A DNA stretch of 64,000 nucleotides from Alloacidobacterium dinghuense (lineage in GTDB: Bacteria; Acidobacteriota; Terriglobia; Terriglobales; Acidobacteriaceae), in contig NZ_CP060394.1 of NCBI RefSeq assembly GCF_014274465.1, forward strand, positions 4,402,001 through 4,466,000, given 5' to 3'. Under the pieces are notes generated by a model. The model worked only from the letters and a program-made list of their open reading frames with translations, was not told where the DNA came from and did not search any database. Positions 1 to 64,000 of the stretch are shown piece after piece; position 1 is the first letter of the stretch, and the number at the start of each line of letters is the position of its first letter. Made by a program: the position numbers and the translations under genes.

Positions 1-34
1 GGCTGGCGCACGGATTTTTCTTCGCGCGCCAGCC
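1..34. repeat. 9-bp inverted repeat at window edge
   Basis: GGCTGGCGC (1-9) is perfectly complementary to GCGCCAGCC (26-34), with a 16-nt loop. No T-run follows on either side, so it is not a convincing intrinsic terminator. It may end an upstream gene lying outside the window. Confidence 0.4.
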
Positions 35-79
35 CTCCAACAGCTACACTCCCCTCATTAAGACTGCAGGAGCCAGGTT

Positions 80-1639
80 CTGCCGACACAAGTCTTCGCC
101 AGAAAATCAATCGACAAACTCATTAGCGACTCGGAAAATCCGGAGCACAGCCTCAAAAAGACGCTTGGCCCCTGGTCGCTGACGGCGCTTGGCATTGGCG
201 CGGTGATTGGCTCGGGCATCTTTACCGTGATCGGAACGGCGATTGCCGGCGAACAGTTTGATACCTCGTCCATTCTCAATACTCCCGTTCTTGATTATCT
301 GATTCACCACACGGCGCTGGTCGGGCGACCCGGAGCGGGGCCCGCGCTGGCATTGTCGTTGGTGCTGGTGGCGATTGTCTGCGCCTTTACGGGTCTTTGC
401 TACGCAGAACTCGCTTCGATGATTCCAATTGCGGGGTCGGCATACACCTATACGTATGCAACGCTGGGTGAGCTGATTGCGTGGATTATCGGCTGGGATC
501 TGATTCTCGAATATGCCTTTTCCAATATGGCGGTGTGCGTTGGGTTCGCGGCGCACATTGTCGATTTGATGGACTGGCTGGGGATTCATCCGTCGGCGCG
601 ATGGATTTCTCCTGCCTATCTGCCTAGCGGATTGCAGGACTTTCACGGCAATACGCTCTATGCGGCGGGCTGGCATTTCGGCTTCAACTGGCCTGCGTTT
701 TTGATCGTCATGCTCCTGACGGTGGTGCTGGTGCGCGGCATCCGCGAGTCGGCGGAGACGAACAACATCATGGTGCTGCTGAAGATCACGGCGATCCTGA
801 TTTTCGTGGCCTTCGGTGCGCATTTTATTCATCCATCGAACTGGCATCCCTTTTATCCGAATGGCTGGTCGGGGCTGCTGACGGGTGGCTCGATTATTTT
901 CTTCACGTATATCGGGTTTGATTCTGTCTCAACGGCGGCCGAGGAATGTAAGAACCCGCAGCGCGACGTGCCGATTGGCATTCTCGCGACTCTTGTGATC
1001 TGCACGACGCTCTATATCGGTGTTGCGGTGGTGCTAACGGGGCTGATCAAGTGGAACCTGCTGATCGGCGATGCTGCACCGGTGGTGAACACGCTCCGGA
1101 AGCTTTCGCTGACATCGGGCAGCGAATCGCTGCATTGGGTGCGGCTGGTGATCCTGATTGGCGCCCTGCTGGGGATGATTTCATCCATCCTCGTCTTCCA
1201 GATCGGACAGGCGCGGGTGTGGTTCGCCATGTCGCGCGACCGGTTGCTGCCTTCTGTTTTTTCCAAGGTGCATCCCAAGTATCGGACACCGGCGGTTTCC
1301 ACGTGGGTGGCTGGGTTTGTTGTTGGACTTCCGGCGGGATTACTGGATATCGGTACCTTCTCGGACTTGTCGAATATCGGGACGCTCTTTGCTTTCGTGC
1401 TGGTGTCGGCGGGAGTGCTGATTCTACGCTACAAGGATCCTCATCGGCATCGCAGCTTCCGCTGTCCAGGAGGGCCGGTGTTTCCAGTGCTCAGCATCTT
1501 CTTTTGTGTGCTGCTGATGGCTGGGTTGCCGATCATGACCTGGCTGCGCTTCTTCGTCTGGCTCGCGATCGGGCTGTGCATTTACTTCTTTTATAGCTGC
1601 AGACGGAGTGAGTTCTGCCCGCCGCATAGAGCACGATAA
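80..1639 (+). CDS. APC-family amino-acid permease (CAT-like), apparent CTG start
   Basis: Inner-membrane amino-acid transporter of the APC superfamily, with about 12-13 hydrophobic segments. The N-terminal block LGPWSLTALGIGAVIGSGIF and the block TAAEECKNPQRDVPIG are typical of cationic amino-acid transporters of the YfnA/CAT type. The family block that starts the protein is encoded upstream of the first conventional start (GTG 203). The frame is open from 62, but it contains no ATG, GTG or TTG before 203. A CTG at 80 lies 7 nt after AGGAG (68-72) and gives a normal N-terminus of about 519 residues, so I take CTG as the start. The substrate cannot be read from the sequence. Adenosine deaminase follows on the same strand. 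Confidence 0.8.
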   Translation: MPTQVFARKSIDKLISDSENPEHSLKKTLGPWSLTALGIGAVIGSGIFTVIGTAIAGEQFDTSSILNTPVLDYLIHHTALVGRPGAGPALALSLVLVAIVCAFTGLCYAELASMIPIAGSAYTYTYATLGELIAWIIGWDLILEYAFSNMAVCVGFAAHIVDLMDWLGIHPSARWISPAYLPSGLQDFHGNTLYAAGWHFGFNWPAFLIVMLLTVVLVRGIRESAETNNIMVLLKITAILIFVAFGAHFIHPSNWHPFYPNGWSGLLTGGSIIFFTYIGFDSVSTAAEECKNPQRDVPIGILATLVICTTLYIGVAVVLTGLIKWNLLIGDAAPVVNTLRKLSLTSGSESLHWVRLVILIGALLGMISSILVFQIGQARVWFAMSRDRLLPSVFSKVHPKYRTPAVSTWVAGFVVGLPAGLLDIGTFSDLSNIGTLFAFVLVSAGVLILRYKDPHRHRSFRCPGGPVFPVLSIFFCVLLMAGLPIMTWLRFFVWLAIGLCIYFFYSCRRSEFCPPHRAR

Positions 1640-1747
1640 TTTACGCGGAGTGCGGCGAACCGCCCGCGATTGCTGCCTGCTGCAAATAGTCCTCGTTTAC
1701 TGGGGCGAGCTTTGAATCCTATGGCTAAGCCACGATACACAATTGCT

Positions 1748-2758
1748 ATGGCCTCAAGACCGAAAGACTTCCTCCGTCGTCTCCCAAAGGCTGAACTCCA
1801 TCTGCATCTGGAAGGCACGATCTCTCCTGAGACGCTGGCGGAATTGAGCCGCAGGCACGACGCTCAGCCTCTGACCCTGGACCAGGCGCGGGCGCTGTAT
1901 CAATACACCGACTTCTTCGGCTTCCTGATGGCATTTAAAGCGGTGACCGAACGCCTCCGCACGGCCGAAGATTATAAACTGATCACCTACAAGATGCTGC
2001 AAAGACTTGCCGCACAAGGCGTAGTTCACGCCGAGGCATATATCGCAGTTGGGCTTGTCTATTACTGGGGACGCAGCGAGTTTGAGCCGATCTTCGCTGC
2101 GGTGGAGCGGGCGCGAGAACAGGCTCAAAAAGACTTCGGGATCAGTCTCTACTGGATTTTCGATGCGGTTCGGCATTTCGGAGTCGAACCAGCGGCCCGG
2201 GTCTTTCGCAAGGCTGCTGCGATGAAGGACGAATACCCCAGCATCGTCGGCATCGGTATTGGCGGCGATGAGCGCAACGGTGCAGCGGAGCTGTTTCGCG
2301 ACGCATACAGCGAGGCCCGGGATGCGGGTTTGCGCCTGACCGTGCATGCGGGCGAGGCGGTTGGGCCGGAAAGTATCTGGGGGGCTTTGAATATTGGCGC
2401 GGAACGGCTTGGGCATGCGCTGATGGCGATTCACGACCCGGAGCTGATGCATCTGCTTTCCGAGCGCCAGGTTCCGCTGGAGATTTGCGTGACATCAAAC
2501 GTCAAGACGGGATGTTGTGCGCGGCTCGAGGACCATCCGGTGCGACGGTATTTCGATGAAGGTTTAATGGTAACGCTCAATTCCGACGATCCGACGATGT
2601 TCGGAAGCGATCTGGAAGGCGAGTTTTTGCTGGCGCGCAACGAGTTTGGCTTTACCCAGGAGCAGCTTAGAGAACTAGCATCGAATTCGATTGAGGCCAG
2701 TTTTCTTCCACCGGAACAAAAAGTCCGCTGGTTACATCAAATCGAGGGAACTGTCTAA
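1748..2758 (+). CDS. add: Adenosine deaminase
   Basis: Hydrolytic deamination of adenosine (possibly deoxyadenosine) to inosine in purine salvage; a cytosolic zinc amidohydrolase with a TIM barrel. The metal-ligand motif HLHLEG falls near residues 18-23. VHAGEA, ERLGHA and the NSDDP motif near the C-terminus supply the remaining zinc and catalytic residues. Length from this ATG is 336 residues, close to the usual 330-345. Another in-frame ATG at 1721 is possible, and neither has a clear ribosome binding site; the shorter form matches the family N-terminus better. Some members of the family act on adenine or other aminated purines, so exact substrate is an inference. Confidence 0.88.
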   Translation: MASRPKDFLRRLPKAELHLHLEGTISPETLAELSRRHDAQPLTLDQARALYQYTDFFGFLMAFKAVTERLRTAEDYKLITYKMLQRLAAQGVVHAEAYIAVGLVYYWGRSEFEPIFAAVERAREQAQKDFGISLYWIFDAVRHFGVEPAARVFRKAAAMKDEYPSIVGIGIGGDERNGAAELFRDAYSEARDAGLRLTVHAGEAVGPESIWGALNIGAERLGHALMAIHDPELMHLLSERQVPLEICVTSNVKTGCCARLEDHPVRRYFDEGLMVTLNSDDPTMFGSDLEGEFLLARNEFGFTQEQLRELASNSIEASFLPPEQKVRWLHQIEGTV

Positions 2759-2824
2759 AGAGAGGGAGCGAAGTGACCGATGTGCTATGGGCAGGCTGCA
2801 AGCGATTTGCGCTATTATGTCCGC

Positions 2825-3091
2825 ATGAGGCCGCTTCTAAAGCGTCGGCTTTTTCGGTCAAGAAAGAAGGCTGAAGTGATTGTTCTGCCAGGTCTAAAGA
2901 AGGAAAACGAGTCTACGGTTGCGCTGAAAGCGATCGGCTGGAGCTCGGTCGCTGTGGGTGTTGTTGCCTTGGGTCTGTACGTGGGCCGCGAGCTGCGCCA
3001 GCGGTATAAGTTTAACCGCCGCACGCCCTACGACGTGTACTCGCATGCGGGCGATCAGATGCAATCCGACGCATACGGGATGGGGATCTAG
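2825..3091 (+). CDS. Small single-pass membrane protein, function unknown
   Basis: About 88 residues. A basic N-terminus (MRPLLKRRLFRSRKK) precedes one hydrophobic helix (about residues 37-56, GWSSVAVGVVALGLYVG), followed by a basic stretch RELRQRYKFNRRTPYDVYSHAG. I recognise this as a lineage-type acidobacterial protein, without a known function. An upstream in-frame ATG at 2780 would add 15 residues that do not look conserved. The gene ends about 55 bp before a strong hairpin shared with the convergent aconitase gene. Confidence 0.6.
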   Translation: MRPLLKRRLFRSRKKAEVIVLPGLKKENESTVALKAIGWSSVAVGVVALGLYVGRELRQRYKFNRRTPYDVYSHAGDQMQSDAYGMGI

Positions 3092-3146
3092 CCACCAAGC
3101 TTGCGGCGATTAAGACGTTCAGTCAGCGATTGTATAGGCTGACAAC

Positions 3147-3182
3147 GACAAAAGCTCCAGGTCTTCCTGGAGCCTTGTCATT
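3147..3182. terminator. Bidirectional intrinsic terminator
   Basis: GCTCCAGG (3154-3161), loop TCTT, CCTGGAGC (3166-3173); the outer GACAA/TTGTC arms extend the stem to 3147-3179. A T-rich tail follows on the + strand and an A/T-rich flank lies on the other side. It sits between the convergent small membrane protein gene and aconitase. Confidence 0.75.
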
Positions 3183-3205
3183 TTGGGAGCATCGCGGCTA
3201 TCTGC

Positions 3206-6013
3206 TTACTTTGCTGCGAGTTGGCGCAGGACGTACTGTAGAATTCCGCCATTTTCGTAATAGAGGATTTCCTGCGGCGTATCGATGCGAACGCGGGCCT
3301 CGAAAACCTTCCTCTTACCATCTGGTGCGGTCGCCTCTACTGCAACCGTGCGGCCGATCGCGAATTTGGAATCAAGCCGTTCCTTGAGGCCGAGGATGGT
3401 GTAGGTCTCTTCGCCTGTCAGGCCGAGTGACTCGACGTTCTTACCGGCTTCGAACTGCAGTGGCAGAATTCCCATGCCGACGAGATTCGAGCGGTGAATG
3501 CGCTCGTAGCTCTCGGCAATGACGGCGCGCACTCCCAGTAGACGCGGGCCTTTGGCGGCCCAGTCGCGTGAGGAGCCGGAGCCGTATTCCTTTCCGGCCA
3601 GGATGATAAGCGGTGTCTTGCGTTCGGCGTATTTCACGCTGGCGTCGAAGATGCTCATCTGCTCGCTTTCGGGGAGCAGGCGAGTGACGCCACCCTCGGT
3701 TCCCGGAGCCAGCTTGTTGCGCAGGCGGACGTTGGCAAAGGTCCCGCGCACCATAACTTCATGGTTGCCACGGCGCGAGCCGTAGGAGTTGAAGTCGGCA
3801 GGCTTAACGCCATGTTCGGTGAGATATTTACCCGCTGGGCCATTCAGTTTGATCGAACCAGCTGGCGAGATGTGGTCGGTGGTTACGCTGTCGCCCAGGA
3901 CGGCGAGGACGCGGGCGTTCTGGATTTCCTCGACCGGAGTCGGCTTCGAGGGCATGCCGTCGAAGTACGGAGCCTTGCGGATGTAAGTGGAGTCGGCTTC
4001 CCACTGATAGACGTCGCCCGTAGGGAACTTGAGGCCCTGCCAGTTGCTGTCGCCGTCGGCTACGGTCGCGTATTCTTTGCGGAAGATTTCGGAGTTGATG
4101 GATGAGGCAATGACGTCGGAGACTTCTTTCTGGGTCGGCCAGATGTCCTTGAGATAGACGGGTTTGCCATCTTTTCCCTTGCCGATCGGATCGCTTTCGA
4201 GGTCGTGATCGATGCGACCCGCAAGCGCGTAGGCGACGACGAGCGGCGGCGACATGAGGTAGTTGGCGCGCACGTCCGAATTAATGCGGCCCTCAAAGTT
4301 GCGATTGCCGCTGAGCACGGAGACGGCGACGAGGCCATGGTCTTCAATGGACTTTGAGACGTCTGTTGGCAGCGGGCCGGAGTTCCCAATGCAGGTGGTG
4401 CAGCCGTATCCGACGACGTTGAAGCGCAGCTTGTCGAGGTAAGGCTGAAGGCCCGATTTCTCGTAGTAATCGGTGACGACGCGTGAGCCAGGGGCCAGCG
4501 AAGTCTTAACCCACGGCGGGACGGTTAGGCCTTTTTCGACGGCTTTCTTGGCCAGGATACCGGCGGCGACCATCACCGATGGATTCGATGTATTGGTGCA
4601 GCTGGTGATGGCGGCGATGACCACCGAGCCGTGGTCGAGGTATTGATCAACCTCGACTCCGAACCGCTCCTTTACTGTTGAGATCGGGCCGGATTCGTGC
4701 ACGCCGTGCGCCGATTCGGGCGTGTCGGCGAAATGGCCGCCTTCACCCTCCCAGCGGACAACCTGGCGCACACCATTCTTGTCAGCATTGGGACCGAGGA
4801 GATTCGGAAGCTGCTTTTTGAAGCTGGCTCCGGCTTCCTTGAGCAGCACACGGTCCTGCGGACGCTTGGGGCCCGCAACGCTTGGCTCAACGGTTGCGAG
4901 GTCGAGTGAGATGGTCTGCGTGTACTCGGCTTCGGGTGAATCGACGATGTGGAAGAGGCCTTGCTCTTTGTAGTATGTCTCGACGAGCTTGATCTGCTCT
5001 TCGCTGCGGCCGGTGAGGCGCAGATAGCGAAGCGTTTCCGCATCGACAGGGAAGATACCGCAGGTGGCGCCGTATTCCGGGGCCATGTTGCCGATGGTGG
5101 CACGGTCAGCAAGAGGCAGTTCGGCGATGCCCGAGCCGTAGAACTCGACAAATTTGCCGACGACGCCGAGCTTCCGCAGCATTTCGGTGACGGTCAGGAC
5201 CAAGTCTGTTGCGGTTGCGCCCTCGCGCAGCTTGCCAGTGAGCTTGAAGCCGACCACCTGCGGCACGAGCATCGAAACGGGCTGGCCTAGCATGGCGGCT
5301 TCGGCTTCAATGCCGCCAACGCCCCATCCGAGAACGCCGAGGCCGTTGATCATGGTGGTGTGCGAGTCGGTTCCGACGAGCGTGTCAGGATAGGCGCGCG
5401 GATTTTCGCCGTCTGTGGTGAAGACGACGCGGGCGAGGTATTCGAGGTTGACTTGGTGGCAGATACCCATGCCCGGAGGTACGGCGGAGAAGTTGCGGAA
5501 GGCCGACTGTCCCCATTTGAGGAAGGCGTAGCGCTCGCGGTTGCGCTGGAATTCGAGCATTGCGTTGAGCGAATACGAATTGGTTGTGCCGTATTCATCG
5601 ACCTGCACGGAGTGATCGATCACCAGCTCGGCGGGTTGCAGCGGGTTGATCTTTTCCGGGTTGCCGCCGAGTTGCTTCATGGCATCGCGCATGGCGGCAA
5701 GATCGACGATGGCGGGCACGCCGGTGAAGTCCTGCATGAGAACGCGCGCGGGCATGTAGGCGATTTCGCGCGAAGGCTCGGCCTTCGGGTCCCATTTGGC
5801 GAGGAATTCGATGTCCTCGGCGGTGACGCTCTTGCCGTCTTCCTGGCGAAGGAGATTTTCGAGAAGGATGCGGAGGCTGAAGGGGAGGCGCGAGAGCGCG
5901 ATGCCTTTTTTCTCGAGCCCGTCGAGGCGGAAGATTTCGTAAGTGCGGTTGCCGATCTTCAATTGCGACAAGCTGCCAAAACTGTTTCCGAGTTGGGTTT
6001 TAACCTGGCTCAT
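3206..6013 (-). CDS. acnA: Aconitate hydratase A
   Basis: TCA-cycle isomerisation of citrate to isocitrate through cis-aconitate; cytosolic [4Fe-4S] enzyme. At 935 residues it has the length of the AcnA/IRP type. Fe-S cysteines are visible in TSCTNTSNP and in [13 protein letters not shown]. The C-terminal swivel domain carries [11 protein letters not shown] chose the ATG at 6013 because AAGGAAGG lies just upstream and the protein then starts [12 protein letters not shown]; the open frame runs 29 codons further upstream without family similarity. It is monocistronic: a convergent terminator lies downstream and a divergent gap of about 380 bp upstream. Confidence 0.95.
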
Positions 6014-6394
6014 GTGGAGAATCCTTCCTTTTGGCTGAGGCCATCGATGTGGCGCGAATCTTCTTTCCGCACAGGCTGTGAGCTGAGCGCGCGGATGCAA
6101 TCAACAGAAAAGCTTAATCAGATGCGGTGGATTCGTCCACGGTCCGGGTGGCCGCGATGGAAGCGCTTGAGGTGGGGCGGGACGAGACTGTTCATGGTCC
6201 TGCTGTTATTTTAACGCGGGTGTCATCAGAGTCATGCCAATCCAGGATCAAGGGCGTCAGAAAAATCGCTGAAGGCCGGTTTTTGCAACCGCTCTTAGAA
6301 CTTCCGCGTCTGTTAAGCAAAGCATCTTTGCGGCAATGTACTGCAGAGAGTTCCCTGGTACGCAAAATCTTTTTCGAGGAAACCTGCTACGATC
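6014..6394. other. Divergent intergenic region acnA / GH18
   Basis: 381 bp with no gene I can support. It must hold the promoters of acnA (leftward) and of the GH18 gene (rightward). A small perfect hairpin, GTGGA-TTCG-TCCAC, sits at 6127-6140, about 115 nt before the acnA start; read in the acnA direction its loop is CGAA. ORFs crossing the region lack ribosome binding sites and family similarity. A purine-rich GAGGAAA precedes the GH18 start. Confidence 0.5.
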
Positions 6395-7651
6395 ATGCGA
6401 CGATTTACTTTTTCTTCGCTTTTGCTTCTGAGCATTCTGCTGTCCGGTTTGAATCTCTTTGGCGAGACGGCGAACCCGGCAAAACCGCTGTTGGTTGGCT
6501 ATTTCCCCCAATGGGGTATTTACAACGATCCCCCATACTTTGTGAAAGACCTGATCACGAGCGGGTCTGCTACGCTGCTCGATCAACTGAACTATGCGCA
6601 GGGCTTCATCGTAAATGCTCGCTGCGCCGTTGCCGACCCGAACGCAGACCTGAGCCTGGCCTACACGAAAGCCAACAGCGTGAACGGCAAGGCGGACAGC
6701 GCTTCATCACAGTTGCGCGGGAGCTTTCATCAACTACAAGAGTTCAAGAAACGCTATCCACGCATAAAGATCCTGATTTCGCTAGAAGGCAAGGCGCATT
6801 CCTTTGCAGAAGCGGCGAAGCCTGAGAATCGCGCGGCCTTTGTCTCTTCGTGCATTGACACGTTCATGCGCGGGCACTTTGCTCCGCAGATCCATGCACG
6901 CGGAATCTTCGATGGTTTTGATGTGGATTGGGAATATCCGGAGCCGGAAGATGCGGCCAACTATCTGGCACTTCTCCAGGAGTTCAGAAAACAGCTGGAT
7001 GCGGTCCGTCCGGGGCTCAAGCTGACCATTGCTGCAGGTCCGAGCCCGCACATGTATCATGGCGTGGATTTTGGCGAAGTGGCAAAGGTCGTGGATGAGA
7101 TTGGGTTGATGAATTACGACTACAGCGGGCCGTGGCGTAAAGTGACGGGTTTCCACGCGCCGCTCTACAGTGAGAACGGCGGCAGCGCCGACCGCACAGT
7201 TCAAGATTACGAAGATGCGGGAGCGCCCCCAGAAAAGCTGCTGCTCGGAGTTCCCTTCTATGGATACTCCTGGAACTCCGTGGGCGAGGAGAATCACGGA
7301 CTCTTCCAGCCGGGAGAGGCTGTTCATCAAGATCGCCCTTACCGCTATATTCAGACTTTGATCGCCTCGTCGACGGTGTATCGCGACCCGGCGGCGCAGG
7401 CGCCATGGCTGTATGACGGCAATACTTTCTGGACCTATGAAGACCCGGCGTCGGCGCGATTCAAGGGCGAATACGCGCAAGAGCATGGTCTGGGCGGAGT
7501 GATGGTCTGGGAGCTCGGTGAGGACTCAATCGATGCGCAACTACTGAAGGCGGTGAACGCAGGACTACGCCTTCCCGCTGCTCAGCCGCAGATCGCTCGT
7601 GAGCCAGTAATCTCGGGGGGCTCGGAAAGCACGGGCGCCGCTAAGGAGTAA
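6395..7651 (+). CDS. Secreted GH18 glycosidase (chitinase / endo-N-acetylglucosaminidase type)
   Basis: Retaining glycoside hydrolase acting on beta-1,4-linked GlcNAc. A Sec signal peptide (about residues 1-23, MRRFTFSSLLLLSILLSGLN) leads into a single GH18 barrel: LLVGYFPQWGIY opens strand 1, KILISLEG is strand 3, and the catalytic signature DGFDVDWE lies at residues 173-180 with E180 as acid/base. MNYDYSGPW and VMVWELGED are the later barrel strands. There is no carbohydrate-binding module in its 418 residues. The family covers chitinases and ENGases; motif reading alone does not separate them. It is convergent with a PNGase A-type gene, which makes glycoprotein N-glycans a possible substrate besides chitin. 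Confidence 0.85.
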   Translation: MRRFTFSSLLLLSILLSGLNLFGETANPAKPLLVGYFPQWGIYNDPPYFVKDLITSGSATLLDQLNYAQGFIVNARCAVADPNADLSLAYTKANSVNGKADSASSQLRGSFHQLQEFKKRYPRIKILISLEGKAHSFAEAAKPENRAAFVSSCIDTFMRGHFAPQIHARGIFDGFDVDWEYPEPEDAANYLALLQEFRKQLDAVRPGLKLTIAAGPSPHMYHGVDFGEVAKVVDEIGLMNYDYSGPWRKVTGFHAPLYSENGGSADRTVQDYEDAGAPPEKLLLGVPFYGYSWNSVGEENHGLFQPGEAVHQDRPYRYIQTLIASSTVYRDPAAQAPWLYDGNTFWTYEDPASARFKGEYAQEHGLGGVMVWELGEDSIDAQLLKAVNAGLRLPAAQPQIAREPVISGGSESTGAAKE

Positions 7652-7686
7652 GCGGTTTCCAAGAGACAGTCTCGCTTCGATAAGCG

Positions 7687-7718
7687 AAGGCCCGGTGGTT
7701 ATGCCGGGCCTTTATTGT
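7687..7718. terminator. Intrinsic terminator between GH18 and PNGase A-like genes
   Basis: AAGGCCCGG (7687-7695), loop of 8 nt, CCGGGCCTT (7704-7712), then TTATTGTTT. The symmetric A/T flanks suggest it serves both convergent genes. Confidence 0.8.
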
Positions 7719-9452
7719 TTACCAGCGAATGCCGTGCGGACAAGACGCTCCATCTTTTACGCCTGTAAGTTTATTGTTGGCAGCCGTGAGTGTGCGGCTG
7801 TAGCAATTGCCCAGCGTGTCGTGGTAGACGTAGGTTTGCTTGCTGCTCTGCCCGCTGTTGGGACCAAGCGAGAAGCCCGTGGGGGAGGCAACGAACGTTG
7901 CTGTGTCTCCTGAGCTCACTTCGTTGCTTACGCTTGAACGGAAAATTGGAAATCCTTCGAGTGTATCGGTCTCGTTGCGCTGAAAGTTCTGATCGACGGT
8001 CGTGACTTGGCCAATATCGCCATTGCTTTCGAGCGTTTCAAGATAGTTGATGTTGAAGGGATACGAGACGTCGTTCTCTTTCGTAGTGAAGAGGAAACCG
8101 TCTTGCGTGGTTGTCTTCTGGTTGACCGTAGAGGTTTGGACGACGCCCTGTCCGAACGTGTTTGCGGTGGAAGTGACGGTCTGGACGTTGCTGAAGTTCA
8201 CATTGCCGTCAACTTTCGTGTTCACCCGCCCGTGCGAGGTATTCACAAAACCAGCGATGGTAAAGTTTTGCTTGCTGGTTACGGTCGCGGTGCCTCCACC
8301 ATTGCCGTGTGAATCGAACGCGACATTGCTCACGACTGCCGGGTCAGGATCCGTTAGGGTGTCCTCTGTCAACGCTCCGGTTACCTGATTGCTTCCGTGG
8401 TCCTGATACACCAGAAGGGTTGCAAGCGTGCTGAAGAAGTTGAAGGCGTTAAAGACGGTTACCCCGACCGTGTGTTGCTGGCCATTGCTCAAAACGCCGG
8501 CGAAGGGCGTCAGGTCTACGCGATAGGGAAGAAAATTCAGGGTCTGCACCCCGGGGATCGGGATCCAGAGTCCGGGATCCACGCCGCCTGTGTAAATCCA
8601 TGGAAAGATCGGCGCAACACCGGCAGGTTTGCCGTCAATGCTGATGTTTACTTGGCGGAAGGCTGTATTGCCGCAGACGCCTACGTCACTTGCAACATTG
8701 CTGGGCAGGCACAGGAACCATTGCTCCTCACTGCTCTGACTCTCTGCGAGTACGTCGATATATGCGCTCTCGATATTTTTCGGCAGAGTGAAGGTTTGAG
8801 TGAATTCGGGAGTTGTGTTGTTGAGGCCAACGGCGCCGTTCCCGTTGTCCGGCAAAGGCAATACCAGGTCGGCCGTTCTAGGGGCTGGATTGATGAAATC
8901 AGCTTGATAGAACTCGATCTTGAATGTGCCGAAGATGGTCGAGGTGAGCCCGTCCACGCCGACGATGTTGCCGAGGCTGGCGAAGCCGGTTTGCGGTGTC
9001 TTGAAGAGCGAACTGTAGTCAGTCAGGTCGCGTTCCACGTGCCAGGTGTCAGTCTGGCTTTGTAGAGGTTCGGCTGTCGTGCCAAAGTAAATGTTCACAT
9101 TCCCAAAGAAAACCAGCCCGGTGCGGTCAAACTGGACGCCTGGCTGAATGGAGAAGTCTCCGGTAAAGATGACCTTGGACCAGGGACCAGGGCAATCGGC
9201 TGGCGGTGTAAAGCTGAAATTCTTGTTGTTGAAGTCAGCAAATGCCTTGTCGGTCAGAAGCGTCACTTCGCAATGCTTCGTGTGAGGACGTGGCACCGGC
9301 GGGTCTGCCGTTGCTTCAAGCGATGAACCGATACTGAATTGATTTGAAGTTGTGGACTGCGCCGAGCTAGAGGTTGGGCCTGCAAGACCAAGAGCCAGCA
9401 GGACGGTGGATGCGATTGTTGCGGACTGCGCCAAGCGGGGACAAAAGCGCAT
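7719..9452 (-). CDS. Secreted PNGase A-type peptide:N-glycanase
   Basis: Predicted to release N-linked glycans from glycoproteins or glycopeptides by cleaving the GlcNAc-Asn amide bond. A signal peptide (about residues 1-31, ending SSSAQS) shows export. The first half follows the PNGase A fold family: a TPPADCPGPW block, then GVQFDRTGLVFFGNVNIYFG (about 105-124), TTAEP, a WHVERDLTDYSSLF block and LGNIVG. A later LPKNIESAYIDVLAES stretch also fits. The C-terminal 230 residues are Ser/Thr-rich and less diagnostic. At 577 residues it is a typical length. The start has AAGGAG about 10 nt upstream. I recall acid-active bacterial enzymes of this kind (PNGase H+) from acidobacteria; the activity here is inferred from family. 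Confidence 0.82.
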   Translation of the reverse strand: MRFCPRLAQSATIASTVLLALGLAGPTSSSAQSTTSNQFSIGSSLEATADPPVPRPHTKHCEVTLLTDKAFADFNNKNFSFTPPADCPGPWSKVIFTGDFSIQPGVQFDRTGLVFFGNVNIYFGTTAEPLQSQTDTWHVERDLTDYSSLFKTPQTGFASLGNIVGVDGLTSTIFGTFKIEFYQADFINPAPRTADLVLPLPDNGNGAVGLNNTTPEFTQTFTLPKNIESAYIDVLAESQSSEEQWFLCLPSNVASDVGVCGNTAFRQVNISIDGKPAGVAPIFPWIYTGGVDPGLWIPIPGVQTLNFLPYRVDLTPFAGVLSNGQQHTVGVTVFNAFNFFSTLATLLVYQDHGSNQVTGALTEDTLTDPDPAVVSNVAFDSHGNGGGTATVTSKQNFTIAGFVNTSHGRVNTKVDGNVNFSNVQTVTSTANTFGQGVVQTSTVNQKTTTQDGFLFTTKENDVSYPFNINYLETLESNGDIGQVTTVDQNFQRNETDTLEGFPIFRSSVSNEVSSGDTATFVASPTGFSLGPNSGQSSKQTYVYHDTLGNCYSRTLTAANNKLTGVKDGASCPHGIRW

Positions 9453-9518
9453 AGGGGCCTCTCCTTTTGGTAATCAGCGAGCGGTGGAAAGCATACCACC
9501 GGCAATAGAGAGCTTGCC

Positions 9519-10844
9519 CTAACTGTGCGACGAAAGTGTTTGCCAGAGAAGAAAGAGATTCAGTGAGACGATGACGGCAACCGTAAGCCAGCCCAGAAAA
9601 CGTGTTGGCCTGCGATTGACGAATGCGCCCATAACCTGCTGCCTGCTTGTGAGCAGTAGAAGCGGCACCAGCGCAAACGGCAGCGTGAAGCTGAGCGCCA
9701 CCTGCGAGAGGATCAGTATCTTCAATGGATCGAGACCTGTCGCGATGACGACGATCGCGGGAATAAGCGTTAGCAGGCGGCGCAAAAAGATGCTGAATTT
9801 AATGTCGAGAAAGCCTTCAAGAATCACCTGCCCGGCCATGGTGCCAACTGTCGACGAGGAGAGCCCAGAGCACAGTAACGCAATTGCAAAGACCGCAGCC
9901 GACGTACCGCCGAGCAGCGGACCGAGGGTTTGATGCGCCTCTTCAATCGACATTCCATTCTGCCATTGGCGCCCGGCGAAAGCAGCGGCAGCGACGATAA
10001 TCATCGCGGAGTTGACGAGCCACGCACCGTTCATCGCTGCGAAGACGTCGATCGTCTCAAAGCGCAGATGCCGCGCTCGCGCCAGATATTGGCGGCGGGG
10101 CGTGTCGGCGATTTCGCTTTGTACACGCGGCTGCACAAGGGCAGAGTGCAGATAGATGACATGCGGCATGACTGTTGCCCCAAGCATGCCCACCGCAATG
10201 TAGATACTCTTACTGTCAATCGTGGGGATCAGCGTATGGATGGCAATGGCATGCCAGTCGGGGTGAATGAAAAACATTTCGACCGCGTAGCACATGCCGA
10301 TGATGCAGACAAAGGCCACGATTCCCAGCTCAAGCTTGCGGAAACCCCACAATTCGAGCGCAAGAATGGCGAAGACGCAGACCGCGGAAACCACGGCGGC
10401 CCCGAGAAGGATTTCTGTTTTGCTCCAGCCGTAATGCGTCAGCCACCCGCCAAACAATAGATAAAAGCCCAGCGATGCTCCCAGGAACTCGGCGAGGTCC
10501 GTGGCCAGTGCGGAAATTTCAGCGGCGACCCATAAGCCGATCGACGTGGGGCGCGAGAAATGCTCACGGCAGCTCTGTGGCAGGGTTCTTCCAGTCGCGA
10601 TGCCCAGCTTTGCCGCAAGGTATTGAATCAGGATGGCCATGGCGTTCGACCACAGCAAAACCCAAAGGAGCTTGTAGCCGAAGCGCGCGCCGCCGTCGAA
10701 ATTGGTCGCAAAATTGCCGGGGTCAATATAGGCGATGCTGGCGACGAAGGCGGGCCCGAAGTAATACCACAGCTCGGACGAGCGCATGCGCGGCAGCTTG
10801 GACCGTGTTCGCACCGCTGCGGATTGTGTTGTCGGGGTTGCCAT
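9519..10844 (-). CDS. mntH: Nramp divalent metal (Mn2+/Fe2+) transporter
   Basis: Proton-coupled uptake of Mn2+ or Fe2+ across the inner membrane. The TM1 metal motif DPGN is at residues 41-44. The TM6 motif begins MPH at 226-228, with VIYLHSALV following; the residue after MPH is V, where Asn is common. About 11 hydrophobic helices fit in 441 residues. An alternative start at residue 20 (MRSSELWYYFGPAF) would also give a complete transporter. It is monocistronic and divergent from purD. A perfect 10-bp palindrome overlaps the likely -10 element upstream, which suggests metal-responsive repression. MntH versus a broader Nramp specificity is not decided by the sequence. Confidence 0.88.
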   Translation of the reverse strand: MATPTTQSAAVRTRSKLPRMRSSELWYYFGPAFVASIAYIDPGNFATNFDGGARFGYKLLWVLLWSNAMAILIQYLAAKLGIATGRTLPQSCREHFSRPTSIGLWVAAEISALATDLAEFLGASLGFYLLFGGWLTHYGWSKTEILLGAAVVSAVCVFAILALELWGFRKLELGIVAFVCIIGMCYAVEMFFIHPDWHAIAIHTLIPTIDSKSIYIAVGMLGATVMPHVIYLHSALVQPRVQSEIADTPRRQYLARARHLRFETIDVFAAMNGAWLVNSAMIIVAAAAFAGRQWQNGMSIEEAHQTLGPLLGGTSAAVFAIALLCSGLSSSTVGTMAGQVILEGFLDIKFSIFLRRLLTLIPAIVVIATGLDPLKILILSQVALSFTLPFALVPLLLLTSRQQVMGAFVNRRPTRFLGWLTVAVIVSLNLFLLWQTLSSHS

Positions 10845-10891
10845 CGCGCCTGACCTGAACCAGAGTATAGGGCGAAAAATCGGGAAAGTAA

Positions 10892-10918
10892 ACTATAGTT
10901 AACTAACTTTATTAACAA
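10892..10918 (-). promoter_or_regulatory. Candidate mntH promoter with overlapping palindromic operator
   Basis: On the minus strand, TATAGT (10892-10897) is a good -10 and TTGTTA (10913-10918) a possible -35, although the spacer is only 15 nt. TAGTTAACTA (10896-10905) is a perfect palindrome overlapping the -10, the expected place for a repressor of a metal-uptake gene. Confidence 0.4.
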
Positions 10919-11002
10919 TTATTCATCAATTTGAACCGGACTTGGCGACTTTTCAGCCGTGCTGTAGCCTTTGTTTAAGAAAAAGGGAGAGTTAAGACCG
11001 GA

Positions 11003-12292
11003 ATGAAAGTCCTCGTCATCGGCTTCGGGGGGCGGGAGCACGCGCTTGCGTGGGCGATTCGTAAGTCGCCGCGCGTACGGGAGGTGGTTTGCGCGCCGGG
11101 TAACGGCGGCATCGCGCAAATTGCGCGGCTGGTGAATGCCAACCAGAAAGACGTAAATGATCTGCTGCGCGCGGTTGTGGCGGAGAATCCGGATTTGACC
11201 GTGGTAGGGCCGGAAGTTCCGCTCGCGCTCGGGTTGGTGGACGAGATGCAGCGGCGCAGTCTTGCTGTTTTCGGCCCGACACGGGCGGCGGCGGCGCTGG
11301 AAACGAGCAAGGCCTTCGCCAAGCGCTTCATGCAGCGATACAAGATTCCAACGGCAAACTACGCTGTATGCGCTACGCAGGAAGAGGCGTTGAAGGCGCT
11401 GGAGCTTTTCCATCTGCCGGTCGTGATCAAGGCCGATGGACTCGCCGCAGGCAAGGGCGTGGTGATTGCGAACACGAAGAAGGAAGCGCAGGACGCAATT
11501 GCCGGACTGTTCAGCGGCAAGCTGCTGGGCTCGGTGGAAACCAGCGTGGTGATTGAGGAATTCCTCCAGGGCGAGGAGCTTTCGTTTCTTGTTTTGAGCG
11601 ATGGCCACAATGCGGTTCCGCTGGTGCCGGCGCAGGATCACAAGCGCATTGGCGAAGGCGACACGGGACCAAATACCGGGGGCATGGGGGTCTATTCGAC
11701 CGATACCATGCTCGACCCGCAGATGCGTGAGTGGATCATGCATCACATCGTGCAGCCCACGATTGACGGTATGGCTGCCGAGGATACGCCTTTCGTCGGC
11801 GTGCTTTACTGCGGCCTGATGATGACGGCGCGCGGTCCGATGGTGCTTGAATACAATGCGCGCTTCGGCGATCCGGAGACGCAGGCAATTCTGGTGCGGA
11901 TTGAAAGCGATCTGCTCGACGGGATCGAGGCGTGCGTCGAGGGCCGATTGAGCAATACGGAGTTTCGCTGGCGACCAGGCGCGTCGGCATGCGTGGTTGC
12001 AGCGTCGCAGGGATATCCGGGCAGCTATACGAACGGCCATGTGATCACTGGTCTCGACGACGCCGCGAAGACTGGCGGCGTCGAGGTCTTTCATGCGGGG
12101 ACTTCTCTCCTTGATGGCAGCTATCTGACGAACGGCGGGCGTGTGCTGGGGGTTACGGCTGCGGCCGATTCGCTGGAAAGTGCGCTGGGACTGGCCTATG
12201 AGGGTATTAGCAGGATTCACTTTGAGGGCATGTATTATCGGCGAGATATCGGGCACAGGGCGCTGAAGTCGAAGGTTAACTATGGTCATTAA
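11003..12292 (+). CDS. purD: Phosphoribosylamine-glycine ligase (GARS)
   Basis: Second step of de novo purine synthesis: ATP-dependent joining of glycine to phosphoribosylamine to give GAR. The N-terminal preATP-grasp motif MKVLVIGFGGREHALAW is diagnostic. The ATP-grasp centre shows KADGLAAGKGVV and LEYNARFGDPETQ. At 429 residues it is a stand-alone bacterial PurD, not fused to PurM or PurN. AAGGGAGAG lies upstream of the ATG. The last 11 bp overlap the start of the dienelactone hydrolase gene, so the two are probably translationally coupled. Confidence 0.96.
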   Translation: MKVLVIGFGGREHALAWAIRKSPRVREVVCAPGNGGIAQIARLVNANQKDVNDLLRAVVAENPDLTVVGPEVPLALGLVDEMQRRSLAVFGPTRAAAALETSKAFAKRFMQRYKIPTANYAVCATQEEALKALELFHLPVVIKADGLAAGKGVVIANTKKEAQDAIAGLFSGKLLGSVETSVVIEEFLQGEELSFLVLSDGHNAVPLVPAQDHKRIGEGDTGPNTGGMGVYSTDTMLDPQMREWIMHHIVQPTIDGMAAEDTPFVGVLYCGLMMTARGPMVLEYNARFGDPETQAILVRIESDLLDGIEACVEGRLSNTEFRWRPGASACVVAASQGYPGSYTNGHVITGLDDAAKTGGVEVFHAGTSLLDGSYLTNGGRVLGVTAAADSLESALGLAYEGISRIHFEGMYYRRDIGHRALKSKVNYGH

Positions 12293-13025
12293 AGACGATC
12301 TGGTTGTTGACGTCGCTGCGCCGACTGGGCCGATGCGGACGTACTTCTTTCATCCCGCATCGGAGGGACGCTATCCCGGCGTGATTCTCTATTCGGAGAT
12401 TTTTCAGCTTACGGCACCGATCCGGCGCTTTGCTTCGTTCATTGCGGGCCATCGATATTTAGTCGCGGTGCCAGAGGTGTATCACGAACTGGAGACTGCG
12501 GGGACTGTTCTGGCTTACGATCAGGCAGGCGCGGACAAGGGCAACGAGGACAAGTATGCGAAGGAGTTGTCTTCGTATGACGGCGATGCCAAGGCGCTGA
12601 TTGAGCACATGCCGACGATGGCGCAGTGCAACGGGCGCCTCGGGACGATTGGCATTTGTCTGGGTGGTCACCTTGCGTTTCGTACTGCGATGAATCCGGA
12701 GATCAGCGCTGCTGCATGCTTTTACGCGACGGACCTTCACAGCGGATCGCTGGGCAAAGGCAAGAACGATAATTCGCTGGCGCGCGCAGGTGAGATCAAG
12801 GGCGAGCTGTTTCACATCTGGGGACGGCAGGACCCGCATGTTCCGCTCGAAGGACGCATCAAGATTAAAGCGCGGCTGGATGAGGTGGGCGCGAATTATC
12901 AATGGATGGAAGTGAACGGAGCGCATGCTTTTATGCGCGACGAGGGCTATCGTTACGATCCGGAACTTGAGTATCAGTGCAAGGGGCTGGTGCTTTCGCT
13001 GCTGCACCGACGGCTCTACTTGTAG
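12282..13025 (+). CDS. Dienelactone hydrolase family protein
   Basis: Alpha/beta hydrolase of the DLH family, cytosolic, with no signal peptide. The nucleophile elbow GICLGG places Cys126 as nucleophile. Asp184 (GRQDPHVP) and His215 (NGAHAF) complete a Cys-Asp-His triad as in carboxymethylenebutenolidase. At 247 residues it has family length. The first 11 bp lie inside purD, so it rides on purD transcription, and the DinB-like gene follows 8 bp later. The neighbours give no aromatic-degradation context, so the substrate is unknown and the lactone-hydrolase name is a family label. Confidence 0.85.
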   Translation: MVIKDDLVVDVAAPTGPMRTYFFHPASEGRYPGVILYSEIFQLTAPIRRFASFIAGHRYLVAVPEVYHELETAGTVLAYDQAGADKGNEDKYAKELSSYDGDAKALIEHMPTMAQCNGRLGTIGICLGGHLAFRTAMNPEISAAACFYATDLHSGSLGKGKNDNSLARAGEIKGELFHIWGRQDPHVPLEGRIKIKARLDEVGANYQWMEVNGAHAFMRDEGYRYDPELEYQCKGLVLSLLHRRLYL

Positions 13026-13033
13026 GGGACAGG

Positions 13034-13533
13034 ATGGAACACTCAGCCGTTACGCTTGAGGCTCTGCTCGCCGATTACGAAGCAACTGCTGCTCGCTGGG
13101 CAAAATTTTTCGAGGCCAATCCGGGCGCGTCGCTAGTGCCGACGGACATTGCCAAATCGCAGAATATTGGCGAGTTGGTGTGGCACATCTATGCTGCGTC
13201 GTTCCGGCATGCGCAGAGATTGCTTGGCGAGCAAGTGACAGACCTTGAAGGAACGGTGACGGTTCGCGATATCGCTTCGGCCTTTGCGCTCAAGGATGCG
13301 GCGGTGGCGAAGCTACTGCAGTTTCTGGCGAATACATCTGAGGCGTCCCTCGACGAGCAGCTCGAATTCAAGTCGCGCATCACCGGGCGCGTCAGTTACG
13401 GAAGCAGGCGCAAGCTCTGCCTGCATGTGCTGGTACACGCCATCCGGCACTGGGCTCAGATTGGGACGCTCGTGCGAATCGGGGGATATCCGCCGGACTG
13501 GGGACAGGATATCTGGTACAGCGAGGCGATTGC

Positions 13534-13537
<4 letters not shown>
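13034..13537 (+). CDS. DinB-like four-helix metal-binding protein
   Basis: 167 residues with the DinB/YfiT-like helical bundle pattern. A histidine on helix 2 (ELVWHIYAA, near residue 50) and the HxxxHAIRH block near residue 135 (HVLVHAIRHWAQIGTLVR) are the usual three-His metal site. The family includes thiol transferases (bacillithiol or mycothiol) and many uncharacterised proteins, so function is open. ATG 13034 follows GGGGACAGG. It is last in the purD-DLH-dinB-like run, and its stop overlaps that of gatB by 4 bp. Confidence 0.7.
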
Positions 13538-15009
<1,472 letters not shown>

Positions 15010-15222
15010 AGATAGTCCAATTTTAGCAGCGGCTGAAACGCGGGAAAGCCGGCTGCCACTAGATATTGAGCAAAAGAATCGAAGCGGGCCGTAGCATATT
15101 TATGCTGCCGGCGATTGTTCCGAGCAGCGGGACCGGAAACGTGAATGTGAACTGGCAGAACTGAAGGGTCACGTGCGGAGGTCCACCGGCCCGCGTGTCC
15201 TCGGCTGGTAAACTGGATTTGC

Positions 15223-18200
15223 ATGATCCTCCCGTTCGTCCGCGAGTTATTGGCGGATCTGGAGCATTCCTCATCTTTTGAACAGGCACGAAGGCACCTC
15301 GCCCTTGCCCGTGGGCGTCGTCGTGTCTCTGGACTGACTTCGACAGCTCGCTCTTTGTATCTTCCGCTCTTCGCGCGGGCGGCGAATGTTCCTGTTGTCG
15401 TCGTTGTTGCCGACAACAAGGCTGCTGACACGCTGCAGATCGCGTTGCGCGCCGGCTGCGAATTAACAGGTGCTATCGCTCCCGAGCGCGTTTTGAAGCT
15501 TCCAGCGCATGACGTGCTGCCTTTCGAAAATCTTTCGCCGCACCCTGAAGTGCAAGAGCAGCGCGCGGCGACCCTATGGAAGATTGCCACCGGGGCGGCG
15601 TCGATTGTGATTGCGCCAGTTGAAGCGTCGGCGATGCGATTTTTTGCGGCGGAGTACTATGCCGATCTGGCGCGCACATTGCGTCGTGGCGAAGAGATCG
15701 ACATCGATGAACTGATCACGCACCTGACCAGCGTGGGTTACAGTGCGGCAGACATAGTGGAGATGCCGGGGCAGTTCACGCGGCGCGGGGGCATTCTCGA
15801 TGTGTATTCGCCGGAGGCCGACCGACCGGTGCGCGTCGAGTTCTTTGGTGATGAGATCGATTCCATCCGCAAGTTCGATCCGGAGTCGCAGCGGTCTTCA
15901 ACGCCATTAGATGAAGCGGTGTTGCTACCGCTCACCGAGACGCCTATTACTGAGCGCTTGCTGGCAGCGGTGCATGCGCGGCTGAGCGGAGCGCACCTCG
16001 AGTCGGCGGATGACCCGAATCTGGTGGCCGAAGCAGTTGCGGCGAGCGGTGTTACTGTTTTTCCCGGATGGGAGTTTTTCTCAACGGTTGCCGGAGCAGG
16101 CAAAACTCTGCTCGATCTTTTTCCGCGCGCGACACTTTTTGTGGAAGAGCCGGCGATGATCAAGAATCAGCTTGATCGCTGGTGGAACAAGGTGGAGCAG
16201 CGGCACGACCGCAGCGGCATCGGCTCGCTGATTCAGCCGGACGACATTTACATGCGTCCTGAGTTGTTGCAGGGGCAACTTGCCTCGCATCCTGGTCTCG
16301 ATATCGATCAACTCGGCGCCGTCGATGTGCTCGAAGAAGATGAGACGTTGGGCGAGATAGAAATCCATTCGCGCCCAACGCTGCGTTTTCACGGATCGAT
16401 TCCGGCATTCGTCGAACAAGTGCGCACACTTATGCAACAGGAGACGCGCATGCTGCTGGCCGCACCTAACCAGGGCGAGGTGGAACGGCTGGCGAGCTTG
16501 CTGCGCGAATACGAGATTCCCTACCGGCTTGGCAGCCGTATCCAGCACGCGGGCAGCGAGACGATTTATGACGAGTCGAGCTATCTGGCGGGCGATCTGC
16601 GCACGCCGATTCTGGTGCGCAGTCTGCTGACCAACGGCGTAAGCCTGCCGGATGCGAATCTTATCGTCTTCGGTGCGAATGATTTCTCTGACGAAGCGGA
16701 TATTGCCGCTCGGCCCGCGCCAAAGAAATCGAAAACAGCTGCTTTTGTTTCCGATTTTCGCGATCTCGCGGTTGGGGACTACGTTGTCCACGTCGAGCAC
16801 GGCATTGCCTGCTATATGGGCCTCAAGGAGATTGCGCAGGACGGCGTCAACATCGAATTCATGATCCTAGAGTTCGCGGAGCAGGCGCGGCTATACGTGC
16901 CGCTTACGCGACTCGACCTGATTCAAAAATACCGTTCGAGCGAAGCCGGGACTGCGCCTGTGCTCAACAAACTCGGCTCGCAGCAATGGGCCAAGACCAA
17001 GGCGCGCGTGAAGAAGGCCATGCAGGACATGGCCGACGAGCTGCTCAAGCTGTACGCGCAGCGTAAGGCCGCGCAAGGAAACGCCTTCTCGCCAGACAAC
17101 GAATTCCAGCACGAATTTGAAGACGCATTCGACTACAACGAGACCGACGATCAGATGTCGGCGATCAACGACATCAAGCGTGACATGGAATCGCAGATGC
17201 CGATGGATCGCCTGCTCTGCGGCGACGTTGGTTACGGCAAAACGGAAGTGGCCATGCGGGCGGCCTTCAAGGTGGTGCAGGATGGCAAGCAGGTAGCCGT
17301 GCTGACGCCGACGACCGTCCTCAGCTTTCAGCATTTCGAGACATTCAAGAAACGTTTCAGTCTCTTTCCCATTTCCATCGAGATGATCTCGCGCTTCCGC
17401 ACCCCAAAGGAGCAGAAACAGATTCTTGAAAAAGTCGAAGTGGGTCAGGTAGACATTCTGATCGGCACGCATCGGCTGCTTTCGAAGGACATCAAGTTCC
17501 ATGATCTCGGTTTGCTGGTCGTTGACGAGGAACAGCGCTTCGGCGTGCGCCATAAAGAGCGGCTGAAGCAGATGCGGCAGTCGATCGATGTCCTGGCAAT
17601 GTCGGCAACGCCGATCCCACGCACGCTGCATATGTCGTTAGTTGGGTTGCGTGACATGAGCGTGATCGAAACGCCGCCGAAGGACCGCATGGCGATTCAG
17701 ACAGTCGTTGCGAAGTTTGACGAGAAGCTGATCCGATCTGCGGTCGAAGTGGAACTGGAGCGCGGCGGGCAGATCTATTTCGTGCACAACCGCGTAGAGA
17801 CGATCTACGAGATTGCTGCGAAAATTCAGGAGCTGGTGCCGATGGCGCGCATCACCGTCGGCCACGGACAGATGGGCGAGAGCGAACTCGAGAAGGTGAT
17901 GCTCTCGTTCATGCATCACGAGCACGACGTGCTGGTGGCGACAACGATCATCGAGAATGGCCTCGACATCCCGCTGGCGAACACGATCATCATCAACCGT
18001 GCTGATCGCCACGGCTTGTCTGAGCTGTACCAGTTGCGCGGGCGCGTCGGCCGCTCGAATCGCCGCGCCTATGCATATCTACTGATTCCGCCGGAGCAGG
18101 AGCTGACGGATGTAGCCCGGCGCCGGCTTGCAGCTTTGAAGGAATTTTCCGACCTCGGCGCAGGGTTCAAGATTGCGGCGCTCGATCTTGAATTGCGCGG

Positions 18201-18780
18201 CGCTGGCAACATGCTCGGCGGCGAGCAGAGCGGCCACATCGAAGCCGTCGGCTTTGAAATGTACACCGGCATGCTCGAGGAAGCCGTGGCCAAACTAAAG
18301 GGCGAAGAGCGCGTCGAGGTTCCAGTGACGCAGCTGAATCTTGGTATCAGCCTGCGGATCGACGAGAGTTACATTACCGAAGAGAATCAGCGGCTGCGCA
18401 TCTACAAGCGCATTGCCGGGGCGCAGACCGAGGGTGCCGTGGCCGACGTTCAGGCCGAGCTTGAAGACCGCTACGGCCCGCTGCCCGACGGGGTAAAGCT
18501 TCTGCTTGAAGCAGCGCTGCTCCGCGCCGAGTGCGAGCGCGTCGGAGTAGCTCAGATTGATCGCAAGCGCGACCAGCTGCATATTCGCTTTACTGAGCAA
18601 GCCAACGTCGACCCTGGCCGGCTGATGAAGTTGGTGGCGAAGAATGCCAAGCGCGGCGCGCAGTTTACGCCGCAGGGAGTTTTGCGGTATCCGCTGTCAC
18701 AAACCAGGCCCGATGAAGTGCTGATGGAAATACGTTTGCTGCTGGATGAGCTGATGGTGGAACCGGTGGCAGCAAAATGA
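15223..18780 (+). CDS. mfd: Transcription-repair coupling factor
   Basis: ATP-dependent DNA translocase that removes RNA polymerase stalled at lesions and recruits UvrA. In order: an N-terminal UvrB-homology module (FENLSPHPEVQEQR, then TRRGGILDVYSPEAD near 185-200), an RNA polymerase interaction domain starting near GDYVVHVEHGIACYMG (about 520-535), and a RecG-like helicase with Walker A GDVGYGKTE (near 668) and DEEQRFGV. The VATTIIENGLDIP, RGRVGRS and C-terminal TRCF domains follow. At 1185 residues it is full length. It stands alone, divergent from gatB. Confidence 0.96.
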   Translation: MILPFVRELLADLEHSSSFEQARRHLALARGRRRVSGLTSTARSLYLPLFARAANVPVVVVVADNKAADTLQIALRAGCELTGAIAPERVLKLPAHDVLPFENLSPHPEVQEQRAATLWKIATGAASIVIAPVEASAMRFFAAEYYADLARTLRRGEEIDIDELITHLTSVGYSAADIVEMPGQFTRRGGILDVYSPEADRPVRVEFFGDEIDSIRKFDPESQRSSTPLDEAVLLPLTETPITERLLAAVHARLSGAHLESADDPNLVAEAVAASGVTVFPGWEFFSTVAGAGKTLLDLFPRATLFVEEPAMIKNQLDRWWNKVEQRHDRSGIGSLIQPDDIYMRPELLQGQLASHPGLDIDQLGAVDVLEEDETLGEIEIHSRPTLRFHGSIPAFVEQVRTLMQQETRMLLAAPNQGEVERLASLLREYEIPYRLGSRIQHAGSETIYDESSYLAGDLRTPILVRSLLTNGVSLPDANLIVFGANDFSDEADIAARPAPKKSKTAAFVSDFRDLAVGDYVVHVEHGIACYMGLKEIAQDGVNIEFMILEFAEQARLYVPLTRLDLIQKYRSSEAGTAPVLNKLGSQQWAKTKARVKKAMQDMADELLKLYAQRKAAQGNAFSPDNEFQHEFEDAFDYNETDDQMSAINDIKRDMESQMPMDRLLCGDVGYGKTEVAMRAAFKVVQDGKQVAVLTPTTVLSFQHFETFKKRFSLFPISIEMISRFRTPKEQKQILEKVEVGQVDILIGTHRLLSKDIKFHDLGLLVVDEEQRFGVRHKERLKQMRQSIDVLAMSATPIPRTLHMSLVGLRDMSVIETPPKDRMAIQTVVAKFDEKLIRSAVEVELERGGQIYFVHNRVETIYEIAAKIQELVPMARITVGHGQMGESELEKVMLSFMHHEHDVLVATTIIENGLDIPLANTIIINRADRHGLSELYQLRGRVGRSNRRAYAYLLIPPEQELTDVARRRLAALKEFSDLGAGFKIAALDLELRGAGNMLGGEQSGHIEAVGFEMYTGMLEEAVAKLKGEERVEVPVTQLNLGISLRIDESYITEENQRLRIYKRIAGAQTEGAVADVQAELEDRYGPLPDGVKLLLEAALLRAECERVGVAQIDRKRDQLHIRFTEQANVDPGRLMKLVAKNAKRGAQFTPQGVLRYPLSQTRPDEVLMEIRLLLDELMVEPVAAK

Positions 18781-18815
18781 GATCATTCGTAGTCACAAAT
18801 TGAAATGAGGCTGCA

Positions 18816-20573
18816 GTGAGCAAGAAACTAGTTTTCCTTTCGTTAGCTTTTGGAGGCGTGATGGCCGCAACCGTTGCAGCACAGACGCTGGATGTCAATG
18901 CCAAATTCCGCGATCTTGCCGATCAGTACTTTGAACGCGCGACCTTTGCCTATAACCCCACATTCGGCACGATGGCGGGGCTGCACCAGTACGACTCGAA
19001 GCTCGAGAACTACAGCCATGCCACGGTCGATGCGCAAATTGCAACGCTTGAGGATTTCGAGAAGAAGTTCGACGATTTGCCGGCGTTCCAGATGGATACT
19101 TCTACTCAGGCCGACCGCGAACTGGTGCTCGACGATATTCGCAGCAAGCTGCTCACGCTGCAGACCATCAAGCCATGGGAGAAGAACCCTGACAACTATT
19201 CAAGCGGCATCACCAACAGCGCGTTCGTTCTGATGGAGCGCAATTTTGCACCGTCGGACGAAAGACTCCGATCTCTGATTGCTCGCGAAAAGCAAATGCC
19301 CGCAGTTTTTGCCGCAGCGCGGCAGAACCTGAAGAATCCTCCCCACATCTACACAGAGATCGCTCTCGAACAGCTGCCGGGCATCATCAGCTTCTTCGAA
19401 AGCGATGTGCCAGAGGCATTCAAGGACGCAACCGATCCGGCAACTAAGGCCGAATTCAAAAAGACGAATGCCGGAGTGATCGCTGCGCTCAAGAGCTACG
19501 AATCATGGCTGAAGCAGGACCTGTTGCCGCGCTCGAATGGCGATTTTCGCCTGGGCGCCGAGACCTTCTCAAAGAAGCTTGAATATGACGAGATGGTCGA
19601 TACGCCGCTGTCGAAGCTGCTCGACATCGCCTACGACGACATGCACAAAAACCAGGCAGAGTTTGCGCGTGTAGGCAAAGAGGTAGACCCTTCGAAGACA
19701 CCACAGGAAGTGGTGGAGGAACTCGGGTCGATTCATCCGGCTCCCGATCAGCTGCTGCAGACCTTCCGCGACACGTTCAGCGGACTGATCGCATTCATCC
19801 AGACAAACCGCATCATCACCATTCCTTCTGATGTGCGGCCAACGCTCGAAGAAACTCCGCCGTTCATGCGGGCGACGACGCAGGCGTCGATGGATCCGCC
19901 GGGACCATTCGAGACGCACTCGACCACGGCATACTTCAACGTTACATTGCCGGAAAAGGGCTGGACCGCGGAACATATCGCTGAGCACATGGCCGCCTTT
20001 AACGTTGGAACGGTCATCAGCACGTCCGTGCATGAGGCTTATCCGGGGCACTACGTGCAGTTTCTTTGGACCAATTACGCGCCGTTGAGCAAGGTACGAA
20101 AGTTGATCGGCGCTAACACGAATATCGAAGGCTGGGCCCATTATTGCGAGCAGATGATGCTGGATGCGGGCTATGGACAGCCGGGCACTGGCGCGAAGGA
20201 CGAGCGCGAGGCGCACCTGATTCGGCTGGGCCAGTTGCAGGATGCGCTGCTGCGCGACGCGCGCTTCATCGTCGGCATCAAGATGCATACCGGCGAAATC
20301 ACCTTCGATCAGGCCGTCGACTTTTTCGTGAAGGAAGGCTATCAGTCAAGGTCTGTGGGAACGGTCGAGACAAAGCGCGGCACCGCGGACCCGACCTACC
20401 TTTACTACACACTTGGCAAGCTGCAGATTATGAAACTGCGCGCCGATCTCGAAAAGAAGCAGGGCTCAGACTTCTCGCTGCAGAGATTCCATGACAACTT
20501 TATGCGGCAAGGAGGGGCTCCGATCAAGATTGTGCGACAGGCATTATTGGGCGATAATTCGCCAACACTCTGA
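18816..20573 (+). CDS. DUF885 family protein (HExxPGH metallopeptidase-like)
   Basis: 585 residues with a probable signal peptide (residues 1-22, VMAATVAAQT), so exported or periplasmic. The C-terminal half carries HEAYPGHYVQ (from residue 406) and EGWAHYCEQ (about residue 438), the motifs characteristic of DUF885 and resembling a zinc-peptidase site in which the two His and the downstream Glu could bind metal. The GTG start has GAGG upstream. It lies between mfd and galU, which gives no functional hint. Peptidase activity is a family-level inference. Confidence 0.8.
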   Translation: MSKKLVFLSLAFGGVMAATVAAQTLDVNAKFRDLADQYFERATFAYNPTFGTMAGLHQYDSKLENYSHATVDAQIATLEDFEKKFDDLPAFQMDTSTQADRELVLDDIRSKLLTLQTIKPWEKNPDNYSSGITNSAFVLMERNFAPSDERLRSLIAREKQMPAVFAAARQNLKNPPHIYTEIALEQLPGIISFFESDVPEAFKDATDPATKAEFKKTNAGVIAALKSYESWLKQDLLPRSNGDFRLGAETFSKKLEYDEMVDTPLSKLLDIAYDDMHKNQAEFARVGKEVDPSKTPQEVVEELGSIHPAPDQLLQTFRDTFSGLIAFIQTNRIITIPSDVRPTLEETPPFMRATTQASMDPPGPFETHSTTAYFNVTLPEKGWTAEHIAEHMAAFNVGTVISTSVHEAYPGHYVQFLWTNYAPLSKVRKLIGANTNIEGWAHYCEQMMLDAGYGQPGTGAKDEREAHLIRLGQLQDALLRDARFIVGIKMHTGEITFDQAVDFFVKEGYQSRSVGTVETKRGTADPTYLYYTLGKLQIMKLRADLEKKQGSDFSLQRFHDNFMRQGGAPIKIVRQALLGDNSPTL

Positions 20574-20655
20574 AGCATAAATCTGCATCATACTTCGGTG
20601 GCATTTGCCACGCCCACGAACTGCACATTTCGATTAGAAAGAAGCAACGAAGCGA

Positions 20656-21528
20656 ATGAACAAGAAGGTGCGAAAGGCAGTATTCCCGGCTGCGGGTCTT
20701 GGAACCCGTTTTCTTCCAGCCACCAAGGCCATTCCTAAAGAAATGCTGGCGCTCGTCGACAAGCCGATCATCCAGTACGGCGTGGAAGAGGCGCTCGCGG
20801 CGGGCGTCGAGCAGATCATCATCGTCACCGGCCGGGGAAAGTCGGCGATCGAAGACCACTTTGATGTGAGCTTTGAATTGGAAGCAACCCTTGAACGTCG
20901 CGGCAAGAAAGAACTGCTTGCTGTTACACGCAATGTCTCCAACTTGGTGGAGCTTGCCTACGTTCGTCAGAAGGAAGCGCGCGGACTTGGCCACGCAGTT
21001 CTCATGGCGCGCGATCTGGTTGGCGACGAGCCGTTCGCTGTCATCCTGCCCGATGATGTGATCGACGCGCCCGTGCCATGCCTGAAGCAGATGATCGACG
21101 TCTTCGATGAGTTGCAGGGATCCGTGCTCGCAACACAGATCGTGGAAGGACCGGCAATTTCAGCCTACGGAGTGCTCGATGGAACACCGGCAAAGAATCC
21201 GCGCGTAATGAATGTGAAGGGCATGGTCGAAAAGCCCAAGCCGCCTGACGCGCCCTCGAAGAACGCAATTATCGGCCGTTACATTCTCACGCCGAAAATC
21301 TTTGAGTTGCTGGAGAGGACCCCTCTCGGTGCTGGTGGAGAACTACAGCTCACCGATGGCATCAAGACCCTGCTTGAGACCGAGAAGGTCTACGGCTACA
21401 CATTCGACGGAATTCGCCACGACGCTGGTGATAAATTCGGCATGCTGAAAGCCACGGTCGACTTCGCGCTCAAACGCGAAGACATGGGGCCGCAGTTCCG
21501 CGAATATCTGAAGTCCCTGGTACTGTGA
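20656..21528 (+). CDS. galU: UTP-glucose-1-phosphate uridylyltransferase
   Basis: Makes UDP-glucose from UTP and glucose-1-phosphate, feeding cell-envelope and exopolysaccharide synthesis. The N-terminal nucleotide-binding motif AAGLGTRFLPATKAIPKEML is diagnostic, and GVEEALAAGVEQIIIVTGR and GLGHAVL follow as in bacterial GalU. The DDVID block and the closing GDKFGMLKATVDFAL are also present. At 290 residues it has normal length. A strong terminator follows directly. Confidence 0.95.
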   Translation: MNKKVRKAVFPAAGLGTRFLPATKAIPKEMLALVDKPIIQYGVEEALAAGVEQIIIVTGRGKSAIEDHFDVSFELEATLERRGKKELLAVTRNVSNLVELAYVRQKEARGLGHAVLMARDLVGDEPFAVILPDDVIDAPVPCLKQMIDVFDELQGSVLATQIVEGPAISAYGVLDGTPAKNPRVMNVKGMVEKPKPPDAPSKNAIIGRYILTPKIFELLERTPLGAGGELQLTDGIKTLLETEKVYGYTFDGIRHDAGDKFGMLKATVDFALKREDMGPQFREYLKSLVL

Positions 21529-21547
21529 TCTGTTCTAAATGGAAATA

Positions 21548-21580
21548 AAAAGCCCGGATCTTACACCGGGCTTTTTATTT
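21548..21580. terminator. Intrinsic terminator after galU
   Basis: AAAAGCCCGG (21548-21557), 8-nt loop, CCGGGCTTTT (21566-21575), followed by TATTT on the + strand and flanked by A-rich sequence. It probably serves galU and the convergent peroxiredoxin-like gene, whose stop codon lies in the T-tract. Confidence 0.85.
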
Positions 21581-22129
21581 CCACTTGATGTTGCAACCGA
21601 GGCTCGGCTTCTGGATCGGATGCACTGGCTCGCCGGCTAACACCGTGTTCATGGCAGTGCGCAAATCTTCGCCTGTAACGGGAATACCGCTTCCCGGACG
21701 GCTGTCGTCGAGTTGCCCCCGATAGGCGAGTTTCAAGTTCCCATCGAAGAGGAAGAAATCAGGAGTGCAGGCGGCGGCGTATGCCCGGGCGACTTCCTGC
21801 GTTTCGTCGTAGAGGTAGGAAAATGAAAAGCCCACAGCGCGAGCCTGCTCAGCGAGACTCGCTGGTGCGTCATCCGGATAATTAGCTGCGTCGTTGCTGC
21901 TGATGGCGATGATGCCGATGCCTTTGCCTTCGTAGTCGCGGCCCAGTTTTGCCAGTTCTTTTTCAACGTGCTTTACGAAAGGGCAATGACGGCAGATGAA
22001 CATGACGAGCAGCCCTTTCGGGCCTGAGGCGGATTGCAGATCAACCATGCCGCCGCTGACAACATCGGGCAGTGAAAACTCCGGGGCATGCGTGCCCAGA
22101 GCAAGCATGGCGGATTCGGTTCTGGCCAT
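21575..22129 (-). CDS. Thioredoxin-fold peroxiredoxin-like protein
   Basis: 184-residue AhpC/TSA-type thioredoxin-fold protein without a signal peptide. The redox motif is C46-R-H-C49 (FICRHCPFVKHVEKEL), and a late Cys near residue 180 (SLGCNIKWK) could be a further redox residue. This matches the PRX-like group of thioredoxin-family proteins found next to housekeeping genes. Reduction of a peroxide or a disulfide partner is likely but not specified. GGAG lies 8 nt upstream of the ATG. It starts 12 bp after the ruvB stop on the same strand, so the two form an operon. Confidence 0.8.
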   Translation of the reverse strand: MARTESAMLALGTHAPEFSLPDVVSGGMVDLQSASGPKGLLVMFICRHCPFVKHVEKELAKLGRDYEGKGIGIIAISSNDAANYPDDAPASLAEQARAVGFSFSYLYDETQEVARAYAAACTPDFFLFDGNLKLAYRGQLDDSRPGSGIPVTGEDLRTAMNTVLAGEPVHPIQKPSLGCNIKWK

Positions 22130-22141
22130 CGCAGTGTCTCC

Positions 22142-23173
22142 TTAGAAAAGCTGATTCTGTTTTCGTGGCAGCGGCAGCCCGAAATGTTCATAGGCCAGCC
22201 GCGTGGCCACGCGTCCGCGGGGCGTGCGGTCGAGAAAACCAATCTGGATCAGGAACGGCTCGTAGACTTCTTCGAGCGCGTCTTCTTCTTCGGCGAGTGT
22301 CGCAGCCAGCGTGTTCAGGCCTACGGGACCGCCGTCATACTTTTCGATGATCGTCATCATCAGCCGCCGGTCAAGCTCGTCGAAGCCATGCGCATCCACT
22401 TCGAGCATCTTCAGCGCCTGCTCTGCGGTGCTGCGGTCAATCTTTCCCGATCCGCGCACCTGGGCAAAGTCGCGCACGCGCCGCAGCAGGCGGTTGGCGA
22501 TGCGCGGCGTTCCGCGCGAGCGCATGGCGATTTCGGCGGCTCCATCTTCATCGATGGGTACGTTGAGAACTTCCGCGGACCGCTCGACGATAAAGCGCAG
22601 GTCGTCATCGGTGTAAAACTCCAGCCGCAGCAGGATGCCGAAGCGCGAGCGCAGCGGCGATGAGAGGAGCCCGGGGCGTGTGGTGGCGGCGACAAAAGTA
22701 AAGGGCTTGATGTCCATCACGTGCGTGCGTGCAGCCGGGCCCTGCCCGATGATGATGTCGAGTTTGTAGTCTTCAAGCGCGGTGTAGAGCTTTTCTTCGA
22801 GCACCGGTTGCAGGCGATGGATCTCGTCGAGGAAGAGCACCTGGCGCTCGCGCAGGTTGGTCAGAATTGCCGTCAAGTCACCCTGAATCTGCAGCGCCGG
22901 GCCCGAGGTCTGCTGGAAGCCTACGTCCATCTCATTCGCAATGATTGAGGCAAGCGTCGTTTTACCTAGCCCCGGAGGCCCAAAAAGCAAAACGTGATCA
23001 AGCGCTTCGCCACGGCTCTTCGCTGCTTCGAGGGCAATCGCCAGCTGCTCCTTGGCCTTTGGCTGGCCGATGAATTCCTTCAGCCAGCGCGGCCGCAACT
23101 TCAGTTCAAAAGAGCTCTCATCCTCGGCGCGCGCCGCACTTACAAGCCGTTCCGGATCGTCTTTGCCTGCCAT
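22142..23173 (-). CDS. ruvB: Holliday junction branch-migration helicase RuvB
   Basis: Hexameric AAA+ motor that, with RuvA, drives branch migration of Holliday junctions. Walker A is GPPGLGKTT (65-73), Walker B is LFLDEIHR and sensor 1 is [18 protein letters not shown]. The C-terminal winged helix contains [15 protein letters not shown]. At 343 residues it is normal. ruvA and ruvC are not adjacent. The gene is followed by the peroxiredoxin-like gene in an operon. Confidence 0.96.
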
Positions 23174-23265
23174 TCACTCGGAGTGTAGCAGCTTGCAGAA
23201 ACACATGCGCAACCCGACAATGGAATCGTTCCCACGACGAGCATTTGCATTAAAGTGTAAGTATC

Positions 23266-24663
23266 ATGCGTCGCCTTTCTGTGCTCGTCTTTCTCGGCTG
23301 TGTTCTGTTCTCCACGCCGATGCCGCTCGCATTCGCTCAGGCTGCTCCCCAGCCTCTCTCGATGACGGATCAGCAAAAGGCGGAGATGGCCCGGCGCGTT
23401 CGCCAGGAGTTCCTGCACGCGTGGGACGGCTACCGCCAATACGCATGGGGACACGACGCATTAAAACCGCTGAGCAAGAAACCGCACGACTGGTATGCGC
23501 ATTCGCTTCTGATGACACCCGTCGATGGACTGGACACGATGATCCTGATGGGCTTGACGCCCCAGGCCGACGAAGCGCGCAAGCTGATCGACACCCAGCT
23601 CAATTTCGATCAGGACATGTACGTAAAGGATTTCGAGATCACCATCCGCATGATGGGCGGTCTGCTTTCGAGCTATCAGCTGACTGGCGACAAACGGCTG
23701 CTCGAACTGGCCGACGATCTTGGCCGTCGTATGCTCCCCATGTTCAATTCGCCGACCGGCATGCCATACGAGTACGTCAACCTGCACACGGGGGCGGTGC
23801 GCGGACCCAACAGCAATCCTGCGGAAGTTGGCAGCCTGCTCTTGGAATACGGCACATTGGCACGGCTCACCGGCAAGCAGGTTTACTACGACAAAGCAAA
23901 GCGGGCTGTCGTCGCGATGTACAAGCGTCAGTCAAAAATCGGACTCGTCGGCCTTGGCATCAACGTCGAAACCGGCAAATGGACAGACCGCACGGCAGGA
24001 ATCATGGGCGGCATCGATTCTTACTACGAATACCTGCTGAAGTGCGCCATCCTCTTCAACGACAAGGACTGCGAGCGCATGTGGAACGAGAGCGCGGCAG
24101 CAATCAACAAATACCTTGCCGACCAGCGCCCCAACGGTCTGTGGTACGGACAGGCAAATATGGGCACCGGAAAACGCATTGCAACCTACTACGGAGCGCT
24201 CGATGCTTTCTTTCCCGCAGTGCTGGCACTTGGCGGCGACCGCGAGCGAGCGGCAAAACTTCAAGACTCAAGCTACCTTATGTGGAATCTCGCCGGTATA
24301 GAGCCTGACTCACTGAACTACGCGGCCATGCAGATCAAAGACGCGAACTATCCGCTACGGCCGGAGATCATCGAGTCGGCCTACTATCTGTATCACTACA
24401 CACACGATCCTAAATATCTCGTGATGGGGCAGACATTTTTTGACTCACTGATGAAGTATTGCCGCAACGACGTCGGCTTCGCCGCACTCAGTGACGTCCG
24501 CACCAAGCAGAAGGCTGACAGCATGGAGAGTTTTTTCTTTGCTGAGACGATGAAATATCTCTATCTGCTCTTTGCGCCGCCGTCGACGCTCGATTTCGAT
24601 TCCATCGTCTTCAATACTGAGGCACACCCGTTGAAGCGTAACTTCACTGCAGCTTCAAACTGA
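23266..24663 (+). CDS. Secreted GH47 alpha-1,2-mannosidase
   Basis: Inverting, calcium-dependent alpha-1,2-mannosidase family best known for trimming eukaryotic high-mannose N-glycans. A signal peptide (about residues 1-25, ending AFAQA) indicates export. The family blocks are all present: DGLDTMILMGL (87-97), FEITIRMMGGLLSSY (123-137, E124), AEVGSLLLEYGTLARLTG, GGIDSYYEYLLK (D251), YPLRPEIIES (E367), and the calcium-site FNTEAHP (T451). The core acidic residues are intact. Bacterial members are uncommon. It sits alone next to ruvB but shares a theme with the PNGase A-type and GH18 enzymes 14 kb upstream: digestion of external glycoproteins or fungal mannoproteins. Confidence 0.88.
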   Translation: MRRLSVLVFLGCVLFSTPMPLAFAQAAPQPLSMTDQQKAEMARRVRQEFLHAWDGYRQYAWGHDALKPLSKKPHDWYAHSLLMTPVDGLDTMILMGLTPQADEARKLIDTQLNFDQDMYVKDFEITIRMMGGLLSSYQLTGDKRLLELADDLGRRMLPMFNSPTGMPYEYVNLHTGAVRGPNSNPAEVGSLLLEYGTLARLTGKQVYYDKAKRAVVAMYKRQSKIGLVGLGINVETGKWTDRTAGIMGGIDSYYEYLLKCAILFNDKDCERMWNESAAAINKYLADQRPNGLWYGQANMGTGKRIATYYGALDAFFPAVLALGGDRERAAKLQDSSYLMWNLAGIEPDSLNYAAMQIKDANYPLRPEIIESAYYLYHYTHDPKYLVMGQTFFDSLMKYCRNDVGFAALSDVRTKQKADSMESFFFAETMKYLYLLFAPPSTLDFDSIVFNTEAHPLKRNFTAASN

Positions 24664-24670
24664 CTTACTG

Positions 24671-25837
24671 TCAGAGCAGAGGCAGCCCGGCAACGCACAA
24701 CGAAACCTGAGCCAGAACGATCGCGCCCGTTACCCAGAGAAACGGCTTGCGATAACGCGTCTCCAGCACATCGGCAAAGACGCCACCGATGAACGCAAGT
24801 AGAAATGGAAGCGCCCACAGCCACGGCTCGCTCTGCACTCCAGGTGTCACCAGCAACAGCAGAAAAGCTGCAACCAGCAAAGGGGTGGTATTTCCAAAGT
24901 ATCGCGACCGCCGAAATGCGAGATACAGCCCGAGCGCACCCGCCGCAGCGATTGTGATCCCGGAGTTGATCAGCGATGCAAATAGCGCCCCAGCCTGACC
25001 GAGTGAAAACCACATCTTCGCCGATTCGCTGCGAAAAACATAGCTAAAGGCATCGGGACGAAACGCATACGAAGCAAACAGTAAGAATAATGCACCTAGA
25101 ACCCAAACTATGGCCAGCGTAGGAAGATAAGCGCGTCGGCCCTCAGCGACATAGGCCATGAAGGCAATCGTCAAAATGAGGCCCAACAAAAATGCCGACA
25201 CGTGCGCCGCAGCCGTAAAACCAAAGGCCAGCGTCAGCAGAACGATCCGAGGCCGCCACTTTTTCTTCGGACCCTGCATGGCATGTGCCACACCAATTGC
25301 CGTGTACACAACAGCAAACAAGCCGAAGGCCGCCAATATCTCGTTATTGGGATACGTACAGGCACGCACGATCGGCGGCGCAAAGCAATAAAGCGAGAGC
25401 GCAATGTAGCCGCCGGTGTTGCCGTACAGTCGCCGCGTGACCCACCAGATACAGGCTCCAAGAGCCAGCCCGGCGAAGATAAATGGAAGCCGCATCAGCA
25501 GCTTCACATAGCTCACTTCATGCCGCATTTCCCACGTCGAAGTCGAAGAAGCTTGCCCGGCCAGGATTCTCTGAATGGTCAGCGGCAGTCCGGCAGCACG
25601 ATACGCAAGCGTTCCGTCGTGAATATTTCCGCAACTCGTGAAATATCCCGCGAGAGGCGAAGGCTTCTCCCACATCTCCCGTCCGCAGCGCGCAAATTCA
25701 TAGTCACTTTCACTGAGCGTCTGATGTTTCACAACCCAGAGACACTGCGCCAACAGCATGAGAAGCAGTACGGCCGCGATCTGTTGGGGACGATTAAAGC
25801 GGAATTTACGGATGCTGTGGGCGGTCGAAGGCGGCAT
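24671..25837 (-). CDS. Multi-pass membrane protein, GT39/ArnT-like glycosyltransferase fold
   Basis: About 388 residues with 9-10 hydrophobic segments, after a short basic N-terminus. The first membrane helix (IAAVLLLMLLAQCLWVV) is followed by a long non-membrane loop containing the acidic SESDYEF, and then a regular ladder of helices, as in lipid-linked sugar transferases of the PMT/ArnT class. The canonical catalytic motif is not clear to me, so the activity is tentative. ATGs at 25837 and 25873 are both possible; neither has a clear ribosome binding site. It is convergent with the GH47 gene (8 bp apart). Confidence 0.5.
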   Translation of the reverse strand: MPPSTAHSIRKFRFNRPQQIAAVLLLMLLAQCLWVVKHQTLSESDYEFARCGREMWEKPSPLAGYFTSCGNIHDGTLAYRAAGLPLTIQRILAGQASSTSTWEMRHEVSYVKLLMRLPFIFAGLALGACIWWVTRRLYGNTGGYIALSLYCFAPPIVRACTYPNNEILAAFGLFAVVYTAIGVAHAMQGPKKKWRPRIVLLTLAFGFTAAAHVSAFLLGLILTIAFMAYVAEGRRAYLPTLAIVWVLGALFLLFASYAFRPDAFSYVFRSESAKMWFSLGQAGALFASLINSGITIAAAGALGLYLAFRRSRYFGNTTPLLVAAFLLLLVTPGVQSEPWLWALPFLLAFIGGVFADVLETRYRKPFLWVTGAIVLAQVSLCVAGLPLL

Positions 25838-26033
25838 CTTTTCGTGGCGTTCTGACCTCAGTGTACCGGACATTCTCCGAGGCCAGAATTTCAACGGCTG
25901 CAAACCCCTGAATCCAATAGACTAAAGCCGCATTGCTGGGGCATAACTATTTTAGTATCATAAAGATAGATTCATTCCGCCCGATCCTCACCACGCATTC
26001 CACCCGGGCCGTTTGAGACTCGAAATCTAATTT

Positions 26034-28694
26034 ATGGCAGACGATCAGAACCCTCAGCTTCCCCTCGGCAATGGCGGCGGTGAAAACGGACCCACCGGAC
26101 CCGGCGCAGCCAACCTTATCCCGATCAACATTGAAGAGGAGATGAAACAGTCGTATCTCGCCTATTCCATGTCGGTCATCATCGGGCGCGCTCTTCCCGA
26201 CGTGCGCGACGGACTGAAGCCGGTGCATCGCCGCATCCTTTACGGCATGCACGACATGGGGCTGCAGCATAACAAGAAGTATACCAAGTGCGCCAAGGTT
26301 GTCGGCCACGTGATGGGCAACTACCATCCGCACGGTGATTCGGCGATCTATGACACGATGGTCCGTCTCGCGCAGCCCTTCAGTATGCGCTACGTGCTCG
26401 TCGACGGTCAGGGCAACTTCGGCTCCGTCGACGGCGACATGCCCGCGGCCATGCGTTACACCGAAGCCCGCATGACTAGGCTCGCAGGTGAATTGCTCGC
26501 CGACATCGATCAGGAGACGGTGGACTTTACTCCGAACTACGACGAGTCCACCTTTGAGCCCTCAGTGCTGCCAGCGCGTGTGCCGAACCTCATCATCAAC
26601 GGTGCGAACGGCATCGCCGTCGGCATGGCGACAAACATCCCGCCGCACAACCTGACTGAAGTCGTCAACGCCGCCATTGAAATGGTCAACAACCCGAATG
26701 CCGGGCTTGATGAAGTGCTCAAGCACGTACAAGGTCCGGACTTCCCGACCGGCGGCTTCATCTATGGACGCAGCGGCATCAGGAATGCCTACCAGACAGG
26801 CCGCGGGCGCTTCCTCATGCGCGCCAAGTGCGCCATCGAAAACATGAACCAGGGCCGCCAGGCGATCATTGTCAGCGAGATCCCCTATCAGGTCAACAAG
26901 AACACGCTCATCAAGCGCATCGCCGAGCTGGTCAACGAGAAGGTCATCGACGACATATCCGACGTTCGCGACGAGAGCGACCGCGACGGCATGCGCATCG
27001 TCATCGAACTCAAGCGCGGCGCGGAACCGCAGATCATTCTCAACCAGCTCTACAAGCACTCCCAGATGCAGGAGAGCTTCTCGATGATCTTCCTGGCCGT
27101 GGTCAACGGTCAGCCGCGTGAACTCGCGCTGCCTGACGCGATCCGCCACTTCCTCGATCACCGCATCGATGTCGTCCGCCGCCGCACCGCCTTCCTGCTG
27201 CGCAAGGCGCGCGAGCGCGAGCACATCCTGCTCGGCTACCAGATTGCGCTCGATCATCTCGACAACGTCATCAAGATCATCCGCGGATCATCCTCCCGCA
27301 CCGATGCCCGTGAGAATCTCTTCCAGTTCTTCTCCGGAAAAACAATCACCGTTCGCGATCAGGCGCTCGCTGGCGTCAAGCTCGACCCGGCCCGCTACGC
27401 CATCGACCCGGCAACCCTCATCTCGCCGACGCTGACGCTCAGCTACCGCCAGATCGATGCGATCCTCGAACTGCAGCTCTATCGCCTCACGCAGCTCTCG
27501 ATCGACGAGCTGCTCAAGGAACTCGCCGACGTGCGCAGCCGCATTGAGGAGTACGAATCGATTCTCGGCTCCGAAAAGAAGCTGCGCGCCGTCATCGTCA
27601 AGGAGCTCGAAGCCATCCGCAAGGACTACGGCGACGAGCGCCGCACGCAGATCATTGACGAGACAGCCGAGTTGCAACTCGAAGACCTTATCGCCGACGA
27701 GCAGGTTGCCGTCACCGTCTCGCATCAGGGCTACCTGAAGCGCACGCCGATCTCCACCTACCGCCAGCAACGCCGCGGCGGACAGGGCCGCACCGGCATG
27801 AAGACACGCGAGGAAGATTTCGTCTCGCAGCTCATTGTCGATTCGACGCACGCCTATCTGCTCTGCTTCACCAACACGGGCCGCGTCTACTGGCTCAAGG
27901 TCTACGAAATCCCCGACGTGGGCGCGGCGGGCAAGGGCAAGTCGATGCAGAGCCTGCTTAACCTGCAGGCAGGCGAAACTGTCCGCACCATCCTGCCCGT
28001 GCGCGATCTCGAAGAAGAAGGCAAGTTCGTCTTCTTCGCCACGCGCAACGGAACTGTGAAGAAGACTCCGCTCAAGGACTTCTCGAACGTCATGGCACGC
28101 GGCATCATAGCCATCGGCATTGAAGAAGACGATGAGCTGATCGGCGTGCGCATCACCGATGGCAACCAGATCGTCTTCCTCGCCACGCATGAAGGCATGG
28201 CTATCCGCTTCGACGAGAACGATGTGCGCTCTATGGGCCGTCCGGCTTACGGTGTGCGTGGCATCGACCTCGGCAAGAAGGATTATGTTGTCGGTAGTGC
28301 CGTAACGCCGCGTGAGCGCCGCAAAGATGAAGTGGGAGCCAACTGCGACTGCCTCATCCTCAGCATCACCGAGCAAGGCTTCGGCAAGCGCACGGATGTA
28401 GACGAATATCGCCTGCAGACCCGTGGCGGCAAGGGCGTCATTAACGTCAAAACGACGGCGCGCAACGGCAAGGTTTCGTCGATCCAACTAGTCGATGAGA
28501 CTTCGGAGCTGATGGTCATCAGTCAGTACGGCAAGATCATCCGCATCGATACCAAGACCATCCGCGCAGCCGGACGCTCCACGCAAGGCGTCAAGCTTCT
28601 GAACCTTGAAGAAGATGACAAGGTGGCGGCGGCGGTCGTCATTCCGCCGGAAGAAGCCAAGCAGGAAGCGGAAAACGGTACGCTGCTGCAGTAA
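26034..28694 (+). CDS. gyrA: DNA gyrase subunit A
   Basis: Breakage-reunion subunit of gyrase, which introduces negative supercoils. The active-site tyrosine is Y142 in [10 protein letters not shown]. The quinolone-determining region reads [10 protein letters not shown] with S103 and D107, the wild-type susceptible residues. The GyrA box [10 protein letters not shown] near residue 580 marks it as GyrA rather than ParC. Six beta-pinwheel repeats follow, giving 886 residues. The first 30 residues are a Gly/Asn/Pro-rich extension. There is no evident ribosome binding site before the ATG. gyrB is not adjacent. Confidence 0.96.
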
Positions 28695-28708
28695 CAAGTA
28701 CCAAATAA

Positions 28709-28757
28709 AAAAGAGCGAAGAGGGTGTCGAGGGTTGGATCGACGCCTCTTCGCATTT
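28709..28757. terminator. Long stem-loop terminator between gyrA and the 126-residue protein gene
   Basis: GCGAAGAGG (28715-28723) pairs with CCTCTTCGC (28745-28753); GTCGA and TCGAC continue the stem inside. On the minus strand it is followed by a run of T (TCTTTTTTATTT), a strong terminator for the leftward gene. It also lies 20 nt after the gyrA stop. Confidence 0.8.
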
Positions 28758-28764
28758 GGGAGAC

Positions 28765-29145
28765 TTATTCGCGCTGGGTCCTGGTCTCGGCGTAGACCAT
28801 TGCCATGTCGGGCCGAGCATTGCCGTTTGCAAGTTGTCGTTCCCGCTTCGTGACATGCAGTGTCGCCGTGGTCCTCCCAGCACTGTTATCGATCTGGTGC
28901 AGCACGTATTCCGTGTTATAGCGATTGAAGATCAATCGCGCCCGGCCTGGACGAGCCTGGGCCTGATCCATCGTGACGGCAAAATCCGCGTAAATCAGGT
29001 AGTGCCCGGCAGGCAGGTGGGTATTTTCAACAGTGAAGGCAAAAGGAATATTGACGGACAAGAGCGCGCGCTCCTCGATCTGAGCCTGCAGAGCCTGGAG
29101 AGGCATCAACCATACTAGTGCAAGTAATATGCGAAAGGCTTTCAC
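28765..29145 (-). CDS. Small secreted protein, acidobacterial type, unknown function
   Basis: 126 residues starting at GTG with a strong GAGGAGG five bases upstream. It has a signal peptide (about 1-22, ALQAQ) and then the pattern VNIPFAFTVENTHLPAGHYLIYA, which I know from many acidobacterial exported proteins of unknown role. A short beta-rich body (RLIFNRYNTEYVLHQI) and TKRERQLA near the C-terminus complete it. There are no catalytic motifs. It is monocistronic with its own terminator downstream. Confidence 0.7.
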   Translation of the reverse strand: MKAFRILLALVWLMPLQALQAQIEERALLSVNIPFAFTVENTHLPAGHYLIYADFAVTMDQAQARPGRARLIFNRYNTEYVLHQIDNSAGRTTATLHVTKRERQLANGNARPDMAMVYAETRTQRE

Positions 29146-29328
29146 GGAATCCTCCTCGGACGTGCCTTGAAAGCATCTTGCTTATGTCTCGAATTCGCGC
29201 GATCTGGATTGGGCGAACCGCCATCTTTCGCTGGCTAGCCGCATGATGCGCCGTGATAGTGAAAAAAACTGCGGCACCTGGACTCTGCAACGAAACGCTT
29301 GCGGTGGTAGTCTCAACAACAAGCCGTT

Positions 29329-30465
29329 ATGTTTCGCCGCTTGTTTTCCATCGCAGTCCTCGCCGCAGTCTCCACTTGTAATTGTGCAGCGGGGCCTCCT
29401 GGGGTCCCGTTTCCACCTGACAAGCTCCCGCCACCCCCGATTTTGCCTGCTGACTTCGCAGGATGGCGCCAGGCAGTCGCTCCACAGCGAAGCACCGCAC
29501 CCGAAGCAGCCGACCAGGCCAATGCCGCAGTGCTGCACGAATACGGCTTCGCGGAATTCGCTGCAGCGAACTACACGCAACCCGACAACAAACTGAACGT
29601 GCGCGCCATCCGTTTCCAGGATGCAACCGGCGCATACGGAGCTTTCACTTTTTACCGACGTCCGGGCATGTTGAAGGAAGACATCGGCAGCGATGGAGCA
29701 TTCGATGGTGCCCACGTTCTTTTCTGGACCGGAACCATTGTGATCGATGCAACCTTCGATCACCTGACCGCCATGTCCGCCGCACAACTGCGTGAACTGG
29801 CAAACGATCTTCCAAAAACCAGCGGCCCCACATCAGTCGCGCCGCCACTTCCAAAATATCTGCCCATCACATCGCTTAATCCAAATACGGTGCACTACGC
29901 TGTTGGCCCAGTGGCGTATGCGCGCAGCGGAGGGGTCCTGCCCCCAAATGTGATTGACTTCGACCGAGAAGCCGAAGCGGTAACGGCGAATTACACCACA
30001 CAGAGCAGCGATGGCACGCTGACGCTTCTCATGTATCCCACGCCGCAGATGGCGATCCATCAGCAGCAGACGATACAGACGCTGCTGAAAACCGGGAACT
30101 CACCACAAGCCGCATGGCCGCAAGCACTCGCGGACAGCAATGAAGCGAGCCTGCTGGTTCGCCGCAGTGGGCCGCTCATCGCCATCACCAGTGGAAGCTT
30201 CTCTGTCGACGAAGCACGTAAGCTGCTGAACTCCATCAATTACAGCGCCGACATCACCTGGAACCATCCCGAAGGATACGTCAGTGAAGCCTCGAAGACA
30301 GCGCGCCTCTTGCTGGGCATCGCCTATCTCACAGGAATTCTCGGGGCGGCAGCCATCATCTTAGGTCTGTTCTTCGGGGGTGGGCGCGCCGCACTTCGAC
30401 GATTGCGCGGCAAGCCAATTTCCACCCTGAACGATGAGGAGTTCATCAGCCTGAAGCTGCGATAA
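29329..30465 (+). CDS. Exported membrane-anchored protein, DUF6599-like
   Basis: 378 residues: a signal peptide (about 1-20, ending NCAAG), a Pro-rich linker, a long extracytoplasmic region with two similar-looking halves (GAYGAFTFYRRPGM and DGTLTLLMYPTPQMA each precede a threshold-like block), a C-terminal transmembrane helix (about 325-345, LLLGIAYLTGILGAAAIILG) and a short basic cytoplasmic tail. The pattern resembles the acidobacterial DUF6599 group; I am not certain of the number. The function is unknown. Confidence 0.65.
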   Translation: MFRRLFSIAVLAAVSTCNCAAGPPGVPFPPDKLPPPPILPADFAGWRQAVAPQRSTAPEAADQANAAVLHEYGFAEFAAANYTQPDNKLNVRAIRFQDATGAYGAFTFYRRPGMLKEDIGSDGAFDGAHVLFWTGTIVIDATFDHLTAMSAAQLRELANDLPKTSGPTSVAPPLPKYLPITSLNPNTVHYAVGPVAYARSGGVLPPNVIDFDREAEAVTANYTTQSSDGTLTLLMYPTPQMAIHQQQTIQTLLKTGNSPQAAWPQALADSNEASLLVRRSGPLIAITSGSFSVDEARKLLNSINYSADITWNHPEGYVSEASKTARLLLGIAYLTGILGAAAIILGLFFGGGRAALRRLRGKPISTLNDEEFISLKLR

Positions 30466-30654
30466 ATGCGAAGAAGAACGGATTTGCACCAAACGCAGTG
30501 CAGAACTAATTTAAGTATCAGAAATTAAACCCGTTACAGATCAAGACCTCGCTCATGGCGAACAGAGGGCGAAATTCTGTGAATTTCCGACTGAAACAGG
30601 ACGAGTTCTGTAACCTATTCATTTTTAATGGATTATATTGCTCCTGATTTTGCC

Positions 30655-30683
30655 TTGACACCCCTTTGGTGCACCCATAGTAT
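30655..30683 (+). promoter_or_regulatory. Near-consensus sigma-70-type promoter
   Basis: TTGACA (30655-30660), a 17-nt spacer and TAGTAT (30678-30683): a full -35 and 5 of 6 in the -10. Transcription would start near 30690, before a strong hairpin and the channel gene. It lies within a 349-bp gap (30466-30814) that otherwise holds no gene I can support. Confidence 0.7.
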
Positions 30684-30689
30684 TTCGCC

Positions 30690-30772
30690 AGAAAGTTCTG
30701 ATGGCTTTGCCTCCGTTGGAACTATTCTCCCTAAAGAAGGAAGCCGCCCTGTTGCCGGGCGGCTTCTTTCAT
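30690..30772 (+). ncRNA. Candidate leader/attenuator RNA or sRNA upstream of the ion channel
   Basis: The RNA from the promoter at 30655-30683 would run about 50 nt and then form GAAGCCGCCC (30740-30749), 7-nt loop, GGGCGGCTTC (30757-30766). The stem is extended by AAG/TTT and followed by the moderately T-rich TTTCATTCT. GTTC and GAAC arms enclosing GGC-TTT-GCC make a second hairpin at about 30694-30722. The structure lies before the start I assign to the channel, so it can be a terminator for a short RNA or a regulated leader. Confidence 0.45.
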
Positions 30773-30814
30773 TCTCAGGCCTCAATTTTTGACGTTCGAA
30801 CTGACACTGTCCAG

Positions 30815-31474
30815 GTGCCCACACGAATTCAATCACGACCCGACATCTTGCTCCCGATATCCCTCTTGCTCGTTATTCTGCTGTATCCCCTCCTGGATCA
30901 GGGCGACCTGCGGAGAATGTTCCTCAGTGCATTGATGTTCGTGCCCGTCATTCTGTCGACAGTGAAGTTATCGCAAACAAAGCGATGGATGAGGGTATCG
31001 GTTCTTTTGATGCTCGGCGTCCTGGCCTTGGGCGTGGCAAGTGTGATCTGGCCGAATCGAACTCTACTCGGAATCAAATGGGGATTGCTGGCTGTATTCT
31101 TTTGCCTTGCTGTTATAGGGCTCTTCTCATACCTGAGGAATGCTGGTTCCGTTACCAGTGAGCATCTCTATACCGCGATGAGCATTTATCTGTTGCTCGG
31201 GATGGCCTGGTTCGCTGTTTACTGCGCGATGGATGTCGTCTACCCCGGCTCCTTTGGGCATCCCAACAACACCGTTTCCGATCGTCAGAGCGAGTTGTTG
31301 TACTTCAGCCTGATCACTCTTTCAACCGTCGGTTACGGCGATGTGGTTCCGCTTCAGAGCGAGGCACGGATGCTGGCTGCACTGGAAGGCATCACGGGTG
31401 TTCTCTATGTCGCGATCACCGTTGCGATATTAGTCAGTGCTTACCGGCGTCAGAATTCATCCGATCAGGCATAG
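30815..31474 (+). CDS. Potassium channel protein (Ion_trans_2 type)
   Basis: 219 residues from GTG 30815. Helices near residues 10-24, 33-52, 62-79 and 88-105 come first, then a two-helix pore module: helix about 122-142, pore loop LITLSTVGYGDVVP with the K+ selectivity filter TVGYGD at 171-176, and a last helix about 190-210. No RCK or cyclic-nucleotide domain follows. The frame stays open upstream to 30701, but that part crosses a strong GC hairpin and has no membrane character, so I start at 30815; the ribosome binding site there is weak. Confidence 0.75.
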   Translation: MPTRIQSRPDILLPISLLLVILLYPLLDQGDLRRMFLSALMFVPVILSTVKLSQTKRWMRVSVLLMLGVLALGVASVIWPNRTLLGIKWGLLAVFFCLAVIGLFSYLRNAGSVTSEHLYTAMSIYLLLGMAWFAVYCAMDVVYPGSFGHPNNTVSDRQSELLYFSLITLSTVGYGDVVPLQSEARMLAALEGITGVLYVAITVAILVSAYRRQNSSDQA

Positions 31475-31534
31475 CGGCATACCCTCCCCGTGAGTGTACG
31501 CATCCCTTGCTTTACGATAAAATTCAAAGAACAG

Positions 31535-31610
31535 GCCGACGTAGCTCAGTTGGTAGAGCAGCCGATTCGTAATCGGCAGGTCACCGGTTCAAGTCCGGTC
31601 GTCGGCTCCA
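31535..31610 (+). tRNA. tRNA-Thr (anticodon CGT)
   Basis: 76 nt including an encoded CCA. Acceptor arms GCCGACG and CGTCGGC pair over 7 bp. The D-arm is GCTCAGTTGGTAGAGC; the anticodon stem GCCGA/TCGGC encloses TTCGTAA, so the anticodon is CGT, reading ACG (Thr). The T-arm is CCGGTTCAAGTCCGG. Confidence 0.95.
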
Positions 31611-31660
31611 AGCCCTTCTAAATCAATGCCTTTTTAAGCGTATAAAGAGTATTCCGCACG

Positions 31661-33016
31661 CTATTTCTTCACACCCTTAGTGTCCCTTCCACCCTGGTGT
31701 AGCACCAAGTGTGTGACCTCACCTTTATCGTTCTTGAAAAATTCGATCCGTGCATCCACCACTTTCAGGAAGAACTCGGTCTCGGATTCTGCGAAGATCG
31801 GGAACTTGGGCTGATTCGTAGCCTGCTCCATCAATTGATTGCCTTCGAGGGTAATCACCATGCTGAACGTCGGCGCTAGTTCATAGGTGCCGACATACTT
31901 GGCAAGGACGGCCGAAGGCACAGTGACTTCTTTGCGCTCCGAAGGCAGTACGACCTTTTCGCCGTGAACAACCGCCGCGAGCTTTGCAGCAATATCTCCC
32001 GGTGCACCCCCATTAAGATTTCCAAGCACCACGACAGTCAATTTCTCATCTGGATAGTAAGCGAGTTCGGTATTGAATCCCTCGATGCCGCCGCCATGGT
32101 CAATCTCTTTGTGCCCGTTCACGCTTCGCACCATGAGCCCGCATGCATAGTTCTCTTTAAAGGGCGTGGTCATTTTCTTCAATGACACAGCAGAAAGAAG
32201 CTTACCCCCGAACAGCCCTTCTTCCCAGCGCAGCAAATCGTGAGTCGTGGAGTAGAGAGCACCCGCCGAAAAAGGAATGCTCATATCAATGTAGCCCGCT
32301 TTCTCCGGACCGTTCGTTCCAGGGGAGTAGCCGTAGGCGCGATGCAGAATGATTGCGGTATTCGAGTCGTACCCGGAATCGTTCATGCCCAGCGGCTTGA
32401 AGATGTTCTCTTCAACGAAGTCCTTGTAGCTCTTGCCGCTGATCTTTTCGATTAAGTATCCCAGAAGCACATATCCGGAGTTGCTGTAGTTCCACTTTTC
32501 TCCCGGCTGGAACTCCAGAGGTTTGTCGCGAAAACGGGCGACCAGTTTCTCAGGCGTAGTCGGCGTGGCCTCACTCGAGTGATAGTCCGGAAAGCCAGTG
32601 AAGCTCGGAATTCCGGAAGTATGCGTCAACAGGTTGTAGATCGTGATTTTGTCCCAAGCCGGTGGCGCATCGGGCATGTACTTCTTCACCGGATCCTCAG
32701 TTTTCAGCTTGCCGCGTTCCTCAAGCAGCAAAATGGAAGCGGCAGTGAACTGTTTTGTGATGGATCCCAGCCTGAATTTCGCTTCCGGTGAGTCCGGTAT
32801 TTGCCACTCCAGATTGGCGTAACCATAGCCTTTGTCGAGAAGCATCTGTCCATCCCGCGCCACAAGAACGGATCCCATAAACTGCTTGCCCGTTACATAA
32901 GACTGCACAACCTGGTCCATGCGCCCCGCACTGTCCTCCGCGCGCGGAGCCGTGCAGCCAATCCAAAGAATCAAAACAGGCGCGATGCGACCGAACAGGC
33001 GTCGATATATTTCCAT
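31661..33016 (-). CDS. Exported serine hydrolase (class C beta-lactamase / esterase / DD-peptidase fold)
   Basis: 451 residues. An N-terminal hydrophobic signal (about 8-25, with a Cys in LWIGC that could be a weak lipobox) leads to the penicillin-binding-type catalytic domain: the nucleophile motif SITK (S85, K88), YSN (Tyr at about 177) and a downstream HGGG as the third box. A C-terminal domain of about 100 residues (from KYVGTYEL) is of the type attached to many beta-lactamase-related hydrolases. The family ranges from peptidases to esterases, so beta-lactam resistance is not implied. ATG 33016 has AGGAG five bases upstream; the GTG two codons earlier overlaps that site. Confidence 0.85.
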   Translation of the reverse strand: MEIYRRLFGRIAPVLILWIGCTAPRAEDSAGRMDQVVQSYVTGKQFMGSVLVARDGQMLLDKGYGYANLEWQIPDSPEAKFRLGSITKQFTAASILLLEERGKLKTEDPVKKYMPDAPPAWDKITIYNLLTHTSGIPSFTGFPDYHSSEATPTTPEKLVARFRDKPLEFQPGEKWNYSNSGYVLLGYLIEKISGKSYKDFVEENIFKPLGMNDSGYDSNTAIILHRAYGYSPGTNGPEKAGYIDMSIPFSAGALYSTTHDLLRWEEGLFGGKLLSAVSLKKMTTPFKENYACGLMVRSVNGHKEIDHGGGIEGFNTELAYYPDEKLTVVVLGNLNGGAPGDIAAKLAAVVHGEKVVLPSERKEVTVPSAVLAKYVGTYELAPTFSMVITLEGNQLMEQATNQPKFPIFAESETEFFLKVVDARIEFFKNDKGEVTHLVLHQGGRDTKGVKK

Positions 33017-33090
33017 GCTCACTCCTGGGCCTTGCCAAACGGCGTGAGAAGAATACCGTACCGACCATCCCTTCGTTGCGCGACAGGCTT

Positions 33091-35427
33091 CTAGGGTCGC
33101 TCAGGCCATGATTGCTTTGGATATCGCCGCATCAGCTCGCGGCGAACCTGGGGATAGAGCCTTTCCCAAAATCCGGCCAGATCCGTGGTGGTCTGCACCG
33201 GTCGATGATTCGGCGCAAGCAGGTGAACGACCACCGGTGTATGGGCTTGCCCGATTCGCAGAGTTTCTCGCATGCCGAAGAAGTCCTGCAATCGCGAAGC
33301 AATCCAGGGTGCCTTGCCGCGTTCGTAGTGAATCTTCGCTTGCCGTCCACTCTGCAATCGCAGCGATTCGGGCGCGATCTGATTGAGTTGACGGACACCG
33401 ACCTTCCGCTCCAGCATTTGGATGAAGGTTTGTGATGCGGTTCTCAGTTCCGCAAAGCTCAGCAATCCAACGCACAACTCCCGAAGCGTTTGCAGTACAT
33501 CCGGCGGCTCAAGACCGGCAAACTCAACCCGCGACAAGAAGAGATCAAGCTTGTCTTGATCGACAAAGCGTCCCATCCCCGCTTCGATCGCCTTCTGTGC
33601 CAGCAATTCGGCAGCCACTTCGGGCGCAGGCGCGGCGCCGCGCGATTCCTGAATCACTAAATCGTCATAGAGCAGCATGCTTACGGCATCCACCCGCTCC
33701 GCCGACCGATTCCATACGACGCCGGATTGCTCTCGCACGCGATCCGGAAACAAATCGATCAACCACTCCGGCTCGATGCGTGCTGTCATGCGGACCAATG
33801 GCAGAGGCTTATCACTGCGGTCTTCGGCATCAACAGCCACCATAAACTCATAGCGAGGAGGCTGGCCCTTCACCTCAGCCGATGCCCCTGACGAGAGCAG
33901 TAACTGATTCCCCGTTCGCAGTCGCGCCACACGGTCTGGAAAGCCTGTCAGCACAGACTTGAGTAGAGCATCCTCATCATGATGTTGGCGTCGAGACGGT
34001 CGCGCAATTCTGCGTAGTTGTTCAAGAGGCTGCTCCAGTCGAGGATCCCGACCCTGATCCCGACCCTGATCCATGGCAGAGAGAAGATCGTTGCTCCCCG
34101 GCTCGATGCCTGCCGAGAGCAGCGCTGCAACCACGCAGCCGTCCTCCCCCACACCTCGTTTCTGCGCATCGATCACAAGCCGCGACAACCGCGGAGACAC
34201 CGGAAGGCGCGCCAACTGCCGCACCATATCTCCAGTGGCTCCAAGGCGATCCAGAAGTGAACCGGCGCTTTCCATCGCGCCGTCGGGCGGCGCATCCAGC
34301 CATCGCACATCTTTTACCGGATCAATCTGCATCGCGCGCATCGTCAGGCAGAGCTGCGACAGATCGCTGCGCAAAATTTCCGGCGTATCGTGCTCCGCCC
34401 GTAATTGGTAATCCTCTTTAGTGTAAAGGCGCAACACGCGCCCGGGTCCGGTGCGCCCGGCTCGTCCCGCTCTCTGCGTTGCAGAAGCCTTGCTCACTCG
34501 TCCGACCTGCAGTGTCTGCAATCCGGTCCATCGCGACCAGGTCGCCATTCGAGCCAGACCGCTGTCAATGACAGCGCGTACTCCTTCAACCGTAATCGAG
34601 CTTTCCGCGACATTGGTCGCCAATATAAGTTTCCACTGCGATCCTGGCGTGACCGCACGGTCTTGTTCCTCTGGAGACAAACTGCCATGCAACGGCAGAA
34701 TCACCAGGCCCGCTCGTCGCGCACTCTCTTCACACTCGCGCATTGCCCGGTAAATCTCAGCAGCGCCGGGGAGAAATGCCAAAATATCCCCGGAGTTTTC
34801 ACGCGCGATCAGCTTTTCCACTGCATCCCGCACCTGCATTTCAAGAGGCTTTGGGGAATAGGGCAAGTGCTCGATCGAAAGCTCAAACAAATTTCCCTTG
34901 GATCGTATGATCGGGCAGTCATCAAGATAATGAGCGACCGATGCGGCCTCGAGCGTTGCTGACATGACCACGATGCGCAGATCAGGCCGCCTGCCTTGCA
35001 GCAGCTTCAATAAGGCGAGAGCGAGATCGCTTTCGAGATGGCGTTCGTGAAACTCATCTAGTACTACGGCCGCGACACCTTTGAGATTCGGGTCTGAAAT
35101 GAGGCGCCGCGTCAACACCCCTTCAGTCACAAACCGCAGCCGAGTGCGCGGGCCCGCGACTTCGTCAAATCGAACCTGGTAGCCAATCGTTTCGCCGATC
35201 CGTTCACCCATTTCCGAGGCAACTCTCCGCGCCGCCATCCGTGCCGCAATGCGACGAGGTTCGAGCACCATGACCTCACCGTCCACGAGTTTGAGCATCT
35301 CGGGAGGAATGCGCGTCGTCTTACCAGCACCGGGTGACGCCTCGATCACGAGGTTCGGAGAGCGCTTTAGGGAAGAGAGGATTGTCGGCAGAATTTCATC
35401 GACCGGAAGAACAAGCTTGCGACTCAC
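33091..35427 (-). CDS. hrpB: ATP-dependent helicase HrpB
   Basis: DEAH/RHA-type superfamily 2 helicase, a bacterial relative of the DEAH RNA helicases. Walker A is ASPGAGKTTR (30-39); the Walker B box reads DEFH (VVLDEFHERHLESD), as is usual for HrpB; motif III is SATL. QRAGRAGRTGPG is motif VI. The HrpB-specific C-terminal domain continues to residue 778, with YERGKAPWIASRLQDFFG. It starts with GTG. The biological role of HrpB in most bacteria is poorly known. Confidence 0.92.
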   Translation of the reverse strand: MSRKLVLPVDEILPTILSSLKRSPNLVIEASPGAGKTTRIPPEMLKLVDGEVMVLEPRRIAARMAARRVASEMGERIGETIGYQVRFDEVAGPRTRLRFVTEGVLTRRLISDPNLKGVAAVVLDEFHERHLESDLALALLKLLQGRRPDLRIVVMSATLEAASVAHYLDDCPIIRSKGNLFELSIEHLPYSPKPLEMQVRDAVEKLIARENSGDILAFLPGAAEIYRAMRECEESARRAGLVILPLHGSLSPEEQDRAVTPGSQWKLILATNVAESSITVEGVRAVIDSGLARMATWSRWTGLQTLQVGRVSKASATQRAGRAGRTGPGRVLRLYTKEDYQLRAEHDTPEILRSDLSQLCLTMRAMQIDPVKDVRWLDAPPDGAMESAGSLLDRLGATGDMVRQLARLPVSPRLSRLVIDAQKRGVGEDGCVVAALLSAGIEPGSNDLLSAMDQGRDQGRDPRLEQPLEQLRRIARPSRRQHHDEDALLKSVLTGFPDRVARLRTGNQLLLSSGASAEVKGQPPRYEFMVAVDAEDRSDKPLPLVRMTARIEPEWLIDLFPDRVREQSGVVWNRSAERVDAVSMLLYDDLVIQESRGAAPAPEVAAELLAQKAIEAGMGRFVDQDKLDLFLSRVEFAGLEPPDVLQTLRELCVGLLSFAELRTASQTFIQMLERKVGVRQLNQIAPESLRLQSGRQAKIHYERGKAPWIASRLQDFFGMRETLRIGQAHTPVVVHLLAPNHRPVQTTTDLAGFWERLYPQVRRELMRRYPKQSWPERP

Positions 35428-35443
35428 TAGCTTTCATCGGATC

Positions 35444-35461
35444 ACGCCGTCTGAACGGCGT
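35444..35461. repeat. 7-bp hairpin upstream of hrpB
   Basis: ACGCCGT (35444-35450), loop CTGA, ACGGCGT (35455-35461), 17 bp before the hrpB start on the leader side. It has an A/T-rich flank on each side but belongs to no gene end, so it may act in the hrpB leader or be a remnant repeat. Confidence 0.4.
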
Positions 35462-35621
35462 CAATTTCATTAGGAAAAAGTTGGAAATCCACAGCCGGAA
35501 TCGAATTAAATACCATTTATCCACGGATTTTCATACTCATCCCCTTGTATCCAAACGCCCCGATGCGCATAATCGCCTCAAGAGGCGGGGTCTATGACTC
35601 CAAGGAGAAACGGTTCGCCCT

Positions 35622-36557
35622 GTGAACCCGTATAACCGTCAGGACGTGCTGCGTATCCTGCGCATCCATCCCAGGCAGTTGCGCGGATGGGAGCGCAGTG
35701 GCCTCATCGCCCCTACTGAAACCTATTCCTTTCAGGATCTGGTCCAACTCAGCAAGCTGCGCGATCTCCGCGCCAAGCGGATGTCCGCCGCGAAAATCAG
35801 CGAGTCAGTGACCGCCATGCGCTCGGTCTCCGGCATGTCCAACCCACTGGTCGAGGCTGGAACAGCGCGCCGCGGTTCGCGTCTCCTCTTCCGTCATTCC
35901 GGCGCCACCATGGAACCCATCGCCCGCCAGTTCGTCTTCGATTTCGACGCGGGCGCCGCCCGCAACACGACGACCTTCGGCAGTACGGTGCTCGATCAAG
36001 TCCATCGCGAAGCCCGGGCCAACGGTCTGTTCCTCGACGCTGTCCGCTGCGAGGAAGCTCATAAGATCGCCGAAGCCACCGCGATCTACGGGGAAATCCT
36101 GCTGCTCGACCCAATGCATGCGCCAGCCTGCATCAACCTCGGCACCATTCACTACAATCAGCGGCAATTTCTAGAGGCCGAGCGCCTCTACCGTCAGGCC
36201 ACCGCCGTCGACCCCGAATACGCGCTCGCATTCTTTGACCTTGGCAACGTGCTCGACGAGCTGCAGCATCTTCCAGAGGCCATCGAGGCTTATCGATCCG
36301 CCATCCGCCTCGTGCCTACTTACGCAGACGCGCATTACAACCTGGCCCTGGCCTACGAGCGCACCGGACAACGCCGCAAAGCCCTGCGCCACTGGACCGC
36401 CTATCTCAAGCTGGACAATACTGGCCCGTGGGCGAACCACGCGCGCGGCCAACAGCGCAAAATCCTGGACCGCGAAAAGCTGACCATCGTGCACCGCTCG
36501 TCAAAGCCGCACGCGCGCAATATCCGCCGCACCGCTCCCGCCCTCAAGCTCGTCTAG
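35622..36557 (+). CDS. MerR-type HTH protein with TPR domain
   Basis: 311 residues. Residues 1-70 form a MerR-like winged helix (NRQDVLRILRIHPRQLRGWERSGLIAP, then TYSFQDLVQLSKLRDLRA). A linker of about 70 residues follows, with VFDFDAG. Residues about 140-275 hold TPR repeats (MHAPACINLGTIHYNQRQFL, YALAFFDLGNVLDELQHLPE, YADAHYNLALAYERTGQRRK). A basic tail ends the protein. It lacks the usual C-terminal effector helix of MerR, so it probably dimerises or senses through the TPRs. GTG start; AAGGAG lies about 14 nt upstream, a long spacing. The neighbouring lipoprotein gene is convergent. Target genes cannot be seen. Confidence 0.75.
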   Translation: MNPYNRQDVLRILRIHPRQLRGWERSGLIAPTETYSFQDLVQLSKLRDLRAKRMSAAKISESVTAMRSVSGMSNPLVEAGTARRGSRLLFRHSGATMEPIARQFVFDFDAGAARNTTTFGSTVLDQVHREARANGLFLDAVRCEEAHKIAEATAIYGEILLLDPMHAPACINLGTIHYNQRQFLEAERLYRQATAVDPEYALAFFDLGNVLDELQHLPEAIEAYRSAIRLVPTYADAHYNLALAYERTGQRRKALRHWTAYLKLDNTGPWANHARGQQRKILDREKLTIVHRSSKPHARNIRRTAPALKLV

Positions 36558-36590
36558 ATTCCAACCTGAAAATGAGAGCTGCTATTTCCG

Positions 36591-36620
36591 ATCGCAGCGC
36601 AGTCTTTGCGATTTTCGTTT
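36591..36620 (+). terminator. Putative terminator of the MerR-TPR gene
   Basis: ATCGCA (36591-36596) pairs with TGCGAT (36607-36612), followed by TTTCGTTT. The short stem makes this a moderate call. Confidence 0.5.
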
Positions 36621-37209
36621 AACGGGCTGTCCCGGTGGTCGGCCACTCATAGACGACAACGCCAAGATTATTGAGCACTCCCATCGTTGTTTCTACGTTC
36701 CGCCGAACCTGCAAACGGTTCGCGCGCGTCTCCGCCGGGTCTTCCTCGACGGCAATCACCCGCCCATACGGCCAATCCTGTGAGGGCAGTGCGCCAAGCG
36801 CATCCGGCAAGTCTCCCAGCCGCAATTCGAGTTCCTGCCGCCGCGCTTTTGCCGGCTTCAGCATTGCGCTCGGTAGCGCGGGGCTCCCGGTTTGATCCGG
36901 AGAAATCACCCGCAGCGTCACATTCTGTCCGCCCACAATCAAAAAGGGATTGTTCCAGCTCTCCGTCGTGTGAATGGCCATGTAGTGACTCTTTGCTGGC
37001 GGCGGAATCTGCTCCAGTTCCTCGCGCGCGGCATCGATCTTTTTGGCCGCTGCCTGCGCCTGTTGTTTCGCCTGTTCGCGCGCCTGCGCCGCCGCATCCG
37101 GCGGAGCACCGGCCGCCGGCGTTTCCGAACGCCTGCAACCAACATAGGCTGCAATGAAAATCAGAGCAGGAGCAACAACAAATGCGGTCAGACGATTTCT
37201 AAGCTTCAT
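36619..37209 (-). CDS. Probable lipoprotein with coiled-coil segment
   Basis: 196 residues from the ATG at 37209. The N-terminus is a lipoprotein-like signal (FVVAPALIFIAAYVGC) with the Cys near residue 25 as the likely lipidation site. An Ala/Gln/Lys-rich stretch about 38-70 (AREQAKQQAQAAAKKIDAAR) predicts a short coiled coil. The C-terminal part (HYMAIHTTESWNNPFLIVGG, then QDWPYGRVIAVEED) is a small conserved-looking domain I do not recognise. Its end is convergent with the MerR-TPR gene. Function unknown. Confidence 0.65.
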   Translation of the reverse strand: MKLRNRLTAFVVAPALIFIAAYVGCRRSETPAAGAPPDAAAQAREQAKQQAQAAAKKIDAAREELEQIPPPAKSHYMAIHTTESWNNPFLIVGGQNVTLRVISPDQTGSPALPSAMLKPAKARRQELELRLGDLPDALGALPSQDWPYGRVIAVEEDPAETRANRLQVRRNVETTMGVLNNLGVVVYEWPTTGTAR

Positions 37210-37415
37210 GCAATCAGGGACACTACTGCGCAGCATATCAAGCGTGCGCTCACGCCATCCAGCAAGATTGCGCAGCAGGAAACCGATTGCTTACTACTTT
37301 TCCGTCATTCAAACGCGTTTCACCTTCACTCAGGTACGCGTCCACAACGACAAAAGAATCGAATTTTCCCACCCATCCTGCGTCCCGGAATCGGGGAACT
37401 TGTGAAAACATTTAC

Positions 37416-37446
37416 TTGACAATGCGAATTCTACAAGAGCCTAATG
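37416..37446 (+). promoter_or_regulatory. Orphan sigma-70-like promoter
   Basis: TTGACA (37416-37421), an 18-nt spacer and CCTAAT (37440-37445): consensus -35, 4 of 6 in the -10. No protein gene follows on this strand before a strong terminator 90 bp on. Confidence 0.45.
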
Positions 37447-37451
37447 TCCGC

Positions 37452-37569
37452 ACGGTTTGGTAAAACCATTTACTGTGACCTTCAAAGCCGGTAAATCAGG
37501 TTCTACTTTCCGGAATTTGTTGGCCTCCTACGCGCAGTGGACCACATGCCACTGCGCATCTTTTTTATT
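37452..37569 (+). ncRNA. Candidate small RNA ending in an intrinsic terminator
   Basis: The gap 37210-37564 has no + strand gene, yet it contains a promoter-like pair (37416-37446) and, at 37532-37557, GCGCAGTGG, loop ACCACATG, CCACTGCGC, followed after ATC by a run of six T and TATT. This is a textbook rightward terminator. A second hairpin, GGTTT-GGT-AAAACC, lies at about 37454-37467. The predicted transcript is about 115 nt. The stem also lies just past the enoyl-CoA hydratase stop on the other strand, but that side has no T-run. Confidence 0.5.
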
Positions 37570-38347
37570 GGCCCTTCCACACCGCCGCACGCTTCTCCAG
37601 AAATGCCTTCGTTCCCTCTGCTTTGTCCTCGGTCGCGCAGCACAGCCCGAAGAGTGATGCCTCCAGGTCAAGCGCCTGCCGCAGCGGCAGATCGTATCCG
37701 CTATGCACGGCTTCAAGACATTTCTCCACCGCCAGCGGAGCCTGCGCCGCAATCGTGCGCGCAATGTGCTCGCCACGCGCCACTAGCTGATCGGGCGCGA
37801 CAACCTCCTCAACCAGCCCAATCCGCAGCGCCTCCAGAGCCGGAATCATCTCGCCCGTAAGAATCATCTTCAACGCGGCGCCCTTGCCTACCAGCCGCGG
37901 CAGCCGCTGCGATCCGCCATACCCGGGAATGATCCCCAGCTTGACTTCAGGCTGTCCGAATTTCGCCGTCTCGCTCGCGATCCGGAAGGTGCAGGCCAGC
38001 GCCAGCTCGCACCCGCCGCCCAGCGCAAATCCATTCACGCAGGCAATCACCGGCTTTCCGCAGTTCTCAATGCGATCAAACAAGCCTTGCCCGCAGAGCG
38101 CCAGAGCATGTCCATCTATCGCCGAAACGCGCGCAAGCTCCTGAATGTCAGCTCCGGCCGCAAAGGCCTTTTCCCCGGCTCCAGTCAGCAAAAGAGCGCG
38201 CACGGCAGAATTCGCAACCAACTCCTCCACCGCCGCTCCCAACTCTTTCAGCGTAGCCGCATTCAGCGCATTCAAAACTTTGGGACGGTTCAGCGTAACA
38301 ACAGCGACAGCGTCGCGAATCTCAACAAGAATGTTTTCGTAGCTCAT
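37565..38347 (-). CDS. Enoyl-CoA hydratase/isomerase (crotonase) family protein
   Basis: 260-residue crotonase-fold enzyme, probably hydrating trans-2-enoyl-CoA in fatty-acid oxidation. The oxyanion-hole segments are present: AFAAGADIQEL (about 60-70) and NGFALGGGCELALACT (about 105-120). The catalytic Glu sits in GGCELA, and the second acid in QPEVKLGIIPGYGGSQRL. At this length it is a stand-alone hydratase. No other beta-oxidation gene is adjacent; the acyl-CoA dehydrogenase in this window is 9 kb away. The substrate chain length is not defined. Confidence 0.88.
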   Translation of the reverse strand: MSYENILVEIRDAVAVVTLNRPKVLNALNAATLKELGAAVEELVANSAVRALLLTGAGEKAFAAGADIQELARVSAIDGHALALCGQGLFDRIENCGKPVIACVNGFALGGGCELALACTFRIASETAKFGQPEVKLGIIPGYGGSQRLPRLVGKGAALKMILTGEMIPALEALRIGLVEEVVAPDQLVARGEHIARTIAAQAPLAVEKCLEAVHSGYDLPLRQALDLEASLFGLCCATEDKAEGTKAFLEKRAAVWKGQ

Positions 38348-38375
38348 GGTGAACCGCTGAGTCTAGCATGTCGCG

Positions 38376-38432
38376 CACTCGGAATGCGAAGGACGCCACG
38401 AGCCTTCGCAAAGCTCAGTTCGCCGCCGAGTG
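38376..38432. repeat. Nested inverted repeat between enoyl-CoA hydratase and PaiB-like genes
   Basis: The outer arms CACTCGG (38376-38382) and CCGAGTG (38426-38432) enclose TGCGAAGG (38385-38392) and CCTTCGCA (38403-38410). It begins about 25 bp past the PaiB-like stop and lacks a T-run. The CCTTCGC core resembles the hairpin at 43534-43566, so it may be a member of a dispersed repeat family. Confidence 0.55.
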
Positions 38433-38456
38433 TGATCCCGGACTCCTCCAGTAAGG

Positions 38457-39089
38457 CTACAGCGTATCCGATACCATCTGCCGCATCATCATGCTGTTGG
38501 TCGTGTCAAGCTCCTCGAGCCCGGCAATCACGCCCCGCCGGTCAGCCTCCGAGCGATTCTGGCTGACCTTCCACTTACCCTCCAGCCGCTCAATCGGAAG
38601 CTCCAGCCCGACAATGCCTTTCACCAGCGACGCCACATAGCCTGCCGGCGCGTCCGTCACCTTCCACGGCTCGGGCGAAGTCGCTTCGTGAATATTCGTC
38701 AGCCGCTCCACGTGCGCTCGCAGCCAGGCGGCGTCTTCAATCACCTTCAGATAGCCATAGGCATGCACCACCGCATAGTTCCACGTCGGAACCACCTTGC
38801 CCGTCTCCTGCTTCTCCGCATACCACGAAGGAGAGATGTAATGATGCGGCCCGGAGAAGATGGCCAGCGACTCCACATCCGGCGAGTATTCCCGCCACTG
38901 TATGTTGGCCCGCGAGATGTGCCCGCGCAGCACGCCCAGCGATCCTTCCTGCTCATCCAGGACCATGGGAAGATGCGTTGCATAAAGACCGGAGATACCG
39001 AATGTAATCAGAGAAGCGAACGGCTGCCGCTGCATCAGCTGATGCAGCACGGGAACACGTGTCTCTTCATGATGCCGGGGAATATACAT
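38457..39089 (-). CDS. PaiB-like FMN-binding protein
   Basis: 210 residues of the PaiB / FMN-binding negative transcriptional regulator family, a split-barrel flavin-binding fold. The start MYIPRHHEETR is the family N-terminus, and AAAGGAAAA lies upstream; a longer open frame adds 50 unrelated residues. FASLITFGISGLYATHLPMVL (about 24-44), HISRANIQWRE, YISPSWYAEK and VPTWNYAVVHAYG are family blocks. A regulator of sporulation and protease genes in Bacillus gave the name; in an acidobacterium the role is open and could be a flavin-dependent enzyme. Confidence 0.85.
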   Translation of the reverse strand: MYIPRHHEETRVPVLHQLMQRQPFASLITFGISGLYATHLPMVLDEQEGSLGVLRGHISRANIQWREYSPDVESLAIFSGPHHYISPSWYAEKQETGKVVPTWNYAVVHAYGYLKVIEDAAWLRAHVERLTNIHEATSPEPWKVTDAPAGYVASLVKGIVGLELPIERLEGKWKVSQNRSEADRRGVIAGLEELDTTNSMMMRQMVSDTL

Positions 39090-39352
39090 AGTGTAAGTTT
39101 TCCTTTTATAGCTTCTCTTCGCACTGAGAAGCGGCGTTTGCAAGACAGAAAATGACACACCAAGAGCACTGAAGGAATCCACCGCGTCGCTCCCGCATAC
39201 GATCGCAACTGTTTTGGGGGCTTTCTTAAATAGACGCAAAAATCCACCCGAGTGTTTTACGGATTCGCAGAAAAGGGTGCCTCATTTCGGGCAACTCAAT
39301 GGAGAATAAAAGATTTTTTCGATCGCCTCAAACCATCTTTCTCGCCCCCTGC

Positions 39353-39381
39353 CCGTCATTCTGAGCGCAGCGAAGAATCTC
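39353..39381. repeat. Dispersed repeat of the GTCATTCTGAGCG type
   Basis: The block begins GTCATTCTGAGCGCAGCG and ends AAGAATCT. It recurs, diverged, at 39642-39700 and 43589-43622. Such blocks are scattered in acidobacterial and other genomes and generate spurious short ORFs. Confidence 0.6.
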
Positions 39382-39566
39382 AACGATCCCTCTCGCTCAC
39401 CACCTCGAAGCAAAAACGTACGACATGAACCCAAACCACCAACAGAACACGGTTGCCTCATCCTGTCTCCTCGCGCAGTTCGAGGAGATAGAGCCTTCCC
39501 TGAGCCTGCCGAAGGGGTGGGGTCGAACAAGACCGCGCAAAGCGCGCACTGATTCAACGGTAGAAG

Positions 39567-39586
39567 CACCGGCCTTCAGGCCGGTG
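39567..39586. repeat. REP-like palindrome
   Basis: CACCGGCC (39567-39574), loop TTCA, GGCCGGTG (39579-39586): a perfect 8-bp stem with a TTCA/TGAA tetraloop, the same design as the element at 39836-39855. Confidence 0.65.
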
Positions 39587-39641
39587 AAAACGCGCAAGAC
39601 AACGAGGGGCTTCTTATCCCAGCAACAAGCCTTATTAAGCC

Positions 39642-39700
39642 GTCATTCTGACGACCAGCGGGAGAGCCTGTCCTGAGCCCAATCGAAGGAAAGAATCTGA
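39642..39700. repeat. Diverged copy of the GTCATTCTGA repeat
   Basis: GTCATTCTGACGACC opens the block, and GAAAGAATCTGAAC closes it with extra sequence between. It is longer than the copy at 39353-39381. Confidence 0.5.
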
Positions 39701-39835
39701 ACGATGACAGCTGCGCCAGCGGGCGCTCACGAATCAACTAGCAGAGAACAAGAGCGGGCGACTTTTCATTCAATTTGGGAATGTACATGATTCCACCATG
39801 GCGAACGAGGGTGAAATTTCTTAATGGTTCGTAAG

Positions 39836-39855
39836 GGCACGGCTGAAGCCGTGCC
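39836..39855. repeat. REP-like palindrome upstream of RAYT remnant
   Basis: GGCACGGC (39836-39843), loop TGAA, GCCGTGCC (39848-39855). CTAAAG-AGG-CTTTAG (39872-39886) and CGCGAT-AAA-ATCGCG (39897-39911) follow in series, so three palindromes lead to the start of the truncated RAYT-like ORF. Confidence 0.7.
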
Positions 39856-39915
39856 ATCGAAGCCCCGTCTAAAGAGGCTTTAGCCCCTGAGGTAAACGCG
39901 ATAAAATCGCGTCCA

Positions 39916-40107
39916 ATGTCTGCTCCACCGCGACCTGTGCATTCTGGAACATTCCTCGTCACAACCGTTACAAATAAGAAAGACGCGTTGAGATCGAGCC
40001 CGAGTGGATCGCGAGCGGGCGAGCGGTGGGAAAGCTTTGCACCGCAGTCGAACTATCCCACTCAGACCAAAAGATGGCTTGAATGGCCACCGTCCACTAA
40101 GAATTAA
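39916..40107 (+). pseudogene. Remnant of a REP-associated tyrosine transposase (RAYT)
   Basis: The 63-codon ORF starts MSAPPRPVHSGTFLVTTVTN, which matches the N-terminus of IS200-like RAYT proteins (G-T-F/Y-V-T-x-V-T strand), and then departs from the family within about ten codons. The catalytic HUH and Tyr regions are absent. Three REP-like palindromes lie directly upstream, as in intact RAYT loci. I infer a truncated, decayed transposase; the match rests on about 20 residues. Confidence 0.45.
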
Positions 40108-40236
40108 ATATCCTCTTACTTACTTGTTATTGACGTTTTTGATTCCCACCATATTTGCGCCCTAGTTTTCCGCGTTTTGCGCAGGAAAGGACCTCGTATC
40201 CCTCATGCAGATAGAGATATCATTATTCATTGGTGC

Positions 40237-40381
40237 CCACCGCTCCGTTGGCTGGCAACCTAGCAATTAGGTTTGCGATTCGATGGAGTCTTGGTGGAGG
40301 CGTCGCGTCGACACGAAGCGAAGGCGACTGCGAAAAGCGTACGGATCTTTGTCGTACTGCTCAAGCAAAGCCGTTAGTGAA
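40237..40381. repeat. 145-bp direct repeat, copy 1 (candidate structured RNA module)
   Basis: Identical over 145 bp to 40629-40773. It can fold: CCACC with GGTGG and CTCC with GGAG close a domain holding the hairpin AACCTA-GCAAT-TAGGTT. GTCGC with GCGAC and GTACG with CGTAC make further stems. The arms predict an RNA of several hairpins rather than a protein. The repeat starts after TGGTGC and is followed by GTTCGGACGAC. Confidence 0.85.
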
Positions 40382-40478
40382 GTTCGGACGACATCCACAG
40401 CGTGCAGGCCGGGCCGGTCTTAAGAGACAGTCCACACCTGCAGCGCCTAAAGGTGCTGTCGAGGATAAAAGGAGAACG

Positions 40479-40571
40479 ATGGCAAGTAGCAAGAACCTGG
40501 AGGCGAGAGGCGGGCGGAGCTCGAAAGGGCTTGACAAAAAACCAATCTGGTTAGAATTGATAATGGGGTGA
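40479..40571 (+). CDS. 30-codon ORF with strong ribosome binding site between the repeats
   Basis: ATG 40479 lies four bases after AAAGGAGA. The 30-residue peptide begins MASSKNLEARGGRSSKG, is Gly/Ser/Arg-rich, then Lys-rich, and ends hydrophobic. Its TGA is followed within 2 nt by a 9-bp hairpin (40573-40593). The position between the two copies of the 145-bp repeat suggests it is part of the reverse-transcriptase locus. I do not recognise it. The ribosome binding site is the main evidence that it is translated. Confidence 0.45.
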   Translation: MASSKNLEARGGRSSKGLDKKPIWLELIMG

Positions 40572-40572
40572 T

Positions 40573-40593
40573 CCGGTCGCTGAAAGCGGCCGG
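40573..40593. repeat. 9-bp hairpin after the 30-codon ORF
   Basis: CCGGTCGCT (40573-40581), loop GAA, AGCGGCCGG (40585-40593), with one T-G wobble. The T-rich run after it is weak (GGTTTGTT), so termination is possible but uncertain. Confidence 0.55.
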
Positions 40594-40628
40594 GGTTTGT
40601 TGCATCTATCTGGCCTGTATAAACTGCA

Positions 40629-40773
40629 CCACCGCTCCGTTGGCTGGCAACCTAGCAATTAGGTTTGCGATTCGATGGAGTCTTGGTGGAGGCGTCGCGT
40701 CGACACGAAGCGAAGGCGACTGCGAAAAGCGTACGGATCTTTGTCGTACTGCTCAAGCAAAGCCGTTAGTGAA
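40629..40773. repeat. 145-bp direct repeat, copy 2, next to the reverse transcriptase
   Basis: The second, identical copy, 392 bp downstream of copy 1 and 45 bp before the RT start codon. The lack of any substitution points to recent duplication or gene conversion. Unlike a diversity-generating template and target pair, no adenine differs between copies. Confidence 0.85.
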
Positions 40774-40774
40774 C

Positions 40775-40806
40775 GCCGCCTGCATCCGTAATTCTCCGCA
40801 GGCGGC
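40775..40806 (+). promoter_or_regulatory. 9-bp hairpin directly before the RT start codon
   Basis: GCCGCCTGC (40775-40783), a 14-nt loop, GCAGGCGGC (40798-40806), perfectly paired. It begins one base after repeat copy 2 and ends 12 nt before the RT ATG, where a ribosome binding site would be expected; none is visible. It could control RT translation or be an end structure of an RNA. Confidence 0.6.
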
Positions 40807-40818
40807 ATAACTTCAACC

Positions 40819-42021
40819 ATGAACGCACAATCAGCCCTCTTTAGAGTCTCTGACAAGGAATTTCTTCGCAAAGCTTGGAGAGAAATCTCCAAACGCAACA
40901 TGCAGTCCAGAGGGCTAGACAATGTAACCATAAGAGCGTTCAAAAGCCGGCTCGACGAGAATCTGTCTGACATTAGCAATGAATTGCGCACAGGCAAGTA
41001 TGAGTTCAAGAAGCTGAGAGCTCATGCCATTAAAAAGTCCGGATCTAACAAACCACGTCCACTTCAGATCGCCAGCGTGAGGGATCGCGTTGTGATGAAG
41101 GCGATCGCCTTATTCTTAGAACCAAGGTTCAATCAATTTAATCTGGACTGCAGTTTCGCCTTTATCAAAGGACGGGGCGTTACCCCGGCGATTAATCGAA
41201 TACATCAACTTATCGATCAAGGTAATAAGTATTACTTCGAGGCTGACATAATCAATTTCTTTGGCTCGGTTGACCGCGAAGTATTGTGGCAAATGTTTTC
41301 TAAAGAAGTCCGCCAAAAAAGTCTCCTGAGCCTTCTTCGTAAATGTTTCGATTTGGAATTGGAAGATCTTCAAAGCCATCACACCGAATTCCAAGAACTG
41401 TTTTTTGGCGCCAATACGGGCATTCCTCAAGGTGGAGTGTTATCTCCAATGCTTGCTAATTTCTATTTGTATGAATTCGACCGAAGAATGGTTCAGCACA
41501 GCTTCAATCTAGTGAGGTATGCTGACGATTTCGTAGTAATGTGTAAGAGCCTAGAGGATGCTCATAGAGCACATGGGCTTTGCAGAGACACATTAACGAC
41601 CCTTAACCTGAAAATTCATACTCTCGACGAACAGGGCTCTAAAAGCAAGATCGGAAGTTTTTCAAAAGACGGGCTGCTCTTTCTCGGTATTCGCTTCGAA
41701 GGTCAAGAAATCTACCCAGCAAGCAAAGCGGTGACGAGATTTAAGGGAAAAGTTAAGGAAATTCTAAAACCTGACAGCGGAAACAGTCTCTTCAAGACCT
41801 TACAGCAATTAACCAACTTAATTAATGGCTGGGGAAAGTGGTACAAACACATGCGCGTCGCGAATATATATCTAGACGCCGATAAGTTTATAAAAGAGCA
41901 GGTCGAAGCCTATTTGAAGGCTTCTGGCATCTTGCTAATTGGTAAGCATAAACGAAGGCAATTAAAGTTGCTCGGTATTCCCTCGCTCTACAACATGATC
42001 GAACACTCGAAAAAGCCCTGA
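40819..42021 (+). CDS. Reverse transcriptase, group II-like, without endonuclease domain
   Basis: 400 residues. The N-terminal RT-0/1 region has SGSNKPRPLQIASVRDRVVMKAI (split here: SGSNKPRPLQIA, then SVRDRVVMKAI, about 74-95). Motif A is EADIINFFGSVDRE with D143, motif B is IPQGGVLSP (202-210), motif C is YADD (234-237), and motif D/E includes FLGIRF (288-293). Residues 305-365 (LTNLINGWGKWYKHMRV) resemble a short thumb or maturase-like region; no HNH domain follows. QGG..SP rules out the DGR type, and retron VTG and NAxxH motifs are absent. The coding sequence is visibly A/T-richer than its neighbours, which suggests transfer. It has no evident Shine-Dalgarno site. Confidence 0.88.
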   Translation: MNAQSALFRVSDKEFLRKAWREISKRNMQSRGLDNVTIRAFKSRLDENLSDISNELRTGKYEFKKLRAHAIKKSGSNKPRPLQIASVRDRVVMKAIALFLEPRFNQFNLDCSFAFIKGRGVTPAINRIHQLIDQGNKYYFEADIINFFGSVDREVLWQMFSKEVRQKSLLSLLRKCFDLELEDLQSHHTEFQELFFGANTGIPQGGVLSPMLANFYLYEFDRRMVQHSFNLVRYADDFVVMCKSLEDAHRAHGLCRDTLTTLNLKIHTLDEQGSKSKIGSFSKDGLLFLGIRFEGQEIYPASKAVTRFKGKVKEILKPDSGNSLFKTLQQLTNLINGWGKWYKHMRVANIYLDADKFIKEQVEAYLKASGILLIGKHKRRQLKLLGIPSLYNMIEHSKKP

Positions 42022-42052
42022 ATCGGGGGCCGCGACATCAAGATCCGATTAA

Positions 42053-42913
42053 CTAAGCCACATACCCCATCTCCCCCAAAACCCCACGCATGTATCCAAT
42101 ACTCTTCGTCGCCCCAGGCATGGGATCATCCCCATGAATCTCGTACTCTAAATCCACATACCCCGGATACTTCATCGCAATCAACGTCTCAAAGATCTGC
42201 CGCACCGGCATCTTGCCCTCGCCCACAGGCACCTGGCTCTCTTTTACTTTCATGTCGGCAAGATCTTTCATGTGCACATCAAAGAGGCGCGGCCCAACGG
42301 CCTTGATCGCTTCTACCGGGTCAACGCCTGCGCGCGCCGTATGTCCCACGTCGATGCAGCAGCCCATGCGCGGGTCCATGTTCTGCACGGCCTTCAGCAC
42401 ATCGAGCGGCGAGTGCCAGATCTTGTCCTCCGGCCCGTGGTTGTGGAGGGCGAAGCGAATGTCATACTCCTTCACAAATTTCTCAATCCGCGGCAGCGTC
42501 TCCGGCGTCGGATCGCCCGCCACGATCACCTTCACTCCGGCGCGCTTCGCATACTCGAAGCGCGAGCGCACGTCATCGTCCTCATCCTTGGGAAAGTAAA
42601 CCGTGCCCACCGCCCGCGGCGTGATGCCCGCCGCCTTGTAGTCGGCCACCGCTGCCAGCGTCGCCTCCGGCGGAGTCATCGGCAGATGGTCCCTCACATC
42701 CTTCGCGTTCAGATCGGTAAGTTTCAGCTCCTTCATGAACTGGATCACATGCGCCCGGTCGAACTCGCGAAACGTATAGCTGCACATCCCCAGCCGGATC
42801 GGTGAGGGTTTTCCAGCTTTGGCAAGAAGCGAATGGGTGGCAACAGTGGAGGCGGCAGCAACAATGGCACTCGAACGAAGAAATTCACGGCGGCTCAGCG
42901 ACATGACTGCCAT
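42053..42913 (-). CDS. Tat-exported sugar phosphate isomerase/epimerase-like protein
   Basis: About 286 residues of the xylose-isomerase-like TIM-barrel family (AP endonuclease 2 fold). The N-terminus carries a twin-arginine signal, SRREFLRSSAIVAAAS, so the protein is exported folded. Metal-site residues are seen in ALHNHGPED, CIDVGHTARAG, FDVHMKDL and YVDLEYEIHGDD. Such proteins act on sugars, inosose or hydroxypyruvate; the substrate here is not known. The ATG at 42913 or 42904 is the start; a GTG at 42925 lacks support. The gene is convergent with the reverse transcriptase gene. Confidence 0.8.
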   Translation of the reverse strand: MAVMSLSRREFLRSSAIVAAASTVATHSLLAKAGKPSPIRLGMCSYTFREFDRAHVIQFMKELKLTDLNAKDVRDHLPMTPPEATLAAVADYKAAGITPRAVGTVYFPKDEDDDVRSRFEYAKRAGVKVIVAGDPTPETLPRIEKFVKEYDIRFALHNHGPEDKIWHSPLDVLKAVQNMDPRMGCCIDVGHTARAGVDPVEAIKAVGPRLFDVHMKDLADMKVKESQVPVGEGKMPVRQIFETLIAMKYPGYVDLEYEIHGDDPMPGATKSIGYMRGVLGEMGYVA

Positions 42914-43133
42914 GATAATTTTCACGGGACCCGTATGTCTAAGGAACAGGGAAAGATGAACCGCGCAGCGGTACGATATTCCGCCTGAGTCTCGCCTTGA
43001 TCCGGCGCAGCGTGAAGAACGTCTAGCCCTACTTATGGGGATTCAAGATTACCCCTTTGTGGGATTGTGGGGTCCGGATCGCCTCGATAGGCTTGAGTAT
43101 GCAGATGCAATATTCTGCCTATGAAGAGGTTGC

Positions 43134-43349
43134 ATGAGTACCGCAGTAGATCCCCCATTCCTGGTTGCCAGTTTCACAAACGAACGACTTGGCCTCTGCG
43201 CCAATGTGCGCGAAATTCCTGATTTTGAAGAGCACGAACTTCTGGTAGTCGATGCCTTCTCAGGGGAGGTCGTGATCATGAGGAGATATCCCGACCGAGA
43301 TCAAGCTGTGGAAGCTGCCAAAGCCATCACCGGAATCGTTCCCTCCTAG
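43134..43349 (+). CDS. Small hypothetical protein (71 residues)
   Basis: ATG 43134 with GAAGAGG a few bases upstream. The protein (MSTAVDPPFLVASFTNERLG at the start, IPDFEEHELLVVDAFSGE inside) is soluble, acidic and shows no motif I know. An alternating hydrophobic pattern suggests a small alpha/beta fold. Reading frame and base use resemble coding sequence, but there is no homology support I can offer. Confidence 0.5.
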   Translation: MSTAVDPPFLVASFTNERLGLCANVREIPDFEEHELLVVDAFSGEVVIMRRYPDRDQAVEAAKAITGIVPS

Positions 43350-43362
43350 CCTGCGGTCTCTT

Positions 43363-43500
43363 ATGGAACTCGTCATTATTGGTTTCATTGCGCTCGTTAC
43401 TGCCTTGGTAATTCTCTTCTACCCACCCGCGCACAGGGCGTTTGACGAAGTGGTCGACCAACGCAGCCGGGAGGGCTCCACCAAACCGATGTCGTCATGA
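43363..43500 (+). CDS. Possible 45-residue single-pass membrane peptide
   Basis: Starts 14 bp after the previous small ORF. An N-terminal hydrophobic helix (MELVIIGFIALVTALVILFY) is followed by a charged tail. There is no good ribosome binding site, and its 3' end runs into the dispersed repeat at 43486, so the tail may be fortuitous. It could be translated by coupling with the upstream ORF. Confidence 0.3.
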   Translation: MELVIIGFIALVTALVILFYPPAHRAFDEVVDQRSREGSTKPMSS

Positions 43501-43622
43501 GCAAAAGGCCTGCTTTTCGCCTCGGAAGGGTGCCCCATCCTTTCGCGGAGTCTGCGAAAGGGTGGGAGGGCGATCCCTTATGCCAACCGATGTCATCCTG
43601 AGCAAGAGCGAAGGATCTGCTT
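43486..43622. repeat. Cluster of dispersed repeats with a 13-bp hairpin
   Basis: Two diverged copies of CCGATGTCxTCxTGAGCA (43486 and 43587) flank a hairpin: CCCATCCTTTCGC (43534-43546), loop GGAGTCT, GCGAAAGGGTGGG (43554-43566), with one T-G wobble. This is the type of palindromic repeat seen widely in acidobacterial genomes. The ORF running through it is not a gene. Confidence 0.65.
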
Positions 43623-43713
43623 TCCCTTCAGCGGCACACAACCTGTCAAGAGGTATCAATAGTAACTTGGTGTACAAATCATTAAAAATAAACCACTTAA
43701 GACAAGCCAGTCA

Positions 43714-43742
43714 TTGGCGTACTATTTAGCAAAACTTGCTAT
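43714..43742 (+). promoter_or_regulatory. Promoter-like pair with overlapping palindromic operator
   Basis: TTGGCG (43714-43719), a 17-nt spacer and TGCTAT (43737-43742). The perfect palindrome TAGCAA-AAC-TTGCTA (43727-43741) covers the -10, as expected for a repressor site. There is no protein gene downstream on this strand before the terminator at 43770. Confidence 0.4.
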
Positions 43743-43747
43743 CATAG

Positions 43748-43800
43748 AAATAGAAGAAGAATACAAAAGCGCCCGTCGAAAAGCGGGCGTTTTCCTTTTC
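43748..43800 (+). ncRNA. Candidate short transcript ending in a terminator
   Basis: From the predicted start near 43748, about 20 purine-rich nt lead into CGCCCG (43770-43775), 8-nt loop, CGGGCG (43784-43789), flanked by AAAAG and TTTTCCTTTT. The RNA would be only about 50 nt. Whether it is an sRNA, an attenuated remnant of a lost gene or a transcription-blocking element before nusB is open. Confidence 0.35.
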
Positions 43801-43815
43801 CAGAAGAGTACCGGA

Positions 43816-43935
43816 CCCCCTCGTAAGTCATTGAAAACACTAAAATGCACTTAACCCTAGCAAAATCATGGGGATAGCGGGGGATGATCCCCCCGTAAAC
43901 CATTGAAAACAAAAGAAAGGAAGAGTACAGGAGGG
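43816..43935. repeat. Imperfect tandem repeats between terminator and nusB
   Basis: CCCCCTCGTAAGTCATTG (from 43816) recurs as CCCCCGTAAACCATTG (from 43889), each followed by AAAACA. AAGAGTACCGGA (43804) and AAGAGTACAGGA (43921) also match. Two units of about 110 bp are suggested. With 43623-43943 I see no other gene in the gap. Confidence 0.45.
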
Positions 43936-43943
43936 GAGGGGGA

Positions 43944-44366
43944 CTACCCGTTCAGCCGGGCCTTGGCCACAGCATCCAAAACCCCATTGAGAAAGTTAAT
44001 CGACTCCGGAGCCGAATACCTCCGCGCAATCTCCAGCGCCTCGTTAATCACAATCGGCGCCGGCGTCCCCGGAAACCCAAGCATCTCGGCAATCGCCATG
44101 CGCAGAACGTTGCGGTCGACGCTGGCCATGCGCTCCAGCTTCCAATGCGCCGAATGCTTCACGATCAGCTCGGTCACCTCAGGCTCACGGGCAACGGCAA
44201 CGCGGAAAATATCCTCAGCAAAGCCGCGAACGTCAGCATCATCCTCGTCGCGAGCCTTCCAGAATGTATTGCGAACCTGATCGGGCGTGTTCTTGCCCAT
44301 GTCGAGCTGAAAGAGCATCTGCATGGCAAGTTCGCGCGACTTGCGGCGCTTACCAGGAGCGCTCAC
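43944..44366 (-). CDS. nusB: Transcription antitermination factor NusB
   Basis: 140-residue all-alpha protein that, with NusE/S10, binds boxA in rRNA leaders and promotes antitermination. The start GKRRKSRELAMQMLFQLDMG is the family signature; APIVINEALEIARRY and FLNGVLDAVAKA close it. The start overlaps the stop of the lumazine synthase gene by 4 bp, the usual ribH-nusB arrangement. Confidence 0.94.
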   Translation of the reverse strand: MSAPGKRRKSRELAMQMLFQLDMGKNTPDQVRNTFWKARDEDDADVRGFAEDIFRVAVAREPEVTELIVKHSAHWKLERMASVDRNVLRMAIAEMLGFPGTPAPIVINEALEIARRYSAPESINFLNGVLDAVAKARLNG

Positions 44367-45229
44367 GCCGTAGCTCCAACTTTGCGATGCAGCGACACCA
44401 TCTCGATCGCCGCCGATGCCGCCTCAAATCCCTTGTTCCCTGCCTTCAGCCCGGCGCGATCCAGAGCCTGCTCCAGCGTCTCGCAGGTCAGCACGCCGAA
44501 AGCATGCGGAATTCCTGTCTCCTGCTGCGACTGGCCGATTCCGCGCGAAACCTCGTTGTAAATCGCCTCATAATGCGCAGTTTCACCGCGTAAAAGCACG
44601 CCTAATGTCACAATTGCGTCAACTTTTCCCGTCTTCGCAACCTTTCGCGCCGCCGAAGGAATCTCCCATGCTCCCGGAACGCGCAGAACCTGAACGTCGT
44701 CACGCTTTGCTCCGCTGCGATACAGGCAATCGAGCGCGCCCTGCAACAACCGATCCGTAATCACCGCATTCCAACGCGCCACGATGACAGCAAACCGCAT
44801 CCCTTCCGCCGAAAGATCACCCTCCAGCGCAACAGGCTTGCCCTTCAGCGGATCCAGCCACTCCCAGAACGAGAACGCAGTTCCGGGAACCGGCTCAACC
44901 GTAAACATCCGCGACTTCCAATCCGTATCCGCAGTAGCTGTAATGCGCCGCGACGCCTCGGCATCGCCAAGGTTCTTCGTCAGCCACTTCTCCGCAACCT
45001 CCCGCACGGAATCCAGGCTCACGACCTCGACAAAGACATCCGCATTCGACGGCAGCGTTCCGTCAATGAACTCCAGATTGCCCAGCGGCGCGAGAAAGGC
45101 GCGGCCACGGCTCTGCTCCTCGTCCCAGTCCTTCCCACGCTCAAACCCCAGTGCAGAGAAGAAGCTCTCAAGCGTATCGAACACAGCCGGAGTGCTGGTC
45201 TGACGGATTGAGGTAATGCCTTTGATCAT
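44363..45229 (-). CDS. ribH: Lumazine synthase with N-terminal VOC-like domain
   Basis: 288 residues, nearly twice the usual 150-160 of RibH. Residues about 140-288 are 6,7-dimethyl-8-ribityllumazine synthase: ARWNAVITDRLLQGALDCL, VPGAWEIPSAARKVA, GVLLRGETAHYEAIYNEVS with catalytic H219, FGVLTCETLEQALDRAG and KAGNKGFEAASAAIEM. It joins the ribityl-pyrimidine and the C4 sugar phosphate in riboflavin synthesis. Residues 1-128 resemble a glyoxalase/VOC domain (ITSIRQTSTPAVFDTLESFF, VEPVPGTAFSFWEWLDP). The reading frame is continuous, so the fusion looks real. It is followed by nusB with a 4-bp overlap. Confidence 0.88.
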   Translation of the reverse strand: MIKGITSIRQTSTPAVFDTLESFFSALGFERGKDWDEEQSRGRAFLAPLGNLEFIDGTLPSNADVFVEVVSLDSVREVAEKWLTKNLGDAEASRRITATADTDWKSRMFTVEPVPGTAFSFWEWLDPLKGKPVALEGDLSAEGMRFAVIVARWNAVITDRLLQGALDCLYRSGAKRDDVQVLRVPGAWEIPSAARKVAKTGKVDAIVTLGVLLRGETAHYEAIYNEVSRGIGQSQQETGIPHAFGVLTCETLEQALDRAGLKAGNKGFEAASAAIEMVSLHRKVGATA

Positions 45230-45329
45230 AGTTTGACTTTACCAGCGCGGACGCCTCTGCGGAAACCCGCATCGCCGCGGTTACTGCCGCGGCGCAAAGA
45301 GTTTCGTTAGTATGACTAAGGGAGACCCG

Positions 45330-45953
45330 ATGTTGGCAATGTACCGAAGCTGTTGGAAGCCATCCCTGATGTTTGCGGCGCTGCTTGTGGCGTCACTGTT
45401 TGCTCAACCGGCAAGCGCACAGAGTTACCTCAAGAACAGCGAAGTCGGGCTGAACGTCTTCGGCCAGTTCACCAGCTCATCGAACGGGAACGGCATTGAA
45501 GTGAAGCCGCTGGACTCTATCGGCGGCCAGGCGACCTTCCGCCACGTCTACAGCCCATTGCTGGGATACGAAGCCGGATACGGGTACACACGCTTCTCCG
45601 ACCGCTACTCCAGCTACCCATTTGCCATACAGCACAACGTGCATGAATTCGAAGGCTCCTACCTGCTGAGTTCTCCAAGTCTTCTGGGAGTTCGGCCGTT
45701 TGGGCTTGCGGGTGTCAGCGCTCTCTTATATGCGCCGACTCTGAATGGCGGACAAAACGCAAGCGCACAAGCGCGGGCAGCGATTACGTTTGGTGTGGGA
45801 GGCGATTTCCCAATCCTGACGTCACATTTTGGCCTGCGCGTGCAGTATCGCGGCCTCTACCATCAGACTCCCGACTACGGTGACCCGAGATTCAAGACAG
45901 GAACATGGCGCCTGAGCAGCGAACCGGCTGTAGGAGCCTATCTACACTTCTAA
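45330..45953 (+). CDS. Outer-membrane beta-barrel-like protein
   Basis: 207 residues. ATG 45330 follows AAGGGAG by six bases and is preferred over the ATG at 45312. A signal peptide (about 1-31, ending PASAQ) leads into alternating aromatic strands (NSEVGLNVFGQFT, FRHVYSPLLGYEAGYGYTRF, FGLRVQYRGLYHQTPDYG) ending in a C-terminal YLHF, as for outer-membrane barrels. The size suggests an 8-stranded barrel of the OmpA/OmpW type. No periplasmic domain is present. The role is unknown. Confidence 0.7.
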   Translation: MLAMYRSCWKPSLMFAALLVASLFAQPASAQSYLKNSEVGLNVFGQFTSSSNGNGIEVKPLDSIGGQATFRHVYSPLLGYEAGYGYTRFSDRYSSYPFAIQHNVHEFEGSYLLSSPSLLGVRPFGLAGVSALLYAPTLNGGQNASAQARAAITFGVGGDFPILTSHFGLRVQYRGLYHQTPDYGDPRFKTGTWRLSSEPAVGAYLHF

Positions 45954-47164
45954 GCTGTTTCAACAGCCCGGCTGGCAAGTGCTCCTGTGGTGTGACGCAG
46001 CCCCGCCAGCCCAAGCAACCCCAACCCCAGCGCGCAGACTCCGCCCCAGCGAGACCAGGCCATGGTGGAAAGAAGTGAACCGAGTGAGCCGCCGAGAAAG
46101 TAAATCATCATGTAGATGGTGTTGATGCGGCCGCGTGCTCCAGGCTCAAGCCCGAAGATGCGCGTCTGGTTTGCGATCTGATTCGCCTGTGCACCGAGGT
46201 CGAGCACAATCACGCCCAAAACCAGCCCGAGGATGTGATATCCCAGCATCCAAAGGATACAGAAGCCAATTGCGAGCAACGAGAGGCCAAGCGTAACCAC
46301 GGCTCTCGATCCACGACGGTCGGCGACGCGCCCGGCAACAGGGGCAATGAGTGCACCTGTTGCGCCTAGAATTCCGAAACTACCTGCCGTGCCGGCCCCC
46401 AAGTGGTAGTGGTTTGATCCGAGCAGAAAGACGAGCGTTGTCCAGAATGCGCTGAAGGCCGCGAAGACCAGGCCGCCGATGATCGCAGATTCACGCAATA
46501 GCGGATGCGTGCGTGTCAGCGTCCAGAGCGAACGAAGTGCTTGCGCGTAAGGCAAGGGCGAATGAGGCGGCAGTTTAGACAGCTTGCGCAGCATCAACGG
46601 AACGAAGACCGCATTGCACAGCGCAGCGAAGATAAAAACAGATCGCCATCCAAAGAAAGATGCGATCCAGCCCGAGACGGAGCGCGCCAGCAGGACGCCA
46701 AGGAGGAGCCCCGTCATGACTGTGCCAATCGCCCGCCCGCGTTCTTCGTCGTCGGCAAGATCCGGAGCGATTGGAACAACCACGTGGGTTACCGCCGCAG
46801 TGAGACCTATCGCGATGCTCGCGGCAAGCAACGTTGCAAGATTGGGCGCCAAGGCCGCAAGCAGAGCCGAAATCGCGACTCCAGCGAAAAGCCGCACCAT
46901 GAGGCTGCGGCGTTCGATTACATCTCCGAGCGGAACAAAGGCGAGAATACCGATGGAATAGCCGACCTGCGTGGCCACCGCAACCGTGCCCATCTTGCTG
47001 TGGTCGATGTGCAGGCTGTGAGCCATTTCGAGTAGAAGCGGCTGGTTGTAATAAATATTCGAAACACCTACACCACACGCCAAGCCAAGAAACGGCAGCA
47101 GACTGCGATGTCTGGGGTGCAGCTCAACTGGAACTTCGGGGGAGATAGTCTGAATGTCTGCCAA
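45950..47164 (-). CDS. MFS transporter (YnfM-like)
   Basis: 404 residues with 12 predicted membrane helices, of the major facilitator superfamily. The motif GVGVSNIYYNQPLLLEM (about 31-47) and the loop GDVIERRSLMVR between TM2 and TM3 match the drug:H+ antiporter-like YnfM/YgaY group. It starts at TTG 47164 (MADIQTISP); no ATG lies nearby and no clear ribosome binding site is seen. Its end overlaps the convergent beta-barrel gene by 4 bp. The substrate is not predictable. Confidence 0.82.
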   Translation of the reverse strand: MADIQTISPEVPVELHPRHRSLLPFLGLACGVGVSNIYYNQPLLLEMAHSLHIDHSKMGTVAVATQVGYSIGILAFVPLGDVIERRSLMVRLFAGVAISALLAALAPNLATLLAASIAIGLTAAVTHVVVPIAPDLADDEERGRAIGTVMTGLLLGVLLARSVSGWIASFFGWRSVFIFAALCNAVFVPLMLRKLSKLPPHSPLPYAQALRSLWTLTRTHPLLRESAIIGGLVFAAFSAFWTTLVFLLGSNHYHLGAGTAGSFGILGATGALIAPVAGRVADRRGSRAVVTLGLSLLAIGFCILWMLGYHILGLVLGVIVLDLGAQANQIANQTRIFGLEPGARGRINTIYMMIYFLGGSLGSLLSTMAWSRWGGVCALGLGLLGLAGLRHTTGALASRAVETA

Positions 47165-47214
47165 TCACTAGTTTAGATGAGCGAGGGTGGCGAACGACAC
47201 TACCATCTGCCGGT

Positions 47215-48390
47215 CTACTTGCTGTTCAACACAAGCTTGCCAATGGTTGCAAGCTGCATATTTGACGTGCCTTCATAGATCTTTCCTATCTTGGCGTCGC
47301 GGTAGAACTTTTCAACCGGATAATCCTTGACGAAACCATAGCCACCGTAGATTTCGACCGCTTGGCTAGCGACTCGTTCAGCAACCTGCGAGGCAAAATA
47401 CTTGGCCATCGCTGCTTCGCGGATATAGCTGAGTTTCGCATCCTTCAAGCGGGCGGCGTTATAGACGAGTAGTCGCGTGGCTTCGATCTCGGTTGCCATT
47501 TCTGCAAGCGAGAACTGAACAGCTTGAAATTCCGCGATCGGCTTGCCGAACTGCTTGCGCTCCTGCGCATATTCCGCTGCGCAGTTCCATGCTCCCTGCG
47601 CGAGCCCTAGCATCTGCGCGCCAATGCCGATCCGGCCCTCATTCAGCGTCTCGATGGCAATCTTGTAGCCCTTGCCCGGCTCGCCCAGAACATTCGACAC
47701 AGGCACGCGGCAGTCTTCGAGGATCAGCTCGCATGTCGAAGAAGCACGGATACCTAGTTTGTCTTCCTTCTTGCCAACAGAAAAACCGGGAAAATCCTTC
47801 TCAACGATAAATGCAGTGATGCCTTTGTATCCGGCAGCAGGATCGAGCGTGGCAAAGATGATAAACACGCCGGCTTCCTTCGCGTTCGTGATCCAGAGCT
47901 TCTGGCCGTTCAAGATGTAGTGATCGCCACGCAATTCCGCGCGTGCCTGCAGGGCGAAGGCATCCGAACCGGAAGCAGCTTCCGAAAGGGCGTATGCGCC
48001 GACGGTGTCGGTGGCCAGTCGTGACAGGCAGGTTTTCTTCTGCGCTTCTGAACCCCAACGGAGGAACGCATTGACGCAGAGTGTATTCTGCACATCGACG
48101 AGCACTCCAACGGATGCATCGACGGCAGAGATTTCTTCAACGGCGAGAATAGCTTCAAAGAACGTTCCGCCACTGCCGCCATATTCAATCGGAGTCTCGA
48201 TTCCCATCAGGCCAAGATTGAAGAGCTGCGGCAACAGTCCCGGGGCAAAATGCTGCTCTTCATCCATCTGACGAACCAGCGGTCCGATGCTCTGTTGCGC
48301 AAAATCCCGCACGGTAGAGCGGAAAAGCTGCTCATCCTCATTCAGTTGTGTAAGTGGCAGCGGGGTGGATGCAGTCAGTGTGTCAGACAT
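47215..48390 (-). CDS. Acyl-CoA dehydrogenase (short/medium-chain type)
   Basis: FAD enzyme catalysing the first step of beta-oxidation, 391 residues. The signature YALSEAASGSDAFALQARAE (about 130-150) contacts the substrate and flavin; WITNAKEAGVF follows. The catalytic glutamate is E373 in IYEGTSNMQL, the position used by short-chain and butyryl-CoA dehydrogenases. The electron acceptor, ETF, is not encoded nearby. It is monocistronic; the enoyl-CoA hydratase gene lies 9 kb away. Confidence 0.92.
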   Translation of the reverse strand: MSDTLTASTPLPLTQLNEDEQLFRSTVRDFAQQSIGPLVRQMDEEQHFAPGLLPQLFNLGLMGIETPIEYGGSGGTFFEAILAVEEISAVDASVGVLVDVQNTLCVNAFLRWGSEAQKKTCLSRLATDTVGAYALSEAASGSDAFALQARAELRGDHYILNGQKLWITNAKEAGVFIIFATLDPAAGYKGITAFIVEKDFPGFSVGKKEDKLGIRASSTCELILEDCRVPVSNVLGEPGKGYKIAIETLNEGRIGIGAQMLGLAQGAWNCAAEYAQERKQFGKPIAEFQAVQFSLAEMATEIEATRLLVYNAARLKDAKLSYIREAAMAKYFASQVAERVASQAVEIYGGYGFVKDYPVEKFYRDAKIGKIYEGTSNMQLATIGKLVLNSK

Positions 48391-48496
48391 CGGGGAACCT
48401 CAAACTGGAAAACCATTGAGTGTAGCAGAGGTGAATGAAGAGAAGTCAAACTCTGGTTCTCCGACTGTCAGGATTCGCTGAAATCATCTAAGATCA

Positions 48497-50029
48497 ATGG
48501 CACGCGACATGACATCCTCACTGCACGCAGTTGCCACTGGGATTTTTTGTGCCTGCTTCCTGCTGGTCACGCTGGCAGGCTTCTGGGCTGTGCGCTGGAA
48601 GCGGAGCGACCTGAACAGCCTGGAAGAATGGGGCCTAGCCGGACGTCGCTTCGGCACGCTCGTGACGTGGTTCCTGATTGGCGGCGACTTTTACACTGCT
48701 TACACCGTCATCGCCGTCCCTGCAGCGCTATACGGAACTGGCGCGCCGGGATTTTTTGCGATTCCCTACTGCATTCTGTTGTATCCATACATGATGCTTG
48801 TGCTGCCGCGGCTGTGGCAGGTTTGTCACCGTCACGGTTACGTAACGCTGGCTGACTTTGTACGCGGACGCTTTGGCAGCCGGTCACTTTCGATTGCCAT
48901 TGCACTCACTGGAATTCTTGCAACCATGCCGTACATCGCCTTGCAACTGGTTGGGATGCGAGAAGTGATTGCCGCTCTCGGCATCAACGGCGAATGGCCG
49001 CTTATAGCTGCTTTCATCATTCTTGCCGCCTACACCTACTCAAGCGGTCTGCGCGCGCCTGCCGTCATCGCCATCGTGAAGGACATCATGCTGTACATCA
49101 TGGTGCTGGCAGCGATCATTATTATCCCGATGAAACTGGGCGGATACGCGCATGTTTTCTCCGCAGCCAGCACGGCGCTCGCACAGAAAAAGCCTCCCGC
49201 TTCGGTCATTTTGCAGCCGTCTCAGTACCTGAGTTATGCGACTCTGGCCTTCGGTTCGGCCCTCGCCATCGTCCTCTATCCACATACGGCGACCGGCGTG
49301 CTCAGTTCATCCAGCGGGACCGTCATCAAGCGCAATGCGGCGCTGTTGCCTGCCTATAACCTGCTGCTGGCGCTCATCGCGCTGCTCGGCTTCGTCGCGC
49401 TTGCCGCGGGAGTTCACACGGCAAACACATCAAGCGCAGTACCTCTGCTCTTTGTGCAGGAGTTCCCCGGATGGTTCGCCGGATTCTGCCTGGCGGCAAT
49501 AGGCATCGGTGCGCTTGTTCCTGCTGCGATCATGTCCATCGCGTCCGCGAACCTGTTCACGCGCAACCTCTATGGTGAACTGATCCACCGGTCGATGACT
49601 CCCAAGCAGGAGGCCACGCAGGCCAAACTCGTGTCTTTGTTTATTAAGGTGGGCGCTCTCGTCTTCGTACTTTTTGTTCGCGCGCAGTACGCGATCGAGT
49701 TGCAGTTGCTCGGCGGAATCTGGATTACACAGCTCTTTCCATCGGTTGTCTTAGGGCTCTTTACGCGCTGGCTGCACGGGCGCGCTCTCTTCTGGGGATG
49801 GTTGGCAGGTATGGCGACAGGAACTGGTATGGCGTTTGCCCGTGACCTGAAAAGTTCCATCTATCCTCTGCACATTGGCGGTCATGTGTGGACAGTGTAC
49901 GCAGCTGTTCCTGCACTTCTGGCAAATCTGCTGGTCTCAATTATTGTCACTTTGCTTCTTGACGCAATTGGCAGCGAACGGGGACGCGACACGACGCTCG
50001 AAACCGACTATGTGACAGAGGCAGCGTAA
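48497..50029 (+). CDS. Sodium:solute symporter, MctP-like monocarboxylate permease
   Basis: 510 residues and about 13 membrane helices. WGLAGRRFGTLVTWFLIGGD, YTAYTVIAVPAALYGTGAPG, HGYVTLADFVRGRFGSR and GILATMPYIALQLVGMR strongly recall the rhizobial lactate/pyruvate/alanine permease MctP. The following gene, 26 bp on, encodes a D-lactate/D-2-hydroxyglutarate dehydrogenase-type flavoprotein, so uptake of a 2-hydroxy acid such as lactate followed by oxidation is a sensible inference. An alternative ATG lies 4 codons in. Confidence 0.82.
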   Translation: MARDMTSSLHAVATGIFCACFLLVTLAGFWAVRWKRSDLNSLEEWGLAGRRFGTLVTWFLIGGDFYTAYTVIAVPAALYGTGAPGFFAIPYCILLYPYMMLVLPRLWQVCHRHGYVTLADFVRGRFGSRSLSIAIALTGILATMPYIALQLVGMREVIAALGINGEWPLIAAFIILAAYTYSSGLRAPAVIAIVKDIMLYIMVLAAIIIIPMKLGGYAHVFSAASTALAQKKPPASVILQPSQYLSYATLAFGSALAIVLYPHTATGVLSSSSGTVIKRNAALLPAYNLLLALIALLGFVALAAGVHTANTSSAVPLLFVQEFPGWFAGFCLAAIGIGALVPAAIMSIASANLFTRNLYGELIHRSMTPKQEATQAKLVSLFIKVGALVFVLFVRAQYAIELQLLGGIWITQLFPSVVLGLFTRWLHGRALFWGWLAGMATGTGMAFARDLKSSIYPLHIGGHVWTVYAAVPALLANLLVSIIVTLLLDAIGSERGRDTTLETDYVTEAA

Positions 50030-50054
50030 GTCCGCGAACTGCTACGATACTGGC

Positions 50055-52988
50055 GTGACTTCCGTCTCGCCCTTCCCGGTTCTGAATAACACGCATCATC
50101 CGCATGAAGGCTTTGATGCTTCTCGCGATCTAGAGAAGAAGCTGCAGTCCGTCATCCGTGGCGAAGTCCGCTTCGATCCGGCATCTCGCGCCCTCTACGC
50201 CGTCGACGCATCGAATTATCGCCAGGTGCCCATCGGGCTAGTCATTCCTCGCGATGCCGCTGACGTGGAAGCGGCCATCGCTGCCTGTCGCGAATTTGGC
50301 GCGCCCATATTGGCACGCGGCGGCGGCACCAGTCTTTCCGGCCAATGCTGCAACGTTGCCGTCGTGCTCGATTTCTCGAAGTACATGCACTCGATCGAGT
50401 GGCTCGATCCGGGAAAGAAGCTTGCCTACGTTCAGCCGGGCATCGTGCTCGACCGTGTCCGCGAGGCTGCTGAAGAGCATCACCTGACATTTGCGCCTGA
50501 CCCTGCCACACACAGCCGTTGCACACTGGGCGGCATGATTGGCAACAACTCATGCGGCGTTCATGCGTTGATGGGCGGCAAGACTGTCGACAACATCCAC
50601 TCGCTCAACATTGCCCTTTACGACGGGACAAAGCTGTCTGTGGGCGCAACCACTGAAGAAGAACTGAGTGCGATCATCGCTGGCGGTGGACGCAGCGGTG
50701 AAATCTACACCGGACTCCGCCGTATCCGCGATCAATATGCTGATCTCGTGCGCAAGCGCTTTCCGCGTATCCCGCGTCGCGTCTCCGGATACAATCTCGA
50801 CGAATTGCTTCCGGAGAATGGCTTCCATGTAGCACGCGCCCTGGTTGGCAGCGAAGGCACGTGCGTCACGGTGCTGGGAGCAACGCTGCACTTGAAACCA
50901 AGTCCGCCATATCGGCGACTGGTTGGCCTCGGCTTTGCCGACCCTTTCATCGCTGCGGACCACGTGCCGTTTGTGCTCGAATACAAGCCGATTGGTCTCG
51001 AAGGCTTCGACGGCATGCTGGTCGATTTCATGAAGCGCAAGGAGCTTGCCGTTGATGACGTCGTTCTTCTACCTGAAGGGCGCGGGCATCTCCTTGTCGA
51101 GTTCGGTGGATGGTCGGCGGAAGATGCCGATGCGCAGGTCGAAAGATTTCTGCAAGCCATAGCGCAGACGCCCGCCGTCGTTCGCAGTTATAGCAGTGCC
51201 GAGGCACCGCGCGTCTGGCATGTTCGCGAATCTGCGCTGGGCTCGACCGTTTTCATTCCTGGTGAGCCGCATGGATGGGAGGGATGGGAGGACGCCGGCG
51301 TTCCTCCGGAAAAACTTGGCTCTTTCCTGCGCGAGACGTTCAAACTGATGAAAGAGTTCGACTATCGCAGCCCCATGTACGGGCACTTCGGCGAGGGCTG
51401 CGTGCACATGCGCATCAACTTCGATCTCGAAAGCGAACCCGGTATCCGCAAATTCCGCACATTTCTCGATCTCGCGACAGACATTGTTATCGCGCATGGT
51501 GGGTCTATTTCCGGCGAGCACGGCGACGGTCAGGCGCGCGCAGCGCTTCTGCCGAAGATGTTCGGTCCTGAGCTGATGCAGGCATTCCGCGAATTCAAAG
51601 CGCTCTGGGACCCGCTGAACAAGATGAACCCCGGCAAGCTCATAGATCCGGTCAACGTCTACGAACCGCATGAGAACCTGCGGTTGGGCGCAGGTTACGA
51701 ATCCAAAAAGTTCGACACATATTTTCAATTCCCGGACGACAAAGGATCGTTTGCCGAGGCCACGCTGCGCTGCGTTGGCGTGGGCGCATGCCGCAAAAAA
51801 AATCCCGGAACCATGTGCCCCAGCTATATGGCCACGCAGGAAGAGCGTCATTCGACGCGTGGACGAGCTCATCTTTTATGGGAACTGATGGAGCGTGATG
51901 TACTCGATCGGGACTGGGGGAATGAGCAGGTACGCGAGGCGCTCGATCTGTGCCTTTCATGCAAAGCATGCAAGCGCGAGTGCCCGGTCAATGTCGATGT
52001 GGCCACCTACAAGGCTGAATTCCTCGCGCACTATCACGAAAGGCACAGTCATCCTCTGCGCGACTACGCTTTCGGCTTCATGGACCGCTGGGCTCGCCTA
52101 GCGTCGATAGTTCCCGGGATCACCACGCGCCTCGCGAACATGCCGTTGCAGATCCCGGGTGTGGTGTCTCTAGTCAAACAAACTCTGGGAATCGCTCCGC
52201 AGCGCGAGCTTCCACGATTCGCCGCGCACAGCTATCAAAGTCACCTGGCCTCAGACGCGCGCTCGCAGGCCCAGGTGTTGCTGTGGCCCGACACCTGGAA
52301 CAACTACTACCATCCGCGTGTCCTCCAATCGGCGCGGCAAGTGCTCACGGATGCTGGTTTCGCTCCGTACACACCAAAGCAGCATGTCTGCTGCGGGCGT
52401 CCGCTCTATGATTTTGGATTTCTAAAGGAGGCGCGCGGCTATCTTGAAAGAGTCCTGCAGCAGTTCGCTCCACAGATCGACGCAGGAACAACCTTTATTT
52501 TTCTCGAGCCAAGCTGCGCCAGCGTCTTTCGCGATGAGTTACTGAACTTCTTCCCCACAGACATGCGGGCAAAGCGTCTCAGCGATCAGACTCTCCTGTT
52601 AAGCCAGTTTCTTGCGCAAAAGGCCGTCGGGTACAAGCCTCCGTCCCTTGCTGGACAACAGATCGTTCTGCATGGCCACTGCCATCACAAGTCGCTGATG
52701 AAAATGAATGATGAATTCGCCATCCTTATGGCAACGGGCGCACAGGTTGAGATGCTGGACTCAGGCTGCTGCGGCATGGCTGGTCCCTTCGGTTTTGAGA
52801 AGGAAAAATATGAAGTGTCGCAGACACTTGGCGAGCGCGTGCTGCTGCCGGCCGTTCGCATGGCGTCTCCGGAAACATTGTTAGTTGCAGATGGCTTCAG
52901 TTGCCGCGAACAGATCGCTCAAAGCACAAGCAGGCGCGCCCTGCATTTTGCCGAGGTTATTAGTAGTCTCCCTCGACAACATTCTTAA
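50055..52988 (+). CDS. FAD- and Fe-S-binding 2-hydroxyacid dehydrogenase (GlcD-GlcF fusion / YdiJ type)
   Basis: 977 residues. The PCMH-type FAD domain covers about 45-260, with RGGGTSLSGQ and NNSCGVHALMGGKT. The FAD-oxidase C-terminal domain follows, with PMYGHFGEGCVHMR and SGEHGDGQARA (His/Glu/His metal site). Two [4Fe-4S] motifs are seen near residue 572 (CVGVGACRKK, then CPS) and at about 633 (CLSCKACKRECP). The GlcF-like half has CCG motifs (CCGRPLYDF at about 780, SGCCGMAG at about 905). This architecture suits membrane-associated oxidation of D-lactate or D-2-hydroxyglutarate. GTG start. The 3' end overlaps the convergent dehydrogenase gene by 29 bp. Confidence 0.88.
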   Translation: MTSVSPFPVLNNTHHPHEGFDASRDLEKKLQSVIRGEVRFDPASRALYAVDASNYRQVPIGLVIPRDAADVEAAIAACREFGAPILARGGGTSLSGQCCNVAVVLDFSKYMHSIEWLDPGKKLAYVQPGIVLDRVREAAEEHHLTFAPDPATHSRCTLGGMIGNNSCGVHALMGGKTVDNIHSLNIALYDGTKLSVGATTEEELSAIIAGGGRSGEIYTGLRRIRDQYADLVRKRFPRIPRRVSGYNLDELLPENGFHVARALVGSEGTCVTVLGATLHLKPSPPYRRLVGLGFADPFIAADHVPFVLEYKPIGLEGFDGMLVDFMKRKELAVDDVVLLPEGRGHLLVEFGGWSAEDADAQVERFLQAIAQTPAVVRSYSSAEAPRVWHVRESALGSTVFIPGEPHGWEGWEDAGVPPEKLGSFLRETFKLMKEFDYRSPMYGHFGEGCVHMRINFDLESEPGIRKFRTFLDLATDIVIAHGGSISGEHGDGQARAALLPKMFGPELMQAFREFKALWDPLNKMNPGKLIDPVNVYEPHENLRLGAGYESKKFDTYFQFPDDKGSFAEATLRCVGVGACRKKNPGTMCPSYMATQEERHSTRGRAHLLWELMERDVLDRDWGNEQVREALDLCLSCKACKRECPVNVDVATYKAEFLAHYHERHSHPLRDYAFGFMDRWARLASIVPGITTRLANMPLQIPGVVSLVKQTLGIAPQRELPRFAAHSYQSHLASDARSQAQVLLWPDTWNNYYHPRVLQSARQVLTDAGFAPYTPKQHVCCGRPLYDFGFLKEARGYLERVLQQFAPQIDAGTTFIFLEPSCASVFRDELLNFFPTDMRAKRLSDQTLLLSQFLAQKAVGYKPPSLAGQQIVLHGHCHHKSLMKMNDEFAILMATGAQVEMLDSGCCGMAGPFGFEKEKYEVSQTLGERVLLPAVRMASPETLLVADGFSCREQIAQSTSRRALHFAEVISSLPRQHS

Positions 52989-53925
52989 GCGGCTCGCCCT
53001 TTGCGAATCGCTTCACCTGTTCCGCGACCAGATCAAAAGCCCGCGACATGTAAAGCGGACTCGATCCTCCGACGTGAGGCGTCAGCAGCAGATTGGGTGC
53101 GCTCCACAAAGGGTGTCCCGCAGGCAGCGGCTCCGGATCCGTTACATCGAGCGCCGCGCGGATCCGCTTTTCCCTGAGTGCCTCAACCAGGGCATCCGTT
53201 TCGACCACTGGTCCTCGTGCAGCATTCACCAGTAGCGCGCCCTGCTTCATGCGAGCGATTGCGCCGGCGTCCATCAAGTGGTGCGTCTCAGGAGTGAGCG
53301 GCACAATCAGTACAACCACGTCAGCTGACGGGAGGAGGTCGAGAAGCCGGTCGACCGATTCCACTCCAGATTTTGCTGTACGCGCAATGCGAATGAAATT
53401 CACTCCAAATGGCGCGAGACGTTCCTCGATCGACCTGCCAATCGAACCGTAACCGACGATCATGACTGTTTTGCCAGCCAACTCTTCGATCAAGACCGGT
53501 GGATAGCTGTGCTTGTCGGTTTTATAGATTGACCGGTAATTGTCTTCCGCAGCCTCACGCGAAATCCATTTGCCAGCCCTTTGCAGGTCAAAATAGAAAG
53601 GCAGGAATTTCGTCGCGGCCAGAATCACCGAGACCGTCCACTCGGAAGTCGCCACATTGTGCGCACCTTGCGCATCGCAGAGAACAGCTCCCGGTGGCAC
53701 GAAGGATCGCACCCAGTCGACTCCCGCCTGCAGGGATTGCACGACCTTCACACCGCGCAGATAGGGTGCTACCGGCTCAGCGTCTTTCCGAAATAACGGC
53801 GCAGCCCAAAAATCGATCTCAATCGGCGCAGACGGCGCTTTGGGCAGAACTCGAACAACTACGTCCGCAGGCAGTTTTGCGAGTAAAGACTCATCCGTCC
53901 AGTGCGGAACTCCGACCTTCACCAT
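52960..53925 (-). CDS. D-isomer-specific 2-hydroxyacid dehydrogenase
   Basis: NAD(P)-dependent reductase/dehydrogenase of D-2-hydroxy acids, 321 residues. The nucleotide-binding motif GYGSIG is at 158-163. Catalytic R237 (NAARGPVV), E265 (DVTDPEPLP) and H284 (LTPHVGGSS) are intact. Members include phosphoglycerate, glyoxylate/hydroxypyruvate and D-lactate dehydrogenases; the short, ACT-less form here does not look like SerA. Its last 28 bases overlap the convergent FAD/Fe-S gene, which may act on the same class of substrate. Confidence 0.87.
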   Translation of the reverse strand: MVKVGVPHWTDESLLAKLPADVVVRVLPKAPSAPIEIDFWAAPLFRKDAEPVAPYLRGVKVVQSLQAGVDWVRSFVPPGAVLCDAQGAHNVATSEWTVSVILAATKFLPFYFDLQRAGKWISREAAEDNYRSIYKTDKHSYPPVLIEELAGKTVMIVGYGSIGRSIEERLAPFGVNFIRIARTAKSGVESVDRLLDLLPSADVVVLIVPLTPETHHLMDAGAIARMKQGALLVNAARGPVVETDALVEALREKRIRAALDVTDPEPLPAGHPLWSAPNLLLTPHVGGSSPLYMSRAFDLVAEQVKRFAKGEPLKNVVEGDY

Positions 53926-53989
53926 GCAGACTTCGCTCCCTGGTCTATGGCGATGCTGTTCTCATGCTAACCGAACAGAGAGCGAGACC

Positions 53990-54784
53990 TTACTGCTTCT
54001 GGTGAAAAATGGCGTTGTTAATATCAGGCCAGAATTCCTTGAAGATGAATGTCATGCCGTCCAGGCTGACATTTGTGAGCCAATGCTGGCCAATCTTTGT
54101 CCAGGTTCGTTCGCGGCTTGGATAGTAGAGGCTTGAAATTGCAGATGCCGAGCCTGCGCCCATAATCTCCGAAGTATTGAACGTCTCATTGCCGGAATCT
54201 GTGCGGGTAATCAAGACGCGGGAGAAAGAATACGCTGTCCGCTTGATGATACCGCCGCGTCCCAGCGTGTAATAGCGCGAATCCTGCTTCAATACAGTCG
54301 GAAAGATGAACTCGACGTTGTAGTTCTCGACGGCCTGATCGGCAAGCGTATGCCAGTAATACCGACCATATCCAGCGGCTCCCTGGTGAAATTCCGGATA
54401 GGAATTCTCTGCCTGTGCTACGCCGGCCAGCATGCCGGCAAAGATGAACGCTGAATAGTCGAAGCTGTCCAGCGTCGTGGTGACGAACTTGTCCTTGAGC
54501 GATTGAGGCGGAAGCTTCTCATCAACCGAAACTGAACGAAAATTCGGCACAATCCACAGGATACGTTTCGTTTGCTTTCCCTCCAGGTTGGTGGGATCCG
54601 CACTGGTTTGCTGCTGGCTCCGCATGCCCCCGCTCTGATCCGAGGTCTGTTGCGCAAGAGCGGTATCCGGAGCATCAGGAATGTCATCGACAGATGCAAC
54701 AGATTGCGCGCGCGCCAAAGACACCGAGACGAACGCCAAAAGGGCAAAAATAGTACATCGAGTCAAGAAACCGCGTAGTGGCAT
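53990..54784 (-). CDS. Exported protein of an acidobacterial family, unknown function
   Basis: 264 residues with a signal peptide (about 1-26, ending ARAQ). A low-complexity Gln/Ser/Asp-rich segment (about 27-70) precedes a conserved-looking domain: WIVPNFRSV, FDYSAFIFAGMLAG, DQAVENYNVEFIFPTVLKQD, YYTLGRGGIIKRTAYSFSRV and GAGSASAISSLYYP. I recognise this pattern from many acidobacterial genomes, but not a function. It is monocistronic and separated by 68 bp from the aminotransferase gene on the same strand. Confidence 0.65.
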   Translation of the reverse strand: MPLRGFLTRCTIFALLAFVSVSLARAQSVASVDDIPDAPDTALAQQTSDQSGGMRSQQQTSADPTNLEGKQTKRILWIVPNFRSVSVDEKLPPQSLKDKFVTTTLDSFDYSAFIFAGMLAGVAQAENSYPEFHQGAAGYGRYYWHTLADQAVENYNVEFIFPTVLKQDSRYYTLGRGGIIKRTAYSFSRVLITRTDSGNETFNTSEIMGAGSASAISSLYYPSRERTWTKIGQHWLTNVSLDGMTFIFKEFWPDINNAIFHQKQ

Positions 54785-54852
54785 GTTGGATTAGACGGCG
54801 AAGGTCGGCAACTGGGTGCAAAGAAAACGGATAGGAGCTTCGTCGAACCCCA

Positions 54853-56025
54853 TCATTTAAGAAATTTTGACAACGCCTCAATGCCAGCTTCGATGGCAGC
54901 CATCGGAACTGAGTAACCGAAGCGCACGCAGCCCTCGCCCTGCGCTCCAAAAACTACTCCCGGAATGGTCGCCACATGGGCTTTTTCCAACAGAATCGTA
55001 GCTGCCTTTCGGCTGTCCTTGTGGATTTTGCAGACACTCGGCAGCGCGTAAAAGGCGCCCTGTGGCATTTCGCATTCGAGTCCGAGTTCGTTGAGCGCAT
55101 TCACCAACAGATCGCGCCGCTCACGATATTCTTCCCTGCGCCGGTCGATAAAACTCTGCGTCGTCGCCAATGCTTCCAGCGCCGCCCATTGCGATGGCGT
55201 AGAAACGCCATTGGCCGAATAAAGAACCAGCTTGCGCAGTCCGGTTATGAACGGTTCTTTAGCGACGAGGTACCCCACGCGCCAGCCGGTCATTCCATAA
55301 CTCTTCGAAAACGTGAAGGTCGAAATTGTTCTTTCTGCCATTCCCGGCAAAGATGCGATCGATACGTGCTCGCCCTCGTACACGAGATCTTCATAAGCCT
55401 CGTCAGCAATCACAATGAGGTTATGCTTCCTGGCAAACGATGCAACTTCCTCCGCTTCCTCGCGCGAGAATACCGCCCCAGAAGGATTCTGCGGGGTGTT
55501 GTAATAGATCGCCTTGGTGTGAGGCGTGGAGAACTGCTCCAGCGCCTTAGTCAGCCCATTGCGCCGCGCGCTTGCCGTGGGGACAAGCAGAGGCCGCGCC
55601 TGCGCAGCCGTTACCATGTCACGAATTGGCGTCCAATATGGTGAAAACAGCAACATGTCATCACCAGGATCAAGCACCGCCTGAAAAGCGACATACAACG
55701 CATGCGCCCCACCAGATGTAATCAGCACATCATCCAATGCCACATCGAGATGATTGCGGGTTCGCAACTTCTCGACCAGGGCCTCACGCAGCGGCATGAT
55801 CCCGGAAGAGGGCGCATACTTTGTCTTGTTCTCCACCATAGCCCGGATCATTGCATACTTAATTGGCTCGGGCGTTTCAAAAAAAGGCTCGCCGCCGTGA
55901 AATGCATGCACAAGCTGGCCCGCGCTGCGCAGTTCCATGACCTTGTTGCGAATCTGAACGATGTCGGAAAAACCGACTTCATCCAGACGCTTGGCCACAC
56001 GCAACGTGGCTTTTTTGGTAACCAT
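54853..56025 (-). CDS. PLP-dependent class I aminotransferase
   Basis: 390-residue aminotransferase of fold type I, aspartate aminotransferase-like subgroup. PLP lysine K241 lies in FTFSKSYGMTGWRVG; N180 (NTPQNPSG) and D208 (ADEAYED) contact the cofactor. The family covers aspartate, alanine, aromatic and glutamate-pyruvate transaminases, and the specificity is not visible. It is neither part of nor adjacent to the histidine operon's hisC, which is distinct in sequence. Confidence 0.88.
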   Translation of the reverse strand: MVTKKATLRVAKRLDEVGFSDIVQIRNKVMELRSAGQLVHAFHGGEPFFETPEPIKYAMIRAMVENKTKYAPSSGIMPLREALVEKLRTRNHLDVALDDVLITSGGAHALYVAFQAVLDPGDDMLLFSPYWTPIRDMVTAAQARPLLVPTASARRNGLTKALEQFSTPHTKAIYYNTPQNPSGAVFSREEAEEVASFARKHNLIVIADEAYEDLVYEGEHVSIASLPGMAERTISTFTFSKSYGMTGWRVGYLVAKEPFITGLRKLVLYSANGVSTPSQWAALEALATTQSFIDRRREEYRERRDLLVNALNELGLECEMPQGAFYALPSVCKIHKDSRKAATILLEKAHVATIPGVVFGAQGEGCVRFGYSVPMAAIEAGIEALSKFLK

Positions 56026-56150
56026 CTTGAGGTATTCTCCACCGGAAAATCTGCTGGCGTGATGCGAGTCGGTGCAACGCCAAACTCTCTAGCTTATCCG
56101 AATCTCGCGGAATGTGAGTGTCTTTCCGAGACCGGCGGCGTGAAAATGAT

Positions 56151-56327
56151 ATGCTGCGACGTATGCGCCGATCCACTGTCTGGTTTTTCATCGCATCACT
56201 CTGGTTCGTGGCGGCGATCATCACAGGCCTCCATCAGGGCTGGCAGCGAGCGTGGCTGCAGGCCGTTATTGCGATAGCGTTTCTCGCTGTCGGTTTACGT
56301 TTTCACCGCAAGGAACAAGTCAGGTAG
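56151..56327 (+). CDS. Small two-helix membrane protein
   Basis: 58 residues from ATG 56151, or 54 from 56163. A hydrophobic stretch VWFFIASLWFVAAIITGL and a second one, LQAVIAIAFLAVGL, flank a short loop; the ends are basic. There is no clear ribosome binding site. Its stop overlaps the end of the convergent hisA by 8 bp. Function unknown. Confidence 0.5.
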   Translation: MLRRMRRSTVWFFIASLWFVAAIITGLHQGWQRAWLQAVIAIAFLAVGLRFHRKEQVR

Positions 56328-57006
56328 CGAGCGCCCCCGTATAAACTGCCATCCCCGCGACAGCATCGACGCCAATCCTGTGTAGAGCATCGATCTCCGC
56401 CTGTTCGCGAATTCCGCCTGCGACAATCAATTGCCGCTCCGTCAGGCCGCGCAGCCGTCGAGCTACATCCAGTGGAAAGCCTTGCATCGTTCCTTCCGTA
56501 TCCACATGCGTGTATAAGAATGCTCCGCAAAATGGATTCAGAGCTGCTATCGCTTGCTCTGGAGTAAGTCCTGCTTGCTCCTTCCAGCCTTTTACTGCAA
56601 CCTGCCCCTTTTTTGTATCGATGCTCGCCACAAATCTGTCCGCCCCTATCGTCGACTGGATTTCGTTCGCAAGCACAATGTTCACCGTGCCGACGCCTTC
56701 GTCACTGCGAAAGAGAGCTGAGCCAAAGATCACGCGTTGCGCGCCCGCGGCCAGCATCTGCGCGGCACGTTCAACCGTCGCAATGCCCCCGCCAACCTGG
56801 CAAGGCAGGCGCTTCGCTATCTTCTCGATCAGGACTGCATTGTCGCCATGGCGCAGCGCCGCGTCTAGATCAATAAGCTGCACGATGGGGTACGAGCTGA
56901 AACGATCAATCCAGTAGTCAAAATCGTCAAAGGCAAGCTTCAACTTCTCGCCCTGAACGAGCTGCACAATCTGGCCCCCCATCAAATCAATCGACGGAAT
57001 CAACAT
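56320..57006 (-). CDS. hisA: Phosphoribosylformimino-5-aminoimidazole carboxamide ribotide isomerase
   Basis: Fourth step of histidine synthesis (ProFAR to PRFAR), TIM barrel of 228 residues. [21 protein letters not shown], with the catalytic Asp in SIDL, and the second-half [15 protein letters not shown] and [14 protein letters not shown] phosphate and catalytic segments are present. It is the last gene of the cluster and overlaps hisF by 7 bp. Confidence 0.93.
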
Positions 57007-57782
57007 GGCAGCCTCACTGGAATACCTCTCTTCGCAATTTCTTGCTTCAGCGTGCGAACATCGGCAATTCCGAAGTGAAAGATGCTCGCCGCTAATGCCG
57101 CATCCGCTTTTCCTTCAAGAAGCACATCGGCAAAATGATCAGCCGTGCCCGCGCCTCCCGACGCAATCACCGGAATCTGTATGGCCTCACTCACTCGCGC
57201 TGTCAAAGCGCAGTCAAAACCTGCGCGTGTTCCGTCCGCATCCATCGAGGTAAGCAATATCTCTCCCGCTCCTCGTGATTCGGCCTCTTTCGCCCAATCC
57301 AGCACTTTGCGACCCGCCGGCTTGCGACCTCCACTCACGAATACTTCCGCGTCTGCAACCGGATCATCGCCTGATCCCGCGCGTCGTGCATCGACGGCAA
57401 TGATGACAGCCTGCGCACCAAACCTGCTGCCAATTTCATCAATCAATTCCGGCCGGGCAACCGCCGCGGAGTTGATGCTGACTTTGTCGGCGCCCGCATC
57501 GAAAATCGCAGCCGCGTCATCGAGCGTGCGAATGCCGCCGCCGACAGTGAAGGGAACGAAAAGCTGCCTCGCCGTTCGCTCTACCGTTTCGATCAACGTC
57601 CCTCGCCCCTCATGCGTTGCGGTAATATCCAGCAATACAATCTCGTCTGTGCCGGCCTCGGCGTGGCGTCGCGCCAACTCCGCGGGATCGCCTGCATCGA
57701 TAATGTCTACAAACTGAACGCCTTTGACCACGCGGCCTGCGTTGACGTCGAGGCAGGCAATGATGCGCTTTGTCAGCGTCAT
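57000..57782 (-). CDS. hisF: Imidazole glycerol phosphate synthase cyclase subunit
   Basis: Cyclase half of IGP synthase, using ammonia from HisH. 260-residue TIM barrel starting [18 protein letters not shown] with the catalytic Asp in [27 protein letters not shown] and [18 protein letters not shown] (second Asp) are diagnostic. It overlaps hisH by 4 bp and hisA by 7 bp. Confidence 0.95.
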
Positions 57783-58369
57783 GGCAGCCTCACGAAATTC
57801 TCTAGAATGCGCAGGCCCACCGTTCCGGATTTTTCAGGATGGAATTGCACGCCCATCACGTTGTCGCGCTCTACGGCGGCAGTAAAGGGTAGATCGTATT
57901 CTGTAACTGCCACGGTTCCGTTTACGACAGGCGCACGGTAAGAGTGCGTAAAGTAGACAAACTCTCCGCTTGACACCCCTCGCAGCAATCGCGACTCTCT
58001 CACTGCAATCGAATTCCACCCCACGTGCGGCACCTTGACTCCTTCGCCGAAACGTTCGCAGCATCCGGCGAATGCCTTCAGCCCCTCGGTGCCGGGTGAT
58101 TCGGTGCTACCTTCAAATAGCCACTGTAGCCCAACGCAGATGCCGAGGAACGGAATCCCGTTTCGCATGCGTTCTTCCGTTGCTTCTTTCAGGCCATGCT
58201 CTTCCAGAAAAGCAGTCGCAGAGAAATGCCCCACTCCGGGAAGCACGATTTTATCGGCACGCACGACAACAGCAGAGTCGGAAGTTGCGATCGCATCCGC
58301 CCCCACTGCGTGCAGCGCCTTCATCACTGAGGTGAGATTGCCCGCTTTGTAATCGATAACGGCAATCAC
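57779..58369 (-). CDS. hisH: Imidazole glycerol phosphate synthase glutaminase subunit
   Basis: Class I glutamine amidotransferase, 196 residues, forming the HisHF heterodimer. The nucleophile motif [13 protein letters not shown] holds the catalytic Cys near residue 77, and the Glu/His pair is in [10 protein letters not shown]. The oxyanion motif VLPGVGHF is present. Four-base overlaps on both sides show translational coupling. Confidence 0.94.
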
Positions 58370-58977
58370 AACAACCCCTTGGTGCTGGGAAGCATGTCAC
58401 CTAGCTGTTGGTCGCGCATGCAGGCAAAGCGTAGTGCGCGCGCGAATGCCTTAAAGAGCGCCTCCACTTTGTGATGGTTCGATCGTCCATACATCGTCTT
58501 CAGATGTACGTTCGCGCGTGCTCCTCTGGCAAAGCCTTCAAAGAAATCGTCGACGAGTTCTGACTGCAAATCACCCACAAGCCGCGTCTTGACCTTTGTA
58601 TCAATCACTGAGGAAACACGCCCGCTCAAATCGATTGCCGCAATGCCAAGCGTCTCGTCCATCGTCATCAAAAAATACCCTGCGCGCATGATGCCCTTCT
58701 TATCGCCGAGGGCGCGGTCGAAGGCTTCGCCAAGTGCGATCCCGATATCCTCCACGGTGTGATGCTGATCTACGTCCAGGTCTCCCTTGCAGGTGAGGTC
58801 GAGATCGAACGCGCCGTGGCGTGTGAAGAGCTCCAGCATATGGTCAAGAAAGCGAATGCCGGTGCTGACCTTATACTTGCCTGTCCCCTCGATCGTCAGG
58901 CGCAGAGCGATCTGCGTCTCTGCGGTCTTGCGTTCGATTGCAGCCGTTCGCCTGCGAAGCGTGCTCTTAGTCTTCAT
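58366..58977 (-). CDS. hisB: Imidazoleglycerol-phosphate dehydratase
   Basis: 203-residue stand-alone dehydratase domain (no N-terminal histidinol-phosphatase). The metal sites [13 protein letters not shown] and [14 protein letters not shown], and later [15 protein letters not shown], are intact. I start at the ATG in [10 protein letters not shown] because it overlaps the hisC end by 11 bp; the long open frame upstream reads through hisC. Histidinol-phosphate phosphatase must be encoded elsewhere. Confidence 0.93.
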
Positions 58978-60049
58978 TAGGACTCCATCTAATTTCTGCC
59001 AGCGATTCATCGAGCGCCCTGATCCCTCTGTTGATATGTTCGAGCGTTCCAACCGTAATGCGCACGCAGCCATCGCAACCGGGGTCATTCGAGCGGTCAC
59101 GTACCAACACGTCACGTTGGCGCATTGCGCTGACGAATTGCTTGTGTTTCGCTCCAATCTTTACCAGAAGGAAATTTGCCTCTGACGGCCAGTAGCGCAG
59201 ACTCCGCTGTTGGAATGCCTTGATGAGCAGATCGCGCCCTTGGAGTACTTCCTCCACATACCATTCCAAATACGTTGCATCTTCGATCGCGGCGGGAAGG
59301 CAGGCGAGAGCAAGGCCATTCACGCTGTAGGGGGAAATCACGCGCCGCATCCAGTGCATTTGCGACTCATGCGCCGCCAGCATGCCAAGCCGAAGACCAG
59401 CGAGTCCATACGCTTTCGAGAAAGTGCGCGTCACCACCAGATTCGGTATGTGATCGATCAGGTCAAGTACTGTGTGGCCGTAGAAATGAAAATAGGCCTC
59501 GTCCACCAGAACCATCGCATGAGGCGCGCTTTCGATCACCTTCAGAATCGCTTCGCGCGGCACAGCACGGCCAGTTGGGCTATTTGGGTTGGCAATCGCG
59601 ATCAGCTTTGTTGCCGGCGTGATCTTCTGCAGTAGACCTTCCAATGGAAACGCGAAATCTTCCCCGGCTTGTACGCAAACTAGTTTCGCGTCCGTCGACG
59701 AGCCATACACCTCATACATCGAATACGTCGGCACAGGAAGCAAGAACTCGTCGCCGGCTTCCAGGAAGGTCTGGCAAAGCACGTGAATCGCTTCGTCTAC
59801 ACCATTTGTCAGCAGCACCTGCCCGGCATGAAGACCGAGGTGCGATGCTACGAGACGCTCAACCGGCTCGCGCTCTGGATATTTCGTGAGGTCGCCACGC
59901 GAGATTCCTCCCAGCACCTCAAGCACCTTCGGCGAACAGGCAAAGGTATTCTCATTGAAATCGAGCCGCACGCCATCGCGCGCGCCCAGCGGGGGATGAT
60001 ATTCCTTGGTACGGAGAACCGCCGCGCGCGGACTGGGATAGTCAGCCAT
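58967..60049 (-). CDS. hisC: Histidinol-phosphate aminotransferase
   Basis: 360-residue PLP enzyme. [12 protein letters not shown] is the typical N-terminal block; [15 protein letters not shown] and the PLP-lysine motif [14 protein letters not shown] follow. The start [11 protein letters not shown] overlaps the hisD stop by 8 bp; the further upstream open frame lies in hisD. The position inside the his cluster supports HisC over other class I/II aminotransferases. Confidence 0.93.
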
Positions 60050-61307
60050 CGACACCTCGCACGCGGATCGCCTCGGCATGGCCCAACAAACCCTCAGCTT
60101 CAGCCAGCACAATCGCCGGAGGCCCAAGCTGTTGAATGCCTTCGCGCTGGAAGGTCTGCACAGTGATGACCTTGAGAAAATCGGAAACGCTCAACCCGCC
60201 GCGGGTCCGTGCCCAGCCGCTCGTGGGCAGCGTGTGATTAGGGCCGGAGATGTAGTCACCCAATGGCTGGGCGGAATAACGTCCAACGAAAACAGATCCT
60301 GCATTCCTAATCCATTCCAGGTCGCTCTCCGCATCGACAGTAAGATGTTCAGGCGCAAGGCGATTCGTCAGAGCACGCGATTCGGTAACCGAATCCGTTA
60401 CAAATATCGCACCGTTGCTTTGAATGGCTTTTTTTGCGATCGGATTTTTAGTTGCGAGTCTGTCTACCTCGGAGCGCACTCTCTCAGCCAATGCAGCTTT
60501 TGCCGTGATGAAGACGGCAACCGCATCCGGATCATGCTCTGCCTGCGCCACCAGATCTGCAGCAATGCCGGTCGGGTCGCCGTTCTCGCTGGTAACAACA
60601 ATTTCCGTTGGTCCTGCGAGCATATCGATGGCGCAATCAAATGAGACAAGCTTCTTCGCTGCAGTCACATATGCATTCCCAGGCCCGACAATCTTATCGA
60701 CACGCGGAATGCTCTCCGTCCCGTTGGCCAGTGCAGCCACAGCTTGCGCTCCGCCGATGCGGTAAAACTCTGCAATACCGAGGAAGCCAGCAACCGCAAG
60801 AGTTTCAGCCGCTGGCTTGGGCGATACCACAACGATGCGCCGCACTCCCGCTACCTGCGCTGGAATTACAGTCATCAGCATGGTTGACGGCAGCGGATAA
60901 CGGCCGCTCGGGACATAGCAGCCAACCGATTCAAGAGGTCGAACTTCCTGTCCGACAGTCAACCCTGGCACCTGCTCAAAGCGCCAGGCCTTCGGCATCT
61001 GGCGCTGCGCGAAGCGGCGAATATTCTTCGCTGCAGCCTGAATCGCTGTGCGGAAAGCAGGCGAAGCATCACGCCACGCCTGTTTCAGTTCATCTTCCGA
61101 AATTCGTAACGGTAATTGTTGAGAAATCCCGTCGAGCCGTACAGCATAACGACGGAGAGCCGCATCGCCACCTTTCCGCACCGAATCGATGATCCGTCGC
61201 GCAACCGGTGTGGCGCGCTCGTCCACGGCAGTGCGACGGCTCTCCAATCGCGCGATTGCAGCCCGAGCCCGCCTGGCATTGCGTCCGGACGTGTGGAGCA
61301 CCTTCAT
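60042..61307 (-). CDS. hisD: Histidinol dehydrogenase
   Basis: Last two oxidations to L-histidine, zinc-dependent, 421 residues. SVGCYVPSGRYPLPSTMLM, GAQAVAALANGTESIP, DKIVGPGNAYVTAAKK and MLAGPTEIVV are the family blocks; the catalytic Glu/His pair lies in RLAPEHLTV. It abuts the hisG stop directly and overlaps hisC by 8 bp. Confidence 0.95.
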   Translation of the reverse strand: MKVLHTSGRNARRARAAIARLESRRTAVDERATPVARRIIDSVRKGGDAALRRYAVRLDGISQQLPLRISEDELKQAWRDASPAFRTAIQAAAKNIRRFAQRQMPKAWRFEQVPGLTVGQEVRPLESVGCYVPSGRYPLPSTMLMTVIPAQVAGVRRIVVVSPKPAAETLAVAGFLGIAEFYRIGGAQAVAALANGTESIPRVDKIVGPGNAYVTAAKKLVSFDCAIDMLAGPTEIVVTSENGDPTGIAADLVAQAEHDPDAVAVFITAKAALAERVRSEVDRLATKNPIAKKAIQSNGAIFVTDSVTESRALTNRLAPEHLTVDAESDLEWIRNAGSVFVGRYSAQPLGDYISGPNHTLPTSGWARTRGGLSVSDFLKVITVQTFQREGIQQLGPPAIVLAEAEGLLGHAEAIRVRGVDG

Positions 61308-62183
61308 CTAGAGCACCACCTTGCTGAGGGGGTATTCAACGATGCCAGTCGCATTCGCCGCCTTCAACCTGGGAATCACATCGCGCACCACGCTCTCTTC
61401 AAGAATGGTATTCACTGCAACCCATGAGGGATCGCTCAGGGCCGAAACCGTCGGTGAATTCAGCGCGGGCAACACGGAAAGAACCGCAGCCAGGTTCGCC
61501 TTCTGCACATTCAGCATTAGCCCTACCTGTCCCTGCGCGGCAATCGCGCCCTGCAGCATGAGCGCAAGGTTGTCGATCTTCTGCTTCTTCCACGAATCAC
61601 CATAGCTCGCAGGATTCGCAATCAGGTGCGTCTCGCTCGCCATCACCGTATCGATGATCCGCAGCCGGTTTGCTTTCAGCGAACTTCCCGTCTCGGTGAC
61701 CTCGACAATCGCGTCCGCCAGCGTTGGCGGCTTCACTTCGGTCGCACCCCAGCTGAATTCCACCTTGACCGGAACTCCCTTATCAGCGAAGTAGCGCTTC
61801 GTAACCTCCACCAGCTCCGTCGCAATGATCTTGTCCGCCAGATCCTCGGCCTTCTGATACGGAGAATCATCAGGCACGGCGAGCACCCAGCGAACACGTT
61901 GCCGGCTCTGCTTCGCGTATACGAGACTGGTGACACTCTTCACCTCGCGCCCGCTCTCAATCACCCAGTCGATCCCAGTCAACCCGGCATCGAGTGCGCC
62001 GTGATCGACGTACCGAGCCATCTCCTGCGCGCGAATCAGCGTGCATTCAATCTCGCTGTCGTCAATGGAGGGAAAGTAAGAGCGCCCGTTGGCGTAGATG
62101 TTCCAGCCCGCGCGCTGGAACAGCGCAATCGTCGCATCCTGCAGGCTGCCTTTGGGAATCCCGAGCTTCAGCTTGTTCGCCAT
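61308..62183 (-). CDS. hisG: ATP phosphoribosyltransferase, long form
   Basis: First committed step of histidine synthesis, 291 residues: the long, HisZ-independent form with a C-terminal ACT-like regulatory domain for feedback by histidine. [23 protein letters not shown] opens it (split here: [12 protein letters not shown] and [10 protein letters not shown]); [33 protein letters not shown] and the C-terminal [19 protein letters not shown] follow. Its ATG overlaps the hisI stop by one base (TGATG). Confidence 0.94.
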
Positions 62184-62533
62184 CAGCGCACCTCCGCCGT
62201 GGCATTAACCGCAATCGGCCGCGTAAAGCAGCTCACCGTGCCTTCGTGGCAGACGAGGCCATCGCCTTCTACCTGCACCCGGTAGAGAACCGTGTCCTGG
62301 TCGCAGTCCGTCGAGGCCTCAATCACGCGCAGCCGATTGCCGCTCGTCTCGCCCTTCATCCACAGCTTCTGGCGCGTGCGGCTCCAGAAGGTTACGAAGC
62401 CGGTTTCCAGAGTCTTCCTGTAGCTCGCGTCATTCTGGAAGCCAACCATCAGCACCTGACCGGTTGCGGCATCCTGCACAATGGCCGGAACCAGGCCATC
62501 CATCTTGGCAAAATCAATTGCTATGTCCGTCAT
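62183..62533 (-). CDS. hisI: Phosphoribosyl-AMP cyclohydrolase
   Basis: 116-residue zinc/magnesium enzyme of the third step; first structural gene of the operon. Cysteines are in [41 protein letters not shown] is the signature ([11 protein letters not shown] plus [10 protein letters not shown]). It is the cyclohydrolase domain only, with no fused pyrophosphatase (HisE). The ATG at 62533 follows AAGGACGAG. Confidence 0.94.
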
Positions 62534-62586
62534 CGCTCGTCCTTCGTTGATCACCCGGTTTCGCGTTTCTCATGCAGACGGTAGAT

Positions 62587-62625
62587 GCAAAAAGCCCGCC
62601 TGCGCTTAGCGCATCGGCGGGCTTT
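62587..62625 (-). terminator. Attenuator terminator of the his operon
   Basis: On the leftward strand AAAGCCCGCC and GGCGGGCTTT form the outer stem and TGCGC/GCGCA the inner one (plus-strand 62591-62624, loop TTA), followed by TTTTTGC. It lies between the His-rich leader ORF and hisI, exactly where an attenuator belongs. Confidence 0.9.
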
Positions 62626-62647
62626 AGGTCCTTTGATCTCTGGCTTT

Positions 62648-62728
62648 TTACTCTAGGCCATAAGGATTCGCCGACACGCTCGTCACGTGATGATGGTGGT
62701 GATGACGATGATGGCGGTGAATCTGCAT
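62648..62728 (-). CDS. hisL: Histidine-rich leader peptide (his operon attenuator)
   Basis: 26 codons from ATG 62728 to TAA 62648. The peptide begins MQIHRHHRHHHHHHV and holds nine His in its first 14 residues, then ends with an ordinary tail. The terminator hairpin follows about 20 nt after the stop. Ribosome stalling at the His codons when charged His-tRNA is scarce would prevent the terminator from forming. A small hairpin CACG-CGTG (62675-62689) lies within the ORF. There is no ribosome binding site; the predicted transcript start is only a couple of bases upstream, so translation may be leaderless. Confidence 0.85.
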   Translation of the reverse strand: MQIHRHHRHHHHHHVTSVSANPYGLE

Positions 62729-62736
62729 CTAGGTTG

Positions 62737-62766
62737 ACCATAAGTCGGATCGCCGGATCATGTCAA
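62737..62766 (-). promoter_or_regulatory. his operon promoter
   Basis: On the minus strand TTGACA (62761-62766), an 18-nt spacer and TATGGT (62737-62742). Transcription would start near 62730, at or just before the leader-peptide ATG. Confidence 0.65.
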
Positions 62767-62781
62767 CTCTGTCATCAGAAA

Positions 62782-63939
62782 TTATCCTGCAAATCTCTCA
62801 GCGGAAAGGAAATCAATCGGCCATTTCGTCCGGCCTTCGATGGCCAGATCCGCCAACACCTCGCCGATCACCGGCGCGAACTTGAAGCCGTGACCGGAGA
62901 AGCCGCATGCCACGCTCACCTGCGCGTAGTCAGGGTGCCGGGAGACGATGAAGTGCTCATCCGGAGTCATGGTGTACATGCAGGTCGCTGCATGCAGCAG
63001 CCTGCCGTTCAGCGCTGGAATGTACGCGGCGAGCTGCTCACGGATCTCGGCGATATCGCGCGCCTGATACTTCCGCTCGATCGTTTCCGCCGTGCAGATA
63101 TCTCCTCCGGAATGCATGGCGGCCTTCACCCCGCAGTGCTCGCAATCGGTCGCCGGAAATCCGTAGAAGACTGTATCGGCGCCGGTCCGCCAGATGTAGA
63201 TCGGAAAGCAGTCGGGCGAGAAGTCGGCGATGCCTTCCGGCGGATCGAACCACGCCATCACATGCCGGCGCACATGCAAGGGCAGAGACAGCTTCAGCAG
63301 GCTCTCTGCCCATGCGCCCGGCGCGATCACCAGATGCCCGGCTTCGTAAGTGCCCTTCGCGGTCGTCACGCGAACTGCGCCGCCGTTTGTGATCTGCCAG
63401 TTGGAAACGGGCTCTTCGAAGTGCAGCGCTGCTCCACCTTGCATTGCCAGTCCCCGTGTTGCTAATCCCAGGTGCGCTGCTACCGCCGCTTCAGGGCGCA
63501 GAAATCCAGCCTGCGTTTCGTACACTGCGCAATCCTCAGCGCGTGGATGGAGGACGGGAAATCTCCGCCGGATTTCTTTTTGGTCAAGCAGCTCATGGGC
63601 GAGATTGTGCTCGCGTGCGCTGCGCAGGCTGCCTTGCACCACGTCGCTGTCTTCGGTGCCGAGATACAATCCTCCGGCTATCGTGAGCAGTTGCGCCTGC
63701 GTATCGCGCTCCAGCTGTTCCCACAGTTCGTAGGAGCGCAACACCAGCGGCACGTAGCCGGGATTCTCGTGGTAGGCCTGCCGGATGATGCGCGAGCTGC
63801 CGTGTGACGAGCCGCGATCATGTGCGGGCGTGAAGCGCTCCAAACCCAGCACACGCTTCCCACGGCGGGCGAGATGATACGCCGCAGCGCTGCCCATTCC
63901 ACCTAGCCCGATGACGATGACGTCGTATGTCTCTGCCAT
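62782..63939 (-). CDS. Sarcosine / N-methyl-L-tryptophan oxidase-type flavoenzyme
   Basis: 385-residue FAD amine oxidase of the monomeric sarcosine oxidase group. The dinucleotide motif DVIVIGLGGMGSAAAYHLAR is near residues 6-25, and GSSHGSSRIIRQAYHE (about 43-58) is typical of SoxA/SolA. The covalent flavin Cys is probably the one in ATCMYTMTPDEHFIV near residue 318; GFSGHGFKFAPVIGE ends the domain. Substrates may be sarcosine, N-methyltryptophan or another N-methyl amino acid. It is transcribed away from the window end, with its stop just upstream of the his promoter. Confidence 0.88.
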   Translation of the reverse strand: MAETYDVIVIGLGGMGSAAAYHLARRGKRVLGLERFTPAHDRGSSHGSSRIIRQAYHENPGYVPLVLRSYELWEQLERDTQAQLLTIAGGLYLGTEDSDVVQGSLRSAREHNLAHELLDQKEIRRRFPVLHPRAEDCAVYETQAGFLRPEAAVAAHLGLATRGLAMQGGAALHFEEPVSNWQITNGGAVRVTTAKGTYEAGHLVIAPGAWAESLLKLSLPLHVRRHVMAWFDPPEGIADFSPDCFPIYIWRTGADTVFYGFPATDCEHCGVKAAMHSGGDICTAETIERKYQARDIAEIREQLAAYIPALNGRLLHAATCMYTMTPDEHFIVSRHPDYAQVSVACGFSGHGFKFAPVIGEVLADLAIEGRTKWPIDFLSAERFAG

Positions 63940-64000
63940 CTGGGTAGATTATCGTCCCCGATGCCGGACTGAGCTCAGCTGGGAAAGGCGAATCCGAACT

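What the first reader, a model, noticed from the sequence alone, without database searches (positions are those of the whole stretch)
40237..42021. Reverse transcriptase locus with two identical 145-bp structured repeats upstream
Seen: two perfect 145-bp direct repeats (40237-40381, 40629-40773), the second ending 45 bp before an RT gene with intact YADD and QGG. Both repeats can fold into several hairpins, and the RT coding sequence is A/T-richer than its surroundings. Known: retrons, DGRs and group II introns each pair an RT with a specific nearby RNA or repeat; defence-associated RTs also use nearby ncRNAs. Inference: the repeated unit is a ncRNA that the RT uses as template, primer or scaffold, present in two copies. 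I could not fit the locus to a retron (no VTG or NAxxH motif), a DGR (motif B is QGG..SP and the repeats show no adenine changes) or an intact group II intron (no GTGYG start or domain V found).
Basis: partly seen in the sequence, partly recalled or inferred. Interest (0 to 1): 0.88.

Follow-up and report, generated by a model that had tools for sequence, protein, structure and literature searches.

The report
Twin-repeat RNA beside a reverse transcriptase
A soil bacterium carries a reverse transcriptase next to a folded RNA region whose two ends are copies of each other, and the same layout recurs in distant relatives, which points to an undescribed enzyme-and-RNA system, perhaps against phages, that may copy its RNA by jumping between the two ends.

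Summary
In detail: two identical 145-bp repeats lie before an intact group II-like reverse transcriptase. The layout repeat 1 / 220-316 nt spacer / repeat 2 / RT recurs in 8 of the 11 RTs of one clade (support 100/99; Acidobacteriota, a Pseudomonas plasmid, viral-collection contigs). A comparable pair within 100 nt of the RT was seen in 0 of 34 and 0 of 37 other RT loci. Repeat sequences differ between distant lineages, yet each pair is 98-100% identical. The repeat is a structured RNA with compensatory changes, and repeat-spacer-repeat is better conserved than the RT gene (98.2% against 78.4% in one pair). No intron RNA was found. Some members lie beside restriction-, TIR- or mobile-element-type genes.

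Best reading: a domesticated group II-like RT with a terminally redundant RNA template, whose repeats let the cDNA jump from end to end and form concatemers, perhaps for phage defence. The RNA partner is well supported; copying, jumping and defence are inferred. A bolder reading, that the concatemer assembles a split gene as in DRT2, has mixed evidence: the sense frame is open over a whole period in 7 of 7 loci, but codon tests speak against it.

The parts
40237..40381 (+). repeat R1, structured RNA domain, 5' copy
   Evidence: 100% identical to R2; fold z -2.67, folded as the identical R2; compensatory changes
40382..40628 (+). spacer between the repeats; conserved (83% over 211 nt with G187; 98 bp at 68% with L014)
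40470..40487 (+). conserved spacer motif AGGAGAACGAyGGCAAGT (ribosome-site-like or RNA motif; last bases vary)
   Evidence: alignment of window, G187 and L014
40531..40557 (+). promoter-like TTGACA..TAGAAT with a short 15-nt spacer; weak: the 16-18 nt consensus scan finds no promoter
   Evidence: seen in the sequence; scan negative
40572..40594 (+). hairpin before R2; the homology of the solo copy in G244 begins here
40629..40773 (+). repeat R2, structured RNA domain, 3' copy
40775..40806 (+). 9-bp hairpin GCCGCCTGC/GCAGGCGGC between R2 and the RT start; same arms in G187 by eye
40819..42021 (+). group II-like reverse transcriptase, 400 aa, YADD, GIIM domain
40230..40571 (+). ORF1: frame of R1 that runs on into the spacer (C-side of the hypothetical split gene)
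   Evidence: coding not supported by the codon test
40568..40810 (+). ORF2: spacer end into R2, same frame of R (N-side of the hypothetical split gene)
   Evidence: coding not supported by the codon test

Best explanation
A domesticated group II-like RT works with its own adjacent RNA, R1-spacer-R2, of about 0.5 kb with direct repeats at both ends. SHOWN: the layout, within-locus identity of the repeats, RNA-type conservation and structure, clade specificity. INFERRED: (a) R1-spacer-R2 is transcribed as one terminally redundant RNA and bound by the RT (about 0.8); (b) the RT copies it (about 0.6); (c) when the cDNA reaches R1 its end pairs with R2 of the same or another RNA, as in strand transfer between the R regions of retroviral RNA, so that copying continues and gives concatemers with a period of R plus spacer (392 nt here) (about 0.4); this need for matching ends would keep the two repeats identical; (d) the product serves phage defence (about 0.55).
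For: Paired repeats just before the RT in 8 of 11 clade members, pair identity 98-100%, period 352-449 nt; 0 of 34 and 0 of 37 other RT loci have a pair of 75 nt or more and 95% identity or more whose second copy ends within 100 nt of the RT match. The 11 RTs separate from 25 others at 100/99. R folds to the same 3-way junction in G261 and G107 with 6 double-sided compensatory pairs and 98.9% paired cells; 0 such pairs in the slid controls, 8 of 500 shuffles as high. 5 double-sided pairs in window, G187 and G244; slid controls 0-2, 7 of 500 shuffles as high. R1-spacer-R2 98.2% against RT 78.4% nt in L119/Pseudomonas, R itself 100%; spacer-R2-leader 79.5% against RT 67.2% in window/G187. Fold closest to G2L4 and to group II RTs, among them a template-switching complex. 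Six of seven solo copies end within 4 nt of each other at the 3' end of R, with differing 5' ends, as cDNA begun there would. Surroundings: the same slot in a same-genus genome holds DndB-like, TIR-like and GIY-YIG genes; DpnII-MboI, a weak TIR match, and Fic/ArdC genes lie beside three other members.
Against: No transcript or cDNA has been seen. L032 has an RT of the clade but no repeats, and L100 one repeat only, so the pair is not indispensable, or those loci are inactive. Gene conversion alone could keep the pairs identical; exchange of the RNA module between loci could explain the 98.2%. Both covariation tests rest on two or three sequences and on structures derived from them; the Pseudomonas R folds only slightly better than shuffles (z -1.53, 12 of 200 as good). 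No standard promoter is found by the scan in 40000-40860. The window's neighbours scanned are not defence genes. Three solo copies start at nearly the same point (positions 73-75 of R), which suits a separate short element as well as truncated cDNA.
Confidence: 0.45

Rival explanations
1. Both repeats are binding sites or scaffold domains for the RT (for example one per RT subunit); the RNA is not copied through the repeats, and the RT makes another product or acts in repair like G2L4.
For: R folds into a defined domain; oligomeric RT-ncRNA complexes are known for DRT9 (PDB titles); nearest fold is G2L4.
Against: Does not by itself explain why R1 and R2 stay 98-100% identical while R diverges between lineages; pair-preserving drift should be tolerated.
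Confidence: 0.25
2. A selfish retroelement: the RT reverse transcribes an RNA ending at R2 and inserts copies; R1 and the solo copies are such insertions.
For: Solo copies in 7 of 298 genomes, six of them with a common 3' end and variable 5' ends; by eye one lies next to RHS-like coding sequence and one inside a SRPBCC-like gene.
Against: R1 stands at a similar distance in distant lineages and the sequence after it is conserved; only two copies in the host genome; solo hosts have no RT relative at E<=1e-30.
Confidence: 0.14
3. The repeats serve DNA-level recombination: R1 x R2 exchange excises or re-inserts an R-spacer circle, and gene conversion keeps the repeats alike; the RT is a neighbour.
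For: L100 has one R directly before the RT, as expected after such a deletion; homogenised repeats.
Against: Compensatory changes show RNA-level selection; clade-specific link to the RT.
Confidence: 0.1
4. Ordinary: a chance tandem duplication or a relic of a group II intron.
For: The RT is group II-like and keeps a maturase domain.
Against: Eight loci with the same layout; no intron RNA even at E<=1 nor at gathering score in related loci.
Confidence: 0.03

Closest known systems
G2L4 and other group II-like (domesticated) RTs
   Same: Closest solved fold (9d4s, TM 0.83), maturase domain, no intron RNA
   Different: G2L4 has YIDD (passages of PMC12337344), and the passages seen mention no repeated RNA; the window RT has YADD, though the G261, G107, G241 and Pseudomonas RTs have YIDD
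DRT2 (UG2), rolling-circle cDNA and neo gene
   Same: RT with an upstream ncRNA; concatemers by template jumping would be the shared principle (passages of PMC11100668 and PMC12039810)
   Different: DRT2 template is about 120 nt, unit length divisible by three, jump by a 3-nt match; here 117-150 nt repeats and periods of 352-449 nt, divisible by three in 1 of 7 loci; Drt2 model score 73.8 against cut-off 390
DRT10 (UG17)
   Same: Best-scoring UG model after the general RT model (167.6 bits); RT with ncRNA
   Different: DRT10 needs a SLATT protein and a tested one makes 9-nt repeats (passages of PMC12632851); none of the 7 neighbours scanned here matches SLATT
Mobile group II introns
   Same: RT kin, TIGR04416 241 bits
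   Different: Below the equivalog cut-off of 300; no domain V or D1-D4 found

Membership tests
Group II intron | catalytic intron RNA (domain V, D1-D4) around the ORF | tested here: not met
   no Rfam hit at E<=1 in 39000-43000; none at gathering in L014, L030, L032, L041, L085, L086, while many outgroup loci have them; not run on L100, L101, L114, L119, L120, L155
Group II intron | RT with maturase (GIIM) domain | tested here: met
   GIIM 27.6 bits, cut-off 23; but TIGR04416 241 of 300 needed
G2L4 | YIDD active site | tested here: not met
   window RT reads YADD
G2L4 | RT3a plug insertion | not tested
   -
DRT10 (UG17) | adjacent SLATT gene | tested here: not met
   Pfam scan of 7 neighbouring proteins of the window
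DRT10 (UG17) | RT falls in UG17 | tested here: inconclusive
   167.6 bits without a cut-off; no UG17 sequence was in the trees
DRT2 | Drt2 RT model above cut-off | tested here: not met
   73.8 of 390
DRT2 | RT-dependent concatemeric cDNA | not testable with these tools
   needs wet work
Retron | VTG motif, msr-msd with a1/a2 inverted repeats | tested here: inconclusive
   no VTG by eye (motif also in passages of PMC4244168); no inverted repeat of 20 nt or more, shorter arms not excluded
DGR | TR/VR pair differing at adenines | tested here: not met
   copies identical
Phage defence system | protects against phage | not testable with these tools
   only neighbourhood evidence

The most novel reading that the evidence does not exclude
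The repeats make a gene that does not exist in the chromosome. Reading frames run from the spacer end into R2 and from R1 into the spacer start in the same frame of R, so a concatemer or circle of R plus spacer would carry one complete small gene in permuted order (hydrophobic start, R, C-part), assembled only by reverse transcription through the repeats: a split-gene counterpart of DRT2's neo. For: an open sense frame of at least one period in 7 of 7 loci, expected 1.57 (product of chances 3.8e-5 over six; antisense 3 of 7, expected 1.71); a stop codon directly after R2 in 4 of 5 loci (in L120 and L155 it comes later). Against: substitutions show no codon pattern (26/29/22 by codon position against 100/68/236 in the RT; likewise); by eye G187 has no ATG, GTG or TTG before R in that frame; RNA-level constraint explains most of the conservation.
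Probability: 0.18. Interest if true: 0.95.

Novelty: new variant of a known kind. Interest (0 to 1): 0.76.

Why it matters
RT plus ncRNA systems are a known kind, but the searches here (open-licence PMC papers, listings and passages only) showed no description of an RT partner RNA with long identical repeats at both ends. If the repeats mediate strand transfer, bacteria use a retrovirus-like end jump on a domesticated group II-like RT. It would give a compact, testable system (one RT gene and about 0.5 kb of RNA) and a further route to repetitive or assembled cDNA beside DRT2, DRT9 and DRT10.

Tried and rejected
Group II intron RNA: none. Some RT loci outside the clade also have repeats upstream: L015, L018, L092 and L093 with second copies ending 217 nt or more from the RT match, and L036 and L091 with tandem arrays of about 74-nt period and exact 29-32 nt units, CRISPR-like by eye, beside 700-780 aa RT frames; the L036 array ends 49 nt before the RT. 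None is a pair of 75 nt or more at 95% or more within 100 nt, so they are not counted as the same thing. The upstream stretch available was short for some (178 nt for L016).

A covariance model of the 3' half of R (model R1, 8 sequences) searched in 298 genomes returned 30 genomes at E<=0.01, but only 8 at E<1e-15, all of which had gone into the model; the other 22 (E 1.7e-4 to 0.008) are taken as noise. Solo copies: 7 genomes; six were examined with flanks, the seventh, L011 (G136), matches only positions 44-85 and does not show the common 3' end; L009, L010 and L012 start at nearly the same point. By eye the L007 and L012 copies have stops in the frame of R. An empty site for the L008 insertion was sought in 6 genomes (G086 and 5 of its genus) without a useful ortholog.

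Coding of the repeats: individual shuffle p values 0.02-0.24, combined 0.003 for five loci, stronger with seven, but codon tests are against it; kept as the novel case only. Relatives: none in viral contigs with single-sequence queries, 40 with the alignment, of which 3 have the layout. Plasmids: among the rows listed, only NZ_CP131792 is close (one search listed 15 of 1286 records, all at about 32% or less). No E. coli match to the Pseudomonas locus. Promoter scan negative.

Full report
What was checked. The two repeats are exact over 145 nt, the only two matches in the host genome, and followed after 45 bp by an intact 400-aa RT. The RT carries RVT_1 and GIIM, scores 241 bits with the group II RT/maturase model (cut-off 300) and is modelled with mean pLDDT 85; its nearest solved folds are the G2L4 RT (9d4s, TM 0.83) and group II intron RTs. 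No Rfam match at E<=1 lies in 39000-43000. The RT body has lower G+C (0.42-0.45) than either flank.

Relatives with the same layout. Searches of 298 genomes of the order, 398 of the family and 396 of the phylum, which overlap, of genome contigs, plasmids and viral contigs gave RT relatives. Self-comparison of the DNA around the RTs shows a pair of near-identical direct repeats just before the RT in eight loci: window (145 nt, 100%), G187 (79 nt visible at a contig edge, 100%), L014/L031 of G151 (133 nt, 98.5%), L041 of G261 (117 nt, 100%), L114 of a Pseudomonas aeruginosa plasmid (132 nt, 100%), and L119 (138 nt, 99.3%), L120 (133 nt, 100%) and L155 (150 nt, 98.0%) from the viral collection. 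Start-to-start distances are 392, 386, 449, 352, 376, 376, 353 and 381. The second copy ends 45-68 nt before the start codon or the start of the RT match; in L014 and L041 the RT's open frame, and perhaps its start codon, begins closer. The clade has three more members: L100 (G107) has a single repeat directly before the RT, L101 (G241) cannot be judged because its sequence is incomplete there, and L032 (G074) has no repeat. Outside the clade no RT locus has a pair of 75 nt or more and 95% or more ending within 100 nt of the RT match: 0 of 34, 0 of 37 (some had little upstream sequence, and some viral contigs are near-copies of each other; L036 has a CRISPR-like array ending 49 nt before its RT). 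In the tree the eleven RTs fall on one side of a 100/99 branch and 25 other RTs, many of them intron-encoded, on the other; L155 is a long branch, so its exact place is unsure, and L032, L041 and L114 were flagged as long in earlier trees.

The repeat is RNA. Between window and G187, spacer plus R2 plus leader is 79.5% identical while the RT gene is 67.2%. Between L119 and the Pseudomonas locus, R1-spacer-R2 is 98.2% identical (9 mismatches in 510, none in either repeat) while the RT gene is 78.4%; a recent exchange of the module between loci could also give this contrast. R of G261 and G107 folds into one 3-way junction with 6 pairs changed on both sides and 98.9% of cells paired, against 0 such pairs in every slid control (two sequences, structure taken from one of them). 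Window, G187 and the solo copy of G244 give 5 such pairs and 94.0% paired; slid controls 0-2. Fold z-scores of single repeats: -2.67 window, -4.00 G187, -2.76 L014, -2.04 G261, -3.00 G107, -1.53 Pseudomonas. The spacer is conserved across lineages by motif and between G261 and Pseudomonas. With L014 only part of the spacer aligns with the window (98 bp at 68%), R does not; still, each pair is nearly identical. Such concerted change needs either conversion between the copies or selection for matching copies.

Solo copies. A search with the unit found it in 9 of 298 genomes: the window's, G187, and 7 in which no RT relative reached E<=1e-30. With flanks included (six of the seven examined), all six end within 4 nt of each other at the 3' end of R (window 40764-40767) and start at 40572, about 40630, 40665, 40702, 40703 and 40704 in window terms. 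By eye, one lies next to RHS-like coding sequence and another reads in frame inside a SRPBCC-like gene. This pattern is what cDNA begun at the 3' end of R2 would leave, but three near-identical start points also suit a separate short element, and the seventh copy (L011) matches internal positions only. I treat this as a hint only.

Surroundings. In G073, of the same genus, the slot between the same two flanking genes holds a DndB-like (50.8 bits, cut-off 29.1), a TIR-like (CAP12 model, 21.4 bits, below the cut-off of 24.7) and a GIY-YIG gene instead of the RT locus. A DpnII-MboI endonuclease lies next to the RT in G151, a TIR match below cut-off and a resolvase in the Pseudomonas stretch, Fic and ArdC genes in G261; four proteins near L119 gave HAD, DprA-like and HTH matches only. 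The seven window neighbours scanned are not defence genes. This favours a defence role without proving it; the other members' surroundings were not scanned.

Does a split gene hide in the repeats? R has a frame that is open from the spacer end into R2 and from R1 into the spacer start in all five loci; in four of the five the frame stops directly after R2 (later in L120 and L155). Over seven loci a sense run at least as long as the period occurs in 7, expected 1.57 from shuffles; antisense 3, expected 1.71. Yet the substitutions between window and G187 in these stretches fall 26/29/22 on codon positions, against 100/68/236 in the RT; L119/Pseudomonas (RT 47/35/195) and G261/G107 (R 8/9/6) give the same picture. 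DRT2, the known case of gene assembly by an RT, has units divisible by three (passages of PMC12039810); of the seven periods here only that of L155 is. I keep this as a minority reading.

How it may work. The most economical mechanism that uses all features is a terminally redundant RNA: the RT copies R2, spacer and R1, and the end of the cDNA, being a copy of R, pairs with R2 again and goes on. Group II RTs are known for template switching (general knowledge; a template-switching complex of GsI-IIC is among the fold matches). The identity of the two repeats would then be a working requirement. What the DNA does is open: toxic or decoy DNA, a trigger for a partner, or an assembled gene.

Literature. 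I read passages, not whole texts, of PMC11100668 and PMC12039810 (DRT2), PMC12632851 (DRT10), PMC8934634 and PMC4244168 (RT classifications) and PMC12337344 (G2L4); other papers were seen as search listings only. None of these passages or listings describes paired long repeats before a bacterial RT; subscription papers and most preprints were not searched.

Noticed in passing
L117 (G073) 9792-12621: A DndB-like, TIR-like and GIY-YIG gene set occupies the slot that holds the RT locus in the window: a variable, defence-type slot in this genus.
   Followed up: partly
L008 1354-1743 (-), G086: A solo copy of the spacer-end plus R sequence reads in frame inside a gene that looks by eye like SRPBCC (AHSA1-like), apparently replacing part of it.
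   Followed up: partly
L086 7844-10229 (-), G074: The clade member without repeats has its RT overlapping a gene that looks by eye like a PLD-type nuclease; perhaps a different partner.
   Followed up: no
L119 (IMG/VR 2926726868_000002) 4455-7230: Close relative of the Pseudomonas locus lies near a resolvase-like gene (by eye), a HAD/phosphoribosyltransferase gene and a DprA-like gene.
   Followed up: partly
L009 around 1501-1640, window about 39840-39870: Palindromic GGCACGGCTGAAGCCGTGCC-type elements; the L009 solo copy abuts one.
   Followed up: no
L018 3186-3784: A group II intron RT in Elusimicrobia also has a 195-nt, 96% direct repeat upstream, but 217 nt from the RT match and with intron RNA present.
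   Followed up: partly
L036 and L091, upstream of the RT: Tandem arrays of about 74-nt period with exact 29-32 nt units before long (702-779 aa) RT frames: by eye CRISPR arrays beside RT-Cas1-type genes; not tested.
   Followed up: no
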